A stretch of DNA of 52,088 nucleotides from an uncultured Bacteroidales bacterium (GTDB taxonomy: Bacteria > Bacteroidota > Bacteroidia > Bacteroidales > UBA932): assembly GCA_900320185.1 (NCBI GenBank), contig ONRD01000013.1, positions 1-52,088 of the forward strand, given 5' to 3'. The stretch's first letter is position 1. Each line of letters opens with the position of its first letter. The position numbers were made by a program, and so were the translations under genes. Of the stretch, positions 1-52,088 are shown one piece after another. A model generated the notes under the pieces. That model was not told the origin of the DNA and did no database searches. It saw nothing but the letters and a program-made list of their open reading frames with translations.

Positions 1-10
1 CCTCAGCAGG

Positions 11-562
11 TCACACTCCTCCATATGTGGTTTTTGTCAGTTCCCACCTTTTTCTGTCACAGGAATATTCATAGTAGTATACCCCCCAATCACTCAATCC
101 TATCCATATTCCCTTCTTCTTCAGTGTTACGACCTTTTTAGTTACACGGACCTTAAACTCATTGTTATTCAACTGAAAAGAAACGAACAGCGTAGCTATT
201 CCTTTTTTACACTTGTCCTTTATTCTTTTTGGACAAGAGCGCAGATAATCGACTGAATAGTATGTGACATTGGGAATACTGTCATATTGAAAATTCAAGG
301 GTAATCCGTCCGTGCATATGTAGTAATGATCGGACATATAGGGCAAGTAATGGTCAATATAAGATGTTATGCTACCGACCAGAATATCATTGATTTGATT
401 GTCGCTCTGGCCATATGATTGATGACCGGTAGATAATATCAGCAGTGACAGTATGAGATATTTTTTAGTATCAACTCGGATGATGACTTTTCTCGGCAGC
501 AGGACGCCGCCCAGTGCGGCCAGGCAGGAGAGAGACAGAAGGAGAAGTAAGGAAGAGCTCAT
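11..562 (-). CDS. Hypothetical exported protein, AT-rich
   Basis: I do not recognise this 183-residue protein. The ATG at 562 lies 38 bases after the stop of the FISUMP lipoprotein gene; a longer reading frame back to 892 only runs antiphase through that gene, so I reject it. The N-terminus has two hydrophobic stretches: LLLLLSLSCLAALGGVLL, then a signal-like KKYLILSLLILSTGHQSYGQ at about residues 32-51 that ends in a typical Bacteroidota cleavage context before Ser-Asp-Asn-Gln. The mature part is rich in Tyr, Lys and Ile, with four scattered Cys. Base composition changes sharply near 475: the body is AT-rich while the first 25 codons match the GC-rich neighbours. This suggests recent acquisition or a fusion point. 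The true start could lie nearer the second hydrophobic stretch, but no ATG, GTG or TTG is in frame there. Confidence 0.5.
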   Translation of the reverse strand: MSSSLLLLLSLSCLAALGGVLLPRKVIIRVDTKKYLILSLLILSTGHQSYGQSDNQINDILVGSITSYIDHYLPYMSDHYYICTDGLPLNFQYDSIPNVTYYSVDYLRSCPKRIKDKCKKGIATLFVSFQLNNNEFKVRVTKKVVTLKKKGIWIGLSDWGVYYYEYSCDRKRWELTKTTYGGV

Positions 563-600
563 ATCGGAAGTGTTTTGGTGGTTCAAAGCAGGAAACGCCC

Positions 601-2196
601 TCACTCCTGGTCCTTTACGCAGCGCAGGGCGTAGCCGGAGAGGTAATTGGACAGGGCTATCGACAATCTCCCTTCCGGGTAGGAAGATCCGGTGAAGGTA
701 CTCATCAGTCCGATGAACTGGATGTTGGCCCCTGAGACTTTCGCTCCTGTGGAGCTGATGAGGAAGCTCATGGCATTCTTCCCGTAATAGTCCCGGACCG
801 AGCAGTTCTTGTCCGAGATCATCGTGGGACTGTAACTTCCGGTCGCGGAAGGATTGGACCGGTTGACTATTCCGTAGAAGCCCCAGTTCCAACCTTCTTC
901 CTGCATGGCGGTTATGTTCCCTCCCTTGTAATTCACGTCGTAGTACGGGGCATCGGTGCGTACCGCTCCGAAAGACGCGTTCTCGTTGCCGAACAGGCCG
1001 ATGAACTCATCGGTGGTGGGCACATGCCACCCGTCCGGGCATATTCCCTGTGCGCCTTCGAAGGACTGGAAGTTCTCCGGAGTGATCTCGGCCACGCCGA
1101 GGGCGGTCGCATAGTCGTAGAGGAACCCGCGCGACGAGAGCGAGGATTCGTCGGTGGAGGCTACCCCCGTCAGTTTCCCGTCGACGGTCTCGATGGTGTA
1201 CGGATACCAGATCCCCGAAGGCTCGGAAGGGTCGGTCGAAGGTTTCTTGCCTCCGGGGATGTACCTCATCGGATCCACCATCCATTTGCGTCCGTCCTTC
1301 ATGGTCATGGTCCTGTAGCTCACGCCTGCGTAGACGAAGTTGTTCTCGAACTCCTCGAAATAGTCCGGATAGGAAGGCTGGACTGGTTCGCCGCCACCCT
1401 CTCCCGGAATGGATCCTCCGTCGTCCCAGTCCCTGATCGATCCTTCGATGTAGATCTTCAGCCCTGTCGGAAGCACCAGGACTCCGGTGTGGTACTGGTG
1501 GCCGGCAGCCAGTTCAGCTTCGACGAGTTTCTGGCTGACCGGGGTACCGTCCACTACGGCGGTAACGACCATGGCTACGGTCTGGGCAGGGACAACGGCG
1601 ACGTAGGTGGTGTCATCCTGCCTGAACGTAGTGACCTCGACAGGCAGCGCGCTTTCGCTGACGGTAGCCGAATATGTCCCGGGGTCGATGTCAGCCACGG
1701 GTACCACCCCGCCGATCCTGACGGCGTCGAGTGTCCCTCCCGAACGGTTGGAGACGGTAAGGCGGATCTTGCACAGCCTGTGGGTGAAGACCATGGTGAC
1801 GTCGCCGGTGGTGGGAAGCACACCTTCCTTGACGGAAGCCATGAAGTCTGAAGAAGTCCAGCCATGGCTCTGGTCGGAGCTGACCGTGAAGGTCGAAGGA
1901 ATATCCAGGGAGTAGGGGTAGTATGCCTTCAGGGTCGCCTCGTCGCCGGCTTCGTTGTACCAGACGAGGTCCCCTGCGAATGCGGTCCCTTCGTAGGGAA
2001 GTTTCTCGTTTGCAGCCCATTCGCCTGAAGCCCTGGTGACGCTCAGCCCGATAAGGTCTCCCTCCTCGAAGTTGACGTCGGACGCCCTGGTGATCACCGG
2101 GGATATCCTCACCTGCGAAGGAGCGGAGGGCTCTTCCTTTTCAGAGCAGGCGGCAAGGGCCGCGGCAGCAAGCAGGAGGGCGATTGTTCTCTTCAT
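601..2196 (-). CDS. Fimbrillin-like lipoprotein with C-terminal FISUMP domain
   Basis: A surface-type lipoprotein of 531 residues. The start at 2196 gives MKRTIALLLAAAALAACSEK, a lipoprotein signal with lipobox LAAC; an upstream ATG at 2235 would overlap the preceding gene and bury the signal. Residues about 25-265 resemble the fimbrillin-like (Mfa-like) family: a VITRA-type segment, EEGDLIGLSV, and alternating beta strands ending before a Gly-rich linker near residue 270. The C-terminal half carries the Fibrobacter succinogenes major paralogous domain signature: Y-R-T-M-x-M-K-D-G-R-x-W-M, then ICPDGWHVPTTDEF, and a terminal LRCVKD. It is the fourth gene of a leftward operon led by a TonB-dependent receptor and starts 28 bases after the DUF6850 gene. 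Family assignment is good; function is unknown, probably surface binding or adhesion. Confidence 0.8.
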   Translation of the reverse strand: MKRTIALLLAAAALAACSEKEEPSAPSQVRISPVITRASDVNFEEGDLIGLSVTRASGEWAANEKLPYEGTAFAGDLVWYNEAGDEATLKAYYPYSLDIPSTFTVSSDQSHGWTSSDFMASVKEGVLPTTGDVTMVFTHRLCKIRLTVSNRSGGTLDAVRIGGVVPVADIDPGTYSATVSESALPVEVTTFRQDDTTYVAVVPAQTVAMVVTAVVDGTPVSQKLVEAELAAGHQYHTGVLVLPTGLKIYIEGSIRDWDDGGSIPGEGGGEPVQPSYPDYFEEFENNFVYAGVSYRTMTMKDGRKWMVDPMRYIPGGKKPSTDPSEPSGIWYPYTIETVDGKLTGVASTDESSLSSRGFLYDYATALGVAEITPENFQSFEGAQGICPDGWHVPTTDEFIGLFGNENASFGAVRTDAPYYDVNYKGGNITAMQEEGWNWGFYGIVNRSNPSATGSYSPTMISDKNCSVRDYYGKNAMSFLISSTGAKVSGANIQFIGLMSTFTGSSYPEGRLSIALSNYLSGYALRCVKDQE

Positions 2197-2224
2197 ATGT
2201 TCCAGCTTTTTATATTCATTGGTC

Positions 2225-3790
2225 TTAAAATTCATATCCTATCCTGGCCGTGGCGCCGAAGAGCTTGTCGTCTGCAGCGTGGACGGTTCCGAAGCCTTTC
2301 AGGAAACCGCCGCCGGCGCCTATGTAGATACCGTCCAGGCCCTTAAGGCCGAGGTACCTGGTGATGCTGAGGCCGCATCCAGCCCTGGTGGCCGTCTTCC
2401 ATTCGTGGTCCAGGTCGTACCATTCCTGAAGACGGAAAAGCCCGGCGGGAGCTTCTGATGTGGAAGTTCCGGTCGTACTGTCGAGGATGGCGTCCCTGCC
2501 GGAGGGGCAGGCGGAGAAGGAGGTCAGCAGGCCCAATCTCCAGCGGCCGGCCTTGAAAGTGGCCTTTGCCGCTGCCTGCAGCAGGGTGATGTCCTCTTCA
2601 CCTACCGCAGGGTAGCGGAGGGTGGAAAGCTTCTTCTCCCTGACTGCGCCGGCCTGGGCCTCTATGACGACCTTGTCGGAGAACATGCCGTAGCGGGGGC
2701 CGGCTTCAAGGCGGCGCTGCTCGAACACCCGGTTGCTCCCATAGGTTACCGGTACGGTCACTCCTCCGGTAGTGACCCTTTCCATCACATATTCGTAGTC
2801 CTGGCGGAGCATCCAGCTGCAGGAAAGGCTGACCAGGTGCCTGGCGGCGGAGCCTTCGATGGTGACGCCTGCGGTTGCGGAGATCCTCTTGCCGGGGAAC
2901 TTGAACCAGTTGTAGTCTTTCTCGCCGACCACTCCGCGGGTGAGGTCGAACTCGATGTCGGCGTAGAACTTCCTCCAGCCGAGCTGGGCTGCCGCTCCGA
3001 GTGAATATTCACTGACGGGGAACCGGTCGACTCCGGTTTCCTTGAGGTGGACGCCGCTGCCGTCCCAGGACTGAAGGATTCCGTACATGAGTCCCTTGTC
3101 AAGGAAGGCGTAGTAGGTGTCGGCAGTGGAGCCTATCTGTTCGGCCTGTATCGATTCTGCGGTCTTCCGCACCGGCAGGGACAGCCCTGCGCAGAAAGCG
3201 CCGGAAGTGTACATGATGCTTGGAACCACCTCTATGTCAAGCGCATAGTTGGTGTGGCGGATGTCCTTGCGCTTGGCGTAGTTGGCGGATTCGTAGCTGA
3301 TGGAGGCTCCTGCCTTCCAATGTTCCGTCAGGTCGGCCGCCATCCCTCCGGTGAAGGAATATCGCTGGAGTATCTTGGTGCCGGGAGTGAACTCCAGCAC
3401 GTCCACGGGATACCTTCCCGGATGGATGAACATAGATCCGTCCATGTCCGTCCCCTTTTCCTGCGAGAAGGAGAATGAACCGGCCATGGAGACCTTCCGC
3501 GACCATGTGACGGTCTTTGCCGTGACTCCGAAGCCGAAGGGCGACGAGGATTCGTTGGAGGCGTGGAACCCTCCTTTACGCGCATGGCCGTACATTTCAG
3601 CGTAGGAAGCGTTGCCGGTGGAAGGATTCAGCCTCAGTCCATTGACATTCCTGCCCTGGTTCCACATGTTCTCGCCCAGGGTCCTGTGGTACCGTTCCTG
3701 GGCGGCGGTTTCCTGAAGGGCTCCGCCCGCCAGGACAAGGGCTGCGGCAAGAAGCAGCCTACTTGTGAAGTGACTGGGTTTCGCGTTCAT
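2225..3790 (-). CDS. DUF6850-type outer-membrane beta-barrel protein
   Basis: A 521-residue exported protein with signal peptide LLLAAALVLAGGALQETAAQ. The mature chain is built of alternating hydrophobic/polar strands rich in aromatic residues and ends in IGYEF; the terminal Phe is typical of proteins inserted by the BAM machinery. I match it to the DUF6850 outer-membrane beta-barrel family from memory of Bacteroidales proteins that sit beside DUF4876 lipoproteins, which is exactly its context here. Its start overlaps the end of the DUF4876 gene by 32 bases, so translation of the two is probably coupled. It may be a partner barrel of the TonB-dependent receptor encoded first in this operon. 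Substrate unknown. Confidence 0.75.
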   Translation of the reverse strand: MNAKPSHFTSRLLLAAALVLAGGALQETAAQERYHRTLGENMWNQGRNVNGLRLNPSTGNASYAEMYGHARKGGFHASNESSSPFGFGVTAKTVTWSRKVSMAGSFSFSQEKGTDMDGSMFIHPGRYPVDVLEFTPGTKILQRYSFTGGMAADLTEHWKAGASISYESANYAKRKDIRHTNYALDIEVVPSIMYTSGAFCAGLSLPVRKTAESIQAEQIGSTADTYYAFLDKGLMYGILQSWDGSGVHLKETGVDRFPVSEYSLGAAAQLGWRKFYADIEFDLTRGVVGEKDYNWFKFPGKRISATAGVTIEGSAARHLVSLSCSWMLRQDYEYVMERVTTGGVTVPVTYGSNRVFEQRRLEAGPRYGMFSDKVVIEAQAGAVREKKLSTLRYPAVGEEDITLLQAAAKATFKAGRWRLGLLTSFSACPSGRDAILDSTTGTSTSEAPAGLFRLQEWYDLDHEWKTATRAGCGLSITRYLGLKGLDGIYIGAGGGFLKGFGTVHAADDKLFGATARIGYEF

Positions 3791-4955
3791 AGAAATCCGT
3801 TGTTGAATTGTTGGTGTCCATGAGGACCTCGTAGCCTTTTTCCGCCGAGGCCGCCTCGTCGGTACGGCGCATCAGTGTCCGTCCCTTGTAGACTTCGGAG
3901 AACGAGACGTAGCCGGCGTCCACCTTGGTGGAAAGCCTCTTGGAATTGGAAACAGACGCTCCGTTGAAGGCCTCCATCCCGTCGATTACCCATTCCACGG
4001 GTATGGGGCGCACTTTCTCGGATCCTCCCGGCACCTGGGACTGCGGGGTGGAGGAGAGGTATTCCTGGATGGTCATGCCCTCCGCCCTGAACAGGACGAG
4101 GGTAGGGGAGTTCATCGAAATGGTGACAGCCTTCGCCTGCCCGAAATACTCCGGACACCCGATGATCCGTTCCTGGCGGATCCTGTCCCCCGGGGCGGGG
4201 TGGTAGCTGGTCATCGTCAGGTAGGTGAGGTTGTAGACGACGAAGTAGTCTTCATTGTTGAGGTTCACCGAAAGGGGATACTGCATCGAATGGTCTATGG
4301 CTCCGCACAGGACCACCACCGCATCCTCGCCGGGAGCGAGCGGGAAGGTGGTCCCGTCGCCTCCGAACTGCCAGATGGCCTGTCCTATCACCACGTTGTC
4401 CAGGGTATAGGCCGGATTGTCGCTCCAGGGATTGCTGGAGGTGGAATTCCATGGGAAGAGGGTCCCGAAGCACAGGCTGTCAAGGTAGGCCGTCCGTGAG
4501 TCGTTGTTGTGTATGATGAAGTACTTGTCGGACTGGTAGGTGCCTTCCTGGGGGAACTTGCTGCAGCCGCCGGTGTAGACTTCCTTGATCACCAGTGTCC
4601 CCGCCTTGGAGTAGACAAGCGGCAGGTCGATGCTTTCGTTCCCGTCGCAGACGCGGACCCTGTCGCTGGCCCCGTTGAAGATCGAAGTGCCGATGCGGTC
4701 GCTTACCGAAACCCGGTAGATCCCGTTCGGGAGGGTGATGGTGGCCGATCCGTCGTCGGAAGTCTCACCCCGGAACAGGTAGCCGTTGCTGACGTTCTCG
4801 GCGGTTACTTCGACTCCTGCCCTCCTGAAGGAGGAATATCCTTCCGGATACATGGCCGTCACCTTCAGGGTGTTCAGGGCAGTGTAGGTTCCGCTCATCT
4901 CCATGCAGCACTGCAGGAGGGGCAGCATCATGAATATGCAGATGGATCTCTTCAT
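3759..4955 (-). CDS. DUF4876 lipoprotein
   Basis: A 398-residue lipoprotein starting MKRSICIFMMLPLLQCCMEM, with a Cys-Cys lipobox. A GTG at 4964 overlapping the stop of the receptor gene is an alternative start three codons upstream. Residues about 30-110 look like a beta-sandwich regulatory or Ig-like domain with GRAGVEV-type strands and an NGIYRVSVSD segment. The remainder, rich in aromatic residues and Asn/Ser/Asp, matches what I know of DUF4876 proteins, including LVIKEVYTGG followed by YQSDKYFIIHNN. It lies directly after the TonB-dependent receptor, consistent with a surface or periplasmic lipoprotein working with it. Neither structure nor ligand is evident. Confidence 0.75.
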   Translation of the reverse strand: MKRSICIFMMLPLLQCCMEMSGTYTALNTLKVTAMYPEGYSSFRRAGVEVTAENVSNGYLFRGETSDDGSATITLPNGIYRVSVSDRIGTSIFNGASDRVRVCDGNESIDLPLVYSKAGTLVIKEVYTGGCSKFPQEGTYQSDKYFIIHNNDSRTAYLDSLCFGTLFPWNSTSSNPWSDNPAYTLDNVVIGQAIWQFGGDGTTFPLAPGEDAVVVLCGAIDHSMQYPLSVNLNNEDYFVVYNLTYLTMTSYHPAPGDRIRQERIIGCPEYFGQAKAVTISMNSPTLVLFRAEGMTIQEYLSSTPQSQVPGGSEKVRPIPVEWVIDGMEAFNGASVSNSKRLSTKVDAGYVSFSEVYKGRTLMRRTDEAASAEKGYEVLMDTNNSTTDFYERETQSLHK

Positions 4956-4960
4956 GGTTC

Positions 4961-7786
4961 TCACAGTTTTATCCTGCAGGTCAGTCCGTAGTAGAAGGCG
5001 GGAGTGAAGATCGCGGCTATGCCTGTGGCATGGCTCTTTACGAAACGCCTGGAGTTCGTGAAGTTGTTGGCGAAGAACGAGACTGACACATGGTCTCCGA
5101 TTTCCTTGGTGACTGAAAGGTTCGCGGAGAAGTAGGGGTCGTAGCCGTCCCTGGCGAAGGTGTAGAGGTTGGAGGACCTGACCACCAGCCTGGAAAGTTC
5201 CGGGTTTGAAAGGTCGGCCTGGGTGAACGGGTGGACAACGCCGTCCAGGTCCATGTAGGCGATGGGCATGACAGCGGTGTAGGAGTTTCCGTCGTAGATG
5301 TCTCCTCCGGTCGGTTCGTTCGAGGTCTCCGAGACTGTGAAGGCGTAGGTCTTCCCGTCATGCTCGGAAAGGTTCCGGCTGTACCTCAGGAGGGCGGCCT
5401 CCAGTCTGCAGGTGATGATTATCCGGGCTTCCGGGATGTGGGTGATCGATGTGAGGTTTGCGTCCAGGTTCCTGGTCTCCCTTCCGTTGGACACGGAGTT
5501 GCCTCCGGCATAGATGCCGGCGTACTGGTACGACATGTCCGGGACCGAAGTGTGCGACCATCCGTTGTTGTAGTAGGCATATTCAATGTCGTCGACGAAA
5601 CGGGTGAGGGTGTAGGCGGCATCCAGCCGCAGCTGCGTGCGCAGCGCCTTGATCTCGGGGAAGTCGGCCGTCAGCTCAGCTCCCTTCCTCCTTACGGCTC
5701 CGCCGTTGGCCTGCCTGCGGGCTGCGGCGAAGGTCCTGTCCTTCACCTTGAGGTCGGCTGCCGTCCAGTAGTCCTGGTGGGAGTTCCTGAGCCAGACCTG
5801 CCCGGTCTGCCTGTCCAGGGCGGCTTCCACCCCGCCGGCGGGCCTGAACCCCTCCGGCAGCGACATGATCCCGTAGGAGAACGGAGTGTAGGCGTTGGTG
5901 AACTCGTAGGGGTCGGAAGTAATGTTGCTGAAAGCAACCAGGCTCACTTTGATTCCCCCGGCATCGATGTCGATCCCGGCCTCCGCATTTGTGTTCCGCT
6001 GCCACCTCAGGCCCGGATTGTAGGCCATGGTGTAAGGCTGGGTGTAATAGATGTAGGCGGCCTCCCCGGCCTGCCCGTAGGAATATGCGAATGTCTGGAT
6101 GTCCCTGTATTCCTGCCGCGGGAACAGGATGTAGAACGAGGGGAGTTTCCGGGTGATTCCCCATCCCGTGCGGACTGCGACCTTCTCCCCGAGGGACCAT
6201 TTGGCGTTGAGGCGCGGCGACAGGGTCCGGAGGTTGTCGTAGCTTGTGCCCCTGATGAAAAGCTTCTCAAGGCGGAGCCCGGCGCTGACGTCCAGCACCG
6301 TGCCGCCTATGGGCAGCGTCAGCTTGTCCTCGAGGTATGCGGCCAGGTTGTGCATGTAGGGGTACTCGGAATACGGCCTGGGCCGGTAGCCGTTGGCGGC
6401 CAGGGCGGGATCCTGGTAGTACTCTCCCTCACCGACGTTGCCGTTGGCCTTCCACTGGATCCCGGCCTTGAGGACGTTCTTTCTCTTTCCCCATCGCTTA
6501 AGCCAGTCGTAGTGGAGGCCGGCCGCCCAGTCGAGTTCCCTGGAGTCGGTGACCTGGTCGGAGTAGTAGGTGAGCGGCAGCGCCTCCGCCACGCTGTAGC
6601 CTTCGGCTTCGGCGTGGACCGAGGGCTGCGAAGAGGCGAAGGAGTTGTAGGAGTGGACGTGCTCGGTCTGGTCGTGGTAGTAGACGGAGCCTTCGAGTCT
6701 CAAGTTCGTCACCCACCCCTTGTTGAGCAGCCACAGGAGCTTGAAATGAGGGGTCAGGAGGTTGTCCCTTGCCGTTGAATATTCCTCAGAGAACAGGTCC
6801 GGGTCGTCCTTGCTGTCCATCCCTCCTATGTTTCCGGTGACGCCGGCTTCGAGCCTCCACTTATGGTTGAAGGTATTGCTGTAGTCGAAGGTGAAGCCGC
6901 GCCTGGTGTAGGATGTGTAGGGCGAGGTCAGTTTCCTCGTCGCCCTGGCCAGTTCCCCGCTTACGTTGAGGATGCCTCTGCCTTCTCCCAGGTCGATTCC
7001 CTTCGAGGCCGAGGTTTCGTAGGTCCGCGGGTTGACGGAGAAGGTGACGCTGACCGGGGTGCGTCCCTTCTTGGTGATGACCCTGACCATTCCGTTGTTC
7101 AGGTCGCCGTATTCGGCGGAGGGGACGCCCGTGATGACTTCCACGGACTCGATGTTCTCGACGGAAATACCCCTGGTGCTGACGCCGTTCATCCCTGTCA
7201 GGCTTGCGTTGTCCCCCATCCTCACTCCGTCGATCTCGATGGCCGTCCCGAAGGCCGCATTGCCGGCGGTGGTGCCACCGGCACGCAGGGCGAGCACGTT
7301 GTCGGCAGTGAGGTCGGGATTGACGGTCTTGCCGCCAGGCATCAGGGCCGCTATGTTCGTCATGCTGGACACTTGCATGTGGTCGAGGGCGTTCCTTCCT
7401 ATCCTGCGGGAGGTGCCGACATTGTCTTTCGAGCTTTCTGCGGTGACCACCACTTCCTTGAGCGCCAGGCTGTTGAGCGACATCTTCAGGTCATGCCCGG
7501 AGACGTCCCCCCGGATGTCGATCCTTTCGTTGATGTCAACGTAGCCAAGGTAGGATGCGTTCAGGGTGTAACTTCCTTCCTGCACCTTGTCGAAGGTGTA
7601 GCAGCCATCCTTTCCGGTAACGGCCCAGAGGTAGTTGTCGTCAAGCCTTACGACGACCCCCGGCAGGGGTTCTCCGGTCTGGGCGTCCGTGACCTTGCCT
7701 CCCAGCCTGAACGGTCCCTCCGCCATGACGGACGGGGCGAAAAGGGTCAGGAGGAAGAGAAATGATATGGATTTCTTCAAATGCAT
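4961..7786 (-). CDS. TonB-dependent outer-membrane receptor
   Basis: A 941-residue TonB-dependent receptor, first gene of the leftward operon. A signal peptide (ISFLFLLTLFAPSVMAEG) is followed by a carboxypeptidase-regulatory-like beta-sandwich at about 28-105 (GGKVTDAQTGEPLPGVVV). Then come a plug at about 112-235, with LKEVVVTAES, IDGVRMGDNA and IESVEVITGVPSAEYGDLNN, and a long beta-barrel with many Tyr/Trp strands ending in CRIKL. No SusD gene is adjacent; the partners are a DUF4876 lipoprotein and a DUF6850 barrel. The substrate cannot be read from sequence: siderophore, cofactor, peptide or glycan are all possible. The stop at 4961 touches the next gene, so the downstream lipoproteins are co-transcribed. 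Confidence 0.9.
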   Translation of the reverse strand: MHLKKSISFLFLLTLFAPSVMAEGPFRLGGKVTDAQTGEPLPGVVVRLDDNYLWAVTGKDGCYTFDKVQEGSYTLNASYLGYVDINERIDIRGDVSGHDLKMSLNSLALKEVVVTAESSKDNVGTSRRIGRNALDHMQVSSMTNIAALMPGGKTVNPDLTADNVLALRAGGTTAGNAAFGTAIEIDGVRMGDNASLTGMNGVSTRGISVENIESVEVITGVPSAEYGDLNNGMVRVITKKGRTPVSVTFSVNPRTYETSASKGIDLGEGRGILNVSGELARATRKLTSPYTSYTRRGFTFDYSNTFNHKWRLEAGVTGNIGGMDSKDDPDLFSEEYSTARDNLLTPHFKLLWLLNKGWVTNLRLEGSVYYHDQTEHVHSYNSFASSQPSVHAEAEGYSVAEALPLTYYSDQVTDSRELDWAAGLHYDWLKRWGKRKNVLKAGIQWKANGNVGEGEYYQDPALAANGYRPRPYSEYPYMHNLAAYLEDKLTLPIGGTVLDVSAGLRLEKLFIRGTSYDNLRTLSPRLNAKWSLGEKVAVRTGWGITRKLPSFYILFPRQEYRDIQTFAYSYGQAGEAAYIYYTQPYTMAYNPGLRWQRNTNAEAGIDIDAGGIKVSLVAFSNITSDPYEFTNAYTPFSYGIMSLPEGFRPAGGVEAALDRQTGQVWLRNSHQDYWTAADLKVKDRTFAAARRQANGGAVRRKGAELTADFPEIKALRTQLRLDAAYTLTRFVDDIEYAYYNNGWSHTSVPDMSYQYAGIYAGGNSVSNGRETRNLDANLTSITHIPEARIIITCRLEAALLRYSRNLSEHDGKTYAFTVSETSNEPTGGDIYDGNSYTAVMPIAYMDLDGVVHPFTQADLSNPELSRLVVRSSNLYTFARDGYDPYFSANLSVTKEIGDHVSVSFFANNFTNSRRFVKSHATGIAAIFTPAFYYGLTCRIKL

Positions 7787-7836
7787 GCCTGTGTTGTAGA
7801 GGACCGGCGGCCTTCGGGGAAACCGGCCGTATATTG

Positions 7837-7844
7837 CAAAGATA
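7837..7844 (-). promoter_or_regulatory. Candidate -7 box of the TonB receptor operon
   Basis: TATCTTTG on the minus strand fits the Bacteroidota -7 consensus TAnnTTTG and lies about 50 bases before the receptor start. No good TTTG -33 element is visible upstream, so the call rests on the -7 box alone. The 128-base divergent gap shows nothing else recognisable, and no riboswitch-like structure. Confidence 0.5.
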
Positions 7845-7862
7845 GATAAAAAGATGATTTAC

Positions 7863-7870
7863 TATATTTG
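7863..7870 (+). promoter_or_regulatory. Candidate -7 box of the pnuC-type gene
   Basis: TATATTTG on the plus strand fits TAnnTTTG and would place a transcript start near 7877, some 38 bases before the transporter ATG. It is back to back with the receptor-operon box, so the two transcripts diverge from one short region. No -33 TTTG at the right spacing. Confidence 0.45.
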
Positions 7871-7914
7871 CTGGTGCAATAACTTGTCAGGCATCCAATC
7901 ATAAGTCGCTACAA

Positions 7915-8694
7915 ATGATGAACGCGGAAAAAGAGAGGAAATTCAACCTCGCCTTCAACATATTCCTGGTCGCCGGAATGCTGGTTGCTCTCACTCTGAC
8001 AACCATTTTCAAACTTCAGCAGCCTGGCGCTCGCACTTTCATGCTGGTGCTCGCCGCATTCGGTGCGATGATGGGTATCCTCAACACCGTGCTTTCGGCA
8101 AACGGCCACATACTGACCTTCGTCTTCGGACTCGTCGATGTGGTGATTGCGTCCATAGTGCTGCTGGACAACGGGATCATGGGCAATTTCGCGTTGCATG
8201 CCTTCTATTTCCTGCCGATGCAGTTCGTCGGTTTCTGGCAGTGGAGGAAGAGGGGAGCCGCCTTGGAAAAGGGGGCTGGCGGAGAGTCGGGACTGAGGGC
8301 CCGGAGATTGTCGCGAAGGCAGTGGGCGTGGCTGGTGGCCGGGCTCCTGGCAGGGATCGCCGCCCTTTATCTTATCCTGCTGTTCGTGGACAAGGCACAG
8401 CTGGCCCAGGGCAGGATCGATTCGGTGAGCAAGCCCAAGGTCCTTCTCGACGCTACGGTCATGGCGTTGAACATAGCCGGACAGGTGCTGCTGAGTTTCG
8501 CTTTCATGGAGCAGTGGTACATCTGGATACTCGTGAACATCTCGTCCATTTCCTTATGGGCGGTGACTCTCATGGGACCCGGGGCTTCCGGCAATGCGGC
8601 GGTCATGCTCGTCAAATACATCTTCTACCTCCTCAATTCCCTGAACGGGCTGAGAATCTGGCTCAACCTCAGCAGGAGGGAAAGAATCGGGTGA
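7915..8694 (+). CDS. pnuC: PnuC-family vitamin transporter
   Basis: A 259-residue inner-membrane protein with about seven hydrophobic helices. It matches the PnuC family: the C-terminal half has the typical LDATVMALNIAGQVLLS segment and then WYIWILVNISSISLW, the aromatic/Asn motif lining the substrate path. A basic loop near residues 110-140 separates the halves. PnuC proteins move nicotinamide riboside by facilitated diffusion, with trapping by phosphorylation in the cytoplasm; relatives move thiamine (PnuT) or riboflavin (PnuX). There is no adjacent kinase or thiamine riboswitch to choose between them, so substrate assignment is tentative. Two consecutive ATGs (7915, 7918) are equally possible starts. 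It stands alone, followed by the acpP promoter. Confidence 0.8.
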   Translation: MMNAEKERKFNLAFNIFLVAGMLVALTLTTIFKLQQPGARTFMLVLAAFGAMMGILNTVLSANGHILTFVFGLVDVVIASIVLLDNGIMGNFALHAFYFLPMQFVGFWQWRKRGAALEKGAGGESGLRARRLSRRQWAWLVAGLLAGIAALYLILLFVDKAQLAQGRIDSVSKPKVLLDATVMALNIAGQVLLSFAFMEQWYIWILVNISSISLWAVTLMGPGASGNAAVMLVKYIFYLLNSLNGLRIWLNLSRRERIG

Positions 8695-8726
8695 TTTGGA
8701 GAATTGACTTATTTTTATTTACTTTG
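8695..8726 (+). promoter_or_regulatory. acpP promoter
   Basis: TTTG at 8695-8698, a 20-base spacer and TTACTTTG at 8719-8726 make a near-consensus Bacteroidota promoter with one mismatch in the -7 box. The -33 box begins just after the stop codon of the transporter gene. The predicted leader of roughly 75 bases is AT-rich near the start codon, as expected for a strongly expressed gene. Confidence 0.65.
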
Positions 8727-8809
8727 CGGAACTTATTGTGGTACGGTATGTGCAATGTCGAGCCGCGATGAGTTTTTAATTTGGACATAACATTTATAAT
8801 TTTTTTATC

Positions 8810-9067
8810 ATGACTGAAGAAGAAATCGTAAAGAAAGTCAAAGCGATTATCGTTGACAAGCTCGGCGTTGAAGAGTCAGAAGTGACTGAATCCGCCAACT
8901 TTACAAATGATCTCGGAGCTGATTCCCTCGACACCGTGGAGCTTCTCATGGAGTTTGAAAGGGTTTTCGGTATCAAGATTCCCGATGAGGAAACCGCATC
9001 GATCGCAACGGTAAAGGACGCCATTGACAAGGTTATCGAGAAACTCGCTGGAAAGGAGGAGGCTTAA
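8810..9067 (+). CDS. acpP: Acyl carrier protein
   Basis: An 85-residue acidic protein carrying growing acyl chains in type II fatty-acid synthesis. The motif [15 protein letters not shown] contains the Ser that receives 4'-phosphopantetheine, with the conserved Asp-Ser-Leu; helices before and after ([31 protein letters not shown]) match the four-helix ACP fold. Length is slightly longer than the usual 77-80 residues, with a short Lys/Glu tail. In many Bacteroidota acpP is followed by fabF and rnc. Here it is monocistronic, with its own promoter and a strong terminator 25 bases after the stop. Confidence 0.97.
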
Positions 9068-9091
9068 TCCCCTTGACACGAAAATCGAAGG

Positions 9092-9124
9092 AGGTCGGCC
9101 AGGTTGGCCGGCCTCTTTTTTTTT
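9092..9124 (+). terminator. Rho-independent terminator of acpP
   Basis: A 9-bp stem AGGTCGGCC / GGCCGGCCT (one G-U pair) with a 5-base loop is followed by one C and a run of nine T. It ends the acpP transcript and also separates it from the convergent DUF4270 gene. Confidence 0.9.
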
Positions 9125-9181
9125 GCGCCGCGGTTCAGCGTCGGCAGGGGGGACGTGCGGTACTGAAGTCTTGCGGGAGGG

Positions 9182-10783
9182 TTATTCCCTTGGAAGTGCG
9201 TAGGTGAACTTGAGCTTGGGCTTCCTGCCGGGTGCGGTGGGACCGTTGAGGACTGCATGGTAGTAGCGGTCCTTGTCCATCTCGGTGTTGACGGAAGTCT
9301 GGGTAGCCGATGCGGAAGCATACTGAGCCATCATCATGTAGTTGTAGTAGTTGCTGTAGCTGCTTCCGTAGCCGTAGGATGAACTGCCGTAACCGTAGCC
9401 GTAGCCTCCGTAGAGCTGGTTGTAGTAGGAGTAGTAGGCCAGCTGCTGGTAGTAGCTGGCAAGTTCGCTCGCCGATGTGTTGGTCGTGGTGGTGTATTCG
9501 TACCACATGATCAGGAACCAGATGTCGAAATTGGTCAGGTCCTTGTCCGCGCCTGCCCGCAGGAGCTGCTGGACGTGGTGGGTGACGTCGGGGGCGTAGT
9601 TGCAGAGGGAGCGGTTGATGTCTCCCTGGTTTTCCGCGGAGACGCTGGCGTCGGTCAGTCCGGCGAAGGTCACGGTCGAATCCGTCTTGATCCTGACAGT
9701 CGGGCTGAGGATCAGGGGATATCTGAACATGGTGGTGTAGTCCTCGGGGAACTCGAAGGGAAGCTCTATCGTGGCTTTGGAAATGATGGCCTTGGAGGGG
9801 TCTCCTCCGTTCCTGCGGATTTCATTCTCCACGATTTCCTTGATCTGGGCCGCAGGCACCATCGGCTTGAGTCCGCTGCCGCCTTCGACGTAGATCTTGT
9901 CGGTGGCCTGGCCGGCCAGGCCGTCGGTCTCATGGTAGTCGGTGTTGAAAACGTACTGCGTGGGCAGGGTGACGGCCGTTATGAGCGAATCCAGGTCCTG
10001 GAACTCCAGGGGACTGAAGTAGAACATGAGCAGGGAGTCCTTGCGGACGCCGTCGAACTCTGCGTTGAAGTACATCACGGCGTAGTTGTCCGTCCTGGTG
10101 AGGTATCCGCCGGCATTGGTCAGGATCTCCATGTCGAACATGTTGATCCTGCCTCCGTTCCCTGCGGGGTCGTCCGTGGTCAGGTAGATGCCGGGGAACT
10201 TCTTCGTGTAGGTCTTCATGTCGGTCAGGTCGGAATCCTTGATATCGAGGAAACGCTTGCCGAACTCCTCGGTGAATTCGAATGTGAGGGAGTCCTTGCC
10301 GTTGGTCACCGGGACGCCCTTCGTAATCCGCCTGTCGCCGTGCTTGACAGGGGTCCTGGAGAAATACTTCTTCGAGTCCAGGGGTTCCGTCATCTCGTAG
10401 ACGTTGACGTTCTGGAGGATGTTCAGCTGGCTCTCATCCGCGACCGACACCGAGTCGATGGCGGCCCTGAAGCGCATGCGCTTGAACACCGGGTCCTTGC
10501 CGAAATCCACGGACTTGAGGACGGGTACGAGGGTGACTGCGGAAGCCCTGCGGTAGAGGCCGTAGTCCTCGTCGCGGACGGCGCCGATGGTGATCCTCCT
10601 CGATGAATATGCGGTAAGGCTGTCCACCGGCCGCATCCGGACGTCCGGAATGTCGAACTCGGCAGAGTAGAAGTCGTATTTCTGGTTGGTGGCTACAAAC
10701 TGCTCACCAAGTGTCTGGTCAGTGTTGATGCAGGCGGTTGCGAGGCCTGCGGCGAGTCCCAGTACTGCAAGGAGTTTTTTCAT
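9182..10783 (-). CDS. DUF4270 lipoprotein with Tyr/Gly-rich tail
   Basis: A 533-residue lipoprotein: MKKLLAVLGLAAGLATACIN has the lipobox ATAC. The body (about 30-435) matches the DUF4270 family of Bacteroidota: it begins TLGEQFV with the conserved early ADFDIPD-like strand (SAEFDIPDVRM), and has the KKYFSRTP and NADPVTE-like beta-strand pattern of a secreted beta protein. Residues 440-495 are an unusual low-complexity stretch of Tyr, Gly and Ser, then a short normal C-terminus. It follows the glycogen-synthase-like gene by 6 bases, an arrangement I know from Bacteroides, where the pair is common but the role of DUF4270 is undefined. Likely anchored to the outer membrane. Confidence 0.8.
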   Translation of the reverse strand: MKKLLAVLGLAAGLATACINTDQTLGEQFVATNQKYDFYSAEFDIPDVRMRPVDSLTAYSSRRITIGAVRDEDYGLYRRASAVTLVPVLKSVDFGKDPVFKRMRFRAAIDSVSVADESQLNILQNVNVYEMTEPLDSKKYFSRTPVKHGDRRITKGVPVTNGKDSLTFEFTEEFGKRFLDIKDSDLTDMKTYTKKFPGIYLTTDDPAGNGGRINMFDMEILTNAGGYLTRTDNYAVMYFNAEFDGVRKDSLLMFYFSPLEFQDLDSLITAVTLPTQYVFNTDYHETDGLAGQATDKIYVEGGSGLKPMVPAAQIKEIVENEIRRNGGDPSKAIISKATIELPFEFPEDYTTMFRYPLILSPTVRIKTDSTVTFAGLTDASVSAENQGDINRSLCNYAPDVTHHVQQLLRAGADKDLTNFDIWFLIMWYEYTTTTNTSASELASYYQQLAYYSYYNQLYGGYGYGYGSSSYGYGSSYSNYYNYMMMAQYASASATQTSVNTEMDKDRYYHAVLNGPTAPGRKPKLKFTYALPRE

Positions 10784-10789
10784 TACTGC

Positions 10790-11608
10790 CTACAACTGTT
10801 GATAAAAACCGTCGTACTCGTCGATGTAGCGTCCCGAGGCGACGGATTCTTCATCGAAAGCCAGTTTGGGGACGGCGAGTCCTTCACAGAACTTGACGAG
10901 CTTTCCGTCCAGGCTTCCGGAACCATAGATCACACCGTCCGAGTACGAAGCGGCGAGTTCCGCAAGATTTATGCCATCGGGGTCCTCCAGCAGTTCCAGG
11001 TCCTTGTCCTGGATGCCGCCGCACTTGACGGTGTCCTTAAACTCCGGGGGGAACGTCATCCCGGCGGTCTCGTCGTAGAGGGAGGTGACGATCTTGCTTT
11101 CTGCAAATATGGGGTCGTTGTTGTACACTTTCTTCAGGTAGATCGGGACAAGATGCGAAATCCATCCCTGGCAGTGGACGATGTCGGGAGCCCAGCGCAG
11201 CTTCTTGACGGTTTCCAGGACTCCGCGGGCGAAGAACACGGCCCTCTGCCCGTTGTCCTCGAAGAACTTCCCGTCGGCGTCGAAGGCGAGCTGCTTGCGC
11301 TTGAAGAAGTCGTCATTGTCGACGAAGTAGACTTGTATCCTGGCCGAGGAGATCGATGCGACCTTGATCACGAGCGGGCTGTCCACGTCGCCTATGATTA
11401 TGTTCATCCCGGAGAGCCGGATCACCTCATGGAGCTGATTCTTCCTCTCGTTGATGCAGCCGTAGCGCGGCATGAATGCGCGGATTTCCTTCTTCCTTTC
11501 CTGGATGCCCTGCGGAAGATACCGACCGATCCTCGAAACCGGAGTCTCGGGAAGGAACGGCATTATCTCTGAGTTTACGAACAGAACTCTCTTTACGGAA
11601 TTTCCCAT
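10790..11608 (-). CDS. Glycogen/starch synthase N-domain protein
   Basis: A 272-residue protein matching only the N-terminal (starch synthase catalytic, GT5) half of glycogen synthase. RVLFVNSEIMPF replaces the usual KVLFVASEVAPF start, IPVMPRYG-like RAFMPRYGCIN follows, and PDIVHCQGWISHLVPIYLK matches the PDVVHAHDW segment. The C-terminal nucleotide-sugar-binding half found in full-length enzymes of about 480 residues is absent, so catalysis is doubtful. Short forms like this are known in Bacteroides. I chose the ATG at 11608 (MGNSVKRV); the frame stays open upstream, but that part crosses the promoter region and looks non-coding. Co-transcribed with DUF4270 downstream. Confidence 0.8.
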   Translation of the reverse strand: MGNSVKRVLFVNSEIMPFLPETPVSRIGRYLPQGIQERKKEIRAFMPRYGCINERKNQLHEVIRLSGMNIIIGDVDSPLVIKVASISSARIQVYFVDNDDFFKRKQLAFDADGKFFEDNGQRAVFFARGVLETVKKLRWAPDIVHCQGWISHLVPIYLKKVYNNDPIFAESKIVTSLYDETAGMTFPPEFKDTVKCGGIQDKDLELLEDPDGINLAELAASYSDGVIYGSGSLDGKLVKFCEGLAVPKLAFDEESVASGRYIDEYDGFYQQL

Positions 11609-11627
11609 TTGCAAAAATGTTGTCTTA

Positions 11628-11635
11628 CAAAGGTA
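11628..11635 (-). promoter_or_regulatory. -7 box for the glycogen synthase-like gene
   Basis: TACCTTTG on the minus strand fits TAnnTTTG, 20 bases before the chosen ATG. This short leader supports the 11608 start over any upstream one. No clear -33 TTTG is seen. Confidence 0.5.
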
Positions 11636-11665
11636 AGAATTTTTTTTCGTTTTTCCATATTTCAT

Positions 11666-11673
11666 TATCTTTG
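11666..11673 (+). promoter_or_regulatory. -7 box of the ftsX operon
   Basis: TATCTTTG fits TAnnTTTG and lies 26 bases before the ftsX ATG. Upstream, TTTCG at about 11645 is a poor match for the -33 element. It diverges from the glycogen synthase-like promoter within a 91-base gap. Confidence 0.5.
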
Positions 11674-11699
11674 AAACCAATTTGGTGTAATAGGCGACG

Positions 11700-12578
11700 A
11701 TGGCTGCCGGAGAAAACAAACTGTTTCGCAGAAGACTCGTGGGATCATGGATCTCCACGGTGATAAGCATCAGCCTGGTGCTGCTGCTTGTGGGGATTGC
11801 CGCCCTTCTGCTCGTCAACGCGAGGAGCGTTTCCGACTATTTCAAGGAGAACATGCAGGTTTCGGTGCTGATGACCCCCGATGTCGAGGAGGAGGCTGCG
11901 GCGAAGTTCCAGGCTGAACTCGACGCCAGGCCCTTCGTCAAGGAGACCAGCCTTGTCACAAGGGAGCAGGGGACCCGCGAGATGGCCGAGATGCTGGGGC
12001 CTGATTTCCTGAGCGTGTTCGAGTCTTCTCCCATCCCGGTGTCCATCGACGTCACCCTCAAGGCCGACTATGTCTCCACGGACAGCCTGGCCATGGTGAA
12101 GGACCTGGTTTCGGCGTCCCCCCTGGTCGACGAGGTCGTGTACCAGCAGTCGCTCGTCGAGAAGCTTAACGCCAACCTCAAGCGGATATCCCTGGTGCTT
12201 GGGGTATTCATACTGTTGCTGCTGTTCATCTCGTTCGTCCTCATCAACAACACGGTGAGGCTGGACGTCTACTCGAAGCGCTTCACTATCCACACGATGA
12301 GGCTGGTGGGCGCCACCAAGGCCTTCATACGCCGGCCGTTCCTCTGGAAGTCGGTGATACAGGGAGTCGTGGCGGCGTTGCTGGCGACCCTGATGATGGC
12401 GCTGATCATATATTTCCTGAAGAAGGAGTTCGTCCAGGTCACGGAAGTGTTCCCTCCGGAGTCGCTGGCGATGGTCACGGCGGTCATGCTTGTCGCCGGC
12501 ATCGTCATCTGCCTTGTGAGCACCTTCTTCGTCGTGGGCAGGCTCGTTTCCCTGTCCAGGAACGAATTGTACTACTAG
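11700..12578 (+). CDS. ftsX: Cell-division protein FtsX
   Basis: A 292-residue inner-membrane protein, the permease-like partner of FtsE, which controls peptidoglycan hydrolases at the division septum. One transmembrane helix lies at about 17-39 (ISTVISISLVLLLVGIAALLL). An extracytoplasmic domain (about 45-160) containing QVSVLMTPDV and the conserved VYQQSLVEKLN segment follows, then three more helices ending near residue 282. The cytoplasmic RLVGATKAFIRRPFL motif between helices 2 and 3 is the FtsX signature. ftsE is not adjacent, which is usual in Bacteroidota. It leads an operon with DUF3098, uppP and lpxH, all envelope genes. Confidence 0.93.
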   Translation: MAAGENKLFRRRLVGSWISTVISISLVLLLVGIAALLLVNARSVSDYFKENMQVSVLMTPDVEEEAAAKFQAELDARPFVKETSLVTREQGTREMAEMLGPDFLSVFESSPIPVSIDVTLKADYVSTDSLAMVKDLVSASPLVDEVVYQQSLVEKLNANLKRISLVLGVFILLLLFISFVLINNTVRLDVYSKRFTIHTMRLVGATKAFIRRPFLWKSVIQGVVAALLATLMMALIIYFLKKEFVQVTEVFPPESLAMVTAVMLVAGIVICLVSTFFVVGRLVSLSRNELYY

Positions 12579-12626
12579 CCGGCTGGCGCTGCGCCCGGCT
12601 TTGAAGGACGCCCCGCCGGCCGGGGC
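12577..12626 (+). other. Two GC-rich hairpins between ftsX and the DUF3098 gene
   Basis: Starting at the ftsX stop, AGCCGG and CCGGCT (12577-12600) enclose an inner GGCGC/GCGCC helix. A second small hairpin CCCCG-CCGGC-CGGGG lies at 12611-12625. Neither is followed by a proper T run, so they are more likely mRNA processing or stability elements, or weak attenuators, than terminators. Confidence 0.45.
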
Positions 12627-12635
12627 ATTGATTGA

Positions 12636-12905
12636 ATGAATATGGAAAACGACGCAAATACAAAGATGGCCATCACCCGGAAGGGGCTGAGGCTTTTCCT
12701 GGCGGGACTGCTTGTCATAGTCGCCGGCTTCATCCTGATGATGGGCGGCGGGAGCAAGGACCCGCAGGTCTTCAACTGGGCGATGTTCGATTTCAGGAGG
12801 CTGGTAGCAGCCCCGCTGGTGATCCTCTGCGGCATCGCGATAGAGATAATCGCCATCATGAAACGCCCCAAGGCCGGTCCTGAAGGGAAGGAGGAGGATA
12901 AGTGA
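12636..12905 (+). CDS. DUF3098 small membrane protein
   Basis: An 89-residue protein with two transmembrane helices: LRLFLAGLLVIVAGFILMMGGG and VAAPLVILCGIAIEIIAIM, separated by a short segment with the family pattern DPQVFNWAMFDFRR. This matches DUF3098, found in Bacteroidota between ftsX and uppP. No biochemical role is known; the constant neighbourhood points to envelope growth. A second in-frame ATG two codons later is possible. Its stop TGA overlaps the uppP ATG, so translation is coupled. Confidence 0.88.
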   Translation: MNMENDANTKMAITRKGLRLFLAGLLVIVAGFILMMGGGSKDPQVFNWAMFDFRRLVAAPLVILCGIAIEIIAIMKRPKAGPEGKEEDK

Positions 12906-13729
12906 TGGACTGGCTGCAGGCTCTCCTGCTGGGCCTGGTGCAGGGCCTTACCGAGTTCCTGCCCGTCAGTTCCAGCGGTCACCTTATGATCTTCAAGGAG
13001 TTGCTCGGCGTGGACGCCGAGGGCTTCCTCGACTTTACCGTCACCGTCCATCTCGCTACGGTCCTGAGCACGCTCGTCGTCTTCTGGAAGCCTGTCTGCA
13101 GGCTTCTGGCGGGCTTGTTCAAGTTCAAGTACAACGACGAGACCGATTATGTGTTCAAGCTGGTCGTGTCGATGGTCCCGGTGGCCCTTGTCGGTCTGCT
13201 GCTCAAGGACAAGGTCGAGGCCTTGTTCGGGGACAGCCTGACCGTCGTGGCATGCTGCCTGCTGGTCACGGCCCTGCTGCTTTTCCTGTCCGACCGTTTC
13301 GGAGGCAGGAAATCGCCTGCGGCTTCCGGCGGGACGGAAGTCCGCAACGGGATATCGTATCTGCAGGCCTTCGCCGTGGGCATCGGCCAGGCGTTCGCGG
13401 TGGCGCCGGGCCTTTCCCGTTCAGGAACCACCATCGCCACCGGCCTGCTCTGCGGTGTCAAAAGGGAAGTGATGGCGCAGTTCTCCTTCCTGATGGTCCT
13501 TGTACCCATCATCGGCGAGCAGTTGCTGGACCTTGTCAAGGGACTGTCCGACGAGGCGGCCCTGGGCGGCGGCCTGCCCCTGTCGTGCCTTGTCGCCGGT
13601 TTCCTGGCCGCCTTCGTCTCCGGCCTTTTCGCCTGCAGGGTGATGATAGCCATCGTCCGCAAGGCCAGGCTCTCCTGGTTCGCGCTCTACTGCGTCGTCG
13701 CAGCCGTCCTGATATTCATTTTCGCATAG
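12905..13729 (+). CDS. uppP: Undecaprenyl-diphosphatase UppP/BacA
   Basis: A 274-residue polytopic inner-membrane enzyme that dephosphorylates undecaprenyl diphosphate to recycle the lipid carrier for peptidoglycan and other surface polymers. Motif 1, QGLTEFLPVSSSGH (near residues 13-26), and motif 2, PGLSRSG (near 167-173), are both intact; they hold the catalytic Glu, Ser, His and Arg. Length matches the family (about 265-275). The ATG at 12905 overlaps the stop of the DUF3098 gene as TGATG; a GTG one codon earlier is less likely. In many relatives truB follows; here lpxH does, 10 bases downstream. Confidence 0.96.
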   Translation: MDWLQALLLGLVQGLTEFLPVSSSGHLMIFKELLGVDAEGFLDFTVTVHLATVLSTLVVFWKPVCRLLAGLFKFKYNDETDYVFKLVVSMVPVALVGLLLKDKVEALFGDSLTVVACCLLVTALLLFLSDRFGGRKSPAASGGTEVRNGISYLQAFAVGIGQAFAVAPGLSRSGTTIATGLLCGVKREVMAQFSFLMVLVPIIGEQLLDLVKGLSDEAALGGGLPLSCLVAGFLAAFVSGLFACRVMIAIVRKARLSWFALYCVVAAVLIFIFA

Positions 13730-13739
13730 CGGACGCACG

Positions 13740-14501
13740 ATGGTGGAAAGGACGCTCGTTTATTTCGTCTCCGATGTCCATCTTGGCCTTGATGTCGGGG
13801 ACCCCGCTCTCCGGGAAGCCCGTTTCGTGGAGTTCCTGGATTCGATCCCGCGCGACAGGACCCTCGCCCTCTACATGCTTGGCGACATCTGGGATTTCTG
13901 GTTCGAGTACCGCGACCTGGTCCCCAAGGGCTACGTCAAGGTCTTCGCTTCCCTGCAGGACCTGATGGATTCCGGGGTCGAAGTCTTTTTCTTCCCGGGC
14001 AACCATGACATCTGGTGCTTCCACTATTTCAGCGACATGGGGATCCGGGTCCTGCGGCAGCCGTACGTGACCACGATAGGGGACAAGGTCTTCTGCCTGG
14101 GACACGGCGACGGCCTTGGTCCGGGGATGTATTCCTACAAGCTGATGCGCAGCGTCTTCCACAACAGGGTGTGCCAAAGGCTGTTCGCCAGCCTCATCCA
14201 TCCTACGCTCGCTTTCAGCCTGGCAAGGAGCTGGTCGAAGCGGAGCCGCACCTCCAAGCCGGGCGTTTACGCCTTCAGGGGCGAGGACGAGCCCCTGTAC
14301 AAGTTCGCGGTGGCATTTTCCCGGAAGAACCGGGTCGACCAGTTCATATTCGGGCATTACCATGCAAGCGTCGAGATGACGCTTCCCGGCGGTGCCGGTT
14401 TCATGATACTTAAGGACTGGATGGATCCTCAGTCCTCGAACTTCGCCTTGTACGACTTGAGGTCCGGCCGCTTGGGCTCTTCCCAGAATATCGAGAAGTA
14501 G
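13740..14501 (+). CDS. lpxH: UDP-2,3-diacylglucosamine diphosphatase
   Basis: A 253-residue metallophosphoesterase of the LpxH type, which cleaves UDP-2,3-diacylglucosamine to lipid X and UMP in lipid A synthesis at the cytoplasmic face of the inner membrane. The five calcineurin-like motifs are visible in order: FVSDVHLG, GDIWDFWFE, PGNHDIW, LGHGDGLG and FGHYH, giving the two-metal centre. The GDIWDFW form is usual in Bacteroidota LpxH. It ends the ftsX operon, and its last 73 bases overlap the convergent DUF4294 gene on the other strand. The C-terminal NFALYDL strand looks like the normal family end. Confidence 0.9.
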   Translation: MVERTLVYFVSDVHLGLDVGDPALREARFVEFLDSIPRDRTLALYMLGDIWDFWFEYRDLVPKGYVKVFASLQDLMDSGVEVFFFPGNHDIWCFHYFSDMGIRVLRQPYVTTIGDKVFCLGHGDGLGPGMYSYKLMRSVFHNRVCQRLFASLIHPTLAFSLARSWSKRSRTSKPGVYAFRGEDEPLYKFAVAFSRKNRVDQFIFGHYHASVEMTLPGGAGFMILKDWMDPQSSNFALYDLRSGRLGSSQNIEK

Positions 14502-15145
14502 AGGGCGTCGAATTCGCCTCTCTTCCATTTTTCCACCAGGTATTCAGTCATCTTGTCGTCGCCTTCCGGATCGTAGCGGGATTTCAGGTCGTTGCCGAAG
14601 ACCTTGGCGATCCCTTGCCAGAAGCCTGCGGTGATTCCGCTCTTGTAGTCCTTGATGATGCTGAAGGAGGACTTCCCGACTTCCCGGTCGATCAGTTTGA
14701 GCAGCAGCCTTCCCTGGGAGATGCTCATGTTCCGGAGGGGCTTCTCGTAGACTGCGAACAGCTGCTTCTGCATCTGGCTGATGTATTTCTCCTTCTTCAT
14801 GCGGCGGAGGTTGTTCTCGGCGATGTAGTCGTTGACGTCCCGGACCATGCTCTTGGCGAGGAGGGCGTAGGGATAGACCTTGTTGAAGTTGTAGACGAGC
14901 TTGTAGTATTTCCGGAGTTCCTTCCTGTCGCTCCTGTGCCCTTTCGGGAAAACCCACACCGGGGTCATGCTGTCGTAATAGACGGTGTCCCCCTGTTCCA
15001 CCCTGTAGCCCATGTAGCCGGAGCGTCCCGTCCTTATCACCCGGGGCATGAAATCGTCGTCCTCCCTCTGGGCCAGAAGGCCCTGCGGGGCCAGCAGGCT
15101 CGCCAGGAAGGCGATGGTCAGTGAATATCTGTACGCTTCTTTCAT
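14429..15145 (-). CDS. DUF4294 exported protein
   Basis: A 238-residue protein with signal peptide SLTIAFLASLLAPQGLLAQ. I chose the ATG at 15145; a longer frame to 15328 runs into the rplP promoter region and reads as non-coding. The mature chain matches the DUF4294 family of Bacteroidota: YKLVYNFNKVYPYALLAK, then an acidic/basic helical segment, LIDREVG and WQGIAKVFGNDLKSRYDP. Function is unknown; the protein is predicted to be periplasmic. The last 24 codons overlap the end of lpxH on the opposite strand, and both C-termini look genuine, so the two genes share 73 bp in antisense. Confidence 0.85.
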   Translation of the reverse strand: MKEAYRYSLTIAFLASLLAPQGLLAQREDDDFMPRVIRTGRSGYMGYRVEQGDTVYYDSMTPVWVFPKGHRSDRKELRKYYKLVYNFNKVYPYALLAKSMVRDVNDYIAENNLRRMKKEKYISQMQKQLFAVYEKPLRNMSISQGRLLLKLIDREVGKSSFSIIKDYKSGITAGFWQGIAKVFGNDLKSRYDPEGDDKMTEYLVEKWKRGEFDALYFSIFWEEPKRPDLKSYKAKFED

Positions 15146-15334
15146 GTCCGGTTGCCGGTTATGCGCTGGATGCAGCATTTTCCCCGAAAAAAACGTGCCA
15201 TGCTGAAACCCCTCTCGCGTGTATGTCGAAACCGTGGAGATATTTTTTTTGACTTCTTTTGTAATTACTTGAAAATTACCTTTTTCTTTGGCTCGTTTCC
15301 GGGTCGAAAATGTTTGGAAATTTTTCAAATAATC

Positions 15335-15364
15335 TTTGAAATCCAGGTTTTTTTGCTAACTTTG
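15335..15364 (+). promoter_or_regulatory. Promoter of the rplP ribosomal operon
   Basis: TTTG at 15335-15338, an 18-base spacer and TAACTTTG at 15357-15364 form a strong Bacteroidota promoter. It lies within the 307-base gap between the DUF4294 gene and rplP, which otherwise holds no gene in any frame. It shows that rplP is the first gene of its transcript here. Confidence 0.8.
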
Positions 15365-15452
15365 CAGTCCAAAAAATCGGGGTGTAATGGCTTAAGTCAT
15401 TGATACTTAGATATTTGGGAATTTTTGGAAATTATTTTAAAGTAATACAGCA
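15365..15452 (+). other. Leader of the rplP operon
   Basis: About 80 bases of untranslated leader separate the predicted transcript start from rplP. It contains a near-palindrome ATGGCTTAAGTCAT at 15387-15400 and is then AT-rich up to the ATG. It may be a site for autogenous control by a ribosomal protein, but no known leader motif is recognisable. Confidence 0.35.
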
Positions 15453-15872
15453 ATGTTACAGCCAAAGAAAACAAAGTACAGAAGGGAACAAAAGAACGTG
15501 ATGAAGGGTATGGCCCAGAGGGGCAATCAGCTCGCGTTCGGTTCCTTCGGTCTGAAGACCCTGGAGAACTGCTGGATCACTGCGCAGCAGATTGAGTCCG
15601 CCCGTCAGGCAATTTCCCGTTGCATGAACCGTGAGGGCCAGATCTGGATCAGGATCTTCCCGGTCAAGCCTTTTACGAAAAAGCCTCTCGATACCCGTAT
15701 GGGTAAGGGTAAGGGCGATCCTCAGGGATTCGTAGCCCCGGTCACCCCCGGCCGTATCCTCTTCGAGGCGGAAGGCGTTCCTCTCGCAACCGCGAAGGAG
15801 GCTATGCGCCTTGCGGCCCACAAGCTCCCCGTCGCGACCAAGTTCGTCGTCCGCAGGGATTATGTTGAATAA
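15453..15872 (+). CDS. rplP: Large-subunit ribosomal protein L16
   Basis: A 139-residue basic protein that binds 23S rRNA near the peptidyl-transferase centre and tRNA elbow. [23 protein letters not shown]-like sequence and the terminal [13 protein letters not shown] match L16 along its whole length. It is the first gene of this operon; its usual upstream partner rpsC is absent. rpmC follows after 17 bases. Confidence 0.97.
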
Positions 15873-15889
15873 TAAATGGAGTAGAAGTA

Positions 15890-16087
15890 ATGAAGACATC
15901 TGAAGTACGCGAAATGTCCATCGCAGACCTGAAGGACCGCATCCAGCTCGACAGGAACAAACTGGACAACATGAAGCTCAATCATGCCATCTCTCCATTG
16001 GAGGATACATCGGAATTCAAGAAAGTCAGGAAGGATATCGCTCGCATGATCACCATCCTCGCTGAGAAAGAAAAAGAACAGAAATAG
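15890..16087 (+). CDS. rpmC: Large-subunit ribosomal protein L29
   Basis: A 65-residue helical-hairpin protein located at the peptide exit tunnel rim, next to the site where SRP and trigger factor dock. The start [18 protein letters not shown] and the central [19 protein letters not shown] correspond to the two helices; the family end ([13 protein letters not shown]) is present. It sits between rplP and rpsQ as usual, two bases from rpsQ. Confidence 0.95.
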
Positions 16088-16089
16088 TT

Positions 16090-16344
16090 ATGGAAAGAAA
16101 TCTTCGTAAGGAAAGAATCGGAGTAGTGGTCAGCACCAAGATGGACAAGACCATCGTCGTGTCCGTCGAGACCAGGAAATCGCATCCCCTCTACGGAAAA
16201 TTCATCAAGCAGACCGCCAAGTTCGTCGCACAGGACGACAAGAACGAGTGCAGCGAGGGTGATACCGTACGCATCATGGAAACCCGTCCTCTGAGCAAGA
16301 CCAAGAGGTGGAGATTAGTTGAAATCGTAGAAAAAGTCAAGTAA
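16090..16344 (+). CDS. rpsQ: Small-subunit ribosomal protein S17
   Basis: An 84-residue OB-fold protein that binds 16S rRNA helices 7 and 11 early in 30S assembly. [19 protein letters not shown] and the central [14 protein letters not shown] are the family signatures. It has the normal length and lacks extensions. rplN starts two bases after its stop. Confidence 0.96.
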
Positions 16345-16346
16345 TT

Positions 16347-16712
16347 ATGATACAGCAGGAAACACGTTTGAATGTGGCTGACAACAGCGGTGCCAAGGAA
16401 GTCCTTTGCATCCGCGTGCTTGGAGGTACGCATCACAGATATGCGACAGTCGGCGACCAGATCGTCGTTGCGATCAAGAGCGCCCTGCCCAGCGGTGACG
16501 CCAAGAAGGGTACGGTCTCGAAGGCTGTCGTTGTTCGTACAAAGAAAGAAATCCGCCGCCAGGATGGTTCCTACATCCGTTTCGACGACAACGCTTGCGT
16601 CCTTCTCAACGGAGCGGGCGAGCTTCGCGGCACACGTATCTTCGGCCCTGTGGCCAGGGAGCTGCGTGACAATTACATGAAGATTGTTTCACTGGCACCG
16701 GAGGTCCTTTAA
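16347..16712 (+). CDS. rplN: Large-subunit ribosomal protein L14
   Basis: A 121-residue beta-barrel protein at the subunit interface, contacting 16S helix 14 in the assembled ribosome. [19 protein letters not shown] and the terminal [17 protein letters not shown] match L14 end to end; the internal [16 protein letters not shown] segment is also typical. Normal length, no extensions. Confidence 0.97.
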
Positions 16713-16724
16713 CCATTGAAAGTC

Positions 16725-17039
16725 ATGAAGAAGTTACACATCAAGAAGGGTGACACCGTTATAGTCAATGCCGGGAACGACAAGAACAAGGTAGGAAAGG
16801 TCCTGACCGTCTTCCCTGCCGAGGACCGCGTTATCGTGGAAGGTGTCAACGTGGTGAGCAGGCACACCAAACCCAACTCCAAGCAGCCTCAGGGCGGCAT
16901 CATCAAGCAGGAGGCCGCAATCCACATTTCCAACGTCAACCTCGTCGATCCCTCCAGCCAGAAGGCTACCCGGGTCGGCTACAAGTTCGTGGACGGAAAG
17001 AAGGTCCGTTACGCTAAGAAATCAGGAGAGGAGATCTAA
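16725..17039 (+). CDS. rplX: Large-subunit ribosomal protein L24
   Basis: A 104-residue KOW-domain protein that starts 50S assembly at the 5' end of 23S rRNA. The KOW motif is near the N-terminus ([20 protein letters not shown]); [14 protein letters not shown] and the family-typical [15 protein letters not shown] follow. I chose the ATG at 16725; a TTG three codons upstream, right after the rplN stop, is in frame but less likely. Confidence 0.95.
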
Positions 17040-17041
17040 TT

Positions 17042-17641
17042 ATGGCAAAGAAAGCAACAAAGACCGTAGAAGTCCAGGAACTTCCGAAGGATTATGTACC
17101 TTCCCTCAAGAAGGTTTATAAAGAAGAGATCGTAGGGAAGCTCATGCAGCAGTTCTCCTACACGACCGTGATGCAGGTCCCCAGGCTCGTCAAGATCACC
17201 ATCAACGAGGGTATCGGCGACGCGACCCAGGACAAGAAGCTTGTCGAAGAGGCCGCAGAGGAACTCGCGAAGATCGTCGGCCAGAAGGCTGTCCTCACCT
17301 CTTCCAAGAAGGACGTCTCCAACTTCCGCCTCCGCAAGGGCATGCCCATCGGAGTGAAGGTCACCCTGCGTGACGTCAAGATGTATGAGTTCCTCGAGAG
17401 GCTCGTGCGTGTGTCCCTCCCTCGTATCCGCGACTTCAACGGCATTGCCGAGAAGATGGACGGAAGGGGCAACTACACCCTCGGACTCAAGGAGCAGCTT
17501 ATCTTCCCCGAAGTCGACATCGACAAGAACCCCAGGGTTCACGGAATGGAGATTACGTTCGTTACCACAGCCAAGACTGACGAAGAGGCACATGCCCTCC
17601 TCGCTGCGTTCGGACTGCCGTTCAAGAAACATAATAACTAA
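17042..17641 (+). CDS. rplE: Large-subunit ribosomal protein L5
   Basis: A 199-residue protein of the central protuberance that binds 5S rRNA and contacts P-site tRNA. Recognised by [16 protein letters not shown], the rRNA-binding [15 protein letters not shown], and the terminal [21 protein letters not shown]. About 15 residues longer at the N-terminus than the E. coli protein, as is common in Bacteroidota. Confidence 0.97.
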
Positions 17642-17646
17642 GGAAT

Positions 17647-17916
17647 ATGGCAAAAGAATCAATGAAAGCTCGCGAAGTAAAGCGCGCGAAACTGGTTGCT
17701 AAGTACGCTGCCAAGAGGCAGGCTCTCAAGGAAGCCGGTGACTGGGCCGCTCTGGACAAGCTCCCCAAGAACTCTTCTCCTTGCCGCCTCCACAACCGCT
17801 GCTCCCTCACCGGCCGTCCCAAGGGCTACATGAGGAAGTTCGGTCTGAGCAGGATCCAGTTCCGTGAGATGGCCAGCAACGGCCTGATCCCCGGCGTGAA
17901 GAAAGCTAGCTGGTAA
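17647..17916 (+). CDS. rpsN: Small-subunit ribosomal protein S14, long form
   Basis: An 89-residue S14 of the 30S head. The length and the sequence [18 protein letters not shown] show the long, non-zinc-ribbon form: only two Cys remain where the short zinc form has a CxxC...CxxC set. The end [18 protein letters not shown] is the universal signature. A 67-base gap with a hairpin separates it from rpsH. Confidence 0.96.
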
Positions 17917-17941
17917 CATATTAATTTATTAACAATCGGAT

Positions 17942-17964
17942 ATCGGGCGCCTCATGGCGTCGAT
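17942..17964 (+). promoter_or_regulatory. Hairpin between rpsN and rpsH
   Basis: GGCGCC-TCAT-GGCGTC forms a 6-bp stem with one G-U pair and a 4-base loop, extended below by ATC/GAT with a bulged G. It sits in the largest gap inside the ribosomal operon (17917-17983), before an A-rich stretch and the rpsH ATG. It could be a translational control site, perhaps for S8, but the fit to a known S8 site was not established. Confidence 0.4.
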
Positions 17965-17983
17965 CTAAAAAAAATCTAAAAAA

Positions 17984-18379
17984 ATGACTGATCCAATTGC
18001 AGATTATCTTACTAGGATCCGCAACGCTTATCTGGCAGGGAAGAAGGTCGTGGAGATTCCCTCGTCCAAGATGAAGGTTGCCATCACCGAGATCCTTTGC
18101 GAGAAGGGCTACATCCTCAGCTACAAGGTTGTCGAGGGCACCCCTTACAACACGATCAAGATCGCTCTGAAGTATCATCCCCAGACCAAGATGGCCGCCG
18201 TCAAGAAGATCGAGCGCATCTCCACTCCTGGTATGAGGGTCTATGCTGACGTAGCCAACATGCCGCGCGTCCTCAACGGACTTGGCATTGCCATCCTTTC
18301 CACTTCCAAGGGTCTGATGACCGACAAGGAAGCCAAGAACCAAAATGTCGGGGGAGAGGTTATCTGTTATGTTTATTAA
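17984..18379 (+). CDS. rpsH: Small-subunit ribosomal protein S8
   Basis: A 131-residue primary 16S rRNA-binding protein of the central domain. MTDPIADYLTRIRNA at the start and the terminal ILSTSKGLMTDKEAKNQNVGGE are diagnostic. In E. coli, S8 also represses translation of the spc operon, so the hairpin just upstream deserves attention. Confidence 0.97.
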   Translation: MTDPIADYLTRIRNAYLAGKKVVEIPSSKMKVAITEILCEKGYILSYKVVEGTPYNTIKIALKYHPQTKMAAVKKIERISTPGMRVYADVANMPRVLNGLGIAILSTSKGLMTDKEAKNQNVGGEVICYVY

Positions 18380-18395
18380 TTAAAACTTACGAATA

Positions 18396-18956
18396 ATGTC
18401 AAGAATAGGTAAATTGCCTGTAAGCCTTCCGGACAAGGTGAACGTCGAAGTTCTCCCTGGCAACGTGTTGAAGGTTAAAGGACCTCTTGGTGAACTCTCC
18501 CAGAAAGTCGATCCCGACATCAAAGTCACCATCGAGGATAATGAAATCAAGTTCGAGCGTCCTACGGACCAGCCCCGCCACCGTTCGATGCACGGTCTCT
18601 ACCGCGCACTCGTGAACAACATGGTCCAGGGTGTCTCCAAGGGCTTCGAGACCAAGCAGGAGTTCGTCGGTGTCGGTTACCGCGTGGTTGCTGACGGCCA
18701 GCTCCTCACTATGTCCCTCGGCTACTCCCACGAGATCCAGCTTCTCCTCGCTCCCGAGATCAAGGCAGAAACTCCCGCAGTCAAGAAGGGAGAGAGCCCT
18801 GTCCTCATCCTCAGGAGCACCGACAAGCAGCTTCTCGGACAGGTGGCGGCCAAGATCCGCTCACTCCGCAAGCCTGAACCTTACAAGGGCAAGGGTATCA
18901 AGTTCGCCGGCGAGCAGCTCCGCCGCAAGGCCGGCAAGACTGCTGCAGCTAAATAA
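18396..18956 (+). CDS. rplF: Large-subunit ribosomal protein L6
   Basis: A 186-residue protein of two related alpha/beta domains beside the factor-binding site of the 50S subunit. [12 protein letters not shown] opens the first domain, and the C-terminal [20 protein letters not shown] is the conserved rRNA-binding signature. Normal family length. Confidence 0.97.
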
Positions 18957-18973
18957 TTCAGGAGGACACAGAT

Positions 18974-19336
18974 ATGGCATTGAATAGAATAGAAAGAAGA
19001 AGAAGAATCCATTACCGCATCCGCAAGCATGTCAATGGAACAGCCGAGAGGCCTAGACTGGTAGTCTTCAGAAGCAACAAGCAGATCTATGCCCAGGTAA
19101 TCGATGACGAAAAGGGCGTGACTCTCGTAGCCGCCGCATCGAACGACAAGGGCCTTGCCGCCGAGTGCAAGGGCAAGAACGGCATCGACGCCGCAGCCAT
19201 CGTCGGAAAGGCGGTAGCCCAGCGTGCGATCGAGAAGGGAATCACCACCGTCTCGTTCGACCGTGGAGGTTACCTCTATCATGGTAGGGTTAAAAGTTTG
19301 GCAGACGCTGCCCGTGAAGGCGGCCTCGTATTCTAA
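18974..19336 (+). CDS. rplR: Large-subunit ribosomal protein L18
   Basis: A 120-residue 5S-rRNA-binding protein of the central protuberance. It has the basic N-terminal tail ([16 protein letters not shown]), the core [18 protein letters not shown], and the end [27 protein letters not shown] sequence lies upstream of the ATG, unusual for Bacteroidota, where such sites are weak. Confidence 0.96.
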
Positions 19337-19346
19337 TTGAAAGACT

Positions 19347-19865
19347 ATGGCAAATACAAATGTTAAAAGAGTAAAGACCTCAGATCTGGAACTTAAGGAC
19401 AGACTGGTCGCCATCCAGCGAGTAACCAAGGTTACTAAGGGTGGTCGTCACTTCCGCTTTGCCGCCATCGTGGTAGTGGGTGACGAGAACGGCGTTGTTG
19501 GTTATGGTCTTGGAAAAGCCAATGAAGTGACAGCTGCCATCGCAAAGGGTGTAGAGGATGCTAAGAAGAACCTTGTAAGGATCCCCATCATCAACACCAC
19601 CATCCCTCACGAGCAGGAATCCAAGTTCGGAGGTTCCGTAGTGTTTATGAAGCCCGCAGCTCCCGGTACCGGTGTGAAGGCCGGTGGTGCCATGCGTGCC
19701 GTCTTCGAGTCGGCCGGCATCCAGAACGTCCTTGCAAAGTCAAAGGGTTCTTCCAACCCTCACAACCTTGTAAAGGCTACCGTCACCGCCCTCACCCAGA
19801 TGAGGGACGCCTACACTGTCGCAGGACTTCGCGGTATTCCCATGAGCAAAGTGTTTAACGGATAA
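19347..19865 (+). CDS. rpsE: Small-subunit ribosomal protein S5
   Basis: A 172-residue protein needed for decoding accuracy and mRNA unwinding at the entry tunnel. The dsRNA-binding-like N-domain has [22 protein letters not shown] and [13 protein letters not shown]. The C-domain with [20 protein letters not shown] and the end [10 protein letters not shown] are typical. Confidence 0.97.
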
Positions 19866-19881
19866 GAGGAGGACTACGATT

Positions 19882-20064
19882 ATGGCAAAACTCAAGATAA
19901 CCCAGGTTAGAAGCAAGAACGGTTCGGACAAGAGGCAGCTCGCAAACCTGCGCTCCCTCGGACTGCACCGCATGCACCAGACCGTAGAGGTGGAAAAGAA
20001 TCCGGTGACTATGGGTATGCTCGCAAAGATCCGTCACCTTGTAGAAGTTGAAGAAACAGAATAG
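19882..20064 (+). CDS. rpmD: Large-subunit ribosomal protein L30
   Basis: A 60-residue single-domain 50S protein. LKITQVRSKNGSDKRQLANL and LRSLGLHRMHQTVEVEKNP cover the family signature, and the end (MLAKIRHLVEVEE) is usual. It lies between rpsE and rplO as in most bacteria. Confidence 0.95.
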   Translation: MAKLKITQVRSKNGSDKRQLANLRSLGLHRMHQTVEVEKNPVTMGMLAKIRHLVEVEETE

Positions 20065-20075
20065 GAGGATTACAG

Positions 20076-20528
20076 ATGAAACTGGAGAATTTGAAACCTG
20101 CAAAAGGTGCAACTCATAACAGCAAGCGCGTAGGTCGCGGCCAGGGTTCAGGCAAGGGCGGTACAGCAACCCGTGGAACCAAGGGTGCGAAATCACGCTC
20201 CGGATACGAACACAAGATCGGTTTCGAAGGTGGACAGATGCCTATCCAGAGGCGTGTCCCCAAGTTCGGATTCAAGAATCCCACGAGGGTTGAATACAAG
20301 GCGGTCAACCTTGCTTCCCTCCAGGCTCTTCATGACACTACCGGCAAGACCGAGTTCGGCATCGATGACATCAAGGCTTACGGCCTCGCCGACCTCAAGG
20401 ACCTCGTGAAGGTTCTTGGCAACGGTGAGCTCACCGCAGCCATTACCGTGACAGCTGACGCATTCTCAGCCTCTGCGGTCTCCAAGATCGAGGCTGCCGG
20501 CGGCAAGGCAATCGTAAACGGTAAATAG
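20076..20528 (+). CDS. rplO: Large-subunit ribosomal protein L15
   Basis: A 150-residue late-assembly 50S protein. The extended basic Gly-rich N-terminus (KRVGRGQGSGKGGTATRGTK) threads into 23S rRNA; the FEGGQMPIQRRVPKFGF segment and a globular C-terminal half follow. The AAGGKAIV end is typical. secY follows after two bases. Confidence 0.97.
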   Translation: MKLENLKPAKGATHNSKRVGRGQGSGKGGTATRGTKGAKSRSGYEHKIGFEGGQMPIQRRVPKFGFKNPTRVEYKAVNLASLQALHDTTGKTEFGIDDIKAYGLADLKDLVKVLGNGELTAAITVTADAFSASAVSKIEAAGGKAIVNGK

Positions 20529-20530
20529 CG

Positions 20531-21871
20531 ATGAAGAAGTTTATTGAAACAATAAAGAACATCTTCAAGATCGAGGAGCTCCGTATGAGGCTGGGCTACA
20601 CGTTCCTGCTTGTGCTTATCTACAGGCTGGGCTGTTTCATCGTCCTCCCGGGCATCGACACCACCATGCTGGCCGAGCTCCAGACAAGCACCCAGCAGGG
20701 TCTTGTCGGACTCTTGAACATGTTCTCCGGAGGTGCCTTCGGCAACGCGTCCATCTTCGCGCTGGGTGTGATGCCTTACATCTCCGCTTCCATCGTGGTC
20801 CAGCTCCTGGGCATGTTCGTCCCTTACTTCAAGAAATTGCAGTACGAGGGTGAGAGCGGCCGCAGGAAGATGAACCAGATCACGAGGTATCTGACCATCC
20901 TGATCCTCTGCATCCAGGGCCCTGCCTACATCGCCTCCATCCACACCCAGATCCCCGGATCTGCGTTCCTGGCGGAGACTTCCCTCGGCTGGAGCTCGTT
21001 CATGTACAACCTCGTGGCCACCATCATCCTGATGGCAGGTTCGATGTTCGTCATGTGGCTTGGTGAAAGGATTACCGACAGGGGTATCGGTAACGGTATC
21101 TCCCTCCTAATCATGATCGGTATCGTCGCTCGCCTGCCTTATGCGCTGGTCGCCGAGATCGGTACCAAGGTCTCCACGACTGCCGGCGGCGGTCCTATCG
21201 CCCTCATCGTGGAACTGATCATCTGGTTCTTCGTGATCGTTGCCACCATCGCCCTGGTCCAGGCTGTCAGGAGGGTTCCTGTACAGTACGCCAAGAGGGT
21301 CATCGGGAACAGGCAGTACGGCGGTGTCCGCCAGTACATTCCCTTGAAGATCAATGCCGCCGGCGTGATGCCTATCATCTTCGCCCAGGCACTGATGCTC
21401 TTCCCGCTGCTCTTCTCCCGCTTCGATGCGACCAGGGGTCTGGCAGCCACGCTGTCCAACTACACCGGATTCTGGTACAACCTGATATTCGGTCTGCTCG
21501 TCATAATCTTCACTTACTTCTACACTGCCGTCACCGTCAATCCGACCATGATGGCTGAGGACATGAAGAAGAATGGCGGTTTCATTCCTGGAGTAAAACC
21601 CGGCAAGGCGACCATGAACTATCTCGACTCCATCATGTCGAAGGTCACCCTTCCCGGTTCCATATTCCTTGCAATCATTGCGATCCTCCCTGCTTTTGCC
21701 AGGATCGCCGGAGTCAACGATGCGTTCGCAAGCTTCTATGGCGGTACTTCCCTCCTGATCCTTGTGGGTGTCGTCCTTGATACTCTCCAGCAGATAGAGA
21801 GCTACCTGCTCATGCGTCATTACGACGGTCTGATGAAGACCGGTCGCCTGAGCGGTCGTTCTGGAATGTAA
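20531..21871 (+). CDS. secY: Preprotein translocase subunit SecY
   Basis: A 446-residue inner-membrane protein with ten transmembrane helices, the channel of the Sec translocon for protein export and membrane insertion. YRLGCFIVLPGID (helix 1), GVMPYISASIVVQLL (helix 2, plug region) and MWLGERITDRGIGNGISLLI (helix 4) are signature stretches. The cytoplasmic loop QRRVPVQYAKR-like sequence (AVRRVPVQYAKRVIGNRQYG) binds ribosome and SecA. Its place after rplO is conserved. Confidence 0.98.
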   Translation: MKKFIETIKNIFKIEELRMRLGYTFLLVLIYRLGCFIVLPGIDTTMLAELQTSTQQGLVGLLNMFSGGAFGNASIFALGVMPYISASIVVQLLGMFVPYFKKLQYEGESGRRKMNQITRYLTILILCIQGPAYIASIHTQIPGSAFLAETSLGWSSFMYNLVATIILMAGSMFVMWLGERITDRGIGNGISLLIMIGIVARLPYALVAEIGTKVSTTAGGGPIALIVELIIWFFVIVATIALVQAVRRVPVQYAKRVIGNRQYGGVRQYIPLKINAAGVMPIIFAQALMLFPLLFSRFDATRGLAATLSNYTGFWYNLIFGLLVIIFTYFYTAVTVNPTMMAEDMKKNGGFIPGVKPGKATMNYLDSIMSKVTLPGSIFLAIIAILPAFARIAGVNDAFASFYGGTSLLILVGVVLDTLQQIESYLLMRHYDGLMKTGRLSGRSGM

Positions 21872-21894
21872 TTAATCCGATAATTGTAAGATTG

Positions 21895-22668
21895 ATGGTT
21901 AAGCCTAAGACAGAAGAAGAAATCGAACTGTTGCGCGAGAATGCCATAATCGTCTCCAAGACGTTGGCGGAAGTCGGCAAGATGGTCGCCCCTGGTGTGA
22001 CAACTGCGAAGTTGAATGAGGTGGCCGAGACTTTCATACGCGACAGCGGCGCGATACCTAGCTTCCTGGGCTTCGAGGGTTTTCCCGCAGCCACCTGCAT
22101 GTCGGTCAACGATGTCGTAGTCCACGGTTTCCCGTCCGACTATGTCCTCAAGGAGGGCGACATCGTCTCCGCTGACATCGGGACGCTGTACAAGGGCTAC
22201 AATGGTGATTCGGCATACACTTTCCCGGTCGGGGAAGTGGATGCCGCCACCAGGAAGCTCCTTGACGTCACGAAGGCTTCGCTCTACAAGGGCATAGAGG
22301 CCGCAGTGGCCGGGAACCGTACCGGTGACATCGGACACGCGGTGCAATCGTACGCCGAGTCTTTCGGTTTCTCGGTGGTCCGGGAGCTTGAAGGACACGG
22401 GCTCGGAAGGCATATGCACGAAGAGCCGGGCGTCCCGAACTACGGGCGCCAGGGCCATGGGTGCAGGCTGGTGGACGGAATGGTCATATGCATAGAACCT
22501 ATGATCAATGCCGGTGGAAGGGGAGTGTATGTCGCCCGCAACGGGTGGGCCGTACACACTTCCGACCACAAGAAGGCCGCCCACTATGAGCTTACGGTTG
22601 TTGTCCGTCACGGTAAGGCCGAGCAGCTGTCAACCTTCGATTACATAGAAAGTACTGGTAAATTTTAA
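21895..22668 (+). CDS. map: Type I methionine aminopeptidase
   Basis: A 257-residue enzyme that removes the initiator Met from nascent proteins. The pita-bread-fold metal ligands are visible: Asp in SADIGTLYKGYNGDSAYTF (both Asp), His in GHGLGRHMHEEP, Glu in CIEPMINAG and Glu in AHYELTVVV. The substrate-binding His in DVVVHGFP is present too. The ATG at 21895 is used; a TTG one codon upstream is the alternative. Coupled to secY and infA in the usual order. Confidence 0.96.
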   Translation: MVKPKTEEEIELLRENAIIVSKTLAEVGKMVAPGVTTAKLNEVAETFIRDSGAIPSFLGFEGFPAATCMSVNDVVVHGFPSDYVLKEGDIVSADIGTLYKGYNGDSAYTFPVGEVDAATRKLLDVTKASLYKGIEAAVAGNRTGDIGHAVQSYAESFGFSVVRELEGHGLGRHMHEEPGVPNYGRQGHGCRLVDGMVICIEPMINAGGRGVYVARNGWAVHTSDHKKAAHYELTVVVRHGKAEQLSTFDYIESTGKF

Positions 22669-22680
22669 AGTGTTTTTTCA

Positions 22681-22899
22681 ATGTCCAAGCAAGTAGCAAT
22701 AGAACAAGACGGAAAAGTTATCGAGACTCTTCCTAACGCTATGTTCAAGGTGGAGCTCGAGAACGGCCACGTCCTTCTGTGCAACATCTCGGGAAAGATG
22801 AGGATGAACTTCATCCATATCCTCCTGGGAGACAAGGTACGGGTTGAAATTTCACCTTATGATTTGACGAAGGGAAGGATATCTTTCAGGTACAAATAA
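22681..22899 (+). CDS. infA: Translation initiation factor IF-1
   Basis: A 72-residue OB-fold protein that occupies the 30S A site during initiation. [20 protein letters not shown] and [19 protein letters not shown] are near-invariant, and the end [13 protein letters not shown] is complete. Confidence 0.97.
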
Positions 22900-22912
22900 A
22901 AAATTACGCGAT

Positions 22913-23029
22913 ATGAAAGTCAAAACATCCATCAAGAAGCGCAGTGAAGATTGCAAGATCGTCAGACGCAAGGGACGCCTCTACGTCATCTGCAAGAAGA
23001 ACCCCAAGTTCAAGATGCGCCAGGGATAA
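22913..23029 (+). CDS. rpmJ: Large-subunit ribosomal protein L36
   Basis: A 38-residue basic protein read from ATG at 22913 to TAA at 23027-23029. The sequence [20 protein letters not shown] followed by [18 protein letters not shown] fits L36. The zinc-ribbon form has Cys11, Cys14, Cys27 and His33; here only Cys14 and Cys27 remain (Ser11, Phe33), so zinc binding is probably lost. Its position between infA and rpsM is the usual one. Confidence 0.95.
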
Positions 23030-23066
23030 CAGTCATTTGTAAAACAAATAAAGTCAAAGATAGATT

Positions 23067-23444
23067 ATGGCAAGAATAGCCGGTGTTGATTTACCGAACA
23101 ACAAGCATGGTGAGATAGGCCTCACCTACATCTACGGTATCGGCCGCAGCTCCGCGAGGAAGATCCTTGACGAGTGCGGTATCGATTACGACATCAAGGT
23201 CGGTGACTGGAACGACGAGCAGGTTGCCAAGATCCGTACCCTCATCAACGAGGAGTACAAGATCGAGGGAGAGCTCCGTTCCACTGTCCAGATGAACATC
23301 AAGCGCCTGATGGACATCGGATGCTACAGGGGGATCCGTCACCGTATCGGCCTGCCCGTCCGCGGACAGAGCACGAAGAACAACGCCCGTACAAGGAAGG
23401 GCAAGAAGAAGACAGTTGCGAACAAGAAGAAGGCAACCAAGTAA
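23067..23444 (+). CDS. rpsM: Small-subunit ribosomal protein S13
   Basis: A 125-residue 30S head protein that bridges to the 50S subunit and contacts P-site t[23 protein letters not shown], the [12 protein letters not shown] helix-two-turn-helix, and [20 protein letters not shown] identify it; the Lys-rich tail is typical. The gap before it contains a small inverted repeat ATTTGT-AAA-ACAAAT (23035-23049). Confidence 0.97.
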
Positions 23445-23457
23445 AACTCGATGAATT

Positions 23458-23844
23458 ATGGCAAAGAAAACTACAGCGTCAAAGAGAGTTGTCAAGGTTG
23501 AGGCTACGGGCCAGGCCCATATTTCATCGACCTTCAACAATGTGATCGTCTCCCTCACCAACAGCCAGGGACAGGTTATAAGCTGGTCTTCTGCAGGTAA
23601 GTGCGGTTTCAGGGGTTCGAAGAAGAACACTCCTTACGCAGCCCAGATGGCCGCTGAGGATGCTTCCAAGACAGCCTACGATGCCGGCCTCCGCAAGGTC
23701 AAGTGTTATGTGAAAGGTCCTGGGGCAGGCCGTGAGTCCGCGATCAGAACCATCAACAATTCAGGCATCGTCGTCACCGAGATCATCGATGTGACCCCCA
23801 TGCCTCACAACGGATGCAGACCAAAGGGCCGTCGTAAAGTCTAA
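23458..23844 (+). CDS. rpsK: Small-subunit ribosomal protein S11
   Basis: A 128-residue 30S platform protein next to the Shine-Dalgarno binding region. [35 protein letters not shown] and the C-terminal [18 protein letters not shown] are diagnostic. Normal length. Confidence 0.97.
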
Positions 23845-23868
23845 TCAAAGAATTAAAAACAAATTACC

Positions 23869-24471
23869 ATGGCAAGATACACTGGTCCAAGTACTAAGAT
23901 CGCCCGCAAGTTCGGCGAACCGATTTTCGGAAGTGACAAGGATTTCGAGAAGAGAAACTATCCTCCGGGACAGCATGGTCTGGCATCCAAGCGCAAGAAG
24001 CAGCGCGAGTATGGTATCCAGCTGAAGGAGAAGCAGAAGGTAAGATACATGTACGGCCTTCTCGAGAAGCAGTTCCACAACACCTATCTCAAGGCATCCC
24101 GCATGCCCGGTCTGAGGGGTGAGAACCTTCTCTTCCTTCTTGAATCAAGGCTCGACAACGTCGTCTACAGAATGGGCGCAGCTCCTACAAGGGCAGCCGC
24201 AAGGCAGCTCGTAAGCCACGCTCACATCACCCTCAACGGAGAGGTTTGCAACATCCCTTCCGCACAGGTCAAGCCGGGTGATGTCGTCGCCGTCAGGGAG
24301 CGTTCCAAGAGCCTGGAGGTCATCCAGAAGAGCGTTGCCTCCGCACCCAAGTATTCCTGGATCGAATTCGATTCCAAGGCGCTTGCAGGCAAGTTCCTGA
24401 ATATCCCTGCAAGGGCCGACATCCCCGAGAGCATCAACGAACAGCTCATCGTCGACCTGTACTCGAAGTAA
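23869..24471 (+). CDS. rpsD: Small-subunit ribosomal protein S4
   Basis: A 200-residue primary 16S-binding protein at the 5' domain, also a fidelity factor. [20 protein letters not shown] begins the N-domain; the S4 RNA-binding fold ([34 protein letters not shown]) follows. The N-terminal zinc Cys set of some S4 proteins is absent. Confidence 0.97.
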
Positions 24472-24495
24472 TGTAAACACCCAAAAAGAACCAAC

Positions 24496-25503
24496 ATGGC
24501 AATCTTAGCATTTCAGAAACCGGACAAGGTCATAATGCTCGAAGGTACCGATACCGTCGGCCGCTTCGAATTCAGGCCCCTTGAGCCTGGGTACGGACAG
24601 ACCATCGGCAACGCCCTCCGCCGCATCCTTCTCGCCTCTCTGGAAGGTTTTGCTATCACTCAGATCAAGGTCTCCGGCGTGGACCAGGAATTCGCCACGA
24701 TCCCCGGAGTCATTGAAGGCATGCAGGACATCATCCTGAACCTCAAGCAAGTCAGGTTCAAGAGGATGGTCGAGACCGCAGACTCTGAGGTGGCAAACAT
24801 CGTGATCAGCGGCAAAACCGAGTTTACCGCAGAGGATATCTCCAAAGGATTGTCTTCTTTCAAGGTGTTGAATCCGGAGCAGCACATCTGCTCCCTCGAA
24901 CCGTCCGTAACACTCGAGATCAGCCTGACCATCACCAAGGGCCGCGGCTTCGTGCCCGCCGAGGAGATGAGGGATGAGAACACGCCTATCGGGACCATTC
25001 CCGTCGACGCTGTCTACACTCCTATCAGGAAGGTCAACTGGACTGTCGAGAACTGGCGCGTGGAGCAGAAGACCGATTATGAGAAACTCAATCTCGAGAT
25101 CATCACCGACGGATCGATTTCTCCCAACGTCGCGCTCCAGGAAGCGGCAAACATCCTTATCTACCATTTCAAGCTGTTCACCGACGACAAGAAGATCTCC
25201 ATCGAGAGCACTGTCGAGTCAGATTCCAAGGAGCTTGACGAAGAGAGCCTCAGGATGAGGCATCTCCTCCTTACCAAGCTCTCTGACATGGGCCTGTCGG
25301 TCAGGGCATACAACTGCCTGAAGGCTGCCGACATCGACACTTTCGCCGACCTGGTTTCGTACTCCAGGAACGAACTCATGAAGTTCCGTAATTTCGGCAA
25401 GAAGTCGCTCAATGAAATCGACCAGCTTGTGGAGAAGATGAAGCTCCAGTTCGGCATGGACGTCAGAAAATATAACATTGAACCCAAGAAAAAGAACGCA
25501 TAG
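24496..25503 (+). CDS. rpoA: RNA polymerase alpha subunit
   Basis: A 335-residue subunit that dimerises to scaffold polymerase assembly. The N-domain (1 to about 235) has [20 protein letters not shown] and the [12 protein letters not shown] segment. The C-domain (about 255-325), which binds UP elements and activators, has [20 protein letters not shown] and [12 protein letters not shown]. Downstream of rpsD and two bases before rplQ. Confidence 0.98.
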
Positions 25504-25505
25504 CA

Positions 25506-26003
25506 ATGAGGCACAATAAAGCATTCAATCACCTTGGCCGTAAAAGCGGCCACCGCAAGGCGCTGATGGCGAACATGGCTTCTTCCCTGATCAAGTACAA
25601 GAGGATCAACACCACAGTCGCGAAGGCGAAAGCCCTCAAGATGTATGTCGAGCCGCTCATCACCAAGTCCAAGGAAGATACCACCCACTCCCGCAGGGTA
25701 GTTTTCAGCTACCTCAAGGACAAGGAGGCCGTCAAGGAACTTTTCGGAACCATAGCGAACAAGATCGCTGACCGTCCGGGAGGATACACCCGTGTCCTTC
25801 ACACCGGATTCCGTCAGGGAGACGGTGCAGACATGGCCCTGATCGAGCTCGTCGACTTCAATGAGGCCGCCCTTGCTTCTGCAAAGAAGGAAGAGAAGAA
25901 GAGCACCCGCCGCAGCCGTTCCAAGAAGGCCGAGGCTCCCAAGGCTGAAGAGGCTGCTCCCCAGGTCGAGGAAGCCCCCAAGGCTGAGGAAAGCGCAGAG
26001 TAA
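25506..26003 (+). CDS. rplQ: Large-subunit ribosomal protein L17 with acidic tail
   Basis: A 165-residue protein of the exit-tunnel rim. The L17 core (about 1-120) has [38 protein letters not shown] and [20 protein letters not shown]. It is followed by about 40 residues of Lys/Arg then Ala/Pro/Glu-rich low-complexity sequence ([20 protein letters not shown]). Bacterial L17 is usually 115-130 residues; tails like this occur in Bacteroidota. Last gene of the operon, followed by a terminator. Confidence 0.96.
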
Positions 26004-26024
26004 TCCGGACACCGGATCCGTTGA

Positions 26025-26054
26025 ATGGCGATCGTTTCGGCGGTCGCCATTTTT
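26025..26054 (+). terminator. Terminator of the ribosomal operon
   Basis: ATGGCGATC / GGTCGCCAT forms a 9-bp stem with one G-U pair and an 8-base loop, followed by TTTT. It lies 21 bases after the rplQ stop. Confidence 0.8.
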
Positions 26055-26101
26055 GGTATTATTTTTATCAAAAAATAATGTCGAGGAAAACCTAAAAGTG
26101 G

Positions 26102-26109
26102 TATCTTTG
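26102..26109 (+). promoter_or_regulatory. -7 box of hppA
   Basis: TATCTTTG fits the TAnnTTTG consensus, 73 bases before the hppA ATG. No TTTG -33 element is visible at the expected place. The leader is purine-rich near its start (AAGGAGGA at 26118-26125). Confidence 0.55.
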
Positions 26110-26182
26110 TACTTTCAAGGAGGATAAATCGATTTTAAGAGCCCTGTAAAAAACAAAGACAGCAAATCAAAATCTTAATACA

Positions 26183-28387
26183 ATGAATTCTTTGTTCTAT
26201 TTTGTGCCCGCAGCATCGCTAGTCGCACTGTTCTTCGCGTGGTTCTTCTACCACAAGATGAGACAGGAGGACGAGGGCACGCCGAAGATGAAGGAGATTG
26301 CCAAGTACGTCCGTGAGGGCGCCATGGCGTATCTCAAGCAGCAGTACAAGGTGGTGACCATCGTGTTCGTCATCCTTGCCGTTTTCTTTGCTATCCTTGC
26401 CTATGTTTTCCATGTCCAGAACCCTTGGGTCCCGTTCGCCTTCCTGACCGGAGGTTTCTTCAGCGGACTTGCAGGATTCATCGGCATGAAGACTGCCACA
26501 TATGCCTCGGGACGCACCGCCAATGCTGCGCGCCGCTCGCTCAATGCCGGCCTGAAGGTCGCTTTCCGTTCGGGCGCGGTAATGGGTCTTACCGTAGTGG
26601 GGCTCGGCCTTCTCGACATAGCTCTCTGGTGGCTTATCCTCAATGCTTTCGTGGTTGATGCGACCGAATCCCAGAAACTTGTCGTCATCACCACCACCAT
26701 GCTTACCTTCGGCATGGGTGCCTCCACCCAGGCGCTCTTCGCCAGGGTCGGCGGCGGCATCTACACCAAGGCAGCCGACGTGGGAGCCGACATCGTCGGA
26801 AAGGTTGAAACCGACCTTCCCGAGGACGATCCCCGCAACCCCGCCACCATCGCCGACAACGTAGGAGACAACGTCGGTGACGTAGCCGGAATGGGTGCCG
26901 ACCTTTATGAGTCATACTGTGGATCCATCCTCTCGACCATGGCCCTCGGCGCTTCCGCATTCTATGCGGCTGGTCCTGACATGCAGATCAGGGCCATCCT
27001 TGCCCCGATGCTCATCGCGGCCTTCGGTGTCGTCCTGTCTGTCGTCAGCGTATTCACGGTTCGCACCAGGGAAGGAGCCGGCATGGCCCAGCTCCTCAAG
27101 TCCATGAGCGTCGGTACGAACCTGGCTGCGGTACTCAGCGGTATCGCCGCCTTCGTGGTGCTCAGGCTCCTGGGCTTCTCCAACTGGTGGCAGCTTTCCT
27201 GCTCCGTGGTGGCCGGCCTTCTGGCGGGTGTCATCATCGGAAAGGCAACGGAGTACTACACATCCCACTCCTACAAGCCTACCCAGAAACTTGCTGAGGC
27301 TTCCGAGACAGGTCCCGCCACCGTGATCATCAACGGTGTCGGACTTGGAATGCTTTCCACAGCCATCCCTGTCATAGCCATCGTCTGCGCGATCATCCTC
27401 GCATATCTCTTCGCGATCAATTTCGACATCGCGAACATGATGACCGCCGAGAACCTCTCGCATGGACTCTATGGAGTCGCCATCGCTGCCGTCGGTATGC
27501 TTTCCACGCTTGGAATCACCCTTGCGACTGATGCTTACGGCCCTATCGCCGACAATGCCGGCGGCAATGCCCAGATGTCCGAACTCGATCCTGAGGTCCG
27601 TGAACGCACGGACGTCCTCGACGCTCTCGGAAACACCACTGCCGCTACCGGCAAGGGATTCGCGATCGGTTCCGCCGCCCTTACAGCCCTCGCCCTCCTC
27701 GCTTCCTACATCGAGGAGATAAAGATTGCCATCGGACGTACGGCCGGTGCCCTCATCAACGGAGTGGATGCAGCAAGCGCATCAATCCTTGACGTCCTCT
27801 CCGAGTTCAATGTCAGCCTGATGAACCCTGCCGTCCTGGGCGGAGTCTTCATCGGTGCGATGATGGCCTTCCTGTTCTGCGGACTGACCATGAACGCAGT
27901 GGGCCGCGCAGCCGGAAAGATGGTAGAAGAGGTCCGCCGCCAGTTCCGTACCATCAAGGGCATCCTGACCGGCGAAGGAACTCCTGACTACAAGCGTTGC
28001 GTAGAGATCTCCACCAAGGCCGCACAGCATGAGATGCTCCTTCCCGCCCTCATCGCTATCATCACTCCGGTCATAACCGGTATCGTCCTTGGTGTTGCCG
28101 GTGTCCTCGGTCTCCTTATCGGCGGACTCGGTGCCGGTTTCGTGCTGGCAGTCTTCATGTCCAACTCCGGCGGAGCCTGGGACAATGCCAAGAAGTATGT
28201 TGAAGAGGGACACCTCGGAGAAGGCCGTGGAAAGGGATCCGAGTGCCACCATGCAACCGTAGTCGGCGACACTGTCGGCGATCCTTTCAAGGACACTTCC
28301 GGACCTTCCCTCAACATCCTCATCAAGCTCATGAGCATGGTGTCGATCGTGATGGCCGGTCTTACTGTCGCCTGCCACATTCTCTAA
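26183..28387 (+). CDS. hppA: Membrane pyrophosphatase, K+-dependent, ion-pumping
   Basis: A 734-residue integral membrane enzyme with about 16 helices that couples pyrophosphate hydrolysis to pumping of Na+ and/or H+ across the inner membrane. The catalytic cytoplasmic segments are intact: [31 protein letters not shown], then [17 protein letters not shown], and near the C-terminus NAKKYVEE and [19 protein letters not shown]. The motif [10 protein letters not shown], with Ala where K+-independent enzymes have Lys, marks the K+-dependent class, which includes Na+ pumps. Ion choice cannot be settled here. It removes pyrophosphate made by biosynthesis. A LacI-type regulator follows 12 bases downstream. 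Confidence 0.96.
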
Positions 28388-28399
28388 AGGATCCAGGTC

Positions 28400-29452
28400 A
28401 TGAAAAAAGTGACGATCAGGGACGTTGCGCGCGAAGCTGGGGTTTCCGTAACCTTGGTCTCTTTCGTGATGAACGCGAAAGTCGGCAAGGACGGCCGTCT
28501 CGACTGTCCGGTCAATCCGGACACGGCTCAACGTGTCCTCCAAGTCGCGAAGCGTCTTGGCTACCGCAGGAACAACGCAGCTGCGTCCCTTCGCAGCGGA
28601 AGGTCGCATTCGATAGCCGTCATCGTTTCGGACATCGCCAGCCCTTTTTTCTCGGAAATATGCAGGAGCATCGAGACCATCGCCTACCAGGCGGGTTACA
28701 CGGTGATCTTTGCCAGTTCGGAGGAGAAGCCAGCCAAGCTCTCCCACCTTGTCGACATGATGATAGGCTTCAACGTCGAAGGCCTCATCGTCGCGCCTTG
28801 CCTTGGCGGGGAAGCCGCCCTGTCTAAGGCGGTCGGCATAGGGGTCCCTACCATCCTCATCGACCGTGACATCCCCGGGGAGGATTTCGGCAGGGTCCTG
28901 GTGGACAATGTGGACGCCGGTTACATAGCCGCAAGGTACCTGATACGCCAGGGTTTCGGCAAGGTGGAGATGATCTCCTACAAGGAAGGAGTCACGAGCC
29001 TTACCGACCGTGAGACAGGTTATGCCAAGGCCATGGAAGGAGCCGGCCTGAAGGACGACACTATGGTCCACCGTATCGAATATGAGTCCATCGCTGCGAA
29101 GAAGGAAGTGATCGGCATCTTCCGCGATGCCCTCAAGCGCGGTACGGAAGCATTCATCCTTCCGACCAAGAAGATGGCGATGTACGCCTTCAATGCCATG
29201 AACGTCCTCGGCCTGAACATGCCCAAGGACTTCTCCTTCGTTTGTTTCGACGAAAGCGACATCTACGACTTGAACAAGCCGGTCGTCCCGCACATCGTCC
29301 AGCCTATCGCCGAGATCGCCGAGAAGAGTTTCTCCCTTCTCCGCAGGATGATAGAAGACAAGGTGTCCGAGGAAGACAGGACTGTCTCCCTCAAGGCCAA
29401 GCTGGTCCTGGGAGGACGATTCGGCGCTGAACCGATGGAGGCAAGTTTCTAG
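28400..29452 (+). CDS. LacI-family transcriptional regulator
   Basis: A 350-residue DNA-binding regulator. The N-terminal helix-turn-helix (VTIRDVAREAGVSVTLVSFV) and hinge helix region to about residue 65 are typical, with Phe where most have Arg/Tyr after TVS. The periplasmic-binding-protein-like effector domain (about 70-345) has SIAVIVSDIASPFFSEICRS, the VEGLIVAPC and PTILIDRDI strands, and FVCFDESD. The effector is not predictable. It starts 12 bases after hppA and has no evident promoter of its own, so it is probably co-transcribed with hppA. Such regulators usually sit beside sugar genes, none of which are here. Confidence 0.92.
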   Translation: MKKVTIRDVAREAGVSVTLVSFVMNAKVGKDGRLDCPVNPDTAQRVLQVAKRLGYRRNNAAASLRSGRSHSIAVIVSDIASPFFSEICRSIETIAYQAGYTVIFASSEEKPAKLSHLVDMMIGFNVEGLIVAPCLGGEAALSKAVGIGVPTILIDRDIPGEDFGRVLVDNVDAGYIAARYLIRQGFGKVEMISYKEGVTSLTDRETGYAKAMEGAGLKDDTMVHRIEYESIAAKKEVIGIFRDALKRGTEAFILPTKKMAMYAFNAMNVLGLNMPKDFSFVCFDESDIYDLNKPVVPHIVQPIAEIAEKSFSLLRRMIEDKVSEEDRTVSLKAKLVLGGRFGAEPMEASF

Positions 29453-29470
29453 CCTTTCGGCAGGGCGGGA

Positions 29471-30472
29471 TCAGTACTTGATCTTGTATCTGTCGCAGAA
29501 TTCGATTGCGCTCTGGTAGCCGCACTTGGCTGCCAGGGCGCAACAGTTTTCGGTCTGCCGGACATTCCCTTCGGCGGCATAAAGCCTTCCCAGGTGGTAC
29601 AGGGTGGAACCAAGGTTCATGTCCTTGAAGTTACCCGCTTTTACCGCCTTCGCCGAGGTGTTGAACAGGCTGTAGTAGGCCTGTGCGGCTGTTTCAAGGT
29701 TCTTGATGGCTTCTGCGTTGTTCCCCAGGCGGGCATGGGACGCCCCCAGGCCGTTGTGGATCCAGTAGTCCATGGTAAGGGATTTGCCTTCGTTCGATGC
29801 AAGCCATCCGGAAGAGACCTCGATGTTCTCCTCGTCCCTGCCAAGGAGGTTCAGAAGGACAGCGTACTGGTATTCGGTCAGCATGTTCAGGGCTCCCATG
29901 TCCCTGAGTGCGGAGAAGCAGGAGGCCGCTTCTGCATATTCGTCAGCTTCAAGGTGGGCCTGCGCGGCGATGCGGAGGCTGTCCACGGGGTCCACGATCC
30001 CGGCGATGGATTCGACGTCCTCGAGGTCGCCTATCACTATCCTGTCGCCTTCACGCGTTACGTCTCCAAGGCTGCTGAAGGCGGAACTGCCGATGATCAT
30101 CGGGACCGTCTGCTTCTTTACGACGAAGGCCGGGATGTCGGTGATGACGATGTGGTCGCCTATCCTGAGGTTCCTGATCACGAAAGAAGCTCCCTTTGTG
30201 CTGGAACCGTCGGGCATCTTGAGCGTGGTCAGTCCCTTGACTTCATCGTCGCGGATGTAACCGTTCTCGTAGAGGAACAGGTAGGTGGTGGAGGACATGC
30301 TCACGAACCAGTTCTCCTCCGTGTAATATGTCAGGACTCCGACTCCGTTCACTGCAGCGTCCACGGTGTAGCGCCCTTCTTCCTGGGCGGGCTGCAGCTC
30401 CACGACGCTTTGTGCCCGGGCGGCAGCCGGGAGCAGGATCGCCAGTAAGGCGGCAAGGATTCCCGTTCTCAT
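29471..30472 (-). CDS. Exported TPR protein with degenerate retropepsin-like domain
   Basis: A 333-residue secreted protein; signal peptide GILAALLAILLPAAARAQ. Residues about 28-150 follow the retropepsin-like aspartyl protease layout: a VDAAVNGVGVLTYY strand, an IRDDEVKGL region, IRNLRIGDHIVITDIPAFVV, then VPMIIGSSAFSSLGDV matching the usual LLG-x-S-x-L segment. The catalytic Asp-Thr/Ser-Gly is missing: the position holds YYTEENWF. Residues about 165-325 are TPR-like helices (EADEYAEAASCFSALRDMG; LGNNAEAIKNLETAAQAYY; a Sel1-like ending). It is directly adjacent to purE with no spacing. I infer a non-catalytic binding protein in the periplasm. Confidence 0.7.
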   Translation of the reverse strand: MRTGILAALLAILLPAAARAQSVVELQPAQEEGRYTVDAAVNGVGVLTYYTEENWFVSMSSTTYLFLYENGYIRDDEVKGLTTLKMPDGSSTKGASFVIRNLRIGDHIVITDIPAFVVKKQTVPMIIGSSAFSSLGDVTREGDRIVIGDLEDVESIAGIVDPVDSLRIAAQAHLEADEYAEAASCFSALRDMGALNMLTEYQYAVLLNLLGRDEENIEVSSGWLASNEGKSLTMDYWIHNGLGASHARLGNNAEAIKNLETAAQAYYSLFNTSAKAVKAGNFKDMNLGSTLYHLGRLYAAEGNVRQTENCCALAAKCGYQSAIEFCDRYKIKY

Positions 30473-30940
30473 TTAGATGACTGTGTTTCTGATCTTTTCG
30501 GCACTCGCTTCCCTGTAGGCTGCGATCTTCCCGTCGATCTCCTTGTCCGAGAGAGCAAGTATCTCCGCGGCCAGGATCGCAGCGTTTTTCGCTCCTCCTA
30601 TGGCGACCGTCGCAACGGGTATCCCGGTGGGCATCTGCACCATGGAAAGCAAGGAGTCCAGCCCTCCGAGGTTCTTCGTGGGCATGGGGACGGCTATGAC
30701 GGGGAGCGTGGTCAGTCCGGCAGCGACTCCGGCGAGGTGGGCGGCTCCTCCGGCACCGGCGATGACGACGCCGAAGCCCCGCTCTTTCAGGCCTTTGGTG
30801 TATTCGAACATCAGTTCAGGGGTCCGGTGGGCGCTGATGACCCTCTTTTCGAATTCGATACCGAAATCTTCCAGGATCCCGAATGCCCCGGACATGGTCT
30901 CAAGATCGCTCGTCGATCCCATGATGATTGCTACTTTCAT
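30473..30940 (-). CDS. purE: N5-carboxyaminoimidazole ribonucleotide mutase
   Basis: A 155-residue class I PurE that converts N5-CAIR to CAIR in purine synthesis. GSTSDLETM binds phosphate, SAHRTPELM holds the catalytic His (residue 38), IAGAGGAAHLAGVAAGLT is the Gly-rich active-site loop, and LLSMVQMPTGIPVATVAIG completes the site. The Gln-Met-Pro form is that of class I bacterial mutases that work with PurK. purK is not in the window. Downstream of miaA in the leftward operon. Confidence 0.97.
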   Translation of the reverse strand: MKVAIIMGSTSDLETMSGAFGILEDFGIEFEKRVISAHRTPELMFEYTKGLKERGFGVVIAGAGGAAHLAGVAAGLTTLPVIAVPMPTKNLGGLDSLLSMVQMPTGIPVATVAIGGAKNAAILAAEILALSDKEIDGKIAAYREASAEKIRNTVI

Positions 30941-30954
30941 TGTCTGTCGTTTTT

Positions 30955-31950
30955 TTATGGATTTGTCCAGTGTATGGTAATTCCGTCCTTTTCCATCCCC
31001 CTGAACCAGGTCATCTGGCGTTTCGCGAACTGGTGTATGGCGTTGGCCAGCAGCGACCTCATCTCCTCGTAGGAAAGGATGCCCAGCACATGCTGCGTCA
31101 CGAATTTGTATTCAAGGCCGTAGTACATCAGGTCCTCGGGCTTTATGCCACCCTCCAGCAGGCCCTTCACTTCTTCGATGAGGCCCCCTTCGAGCCTCGC
31201 GTCCAGCCTTGCGTCTATCCTTGCGTTCCTCTCCTCCCGGCTGGCAAGGATACCTATGCAGTAAGGCTTCTTGGGAAGGTAGCTTGTCATCGTCACCGGG
31301 TGGTCCTTCTTGTAGAGAGCGACTTCCAGGGCCCTTATCACCCTCCTCTTGCTCTGCAGCACCCCTTCGCCGGGGAGGGGACCGAGGGCGGCCAGCCTGC
31401 TGCGCAACTCTTCCATGCCGAGCTGTTCAAGTTCGGAGCGCAGGGCCTCGTCCGCCGGAATCCTCGGCAGCGAATATCCGCAGGTGGCTGCCTCCAGGTA
31501 GAGTCCGGTGCCTCCGCACAGGATGGGAATACGCCCCCTTCCGCGGATGTCGCCGTAGGCCTTTTCAAAAGCCTCCTGCCACTGGTACAGGTCGAACCTG
31601 GTCCCTGCCGGAGCGATGTCGATGAGGTGGAAGGGCACGGAGCCGTATTCGTCCAGGTCCTTTCCGGTGCCGATGTCCATCCCGCGGTACACCTGGCGGC
31701 TGTCGGCAGACAGGATCTCCGCCACGGCTTCCTCGCCGCGGCCGGACAGGGATGCAAGTTCCCGGGCGAGCTTCACCGCATAGCGGGTCTTCCCGGTAGC
31801 AGTGGGACCGAGCACCACGACAAGGTCCGTGGCCCCGGACTCATATTCATCCAGGACCGCCTTGAAATCAATGGTTTCAGGCTCCGGCATAGGCGCCGGG
31901 GGAGGAATGGGGACCGGTTCCCTGAACCGGTTCTGTCGTCTTCTTGCCAT
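30955..31950 (-). CDS. miaA: tRNA dimethylallyltransferase MiaA
   Basis: A 331-residue enzyme that adds a dimethylallyl group to A37 of tRNAs reading UNN codons. The P-loop GPTATGKT is at residues 48-55; ILSADSRQVYRGMDIGTGK, ILCGGTGLYLEA and the C-terminal FAKRQMTWFRG are family signatures. The N-terminus is about 40 residues longer than usual and Pro-rich (EPVPIPPPAPMPEPE). The first ATG (31950) is followed within 17 bases by a strong hairpin; the ATG at 31890 is a plausible alternative start that would place the hairpin in the untranslated spacer after smpB. Nine bases separate the first ATG from the smpB stop. Confidence 0.93.
   Translation of the reverse strand: MARRRQNRFREPVPIPPPAPMPEPETIDFKAVLDEYESGATDLVVVLGPTATGKTRYAVKLARELASLSGRGEEAVAEILSADSRQVYRGMDIGTGKDLDEYGSVPFHLIDIAPAGTRFDLYQWQEAFEKAYGDIRGRGRIPILCGGTGLYLEAATCGYSLPRIPADEALRSELEQLGMEELRSRLAALGPLPGEGVLQSKRRVIRALEVALYKKDHPVTMTSYLPKKPYCIGILASREERNARIDARLDARLEGGLIEEVKGLLEGGIKPEDLMYYGLEYKFVTQHVLGILSYEEMRSLLANAIHQFAKRQMTWFRGMEKDGITIHWTNP
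31911..31933 (-). other. Perfect inverted repeat at the 5' end of miaA
   Basis: ACCGGTTC, a 3-base loop and GAACCGGT form an 8-bp perfect stem, extendable by two G-U pairs. It covers codons 6-13 of miaA read from the first ATG. No T run follows on either strand, so it is not a classical terminator. It may lower miaA translation relative to smpB or mark an untranslated spacer. Confidence 0.5.
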
Positions 31951-31959
31951 AGGCCGTCG

Positions 31960-32415
31960 TCATTCTGAGCGCTCCATCTCGCGGCGGATGTCCTTCTCCT
32001 TGATGGTCTGGCGCTTGTCGTAGACTTTCTTACCCTTCGCCAGCGCTATCACCAGCTTGGCCAGCCCCTCGTCGTTTATGAATATCTTCACCGTGACGAT
32101 TGTGAGTCCCTTTTCCTTTACCGACTGGCGCAGGTGCCTCAGTTCTTTCTTGTTGAGGAGAAGCTTGCGGTCCCTCGTGGGCTCGTGCTGGCCCCAGGAC
32201 CCCCAGAAATAGGTCGCCACGTTCATCCCCTTGACGAACAGTTCGTTGCCTACGAAATAGCAGTAGGAGTCCACAAGGGACACCCTCCCCATGCGGATGG
32301 ACTTTATCTCGGTGCCCACCAGCACAATCCCGGCTTCGTAGGTCTCCAGGAATTCGTAGTCGAACGAGGCCCGCTTGTTGCGGATCTCCACTTTATGGTC
32401 CTTCTGTCTGCCCAT
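31960..32415 (-). CDS. smpB: tmRNA-binding protein SmpB
   Basis: A 151-residue partner of tmRNA in rescue of stalled ribosomes. The beta-barrel core has [39 protein letters not shown] and [16 protein letters not shown]; the C-terminal tail [20 protein letters not shown] enters the mRNA path of the decoding centre. First gene of the leftward smpB-miaA-purE operon. The tmRNA gene ssrA is not visible nearby. Confidence 0.97.
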
Positions 32416-32435
32416 GCTGACTGTCTCTCTTACTG

Positions 32436-32443
32436 CAAATATA
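32436..32443 (-). promoter_or_regulatory. -7 box of the smpB operon
   Basis: TATATTTG on the minus strand fits TAnnTTTG, 20 bases before the smpB ATG. No good -33 TTTG is visible. It lies back to back with the peptidase promoter. Confidence 0.5.
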
Positions 32444-32451
32444 CCACTTTT

Positions 32452-32482
32452 TTTGCGAAGCGGCTGAAAATGGTTAAGTTTG
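32452..32482 (+). promoter_or_regulatory. Promoter of the M16 peptidase gene
   Basis: TTTG at 32452-32455, exactly 19 bases, then TAAGTTTG at 32475-32482: an ideal Bacteroidota promoter. Predicted transcript start is near 32489, giving a leader of about 35 bases. Confidence 0.8.
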
Positions 32483-32524
32483 CATTTGTTTGTAATGTAT
32501 CAACCTTAATCCAAGAGTCCGGAC

Positions 32525-35428
32525 ATGAAAAAAGCATTCCTGGCAGCGGCACTGGCGATAATGGCCCTCCTTGCCGCATCATGTGCAAAGTACAAGTACG
32601 AAACAGTGAAGGGAGACCCCCTCAAGACGAAGATCCACACCCTTGACAACGGGCTGAAGATCTACATGACGGTCAACAAGGAGACTCCGCGGATCCAGAC
32701 CCTCATCGCCGTCAGGGTGGGAAGCAAGAACGACCCACATGAGACCACCGGCCTTTCCCACTACCTGGAGCACCTGATGTTCAAGGGGACCGAGCAGTTC
32801 GGAACTTCCGACTACCAGGCCGAGAAGCCGCTCCTGGATTCGATAAGGACCCTGTTCGAGGTTTACAGGACGAAGACCGACCCCGCCGAGCGGGAAGATA
32901 TCTACCACAGGATAGACTCCATCAGCTACGAGGCCTCAAGGATCGCCATCCCCAATGAATACGACAAGCTGATGTCCATAATCGGGGCCGACGGAACCAA
33001 TGCCTTCACCTCGAACGACATGACGGTCTACACGGAAGACATCCCCGCCAACCAGGTGGACAACTGGGCCAGGATCCAGGCGGACCGCTTCATCCATCCG
33101 GTCATCAGGGGGTTCCACACCGAGTTGGAAGCCGTCTATGAGGAGAAGAACATGAGCCTTACCGAAGACGACTCCAAGGCCATGGAAGCCATAGACTCCG
33201 TCCTGTTCGCCCATCACCCCTACGGGCTCCAGACCACCCTGGGCACCCAGGAGCACCTCAAGAATCCGTCCATAATCAACATAGAGAACCACCGTTCAAA
33301 CTTCTACGTCCCCAACAACATCGCCATCTGCGCCTCAGGGGACTTCGATCCCGACGAGTTCGTCGCGACAGTTGAAAAGTACTTCGGCGGCTGGAAACCC
33401 AATCCGGACATCAAGACCCTTGAATATGAGGACGAACCGGCTATCACCTCTCCTGTCGAAAAGACCGTTTACGGCCTTGACGCCGAGTTCGTGATGATAG
33501 GCTGGAGGACTCCCGGAGGCAAGGACTTCCGCAGGTCCGAGGTCGGGTCGCTGGTTTCCTCCATCCTCTACAACGGGACTGCCGGGATCGCCGACATCGA
33601 CCTGGTCCAGAAACAGAAGGTGGGCGGTTTCTACGGCTTCAACTACACTCGTCCCGACTACGGGGAGTTCCTCCTTGTAGGGTATCCGCGCGAAGGCCAG
33701 CCCCTTGAGCAGACCAGGGACCTCATGCTCTCGCAGGTGGAGAAGCTCCGCAACGGAGACTTCGACGAATCACTCATTGCTTCGACCCTGAATAATCTCA
33801 AACTGAGGAAGATGCGTCAGTTGGAGAACAATTATTCAAGGGCGATGATGTTCGTCAACTCCTTCATCAACTGCGGAGAATGGAAGGATGCCGTAGGGGA
33901 GACCGAAAGGCTTTCCAAGGTTACCAAGCAGCAGGTCACTGACTGGGCCAAGGAGTATCTCGGCGCCGATTCCTATGTCGTCACCTACAAGCGGAACGGC
34001 GTGGACAGGAACATCGACAAGATAAAGGCACCCGCGATAACCGCGATCGAGACGAACCGCGACAAGCAGAGCGCTTTCCTCAAGGAAGTGCAGGAATCCG
34101 AGGTCACTCCTATCGAACCGGTCTTCGTCGATTTCTCCCGCGACATGGCAAAGAGTGAGGTCTCGGGCATGGAGTTCCTCTACAAGAAAAACGAGATGAA
34201 CGACATAGCCTCACTCTACTGCACGTTCGACAAGGGGACCCAGGGCGATCCCAGGCTCGACCTGGCCTTCCGTTACCTGGACTACCTCGGCACTCCGGAA
34301 AGGTCTTCCGAAGACATCAAGAAGGAGATGTATTCCCTGGCTTGCATGATGAGCCTTTCGGCTGGGGACAGCCAGACCTCCATCGGAGTCACCGGTCTGC
34401 AGGAGAACATCGGCAAGGCCATGGACATCCTTGAAGACCTGGTCTTCAACGCGCAGGGAGACACGGCGGTCCTCGCCAGCCTGAAGGGCGACATCCTGAG
34501 GGAGCGCTCCGACCAGAAGCTGAGCCAGGGCTCATGCTTCGCGGCTCTCCGCAGGTACATGTTCTACGGCCCCGAACAGATCCGCAGGACGACCCTCACC
34601 AACGAGCAGGTCCTTTCCCTTACCTCCGAAGAGCTTCTCGGCGCAGTGAGGGACCTGTTCTCCAAGAAGCATGACATTCTCTATTACGGTCCTTCCGACG
34701 AGTCTGCGGCAAAGGACCTGGTGAAGAAGCACCACAAGGTGGCCGAGGCTCCGGAACCTCTTGTCCGGGAGATTCCCAGCCACAGGCTGGTCTCCGGCAG
34801 CGAGGTCTTCATCGCTCCCTATGACGCCAACCAGTTCTACTACATGCAGTATTCCGACAGGGGAGAGAAGTTCGACGTGTCCCAGGACCCGGGGCTCCAG
34901 CTGTTCAACGGCTACTTCGGGAGCGGAATGAACGGAATCGTCTTCCAGGAGATGCGCGAGGCGCGGGCGCTTGCATATTCGGCATCCGCCTACCTTGCCT
35001 CGCCGTACCATGCCGACGACGACTATGTGTTCTATGCTTTCATCGCATCCCAGAACGACAAGCTGAAGACGGCCGTCGAGGCCTTCGACGGGATCATCAA
35101 TTCCATGCCGCTCTCCGAGGAGGCGTTCCAGGTCGCGAAGACCGCCCTGCTCAACAACCTCCGCACCAACAGGACCACCGGAATGGACGTGCTCTACCGC
35201 TATCTTGACCTCAAGGACCTCGGCCTCGGGGAAGACAGGAACAAGGCTGTCTACGAAAAGGTCCAGGGAATGACCCTCGCCGACGTGAAGGCCTTCCAGG
35301 AGAAATGGGTGAAGGACCGCAAGTACATCTACGGTTTCCTGGGCAGGAAGTCGGACTTCGACATGGACTTCGTGAACTCGCTCGGCCCGGTGACCGAACT
35401 TACCCTCGAGGACATTTTCGGCTACTAG
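32525..35428 (+). CDS. M16-family zinc metallopeptidase lipoprotein
   Basis: A 967-residue lipoprotein (lipobox LAASC, Cys20) of the insulinase/pitrilysin family. The inverted zinc motif HYLEH is at residues 79-83, with the distal Glu in ELEAVYEEKNM near 200-210; a helical insertion at about 95-150 separates them. A second, inactive M16 half follows in the C-terminal part, so both halves of the clamshell are in one chain. Members degrade peptides inside a closed chamber; with a lipid anchor this one probably acts in the periplasm or on the outer membrane. Monocistronic: own promoter and bidirectional terminator. Confidence 0.93.
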   Translation: MKKAFLAAALAIMALLAASCAKYKYETVKGDPLKTKIHTLDNGLKIYMTVNKETPRIQTLIAVRVGSKNDPHETTGLSHYLEHLMFKGTEQFGTSDYQAEKPLLDSIRTLFEVYRTKTDPAEREDIYHRIDSISYEASRIAIPNEYDKLMSIIGADGTNAFTSNDMTVYTEDIPANQVDNWARIQADRFIHPVIRGFHTELEAVYEEKNMSLTEDDSKAMEAIDSVLFAHHPYGLQTTLGTQEHLKNPSIINIENHRSNFYVPNNIAICASGDFDPDEFVATVEKYFGGWKPNPDIKTLEYEDEPAITSPVEKTVYGLDAEFVMIGWRTPGGKDFRRSEVGSLVSSILYNGTAGIADIDLVQKQKVGGFYGFNYTRPDYGEFLLVGYPREGQPLEQTRDLMLSQVEKLRNGDFDESLIASTLNNLKLRKMRQLENNYSRAMMFVNSFINCGEWKDAVGETERLSKVTKQQVTDWAKEYLGADSYVVTYKRNGVDRNIDKIKAPAITAIETNRDKQSAFLKEVQESEVTPIEPVFVDFSRDMAKSEVSGMEFLYKKNEMNDIASLYCTFDKGTQGDPRLDLAFRYLDYLGTPERSSEDIKKEMYSLACMMSLSAGDSQTSIGVTGLQENIGKAMDILEDLVFNAQGDTAVLASLKGDILRERSDQKLSQGSCFAALRRYMFYGPEQIRRTTLTNEQVLSLTSEELLGAVRDLFSKKHDILYYGPSDESAAKDLVKKHHKVAEAPEPLVREIPSHRLVSGSEVFIAPYDANQFYYMQYSDRGEKFDVSQDPGLQLFNGYFGSGMNGIVFQEMREARALAYSASAYLASPYHADDDYVFYAFIASQNDKLKTAVEAFDGIINSMPLSEEAFQVAKTALLNNLRTNRTTGMDVLYRYLDLKDLGLGEDRNKAVYEKVQGMTLADVKAFQEKWVKDRKYIYGFLGRKSDFDMDFVNSLGPVTELTLEDIFGY

Positions 35429-35447
35429 CCGCATCCTCCCATGACGG

Positions 35448-35486
35448 TTTTCCCCTGCCGGCCCATGACGGGCGGGCAGGGGAAAA
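35448..35486. terminator. Bidirectional terminator between the M16 gene and metK
   Basis: TTTTCCCCTGCC and GGCAGGGGAAAA form a 12-bp perfect stem with an inner GCCC/GGGC helix. The flanking T and A tracts let it work in both directions, ending the two convergent transcripts. Confidence 0.9.
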
Positions 35487-35514
35487 ACAGTTCCTTCAAT
35501 CTCGGGGCCGGGGG

Positions 35515-36768
35515 TCAGAGGCAGGCTTCGAAAGCTTTGCGTATCATTTCCACGGAATCCAGTTTTTCCCATCCGAAGAACTGGATTTCCTGCTCTGTTT
35601 CGCGGCCTCCCCTGATGAGGGTGACTTTCCGGGTGTATGGTTCACGCCCGAAATGGCCGTAGGATGCGGTGGGCTCGTAGATAGGGTTCTTCAGCCCGAA
35701 CTTGTTGATTATGGCTGCAGGACGGAGGTCGAAAAGCTCACCGACCTTCTTGGCGATCAAGGCATCGGAGACTATGCCCGTACCTTTGGTATCCACGAAT
35801 ATGCTGACGGGTTCGGCGATTCCGATCGCGTAGGCGACCTGAACGACCATCTCCTCGGCAATCCCGGCGGCCACCATGTTCTTGGCAATGTAGCGGGCGG
35901 CATAGGCTCCGCTCCTGTCAACCTTGGAAGGGTCCTTGCCCGAGAACGCTCCGCCTCCGTGAGGGGCGCGTCCGCCGTAGGTGTCCACGATGATCTTTCG
36001 GCCGGTAAGGCCCGTGTCGCCCGCAGGGCCGCCGATGACGAACTTGCCGGTCGGGTTGACGTGGAGGATGAAGTGGGAGTCGAACAGGGAGGCGGTCTCC
36101 TTGTCGAGGCGGCCTATGACCTTGGGAATGAGGATGTTCCTGACATCGTTCTCTATCCTTTGGTGCATCGCTTCGTCGGTGTCGAACTCGTCGTGCTGGG
36201 TGGAAACGACGATCGTGTGTACCCTGACCGGATGGTTGGACTCGTCGAATTCAAGGGTGTACTGGGACTTCGCGTCGGGCCGGAGATAGGGCATCAGCTG
36301 CGGCTCGTCGTGGCGGATGTCAGAGAGCGTCTTGAGGGTCAGGTGAGAAAGGTACAGGGCGAGGGGCATGTAGTGCTCGGTCGCCTTGCAGGCATATCCG
36401 AACATCATGCCCTGGTCGCCGGCCCCCTGCTGCTCGGGGTCTTCCCGTTCCACTCCGCGGTTGATGTCGCCGCTCTGCTCGTGGATTTCCGAAAGGACTC
36501 CGCAGGAGTTGCCGTCGAACATGTACTCGGAATTGTCGTAGCCTATGCGGTTGATGACGCGGCGCACCGTGTTGCGGATGTCGACGTAGGCGTCCGAGCG
36601 CACCTCTCCTCCCACCAGGACGAGACCTGTGGAGCAGAAAGTTTCACAAGCTACCTTTGATTCGGGGTCCTGGCGCAGGAATTCGTCGAGGATCGCATCT
36701 GAGATCTGGTCGGCCACCTTGTCCGGGTGGCCTTCGGAAACTGATTCCGAAGTGAAAAGATAATTCAT
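35515..36768 (-). CDS. metK: S-adenosylmethionine synthetase
   Basis: A 417-residue cytoplasmic enzyme making S-adenosylmethionine from Met and [21 protein letters not shown] at the N-terminus, [12 protein letters not shown] (ATP binding), and [19 protein letters not shown] (phosphate loop) are intact. Length is about 30 residues more than E. coli MetK because of inserts near 100 and 165, which is common in Bacteroidota. Translation is very probably controlled by the SAM-II riboswitch that ends just before its ATG, giving feedback by the product. Monocistronic, ending at the bidirectional terminator. Confidence 0.97.
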
Positions 36769-36822
36769 GTCTTTAGCATTTTTTAGACCGAGGTTGCAAG
36801 CGGTTCAAATCCGTCCTCGGAA
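36769..36822 (-). promoter_or_regulatory. SAM-II riboswitch before metK
   Basis: Read on the minus strand, CCGAGG (36820-36815) pairs with CCTCGG (36793-36788) as helix P1. The loop has GATTTGAACCG then CTTGCAA, and after P1 come TCTAAAA and ATGCTAAAG. These blocks align with the SAM-II aptamer as I know it from the environmental metX structure: GAUUUAACCG, UUGCAA, UAAA and GCUAAA in the same order and spacing. The 3' GCTAAAG, which forms the H-type pseudoknot, ends two bases before the ATG, so SAM binding would hide the initiation region. SAM-II is known from Alphaproteobacteria and Bacteroidota. Recognised by eye, not by covariance search. Confidence 0.88.
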
Positions 36823-36831
36823 GTTTGGTTG

Positions 36832-36863
36832 CAAAGGTATCATCTTTAACCGAAATGTACAAA
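36832..36863 (-). promoter_or_regulatory. metK promoter
   Basis: On the minus strand TTTG (36863-36860), 20 bases, then TACCTTTG (36839-36832). The transcript should start near 36825, immediately before the first base of the riboswitch helix P1, which independently supports the riboswitch call. Confidence 0.8.
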
Positions 36864-36926
36864 TCTAAAATTTGACAAATCGATTGCGTCCGGCCCCAAA
36901 AATTTTATCAAAAGGTAAAAAAGAGT

Positions 36927-36934
36927 TACTTTTG
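36927..36934 (+). promoter_or_regulatory. -7 box of the Oar-like receptor gene
   Basis: TACTTTTG fits TAnnTTTG. About 20 bases upstream lies TTTTA, a weak -33. The resulting leader of about 85 bases before the ATG at 37027 shows no recognisable structure. The rest of the 258-base divergent gap is taken up by the metK promoter and riboswitch. Confidence 0.55.
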
Positions 36935-37026
36935 CAGGTTATTACTCAAGTTCGTGCGTTGTGGTGTGGAGAGAAGCGATGGCAAAGGGCAGGAGATAAA
37001 CATTATACTATACTCACAGTTATTTT

Positions 37027-40000
37027 ATGATTCAACTAGCTAAAAGAGGATTTGCGACACTTGTTGCGATCTTTGTCGGAGTCGCGGCCTTCTCCCAGGT
37101 CACTACTTCCAGCCTTGCCGGACAACTCTCGGAAGAGAACGGCGACCCTCTCGCTGGTGCGGCCATCGTGGCCGTCCACATGCCTTCGGGTACCCAGTAT
37201 GCTACCGTTGCCAACGCCGAAGGACGTTATGTCATCAACGGTATGCGAGTCGGAGGACCCTACAAGGTTACCATTTCGTTCCTTGGATTCCAGACTCTGG
37301 AATACAACGATGTCACCCTCCAGCTTGCCGAGACCTACAATCTCAACGCAGTAGTGAAGGCTGACGCAGAACAGCTTGCCTCAGCGGTCGTCATGGCATC
37401 CCCCACTTCCAAGTTTGCCGTGGAAAAGACCGGAGCCGCCACGAACATCAGTTCCGCCCAGATAGTCAGCGTGCCGACTGTCTCCAGGAGCATCACCGAT
37501 GTCACCAGGCTTTCTCCTTACGGAGGCAACGGGATGAGCTTCGTCGGTTCCGACGGCCGTAACGCCAACTTCACAGTTGACGGTGCGAACTTCAACAACA
37601 ACTTCGGTCTTTCCGACAAGCTTGCCGGCGGCGGCAGCCCTATCTCTATCGACGCCCTCGAGGAGATGCAGGTCGTGATTTCCCCTTACGATGTACGCCA
37701 GACCAACTTCATCGGCGGCGGCGTGAACGCCATCACCAAGTCAGGTACCAACACCTTCAGGGGGTCGGCCTACATCTATCACCGCAACGAGTTCATGCAC
37801 GGTGACACCGTCTACGGCACTGACCTTTATGCAGGTGACCGCGACAAGGACCGCAACACCACATACGGACTGACCTTCGGCGGCCCCATCATCAGGAACA
37901 AGCTCTTCTTCTTCGTGAACTACGAGCAGTCCAAGATCCCTACGGTGGCTAACCGCTGGAAGGGCTCCACGGACGGGGTGGGGAGTGACGTGACCAACAC
38001 TTCCAGGACCACCCTCGCCGACCTCGAGACTGTTTCCAACTTCGTGAAGAGGACCTACGGCTACGACACCGGTTCATGGACCAGCTTCCCCGCCAACGAG
38101 AGCAACCGCAAGATCCTTGCGCGCATCGACTGGAACATCACCGACGCCCACCATCTCGCACTGCGCTACAACACCACCCTGAACAAGGCATGGAACGCTC
38201 CCAACGCTTCTTCCATGGACGGTGGTGTCCGTTCTTCATATTCCCGCATGGGACTCTACTCGATGTCCTTCGCCAACACCATGTATTCGATGGACAACAA
38301 GGTGGACACCTGGTCCCTTGACCTGAACAGCCGCCTGAGCGACAACCTTGCCAACCAGTTCCTTGCGACATATTCCCAGATCGCCGACCTGCGCGGCTCC
38401 AACTCCGACGAGTTCCCGCATATCGACATCCTTGACGGCACGGGGACCAACGGCAACTACATGGCCCTCGGCTATGAGCTCTTCACCTGGAACAACGCCG
38501 TCCACAACAACACCATCACCGTCAAGGACGAGCTGACTTATTTCGCCGGCACACACAAGGTCACCGGTGGAATCTCCTACGAGTACCAGATGGCTGACAA
38601 CCAGTACATGCGCAACGGTACCGGTTACTACCGCTACGAAAGCATGAACGACTTCCTCACGGGAGCCGCCCCCAGCATCGTCTGCCTGACCTACGGCTAC
38701 AACGGGGAGAAGGACCCTGCAGCCAGGGTGCAGTTCCACAGGCCCGGCGTCTATCTCCAGGACGAGTGGAACCCTTCCAGGAACTTCAAGGTTACCGCCG
38801 GCCTCCGTCTTGACGGCCTGTTCTTCGACAACGGCGACCTGATGACCAACAACAAGATACTTGAATCCACCTATTACGACGAGAACGGCAATGCCCGCCA
38901 CGTCGATACCGGCAAGTGGCCTTCCGCCAACCTCACAATCTCCCCGCGTGTCGGATTCTCCTGGGACGTGCTCGGCGACAAGAGCCTGAAGGTCCGCGGA
39001 GGAAGCGGCCTCTTCCAGGGACGCCTGCCCCTTGTGTTCTTCACCAACATGCCCACCAACTCCGGTATGATCCAGTACCAGGCCCAGATCAACGGGACGA
39101 CCAAGGTCTGGGACGGCAAGACCGGCAAGGCCGTCAGCGGCTTTGAGAACTACACCGGAGCCACCACGTCCAACGCCGGCGGTGACAAGTTCATCGACAT
39201 GGGACAGTTCGCAGGCGGCCTCGTGACCGATGCCAACGGCAAGGCCACCATCGACGCCCTCCTCGGCAAGCTCACCTCCATGGGTTATCCTGCCACCATC
39301 GATCCTTCCAAGGGTTCCAAGCCTTCCGCGATCAACGGAGTGGATCCCAACTTCAGGCTGCCCCAGGTCTGGAAGACTTCCCTCGCAATCGACTACGCCT
39401 TCCCGACTTCCTTCCCGATGAGCATTTCCGCCGAAGGGATATTCAACAAGACCATCAACGCCGTGACCATCTCCGACTGGAGCATGATGGATCCTGCCGG
39501 GTTCGCAAGGTTCAACGGGGCTGACAACCGCCCGATCTTCCCGACTCCTTTCAGGACCGACACCAAGGCTTTCGTCCTCGAGAACACGAGCCGCGGCTAC
39601 GGTTATTCCGCCAACCTGACGTTCAACGTCCGCCCTGTCGAGGGCCTGAGCTTCATGGCGGCCTACACCCACACCGTGTCCAAGGAAGTCACCGGCATGC
39701 CCGGTTCGGCAGCCGAGTCCGCCTTCACTTATGTCCCTACCTACGAGGGCCCCAACAAGATCAAGCTCCACAATTCGCAGTATGTGACTCCGGACCGCGT
39801 GATCGCTTCCCTTACCCATCATGACAAGAGCGGCAACCACTTCAGCTTCATCTATGAGACCTGGAGGGGCGGCTACAACTACTCCTACATGACTACCAAC
39901 GACATGAACGGCGACGGCTACAACTACGATGCGATCTACATCCCTTGCGACGACGAGGTCACCGGAAAGCAGTTCCGCTTCGTGAGCCAGGACGATGCCG

Positions 40001-40401
40001 ACCGTTTCATGGCTTTCGTCCACAACGATTCCTACCTCAAGAAGCACCAGGGCCAGTATGCCGAGGGTTACAGCGTCTATTCTCCCTGGGTCCACAGGGT
40101 CGACTTCGGCTACAAGCATGACTTCTCGGTCAAGGTGGGCGGCAGCGTGAACACGCTCCAGCTCTGCTTCGACCTCAAGAACGCCCTCAACCTCTTCAAC
40201 TCCAGCTGGGGCGTGTCCAAGGCCATGAACTCCTCGCTTGTCTCAGGACGTATCCTCAAGTACGAGGGTGTCGACGGAGACGGCTACGCCACCTTCTCGA
40301 CCCCTGCAGCCGTCAGCGGCAGTACCAAGACCTGGGTCCCCCTGTACAACCTCTCCCAGTGCTGGTACGCTTCCATCGGTATCAGGTACATGTTCAACTA
40401 A
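37027..40401 (+). CDS. Oar-like TonB-dependent receptor
   Basis: An 1124-residue outer-membrane protein. A signal peptide (ATLVAIFVGVAAFSQ) is followed by a carboxypeptidase-regulatory-like domain (about 30-112). Then come a plug with AVVMASPTSKFAVEKTGAAT, the Oar-type SFVGSDGRNANFTVDGANFN and the SPYDVRQTNFIGGGVNAIT segment, and a large beta-barrel ending in GIRYMFN. The Oar family was first known from Myxococcus adhesion and development proteins, but in Bacteroidota it behaves as a group of TonB-dependent receptors without SusD. Encoded 15 bases before a BACON/OB-fold lipoprotein, its likely partner. Substrate not evident; see the locus finding. Confidence 0.9.
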   Translation: MIQLAKRGFATLVAIFVGVAAFSQVTTSSLAGQLSEENGDPLAGAAIVAVHMPSGTQYATVANAEGRYVINGMRVGGPYKVTISFLGFQTLEYNDVTLQLAETYNLNAVVKADAEQLASAVVMASPTSKFAVEKTGAATNISSAQIVSVPTVSRSITDVTRLSPYGGNGMSFVGSDGRNANFTVDGANFNNNFGLSDKLAGGGSPISIDALEEMQVVISPYDVRQTNFIGGGVNAITKSGTNTFRGSAYIYHRNEFMHGDTVYGTDLYAGDRDKDRNTTYGLTFGGPIIRNKLFFFVNYEQSKIPTVANRWKGSTDGVGSDVTNTSRTTLADLETVSNFVKRTYGYDTGSWTSFPANESNRKILARIDWNITDAHHLALRYNTTLNKAWNAPNASSMDGGVRSSYSRMGLYSMSFANTMYSMDNKVDTWSLDLNSRLSDNLANQFLATYSQIADLRGSNSDEFPHIDILDGTGTNGNYMALGYELFTWNNAVHNNTITVKDELTYFAGTHKVTGGISYEYQMADNQYMRNGTGYYRYESMNDFLTGAAPSIVCLTYGYNGEKDPAARVQFHRPGVYLQDEWNPSRNFKVTAGLRLDGLFFDNGDLMTNNKILESTYYDENGNARHVDTGKWPSANLTISPRVGFSWDVLGDKSLKVRGGSGLFQGRLPLVFFTNMPTNSGMIQYQAQINGTTKVWDGKTGKAVSGFENYTGATTSNAGGDKFIDMGQFAGGLVTDANGKATIDALLGKLTSMGYPATIDPSKGSKPSAINGVDPNFRLPQVWKTSLAIDYAFPTSFPMSISAEGIFNKTINAVTISDWSMMDPAGFARFNGADNRPIFPTPFRTDTKAFVLENTSRGYGYSANLTFNVRPVEGLSFMAAYTHTVSKEVTGMPGSAAESAFTYVPTYEGPNKIKLHNSQYVTPDRVIASLTHHDKSGNHFSFIYETWRGGYNYSYMTTNDMNGDGYNYDAIYIPCDDEVTGKQFRFVSQDDADRFMAFVHNDSYLKKHQGQYAEGYSVYSPWVHRVDFGYKHDFSVKVGGSVNTLQLCFDLKNALNLFNSSWGVSKAMNSSLVSGRILKYEGVDGDGYATFSTPAAVSGSTKTWVPLYNLSQCWYASIGIRYMFN

Positions 40402-40416
40402 TCACAGACGACAGAT

Positions 40417-41919
40417 ATGAAACTCAAATATGCAATTGCGGCTCTCGCTGCTGTCATAGGCATCGCTGTTTCCTGCGAAAAGGAGGCCGACAGCTATCTT
40501 GACGAAGTCCGCGTGTCTTCTTCCTACATCGGCCTTCCCTCAGCAGGAGGTTCGCAGACCATCACCGTCAAGGCTACCGACTCCTGGTCAGTTACCGGCA
40601 AGGTCCCTTCATGGCTTACCATAAGCCCTATCAACGGTGCTGCCGGCGAGACCAACATGACCTTCACCGCCACTGCTGCCACCGCCACCAGGGACACCAC
40701 CATAACCCTCACCTGCGCGGGCATGACCCAGCTCATCAACGTGATCCAGCAGACCATCAAGACCGCCCTCCCTGTCTCCACATGCGAGGAGGTCCTTGGT
40801 GGAGTCGACGGCAAGTCCTACAGGATCAAGGGTCCCGTCACCGCGATATCCAGCACTTCCTACGGCAACGTCTATGTCAACGACGGTACCGGTTCAGTGT
40901 ATGTCTACGGCCTTCTCAAGGACGGTTCCTATCCCAAGGACCATTCCAAGGGTTGGGAAGGCTTCGGGATCGAGGTTGGTGACATCATCACCGTAGAAGG
41001 CCCCAGGTCCACCTATGGCAGCACCATAGAACTCGTGGACGCAGAGCTGATCGAAGTCGAGAAGTCCCTCATCAAAGTCAACGAGGACCCTGAGAACGTC
41101 GCCAAGGAAGGCGGCGAGTTCACCGTCGAGCTCACCAACAAGGGTGACGGTGTCTCCGTGGTGATCCCTGACAACGCCAAGTCCTGGCTCTCAGTCACTT
41201 CCGTGGTGACCTCCGGGACCACGACCACCGTGACTTTCCTTGCACAGCCCAATGAAGGCGGCATCCGCGAGGAAGCCCTGACTTTCACGACAACCAAGGA
41301 CGGAAAGACCTATTCCGCGCAGACGAAGGTCACGCAGGAAGGTTCCATCGTAGAGACCACAGTCGAGGAAATCTGCAACGCTCCCGACGGGACCGCGCAG
41401 TTCAGGGTGACCGGTTATGTCACTTCCCGGATCAGCGGCAAGTACACCAACTACTACATCACCGACTACACCGGAACCGTCCAGGTCTATGACAGGAACG
41501 TCCAGTGGACCGAGCATCTCGGACACATCATCACCATCGTAGGAAGCAAGACGTCCTATAACCAGGCTCCCGAGATGGTCAGCATCACTGTCGAGAAGGA
41601 CATCGACGTCACGGACATCACCGTCGCGGAGTTCCTCGAGAAGAGCGATGACAAGAATGTCTGGTACCGTCTCTCCGGAACCGCCGTCGGCATCAAGGAC
41701 ACCGACGTGTACGGCAACTTCAACCTCAGGGATGCTACCGGCGAAGTCTATGTCTATGGCCTTCTCAACGGCTGGGGCGGCCCCAAGAAGCAGTTCCAGA
41801 CCCTTGGCATCAAGGAAGGCGACAGCCTCACCATCGTTGGCTACCGTACCTCCTTCACCGACAAGCAGGGTGTGAAGACCGAAGAGGTCGGCGGAGCATT
41901 CTTCGTGAGCAAGGACTAG
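40417..41919 (+). CDS. BACON/OB-fold lipoprotein 1
   Basis: A 500-residue lipoprotein (lipobox AVSC, Cys20). Domains in order: a BACON beta-sandwich at about 30-115 (LPSAGGSQTITVKATDSWSV, PSWLTISP), an OB-fold-like domain at 118-212 (YRIKGPVTAISSTSYGNVYV then VYVYGLL), a second BACON-like domain at 216-305, and two further OB-fold-like domains at about 312-395 and 398-500 (YRLSGTAVGI, GNFNLRDATGEVYVYGLL). The OB repeats resemble those joined to secreted nucleases such as YhcR, which bind nucleic acid. No catalytic domain is present. It probably binds substrate at the surface for the Oar-like receptor encoded just upstream. A terminator follows. Confidence 0.8.
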   Translation: MKLKYAIAALAAVIGIAVSCEKEADSYLDEVRVSSSYIGLPSAGGSQTITVKATDSWSVTGKVPSWLTISPINGAAGETNMTFTATAATATRDTTITLTCAGMTQLINVIQQTIKTALPVSTCEEVLGGVDGKSYRIKGPVTAISSTSYGNVYVNDGTGSVYVYGLLKDGSYPKDHSKGWEGFGIEVGDIITVEGPRSTYGSTIELVDAELIEVEKSLIKVNEDPENVAKEGGEFTVELTNKGDGVSVVIPDNAKSWLSVTSVVTSGTTTTVTFLAQPNEGGIREEALTFTTTKDGKTYSAQTKVTQEGSIVETTVEEICNAPDGTAQFRVTGYVTSRISGKYTNYYITDYTGTVQVYDRNVQWTEHLGHIITIVGSKTSYNQAPEMVSITVEKDIDVTDITVAEFLEKSDDKNVWYRLSGTAVGIKDTDVYGNFNLRDATGEVYVYGLLNGWGGPKKQFQTLGIKEGDSLTIVGYRTSFTDKQGVKTEEVGGAFFVSKD

Positions 41920-41940
41920 TCCCGCTGCTCCGAGTTTTAA

Positions 41941-41969
41941 AGAGGCCCCCTTTGGGGGTCTCTTTTTTT
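41941..41969 (+). terminator. Terminator after BACON/OB lipoprotein 1
   Basis: AGAGGCCCCC, loop TTT, GGGGGTCTCT: a 10-bp stem with one G-U pair, followed by a run of seven T. It divides the nucleic-acid-type locus into two transcripts. Confidence 0.92.
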
Positions 41970-41997
41970 GTGTTTTGAATATTTCATCGTATCTTTA
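41967..41997 (+). promoter_or_regulatory. Promoter of the BACON/OB-nuclease operon
   Basis: TTTG at 41967-41970 is the end of the terminator T run; 19 bases later TATCTTTA (41990-41997) is a one-mismatch -7 box. The leader to the ATG at 42068 is about 65 bases, A-rich. Confidence 0.6.
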
Positions 41998-42067
41998 CAA
42001 ACTGCGAATAGCGCATCTTCGTTACAAGCGAAGCAACTGAAAAGAAACAACATAAAAACAACCACAG

Positions 42068-44230
42068 ATGAAATTCAGAACACTCTTCATGAGTACTCTC
42101 GCAGCCCTGGCCTTGCTGGTCGCAGGCTGCGCCGAGGAAGAAAAGGATTCAGACATTCCGAGCCTTAAGGTGAGCTCCACCGAGTTGACGGTGACTCCCG
42201 CAGGCGGAGCACAGACATTCCAGGTGACCTCGAACCGTCCCTGGAAGATTGAGAATACGGCGGACTGGTTGGCAGTCGACCCGGTGAGCGGGAAGGCTTC
42301 CGCCGATCCGGTCACGGTCACCGTCACGGCCCTTCCCAATTCAGGTTACGACCGTACGGCCTCGCTCAAGGTCTCTATGGACTTCGACTACAAGACGGTG
42401 ACGGTCTCGCAGGCAGGCGAGCTTGGCCCTGACGAGTCCAAGGTGCCTTCCGGCACAGGAACCGCCGACGACCCCTACAATGTGATAGCCGCCCAGGCCC
42501 TTGCCCTCGAAGTGGGCGAGGAAGGCAGCGGCAACGTGTACGTCAAGGGAATCGTTTCCTCGATCAGTACCACCACCCTCTCCAGTTTCGGCAACATCGA
42601 CTACTACATCTCCACCGACGGGACGACCGAGAACCAGTTCTACGTCTATCGCGGTCTCTACTTGGGCGGAAACCAGTTCACGTCCCTCAGCCAGCTCAAG
42701 GTCGGAGATGAAGTGGTAATCTACGGAAAGGTCGTCAACTTCAAGGGCAACACTCCCGAGCTGACCCAGGGCAACTATCTCTACTCCCTCAACGGCCAGA
42801 CTTCAGGCGGCGGGATAGACTATGAGAATTGCGAGGAGAAGACCGTCGAGCAGTTCATCGCGACCGGCAATGACGGCAATTACTACAAGCTCACCGGAAC
42901 CGTGAGCCGCTTCAGCGCAACCTACTGCAGCTTCGACCTTACCGACGCCAGCGGGACCATCTATGTCTACAGCGTGGCCAACAAGGACGATTGGAGCGAC
43001 AAGATAAAGAACGGAGGCACCGTGACCCTTGCCGGCAAGTATGAGTATTACTCCCAGAAGAGCCAGCATGAGGTTGTCAATGCGCAGATCCTCAGCTTCA
43101 CCGAGGGCGGCGACGAGCCCGGCGGCGAGACGGCCGAGCCCAAGACGGTGACCATTGCAGAGTTCAATGCTGCTGAGGAATCTTCCACCCAGCCTTACCG
43201 GCTGACCGGAACCATCGGCGGCAGCATCAACACAACCTACGGCAACTTCGACCTCACCGACGAGACAGGTACCGTGTATGTCTATGGCCTTACCGCAACT
43301 AACCTCGGCTACGGTGCTTCGAACGACAAGTCCTACGCTTCCCTCGGCCTGAAGGCAGGCGACAAGGTGACGCTCATCGGCTTCCGCGGTTCCTTCAACG
43401 ACAAGATCGAGGTCCTGTACGCCTACTATGTCAGCCATGAGAGTGGCGAGGGCGGCGACGAGCCCGGCGGCGAGATTGCCGAGCCCAAGACTGTGACTAT
43501 AGCCGAGTTCAATGCGGCAGAGGAGTCATCCACCCAGCCTTACCAGCTGACCGGAACCATCGGCGGCAGCATCAACACCACCTACGGCAACTTCGACCTC
43601 ACCGACGAGACAGGTACCGTGTATGTCTATGGCCTTACCGCCACGAACCTCGGCTACGGTGCTTCGAACGACAAGTCTTATGCATCCCTCGGACTTAAGG
43701 CAGGCGACAAGGTGACGCTCATCGGCTTCCGCGGTTCCTTTAACGACAAGATCGAAGTCATGTACGCCTATTATGTCAGCCATGAGGCTGGCGAAGGCGG
43801 CGACGAGCCCGGCCTCGAGGATGATTTCACGAGCAACGTCACCTGGACCCTCGGCACCAATGCCTACTCCCAGGATGCCACGGTCAACGGCACTGAAGGA
43901 GTTTCCGTCCTCAAGCTCGGTACCTCCAGCAAGGTAGGGGATGCGACCCTGTCGATTCCCAAGGGAACGACGAAGGTCACTTTCTACGCCGTCTCCTGGA
44001 CCAACAAGCCTACCAAACTGGTCGCCAAGGTTGGTGACAGCGAGATCTATTCCGTGGAACCGGCTGTCAATTCCGGTGCCACCGGCAATCCGACTTACAC
44101 CCTGACCGTCGCATCGAGCGACAAGTACACGATGGACCTCGGTTCCGCCCTCGAGGCCGACACTGAAGTCACCGTGACGACATCGGGGACCAACACCAGG
44201 GTGATCATCTTCGCCATCAAGGCCGAGTAG
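42068..44230 (+). CDS. BACON/multi-OB-fold lipoprotein 2
   Basis: A 720-residue lipoprotein (lipobox VAGC, Cys21). Domains: BACON at about 30-120 (GGAQTFQVTSNRPWKIE, ADWLAVDP), a DUF6359-like domain at about 125-250 (GTADDPYNVIAAQALALE), and a divergent OB-fold at 255-345. Two almost identical OB-fold domains follow at 347-461 and 462-576 (YRLTGTIGGSINTTYGNFDL; TGTVYVYGL; KAGDKVTLIGFRGSF), then a beta-sandwich domain at about 580-720. No catalytic site. The repeated OB folds and the neighbouring nucleases suggest binding of nucleic acid at the cell surface. First gene of the second transcript; the nuclease gene starts four bases after its stop. Confidence 0.8.
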   Translation: MKFRTLFMSTLAALALLVAGCAEEEKDSDIPSLKVSSTELTVTPAGGAQTFQVTSNRPWKIENTADWLAVDPVSGKASADPVTVTVTALPNSGYDRTASLKVSMDFDYKTVTVSQAGELGPDESKVPSGTGTADDPYNVIAAQALALEVGEEGSGNVYVKGIVSSISTTTLSSFGNIDYYISTDGTTENQFYVYRGLYLGGNQFTSLSQLKVGDEVVIYGKVVNFKGNTPELTQGNYLYSLNGQTSGGGIDYENCEEKTVEQFIATGNDGNYYKLTGTVSRFSATYCSFDLTDASGTIYVYSVANKDDWSDKIKNGGTVTLAGKYEYYSQKSQHEVVNAQILSFTEGGDEPGGETAEPKTVTIAEFNAAEESSTQPYRLTGTIGGSINTTYGNFDLTDETGTVYVYGLTATNLGYGASNDKSYASLGLKAGDKVTLIGFRGSFNDKIEVLYAYYVSHESGEGGDEPGGEIAEPKTVTIAEFNAAEESSTQPYQLTGTIGGSINTTYGNFDLTDETGTVYVYGLTATNLGYGASNDKSYASLGLKAGDKVTLIGFRGSFNDKIEVMYAYYVSHEAGEGGDEPGLEDDFTSNVTWTLGTNAYSQDATVNGTEGVSVLKLGTSSKVGDATLSIPKGTTKVTFYAVSWTNKPTKLVAKVGDSEIYSVEPAVNSGATGNPTYTLTVASSDKYTMDLGSALEADTEVTVTTSGTNTRVIIFAIKAE
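43106..43450 (+). repeat. Tandem OB-fold repeat, copy 1
   Basis: A 345-bp unit (115 codons) starting GGCGGCGACGAGCCCGG. It encodes an acidic Gly/Glu/Pro linker plus one OB-fold domain. Copy 2 follows directly and differs by only a few residues, for example Thr/Ile, Arg/Gln and Leu/Met. Confidence 0.92.
43451..43795 (+). repeat. Tandem OB-fold repeat, copy 2
   Basis: The second 345-bp unit, in frame with copy 1. A third GGCGGCGACGAGCCCGG begins at 43796 but leads into the C-terminal domain, so the linker acts as the duplication boundary. This looks like a recent unequal-recombination product. Confidence 0.92.
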
Positions 44231-44234
44231 AAGG

Positions 44235-45455
44235 ATGTCCCTGCGCGGAAACATACGAAAGACGATCTTCGCGGCGGCAGCGCTCATCGCGCTGCTGCCG
44301 GTGGTCGTTTCCTGCGGAGGAGGGGAGAGCAAGTCCTCATACACCCCCACACCGGTCCTGTCCGTGAAGACGAATCCTGTTTCCCATGAAGCTGGAAGCC
44401 AGTATGTCGAAGTTTCTTCAAGCGGGGACTGGTCACTGACCTCCAGCGCCTCGTGGCTTACTGCAAGCCCGTCTTCCGGAACCGGCAGCAAGAACAACGT
44501 GGTCCTCTCCTACTCTTCCAACCAGGAGGAAACCGCTCGTACGGCCACCCTTACCCTGACCAACGCAGGCGGTACGGCCACCGTACAGTTCGTGCAGAAT
44601 CCAAAGGGCTCTTCCGGAGGAGGCGGTACCCCGGGCAATCCGGATGGCAGGGGCTGGGGTGCGGCTTCGGCCGACGCTTCCTGGCTGGAACTTCCCCAGA
44701 CAATGGCCGGGGACGGTTTCGAGTTCTTCTGGCATGACATGACCATCGGGGCGGCCAAGACCCGCAACTATTCTTTCTACTGGGATTACGACAACCTTGT
44801 CGCCAAATGGGTGGCCTATCCACTCTGCACCTGGAACATCGGCAGCTCCGTCGGAAGGACGGATGCCTGGGGGCTGGACAAGCTGCTGCCAGCATCCTGC
44901 CAGCCTGACGTCTCGGGCGGATTCCTGGACGGCAACGACGGCTGGTATTCCAGGGGACACCAGATCCCTTCCGCAGACCGCCTGGCCTCCTATGCAGCCA
45001 ATGCCGCAACCTTCTACGGGACCAACATGACTCCGCAGGACAACACCTTCAACGGAGGCATCTGGGCGACTCTCGAGGGCTATGTCAGGAACTGGGCCAA
45101 GGGCAGCGACACTCTCTACGTAGTGACAGGCTGCGTGACCGAAGGTGCGAAGTATTATTCCCTGGACCGTTCCGGGAAGAAGATCACCGTGCCGACAGCC
45201 TATTTCAAGGCCGTCCTCCGCTACAAGAAATCATCCACCATAGGATACAGCGATTTCATGTCGGCCGGGTTCTACTTCGACCATGTGAAGGACAGGAGCG
45301 CAGCGTTCTCGAAATCCTACTCCATGTCGGTTTCCGCCCTTGAGAAGAAGCTCGGCTACAAGCTTTTCGTCAACCTGGACAAGAAGGTAGGGGACGAGAC
45401 GGCAAAGAAGATAAAAGACCAAGATCCAACCACAGTCACCTGGTGGTGGCAATAA
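44235..45455 (+). CDS. BACON-linked NUC1 DNA/RNA endonuclease lipoprotein
   Basis: A 406-residue lipoprotein (lipobox VVSC, Cys27). A BACON domain at about 40-125 (EAGSQYVEVSSSGDWSL, ASWLTASP) and a Gly-rich linker precede a DNA/RNA non-specific endonuclease domain at about 143-400. The active-site His is His242 in YSRGHQIPSADR; the metal-binding Asn is Asn264 in TNMTPQDNTFNGG, followed by the IWATLEGYVRNW helix. The usual Asp-Arg-Gly-His has Ser in place of Asp. Such beta-beta-alpha-metal nucleases cut DNA and RNA without sequence preference. The lipid anchor and BACON spacer suggest display outside the cell. Co-transcribed with BACON/OB lipoprotein 2 and the EEP gene. Confidence 0.88.
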   Translation: MSLRGNIRKTIFAAAALIALLPVVVSCGGGESKSSYTPTPVLSVKTNPVSHEAGSQYVEVSSSGDWSLTSSASWLTASPSSGTGSKNNVVLSYSSNQEETARTATLTLTNAGGTATVQFVQNPKGSSGGGGTPGNPDGRGWGAASADASWLELPQTMAGDGFEFFWHDMTIGAAKTRNYSFYWDYDNLVAKWVAYPLCTWNIGSSVGRTDAWGLDKLLPASCQPDVSGGFLDGNDGWYSRGHQIPSADRLASYAANAATFYGTNMTPQDNTFNGGIWATLEGYVRNWAKGSDTLYVVTGCVTEGAKYYSLDRSGKKITVPTAYFKAVLRYKKSSTIGYSDFMSAGFYFDHVKDRSAAFSKSYSMSVSALEKKLGYKLFVNLDKKVGDETAKKIKDQDPTTVTWWWQ

Positions 45456-45469
45456 CACATACAGAACCG

Positions 45470-46561
45470 ATGAAAAGATTTTTATGCATATTCCTGGCCG
45501 CTTCCCTCCTGGCGCCTTCCGTCATGGCCCAGAAGCCGCAGGGTACCCACGTGATAGGGTTCTACAACCTCGAGAACCTCTTCGACACCTACCACGACGA
45601 GGGGAAGAACGACTACGAGTACCTGCCTGACGGCGCCAACAAGTGGACCGAAGGCAAGTACTGGAAGAAGATACACAACATGGCCCGGGTGATCCGTGCA
45701 ATGAAGGACGACAACAAGGTCTATCACACGATCCTCGGAGTCAGCGAGATCGAGAACCGCCACGTCCTCGAGGACCTGGTGAACGACCCCCAGATCGCCG
45801 ACGCCAACTACCAGATCGTCCATTACGACGGTCCGGACCGCCGCGGTGTCGATGTAGGCCTTCTGTACCGGCCGGACCAGTTCACCCTCATTTCCAGCAA
45901 GTCCATCCCGTTCACCTTCGAGGATTCGGAGGTTGAGTTCACCATGGACACTCTGGAGCAGGCCAATTTCCGCACCAGGGACGTGCTGGAAGTCATCGGC
46001 TCCATCAAGAATCCCGCTACCGGCGCCGATGAGTTGTTCGCCTTCTACGTCACCCACCTTCCCTCCAGGATCGGAGGCAAGAGCGGGGACCTCAGGAGCC
46101 GCGGGGCGGAGATAATCTACCGCAACGCCATGGCCAGGATGCAGGAATATCCAGGCATCAAGATAGCGTGCATGGGCGACATGAACGACGACCCGGTCGA
46201 CGTGAGCATGTGCACCTACCTCCACGGCCTGGAGAGGATCGAGGACGTCACGCCGACGGACTTCTTCAATCCCTTCCTGTCCATGTTCAAGGCAGGCTAT
46301 GGTTCCCTTGCCTACCAGGGAGTCTGGTGCATATTCGACATAATCATGGTCAATTCCAACCTGGCCTCCGCACCGAAGGGCACGTTCTCCATCAAGCCGA
46401 TCGTGAAGAAGAAGTACTACGGCAGGATATTCATCCAGCCGTTCATGGTCGAGCAGGAGGGCCAGTACAAGGGCCAGCCGAAACGCACGACCTCCAACGG
46501 AGCCTTCAACAACGGCTTCAGCGACCATTATCCGACATTCATCGTTATCTCGAACAAATAA
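45470..46561 (+). CDS. Secreted EEP-family nuclease/phosphatase
   Basis: A 363-residue exported protein (signal IFLAASLLAPSVMAQ) of the endonuclease/exonuclease/phosphatase superfamily. The metal site is intact: GFYNLENLFDT (Asn), GVSEIENRHVLEDL (Glu), RRGVDVGLLYR, VTHLPSR (catalytic His), GDMNDDP (Asp/Asn) and the terminal SDHYP (Asp-His pair). I start at ATG 45470 because it begins the signal peptide; an ATG nine codons upstream overlaps the nuclease gene. The chemistry fits hydrolysis of phosphodiesters or phosphomonoesters of nucleotides in the periplasm. No lipobox, so it is likely soluble. Confidence 0.9.
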   Translation: MKRFLCIFLAASLLAPSVMAQKPQGTHVIGFYNLENLFDTYHDEGKNDYEYLPDGANKWTEGKYWKKIHNMARVIRAMKDDNKVYHTILGVSEIENRHVLEDLVNDPQIADANYQIVHYDGPDRRGVDVGLLYRPDQFTLISSKSIPFTFEDSEVEFTMDTLEQANFRTRDVLEVIGSIKNPATGADELFAFYVTHLPSRIGGKSGDLRSRGAEIIYRNAMARMQEYPGIKIACMGDMNDDPVDVSMCTYLHGLERIEDVTPTDFFNPFLSMFKAGYGSLAYQGVWCIFDIIMVNSNLASAPKGTFSIKPIVKKKYYGRIFIQPFMVEQEGQYKGQPKRTTSNGAFNNGFSDHYPTFIVISNK

Positions 46562-46567
46562 GCGAAT

Positions 46568-49495
46568 ATGATAAAGAAACTTACATCTGCAATCCTTGCG
46601 GCCCTGCTCTCTGCGGTGCTCATGGCACAGGCGCCGACCGGAGGCGTCAAGGGAACCGTGGTCAACCGTACGGACAAGACACCTGTCGCAGGCGCGACCC
46701 TGAAACTGATGTCGGGGGCGACCGAAATCGGCACAGTGACGGCCGATGCGCAAGGAAACTTCCACCTGGACGCCCTTCCTGACGGCATGTACGACCTGGT
46801 GATCGATGCCACCGGTTTCCTCACCTCGAGGGTGAACGTGACCGTGAACGACGGCTACGTCAAGAACATGTTCAACCTGTCCCTCTCGCCTGTCGCCGTC
46901 TCTTCCGTGGTCGACGATACCTCCTTCGGCGAGTTCGACCTGGACGGGATGGGCTATGAGGACACACCGACCATCCTGGTGGACCAGAACGACGTGTTCA
47001 ACAACATCGCAGGCTACAATTTCAGTTCCGTCCGGTTCAAGGCCCGCGGCTACGCCAGCGAGTCCCAGGACGTGTACCTCGCCGGCATCAAGATGAACGA
47101 CGCCCTGACAGGGTATTCCCCGTATTCGCTCTGGAGCGGACTCAACGAGGTGACGCGCAGCAAGACGACGTCGATCGGATCGGAGATTTCCGAGTACGGT
47201 CTCGGAAGCTACAACGGCCTCCAGAACATCTACGCGACCCCTTCCAAGGTCCGTCCCGGCACCAGGTTCTCCATCCTGACGAACAGCGCCCTGTACCGCC
47301 TGAGGCTGATGGGCACCTATGCCGTCCCTGAGAATGACAAGGGCTGGTCATATGCCTTCAGCGCATCCGCCCGCCTGGGAGGAAACGACTGGATACAAGG
47401 AGTATATTACCGTTCCTTTGCCTATTATGCCGGCGTCGAGAAGAACTGGGGGGACGTCCACAGGCTCGCCCTCGTGAGCTTCGCGGCGCCCGGAGTCAGG
47501 GGAGCGCAGAACGCTTCCACCCAGGAGGTCTACGACCTGATGGGCGACAACATGTACAACTCCAACTGGGGCTACCAGAACGGGAAGGTCCGCAACGCGC
47601 GCAACAGGATAACCTTCGAGCCCATAACCTTCCTCAAGTACGACTACACCCCGAGCCAGCAGTTCGGCATCTCGGCGACCCTGCTGTGGAGGACCGGGAA
47701 GAACGGCTACACCGCCCTCGACTGGTATGACGCCCCGGATCCGCGTCCGGACTATTACCGCAACCTGCCCAGCTACTTCTACAACGAGAATTCGGACTTC
47801 AACCGCCTGAATCCCGCCAAGGCCGCATGGGCGAGGGATGCGTGGGAGAATAACATCGCAGACGTCACCCATGTCAACTGGGACAGGCTCTACGAGGTCA
47901 ACCGCAACGCCGGAGGCCGGTCCAAGTACGCGCTCGAGGAGCGGCATGTCGACCAGAACGACTTCAATTTCGGTACCGTGGCCACCTGGAAGCCCAGGAT
48001 CAACGTCACGCTGAAGGCCGGACTGAACGCCAAGAGGAACATCACCGAGCAGTACAAGGTCCTCAACGACCTTCTCGGAGGAGACTATTTCCTCAACGTG
48101 GACCAGTTCGCCGAAAGGGATTATTCTTCTTCCAACACCATGATCCAGAACGACCTTGACTACTTCTTCGCCCACGGTGAAGCCCAGAAGGTCAAGCGCG
48201 GCGACAAATATGGCTATGACTACAACGCCCACATCCTCAAGGGAGAAGGCTGGCTGAGCGGCAAGTACACGGTCGGCGGTTTCGAGGCTGGACTCGGCGG
48301 CCGCATCGGCAAGACCGTCTTCTGGAGGGAAGGCTTGATGAGGAAGGGACTTTTCCCCGGACTGGACGGCAACGGCAACCCCATCTCCTACCAGGGCCAG
48401 GTGATAACCACCTATGATTCCGAAGGCCAGGTCATAACCTCGAAGGGTAACTCCCTCAAGGTGGATTTCCTGACATATGCTGCGAAACTCAACCTTGCCT
48501 ACACCTTCAACGGAGGCCACAGGGTCTATGCCAACGCCGGCTATTCGAGCGAGTCGCCCTTGTTCAACCAGGCTTTCATCGCTCCCAGGACCCGCAACAC
48601 GATGATCAAGGACCTTGAGAACGTCAAGTCCCTTTCGACGGATGTCAACTACATGTTCGCCAACAACGGCTACAGGTTCCGCCTGACCGGGTTCTACACC
48701 ACGATCGAGGACCAGACCGACGTAATGAGCGTCTATTACGACCTCAACAACTCCTTCGGAAACTTCGCCCTCCGCAACATCGACCAGAGGCATGTCGGAA
48801 TGGAACTCGGATTCGAAGTGCCTACTCCGCTCAGCGGCCTTTCAGTGGTCGGAGCCTTCACCTATGGTGAATATGTCTACACTTCCAACCCGACCATGAC
48901 CGCCACCGTCGACAACAGTGCGGAAGTGGTCTACGAAGACCTCCTCGTCCCTTACTGGAAGAGCAACCCCGTCTTCAGGAAGAATGCTTCCGGGGAATAC
49001 GTGCGCGGTGCGGACGGCACCTACGAGGTTGACCACTATGCCAAGCATTATGTGCCCAGCACGCCCCAGCTCGCCACCAGCATCGGCCTCTCGTATTTCT
49101 ACAACTACTGGTTCATCGATGCCGACCTCGACTACTTCGACAAGTCCTATCTCGACATGAACCCTCTCTACAGGATTGACGAGACCACTGCCGGAGCCGA
49201 CAAGGTCGTCACGCCCGCCGAAGTCGAGTACATGGCTTCGCAGGAGAAGTTCAAGTCGGCCTGGGTGCTCAATTTCAGCGTAGGCAAGTCCTGGTACTAC
49301 AAGAGGAAGTACCAGTACGGATTCTCCTTGAACGCCAAGAACCTCCTGAACGCCAAGGACATCAAGACCGGAGGTTTCGAGCAGACCAGGATCGTGGACA
49401 ACACTGTCGGCAAGGAGCGTTACTACCGCTTCGACTCCAAGTACTTCTACATGCAGGGATTCAACTACATGCTGAACCTCTATTTCAGATTCTAA
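46568..49495 (+). CDS. TonB-dependent receptor in the nuclease operon
   Basis: A 975-residue outer-membrane receptor. A signal peptide (SAILAALLSAVLMAQ) is followed by a carboxypeptidase-regulatory-like domain (about 24-112; GTVVNRTDKTPVAGATL) and a plug (about 135-235) with TPTILVDQNDVFNNIAGYNF, YLAGIKMNDALTGYSPYSLW and EVTRSKTTSIGSE. A Tyr-rich barrel ends in NLYFRF with the terminal Phe. No SusD partner; the following gene is a DUF5689 lipoprotein 18 bases downstream. It lies six bases after the EEP gene, so receptor and nucleases are made together. I infer import of nucleic-acid breakdown products. Confidence 0.9.
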   Translation: MIKKLTSAILAALLSAVLMAQAPTGGVKGTVVNRTDKTPVAGATLKLMSGATEIGTVTADAQGNFHLDALPDGMYDLVIDATGFLTSRVNVTVNDGYVKNMFNLSLSPVAVSSVVDDTSFGEFDLDGMGYEDTPTILVDQNDVFNNIAGYNFSSVRFKARGYASESQDVYLAGIKMNDALTGYSPYSLWSGLNEVTRSKTTSIGSEISEYGLGSYNGLQNIYATPSKVRPGTRFSILTNSALYRLRLMGTYAVPENDKGWSYAFSASARLGGNDWIQGVYYRSFAYYAGVEKNWGDVHRLALVSFAAPGVRGAQNASTQEVYDLMGDNMYNSNWGYQNGKVRNARNRITFEPITFLKYDYTPSQQFGISATLLWRTGKNGYTALDWYDAPDPRPDYYRNLPSYFYNENSDFNRLNPAKAAWARDAWENNIADVTHVNWDRLYEVNRNAGGRSKYALEERHVDQNDFNFGTVATWKPRINVTLKAGLNAKRNITEQYKVLNDLLGGDYFLNVDQFAERDYSSSNTMIQNDLDYFFAHGEAQKVKRGDKYGYDYNAHILKGEGWLSGKYTVGGFEAGLGGRIGKTVFWREGLMRKGLFPGLDGNGNPISYQGQVITTYDSEGQVITSKGNSLKVDFLTYAAKLNLAYTFNGGHRVYANAGYSSESPLFNQAFIAPRTRNTMIKDLENVKSLSTDVNYMFANNGYRFRLTGFYTTIEDQTDVMSVYYDLNNSFGNFALRNIDQRHVGMELGFEVPTPLSGLSVVGAFTYGEYVYTSNPTMTATVDNSAEVVYEDLLVPYWKSNPVFRKNASGEYVRGADGTYEVDHYAKHYVPSTPQLATSIGLSYFYNYWFIDADLDYFDKSYLDMNPLYRIDETTAGADKVVTPAEVEYMASQEKFKSAWVLNFSVGKSWYYKRKYQYGFSLNAKNLLNAKDIKTGGFEQTRIVDNTVGKERYYRFDSKYFYMQGFNYMLNLYFRF

Positions 49496-49513
49496 GCAAG
49501 GGAGGAAATGACA

Positions 49514-50542
49514 ATGAAAAAGATATTGTATGCTATGACGGTGGCCGTCCTGTGCATGGCCGCCGGGTGCCAGGAGTGGGAACCGGTGATCGGGAACCAG
49601 GGAGAGCCTTCGGACGCCGCGACCGTGACGATGACTCCCAACATGACCATAGCCCAGGTTAAGGAGCTCTACAAAGGGACGCCGTACCATTTCGAGAAGG
49701 ACATAGTGATCGGAGGCAAGATCATCTCGTCCGACATCTCCGGCAATGTCTACCGTTCTCTGTACATCCAGGATGAAACGGGCGCGATCGAAGTGAAGAT
49801 CGGCTCCACCGGACTGTACAACGACTACAAGCTGGGCCAGATGCTCTACGTCAAGTGCGAGGGCCTGACCCTCGGCAATTACGGCGGCATGCTCCAGATC
49901 GGCTACGAGGATCCCACCGGTGAATATGAGACCGCCTACATCGACGTCAAGAGGATCATCGACTCCCACATATTCAAGGGAGCGAAGGGAACTCCGGTTG
50001 CCCCCGAAGAACTCTCGGAAGACGTGGTGGCGGCTGCCGTGAAGGGCGGCTACAAGAGCCCTGTGTTCGGGAAGTACGTGACCCTCAAGGGACTGACCTA
50101 CGCCAATGAAATCTTCGTGCTTGTCTACCTTGACAGCAACGCCAACAAGAAGGCTTCCGGCAACAGGCTCTTCCTCTCCGACCAGCAGTGGGGCATCGAC
50201 ACTTGGGCAATGTCCCAGAACAAGTTCGTGGAGTACCTCGACAGTGGTGTGTGGGACCTTGCCAAGATCGGCAACTCCGGGGACTACAACTACGGGACGG
50301 TCGCCGACCACAAGGAAGAGTTCCGCAGGAATGCATCCGCATATTCCGTGAGCCAGTACTTCAAGATGCCCGGTGGAACGGAGGTCCAGATCCGCAGCAG
50401 CGGTTATGCAAAATTCTCGGACACCAGGCTGGACCAGGCCATACTTGACGGCGGCAAGATCGACGTCACTGGCATCCTGACCAACTATGAGGGTGCCGCC
50501 CAGTTCACCCTGATCGACCTTGACGGCGTCCGTCTCCAGTAA
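49514..50542 (+). CDS. DUF5689 lipoprotein
   Basis: A 342-residue lipoprotein (MKKILYAMTVAVLCMAAGCQ, lipobox AAGC). I use ATG 49514, eight bases after a GGAGG sequence; ATG 49508 is two codons earlier. Residues about 45-150 match DUF5689: VIGGKIISSDISGNVYRSLY, IQDETGAIEVKIG, LGQMLYVKCEGLTLGNYGG. This layout is itself OB-fold-like. The C-terminal half (about 165-342) has a second beta-rich region ending in the QFTLIDLDGVRL strand. Its place after the receptor suggests a surface binding partner, the role SusD plays in sugar systems. Confidence 0.85.
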   Translation: MKKILYAMTVAVLCMAAGCQEWEPVIGNQGEPSDAATVTMTPNMTIAQVKELYKGTPYHFEKDIVIGGKIISSDISGNVYRSLYIQDETGAIEVKIGSTGLYNDYKLGQMLYVKCEGLTLGNYGGMLQIGYEDPTGEYETAYIDVKRIIDSHIFKGAKGTPVAPEELSEDVVAAAVKGGYKSPVFGKYVTLKGLTYANEIFVLVYLDSNANKKASGNRLFLSDQQWGIDTWAMSQNKFVEYLDSGVWDLAKIGNSGDYNYGTVADHKEEFRRNASAYSVSQYFKMPGGTEVQIRSSGYAKFSDTRLDQAILDGGKIDVTGILTNYEGAAQFTLIDLDGVRLQ

Positions 50543-50562
50543 AGGAATAATATCGAACCATC

Positions 50563-52088
50563 ATGAAAAAAGGATTGTCAATCATAGGAGCAACCATCAT
50601 CATGGCAGCTTGTGCACAGACCGGAACCAACCCGTTCCTCCAGGAGTGGAAGACCCCTTACGGAATCCCTCCCTACGACAAGATCAAGACAGAGGATTAC
50701 ATCCCTGCGCTCAAGGCAGGCCTTGAGGAGCAGGACAAGGAGCTCGAGGCGATCCTGAGGAATCCGGAGGCTCCGACCTTCGACAACACCATAGGTGCCT
50801 ACGAGCTTTCGGGCGGAATCCTGTCCAAGGTCGTCGGAGTGCTGTTCAATGTCAACGAAACGGACCGTACCGAGGCCCTCGACAGCGTAGTCGAGCTTGC
50901 CACAGGGCTCCTGACCGCCCATGAAGACGAAATCTCGATGAACAGGGAGTTCTTCGAGAGGGTCAAGGCCGTGTACGACTCCGACCAGAGCGGCCTTACC
51001 AGGGAGCAGCAGGTGGTGCTGAAGAAACTCTACGAGAGTTTCACCCGCAACGGTGTCGCCCTTGACGAGGCCGGGCAGGCGAAGATGAAGGAGATCAACC
51101 AGAAGATCGCCGCCGCCCAGCAGAAGTTCGGGACCAACCTCCTTGACGAGAACAACGCCTTCAAGGAGAGGTTCGGGGTACCGGTGTCTGCATATTCAGT
51201 GGAGATGGCAAGGTGCGAGGACCGCTCGAGGCGCGAGGAGATGTTCAAGGCCTATTCATCAAGGGGCAACAACGGCGGCGACAAGGACAACAAGGCCCTC
51301 TGCCTGGAGATCCTCAGGCTCCGTGCCCAGAAGGCGAAACTGCTGGGCTTCGACAGTTTTGCAGCGTACCAGCTTGACGACAAGATGGCCGGAGACCCGG
51401 CCACCGTGGACGAGTTCCTGGACAAGATCCAGAAGGCTGCCAATGCAAAGGCTGCCGAGGAGGTGGCCCGGATGCAGGAGCTCATGGACGAGGACATCAA
51501 GGCGGGGAAGCTTCCCGCCGGTTCCAGGATCCAGCCCTGGGACTGGTTCTACTATGCCGAGAAGGTCCGCAGCCTCAAGTATTCCCTTGACGAGAACCTC
51601 ACCAAGCCGTATTTCATGATGGAAAACGTCCGCAAGGGCCTTTTCTTCGCCGCCCACAAACTCTACGGCATCAACGTGGAGCCGCTCGACGGCGTGCCTG
51701 TCTACAATCCCGGTGTCGAGACGTTCAAGGTCACCGACGCCGACGGCAGCCTCCTGGGAATATTCACTACCGACTATTTCCCGCGTGAGAGCAAGAGAGG
51801 GGGAGCCTGGATGAACAACGTCCGCGACCAGTACGTTGATGCCGACGGCAACGACGTTCGTCCTATCATAGTGAACGTCTGCAACTTCACCGCGCCCGAG
51901 GGGGATACTCCTTCGCTCCTGACCGTCGACGAGGTGGAGACCGCCTTCCATGAGTTCGGCCATGCCCTCCATGGCCTGCTGACCAAGTGCCACTATCCTT
52001 CCGTCAGCGGCACCAGCGTCACCCGTGACTTCGTGGAGACCTTCTCGCAGTTCAATGAGAACTGGGCTTTCCAGCCGGAGATCCTTTC
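50563..52088 (+). CDS. dcp: M3-family peptidyl-dipeptidase lipoprotein (partial)
   Basis: The first 508 residues of a zinc metallopeptidase; the gene runs off the window end. The N-terminus MKKGLSIIGATIIMAACAQT has a lipobox (MAAC). NPFLQEWKTPYGIPPYDKIK at the start of the mature chain and the long helical region match oligopeptidase/dipeptidyl carboxypeptidase Dcp, and the HEFGH zinc motif lies at residues 463-467. The family removes C-terminal dipeptides from oligopeptides, in the periplasm if lipid-anchored. It starts 20 bases after the DUF5689 gene, so it may be part of the same transcript. The third zinc ligand and C-terminus are not seen. Confidence 0.92.
   Translation, partial: MKKGLSIIGATIIMAACAQTGTNPFLQEWKTPYGIPPYDKIKTEDYIPALKAGLEEQDKELEAILRNPEAPTFDNTIGAYELSGGILSKVVGVLFNVNETDRTEALDSVVELATGLLTAHEDEISMNREFFERVKAVYDSDQSGLTREQQVVLKKLYESFTRNGVALDEAGQAKMKEINQKIAAAQQKFGTNLLDENNAFKERFGVPVSAYSVEMARCEDRSRREEMFKAYSSRGNNGGDKDNKALCLEILRLRAQKAKLLGFDSFAAYQLDDKMAGDPATVDEFLDKIQKAANAKAAEEVARMQELMDEDIKAGKLPAGSRIQPWDWFYYAEKVRSLKYSLDENLTKPYFMMENVRKGLFFAAHKLYGINVEPLDGVPVYNPGVETFKVTDADGSLLGIFTTDYFPRESKRGGAWMNNVRDQYVDADGNDVRPIIVNVCNFTAPEGDTPSLLTVDEVETAFHEFGHALHGLLTKCHYPSVSGTSVTRDFVETFSQFNENWAFQPEIL

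What the first reader, a model, noticed from the sequence alone, without database searches (positions are those of the whole stretch)
37027..50542. Candidate extracellular nucleic-acid utilisation locus: two TonB receptors, OB-fold lipoproteins and two nucleases
Seen: two TonB-dependent receptors, three lipoproteins built from OB-fold-like, BACON and DUF5689 domains, a lipid-anchored NUC1 endonuclease and a secreted EEP enzyme, packed with gaps of 4-18 bases in the second unit. There is no SusD and no glycoside hydrolase. Known: NUC1 enzymes cut DNA and RNA; OB folds of the YhcR/ExeM type accompany secreted nucleases. Inferred: capture of polymer by OB lipoproteins, cleavage at the surface, TonB-driven import, and periplasmic EEP cleavage to nucleotides or phosphate. 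This would be a nucleic-acid analogue of a polysaccharide utilisation locus. Alternatives are phosphate scavenging or remodelling of biofilm DNA.
Basis: partly seen in the sequence, partly recalled or inferred. Interest (0 to 1): 0.8.

Follow-up and report, generated by a model that had tools for sequence, protein, structure and literature searches.

The report
Bacteroidota DNA-uptake receptor locus with nucleases
These genes look like a cell-surface machine that grabs DNA, cuts it and pulls it through the outer membrane; its core resembles a receptor pair that one bacterial genus needs for taking up DNA, and relatives of that pair occur widely in this phylum.

Summary
Gene content confirmed: two TonB-type receptors (R1, R2), OB/BACON lipoproteins (OB1, OB2), a NUC1 lipoprotein, an EEP nuclease and a DUF5689 lipoprotein. 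A terminator and promoter near 41,940-42,000 split them into two units. In unit 2, NUC1-EEP-R2-DUF5689 recurs in 27 of 27 fetched same-genus loci. Beyond the genus, DUF5689 directly follows R2 in 65/67 other Bacteroidales, 38/40 phylum-sample and 79/80 Weeksellaceae-centred loci. R2 models as a TonB-dependent transporter; DUF5689 models as OB folds closest to nucleic-acid-binding ones. Riemerella columbina, naturally competent (PMC7965970), has homologous EEP|R2-DUF5689 and no other DUF5689. In R. anatipestifer, deleting either gene of a pair described in the same way abolishes natural transformation (PMC8459023). So the nucleic-acid reading is supported; the core is a DNA-uptake pair; use as food is unproven. 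In the window's family ComEC is reduced to its Competence domain, which fits foraging better than transformation. New variant of a known kind.

The parts
37027..40401 (+). R1, TonB-dependent-receptor-like outer membrane protein (CarboxypepD_reg + OMP_b-brl_4); unit 1
   Evidence: R1-like gene upstream in 10 of 27 same-genus loci; some stretches end before it could be seen, in others (L053, L054, L055) different genes stand upstream of OB2
40417..41919 (+). OB1, BACON + three OB-type repeats, lipobox followed by acidic residues; unit 1
41939..41965 (+). terminator-like hairpin between unit 1 and unit 2 (12-pair stem, T tail)
41967..41997 (+). Bacteroidetes-type promoter-like site TTTG-N19-TANNTTTR before unit 2 (motif recalled)
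   Evidence: 4 matches in the window, 0.29 expected
42068..44230 (+). OB2, BACON + four OB-type repeats, lipoprotein; contains a 300-nt duplication 93% identical
44235..45455 (+). NUC1, lipoprotein, BACON + DNA/RNA non-specific endonuclease (RGH and PQx4N motifs kept)
45470..46561 (+). EEP, endonuclease/exonuclease/phosphatase PF19580 with signal-peptide-like N-terminus and no lipobox
46568..49495 (+). R2, TonB-dependent transporter; homologue of the Riemerella transformation receptor
49508..50542 (+). DUF5689 lipoprotein, modelled as two OB-like units; partner of R2

Best explanation
A surface DNA capture-and-import locus. Its core, R2 + DUF5689 + EEP, is an outer-membrane DNA-uptake system of Bacteroidota, whose receptor and lipoprotein Riemerella needs for natural transformation. 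In this lineage it has been turned into a DNA-foraging unit by adding OB-array lipoproteins and a surface NUC1 nuclease. Proposed steps: (1) OB arrays (OB1, OB2) and the OB-fold DUF5689 lipoprotein bind extracellular DNA at the cell surface [folds shown by profile or prediction; binding and surface location inferred]. (2) NUC1, lipid-anchored, cuts long DNA [family and motifs shown; activity and location inferred]. (3) DUF5689 hands DNA to R2, as SusD or BtuG do for their transporters, and TonB drives it through R2 [pairing shown by gene order; requirement shown genetically in Riemerella only; transport inferred, and already proposed for the Riemerella pair by its authors]. (4) EEP degrades or trims the DNA in the periplasm [signal peptide and motifs seen; role inferred]. 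(5) Nucleotides or phosphate are salvaged; some strand may still enter through the shortened ComEC [inferred].
Against: No binding, nuclease or transport assay exists for these proteins. The R. anatipestifer sequences were not in hand; the link goes through R. columbina and the paper's domain descriptions. The 16 genes hit in the Riemerella screen include no annotated endonuclease, so EEP may not matter for transformation there; whether RA0C_RS04910 is EEP was not seen. EEP is not found near R2 in 12 of 67, 11 of 40 and 2 of 80 loci. NUC1 and EEP families also contain RNases and phosphatases. OB folds also bind other ligands, and the OB profile's next hit after RPA32 is an unrelated Rab protein (E 0.11). 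The tonB effect is ascribed by its authors to nutrition. 11 of 37 genomes of the genus show no full-length R2, 8 of those 11 being under 90% complete. One of six fetched paralogues outside the R2 clade also has a DUF5689-like gene downstream.
Confidence: 0.6

Rival explanations
1. The locus serves natural transformation in this organism: R2-DUF5689 import double-stranded DNA, EEP makes it single-stranded, and ComEC-DprA-RecA integrate it; NUC1 only nicks or shortens bound DNA.
For: Riemerella genetics. Own genome holds a ComEC-family protein, DprA, a 344-aa HhH frame, a YifB/ComM-type ChlI match and NamZ/DUF1343 matches: families of Riemerella transformation genes. RecA and ComF were not searched.
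Against: ComEC here lacks the N-terminal DUF4131 domain and the C-terminal part; an unspecific surface nuclease would destroy transforming DNA; PF03772 is near universal (36 of 37 genomes), so its presence says little.
Confidence: 0.22
2. Phosphate or RNA scavenging: the substrate is RNA, nucleotides or other phosphoesters rather than DNA.
For: NUC1 enzymes cut RNA too and EEP relatives include phosphatases (family knowledge); DUF5689 and the OB domains match tRNA-binding OB folds as well as ssDNA-binding ones.
Against: The only functional data found on the core pair concern DNA (PMC8459023).
Confidence: 0.1
3. Remodelling or clearing of extracellular DNA in biofilm or host nets, with receptors importing something else.
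For: Lipid-anchored nuclease with a BACON domain; BACON is common on surface enzymes (recalled).
Against: DUF5689, and mostly EEP, are tied to R2 across the phylum also where NUC1 is absent, so receptor and nucleic-acid functions are linked.
Confidence: 0.08

Closest known systems
Riemerella anatipestifer RA0C_RS04915/RS04920 natural-transformation pair (PMC8459023)
   Same: CarboxypepD_reg outer-membrane receptor directly followed by a DUF5689 protein; the R. columbina copy is full-length homologous and preceded by a divergent EEP gene
   Different: Window copy is co-directional with EEP, NUC1 and an OB-array lipoprotein; its DUF5689 protein has no DUF5017 match; ComEC of the host is reduced
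SusCD-type polysaccharide utilisation locus
   Same: Receptor-lipoprotein pair, putative surface enzyme, secreted enzyme, one operon-like run
   Different: No SusD, no glycoside hydrolase among the seven proteins; nucleases in their place
BtuB-BtuG transporter-lipoprotein pair of Bacteroides
   Different: Partner is modelled as an OB-fold protein; no vitamin B12 link
YhcR/ExeM-type secreted nucleases with OB domains (recalled)
   Same: OB domains beside nuclease domains; a B. subtilis control genome rings for DUF5689, perhaps YhcR (not traced)
   Different: Here binding and cutting sit mostly on separate lipoproteins and come with transporters

Membership tests
Riemerella-type DNA-uptake pair (R2 + DUF5689) | full-length homologous receptor | tested here: met
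   28% identity, E 5e-99 against R. columbina; one group apart from paralogues; R. anatipestifer protein itself not available
Riemerella-type DNA-uptake pair (R2 + DUF5689) | DUF5689 gene directly downstream | tested here: met
Riemerella-type DNA-uptake pair (R2 + DUF5689) | required for DNA uptake in this organism | not testable with these tools
   needs mutants
Complete natural-transformation pathway | ComEC with DUF4131 and Competence domains | tested here: not met
   own copy is a 377-aa frame with the Competence domain only; one PF03772 match in a 92.8% complete genome
Complete natural-transformation pathway | DprA, HhH protein, ComM-type ATPase | tested here: met
   family-level matches only; RecA and ComF not searched
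TonB-dependent transporter | plug plus large beta-barrel fold | tested here: met
TonB-dependent transporter | TonB dependence | not tested
   only Riemerella tonB mutant data
OB-fold nucleic-acid-binding domains | OB fold by profile or structure | tested here: met
OB-fold nucleic-acid-binding domains | binds nucleic acid | not testable with these tools
   needs binding assay
NUC1 (Endonuclease_NS) | domain and catalytic RGH / PQx4N motifs | tested here: met
   RGH 27 of 27, PQx4N-type pattern 25 of 27; the usual D of DRGH (recalled) is S in the window copy
SusCD polysaccharide utilisation locus | SusD-like lipoprotein and glycoside hydrolase | tested here: not met
   none among the seven proteins

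The most novel reading that the evidence does not exclude
R2-DUF5689 is a pilus-independent, TonB-driven DNA importer spread over Bacteroidota, the EEP gene beside it is the missing periplasmic nuclease of Bacteroidota transformation, and the window's lineage has converted the machine into a true nucleic-acid utilisation locus.
Probability: 0.4. Interest if true: 0.85.

Novelty: new variant of a known kind. Interest (0 to 1): 0.66.

Why it matters
How Bacteroidota bring DNA across the outer membrane is unproven: the Riemerella authors offer a speculative model (lipoprotein binds DNA, receptor transports it) and leave the nuclease that makes single strands unidentified. They report the pair as widespread in Flavobacteriaceae. 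The data here extend it to Bacteroidales and other families of the phylum, give DUF5689 a likely fold (OB, nucleic-acid binding), nominate a specific adjacent nuclease, and point to lineages where the module gained a putative surface nuclease. Each step becomes testable with a few deletions or purified proteins.

Tried and rejected
Expected ComEC beside R2 in Weeksellaceae from the Riemerella gene numbers; in the three loci read out (L131, L133, L136) the neighbours read as Rho and superoxide dismutase (named by eye), and the R. columbina stretch shows no gene I could call ComEC by eye, so the idea was dropped.

Co-occurrence of R2 with ComEC as a test: uninformative, PF03772 is in 66 of 67 genomes with an R2 match and near universal anyway; the one miss is G038.

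Solved structures by sequence: single-protein searches with R2 and DUF5689 gave nothing useful; an R2 profile matched only its CarboxypepD-like N-terminus; a DUF5689 profile matched only through a C-terminal part beyond the DUF5689 region (8jiy); EEP none at E 0.001. Profile comparison of the OB repeats with DUF5689 was weak (probability 10.7, E 0.0029); an OB-repeat profile gives DUF5689 two weak matches at 63-96 and 306-332 (i-E 0.0007 and 0.007 in a five-sequence search).

Literature: ten searches. For DUF5689, RA0C_RS04915 and the DNA-uptake combinations, the listings showed only PMC8459023 on this pair; the other listed papers were judged from title and abstract start unless named here. 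Preprints and most subscription papers are not held. Two papers on secreted nucleases of Bacteroidota (PMC11495043, PMC8289736; passages) describe no such locus in the passages seen.

First gene calling lost genes to shadow frames; redone. A NUC1 pattern was mis-spaced and redone; the EEP [NT]HxPSR pattern there was too strict (12 of 32) and is not used. One search misses partly reflect gene calling: L247, L174 and L120 show DUF5689; L251 and L271, counted without adjacent EEP, show it.

Full report
WHAT IS THERE. A 12-pair terminator-like hairpin at 41939-41965 and a promoter-like site of the Bacteroidetes type at 41967-41997 (4 matches in the window, 0.29 expected) split them: unit 1 is R1-OB1; unit 2 is OB2-NUC1-EEP-R2-DUF5689. 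OB1, OB2, NUC1 and DUF5689 have lipobox patterns; EEP has a signal-peptide-like start without one (by pattern and eye). In OB1 and OB2 the residues after the lipobox cysteine are acidic, as in surface export signals of this phylum (recalled). OB1 and OB2 hold three and four OB-type repeats, two of the OB2 repeats lying in a 93% identical 300-nt duplication; OB-bearing lipoproteins of the genus carry 1 to 7 copies.

CONSERVATION. A search of the own genome and 60 relatives found full-length R2 in 26 of 37 genomes of the genus, own included, at 53-78% identity to the window. I fetched 26 loci of the 25 other genomes and one more (L240). All 27 show NUC1-EEP-R2-DUF5689 in one direction. In a phylum sample of 296 genomes at least 90% complete, 86 have a match at E <= 1e-40, of which 44 (window included) are one-piece matches above 640 bits, well apart from matches under 240 bits; two further genes are split, with 300-394 bits per piece. 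I fetched 40 of the other 43. In the order, 150 of 295 genomes match at E <= 1e-90; I fetched 60 of these, chiefly one per family (one, L240, is of the genus), and had 8 order loci, giving 67 outside the genus. A named scan centred on Weeksellaceae kept the best 80 of 383 confirmed loci (some are the same genomes as in the phylum sample, so the sets are not added up). By one script: DUF5689 directly downstream of R2 in 65 of 67 other Bacteroidales, 38 of 40 phylum loci, 79 of 80 named loci; EEP next to R2 in 44 of 67 (42 divergent, 2 co-directional; 4 at contig edges, 7 elsewhere in the stretch, 12 not found), 28 of 40 (1 edge, 11 not found) and 77 of 80. Nine of the 11 phylum loci without EEP belong to one unnamed genus (g31), of whose 13 fetched loci the other four have EEP. 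Of six fetched low-scoring paralogues, one has a DUF5689-like gene downstream, three do not, two end at an edge; none has EEP. R2 rows (82) and paralogues (9) are divided by one branch of length 1.38, SH-aLRT 100 (quick tree; 8 of 26 genus rows, 12 of 80 named and 13 of 60 order rows were used).

NUC1 AS A RECURRENT ADDITION. Outside the genus NUC1 lies within six genes of R2 in 9 of 107 loci: L241, L242 (same family, other genera), L103, L104, L279, L295 (family f26), L285 (f132), L298 (f103), L270 (f137, there on the other strand). Pfam confirmed PF01223 in the six scanned (L241, L270, L279, L285, L295, L298); the other three rest on my profile and the RGH motif. The lipoprotein next to NUC1 carries DUF5689 by Pfam in L241, L242 and L104, but only a sub-threshold BACON hit in L103, a sub-threshold OB hit in L279, and fimbrillin-like and lamin-tail domains in L295. 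So lipoprotein plus nuclease stand beside R2 in several families, which is hard to explain unless R2 handles nucleic acid. NUC1 genes are few (1-5 per genome in the 26 of 37 genomes that have any), so such neighbourhood by chance should be rare; I did not compute a probability.

LINK TO KNOWN FUNCTION. DUF5689 occurs in one paper of the library: PMC8459023 (sections 17, 18, 19 and 21 and passages read). There RA0C_RS04915 (CarboxypepD_reg, predicted outer membrane) and RA0C_RS04920 (DUF5689 + DUF5017), adjacent genes, are each essential for natural transformation of Riemerella anatipestifer by markerless deletion; the authors suggest that the second binds DNA and the first transports it, and find both widely in Flavobacteriaceae. 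R. columbina is naturally competent (PMC7965970, passages). Its genome (L200) has EEP divergent from R2, then DUF5689 with a sub-threshold DUF5017 hit, and one DUF5689 match in all. Window R2, EEP and DUF5689 align with these at E 5e-99, 1e-47 and 1e-17 (pairwise). I did not have the R. anatipestifer sequences. In that species tonBA and tonBB mutants transform less (PMC8383284, passages), though the authors explain this by nutrition.

FOOD OR TRANSFORMATION. The own genome has DprA, a 344-aa HhH frame, a ComM/YifB-type match, NamZ and one ComEC, but that ComEC is 377 aa with the Competence domain alone. In the 23 genomes of the genus searched the frames are 351-406 aa in 21; the own copy was read as 377 aa, and G001 has two pieces. 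G453 and G360 of the family are alike, and in G535 the match falls in two frames. Pfam finds DUF4131 in 0 of 4 family copies and 3 of 3 others scanned. Of 64 genomes outside the family with an R2 match at E <= 1e-90, 62 have ComEC frames of at least 494 aa, one (G047) 317 and one (G038) none. Loss of ComEC parts together with the gain of a nuclease leads me to favour foraging here, at modest confidence; the short ComEC kept open in many genomes must still serve something.

VERDICT. New here, as far as the ten searches named under Tried and rejected can tell: the reach beyond Flavobacteriaceae, the EEP partner, the OB fold of DUF5689, and the nuclease and OB additions.

Noticed in passing
window 36763-36824 (-): SAM-II riboswitch (RF01726, 51.9 bits) just upstream of an S-adenosylmethionine synthetase-like gene at 35515-36768 (-) (gene named by eye).
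   Followed up: no
L302:2120-3253 (-) and the same gene in relatives: ComEC reduced to the bare Competence domain (about 350-400 aa) in the window's family, against about 700 aa in most other Bacteroidales searched.
   Followed up: partly
window 43102-43401 and 43447-43746: 93% identical 300-nt tandem duplication inside OB2; OB copy number varies from 1 to 7 in the genus.
   Followed up: partly
window 50563-52086 (+), cut by the contig end: Peptidase-like gene (HEFGH motif, M3-like by eye) 20 bases after DUF5689; many loci of the genus have an unidentified gene of about 655-690 aa at the same place.
   Followed up: no
L295:11027-14588 (-): NUC1 with a fimbrillin-like (Mfa_like_1) N-terminus in place of BACON, beside a lipoprotein with Mfa_like_1 and a Lamin Tail Domain.
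   Followed up: no
G038: Genome listed as 99% complete with R2 but no ComEC-domain match.
   Followed up: no
B. subtilis control genome: DUF5689 model rings over its cut-off in Bacillus subtilis, perhaps YhcR; not traced to a gene.
   Followed up: no
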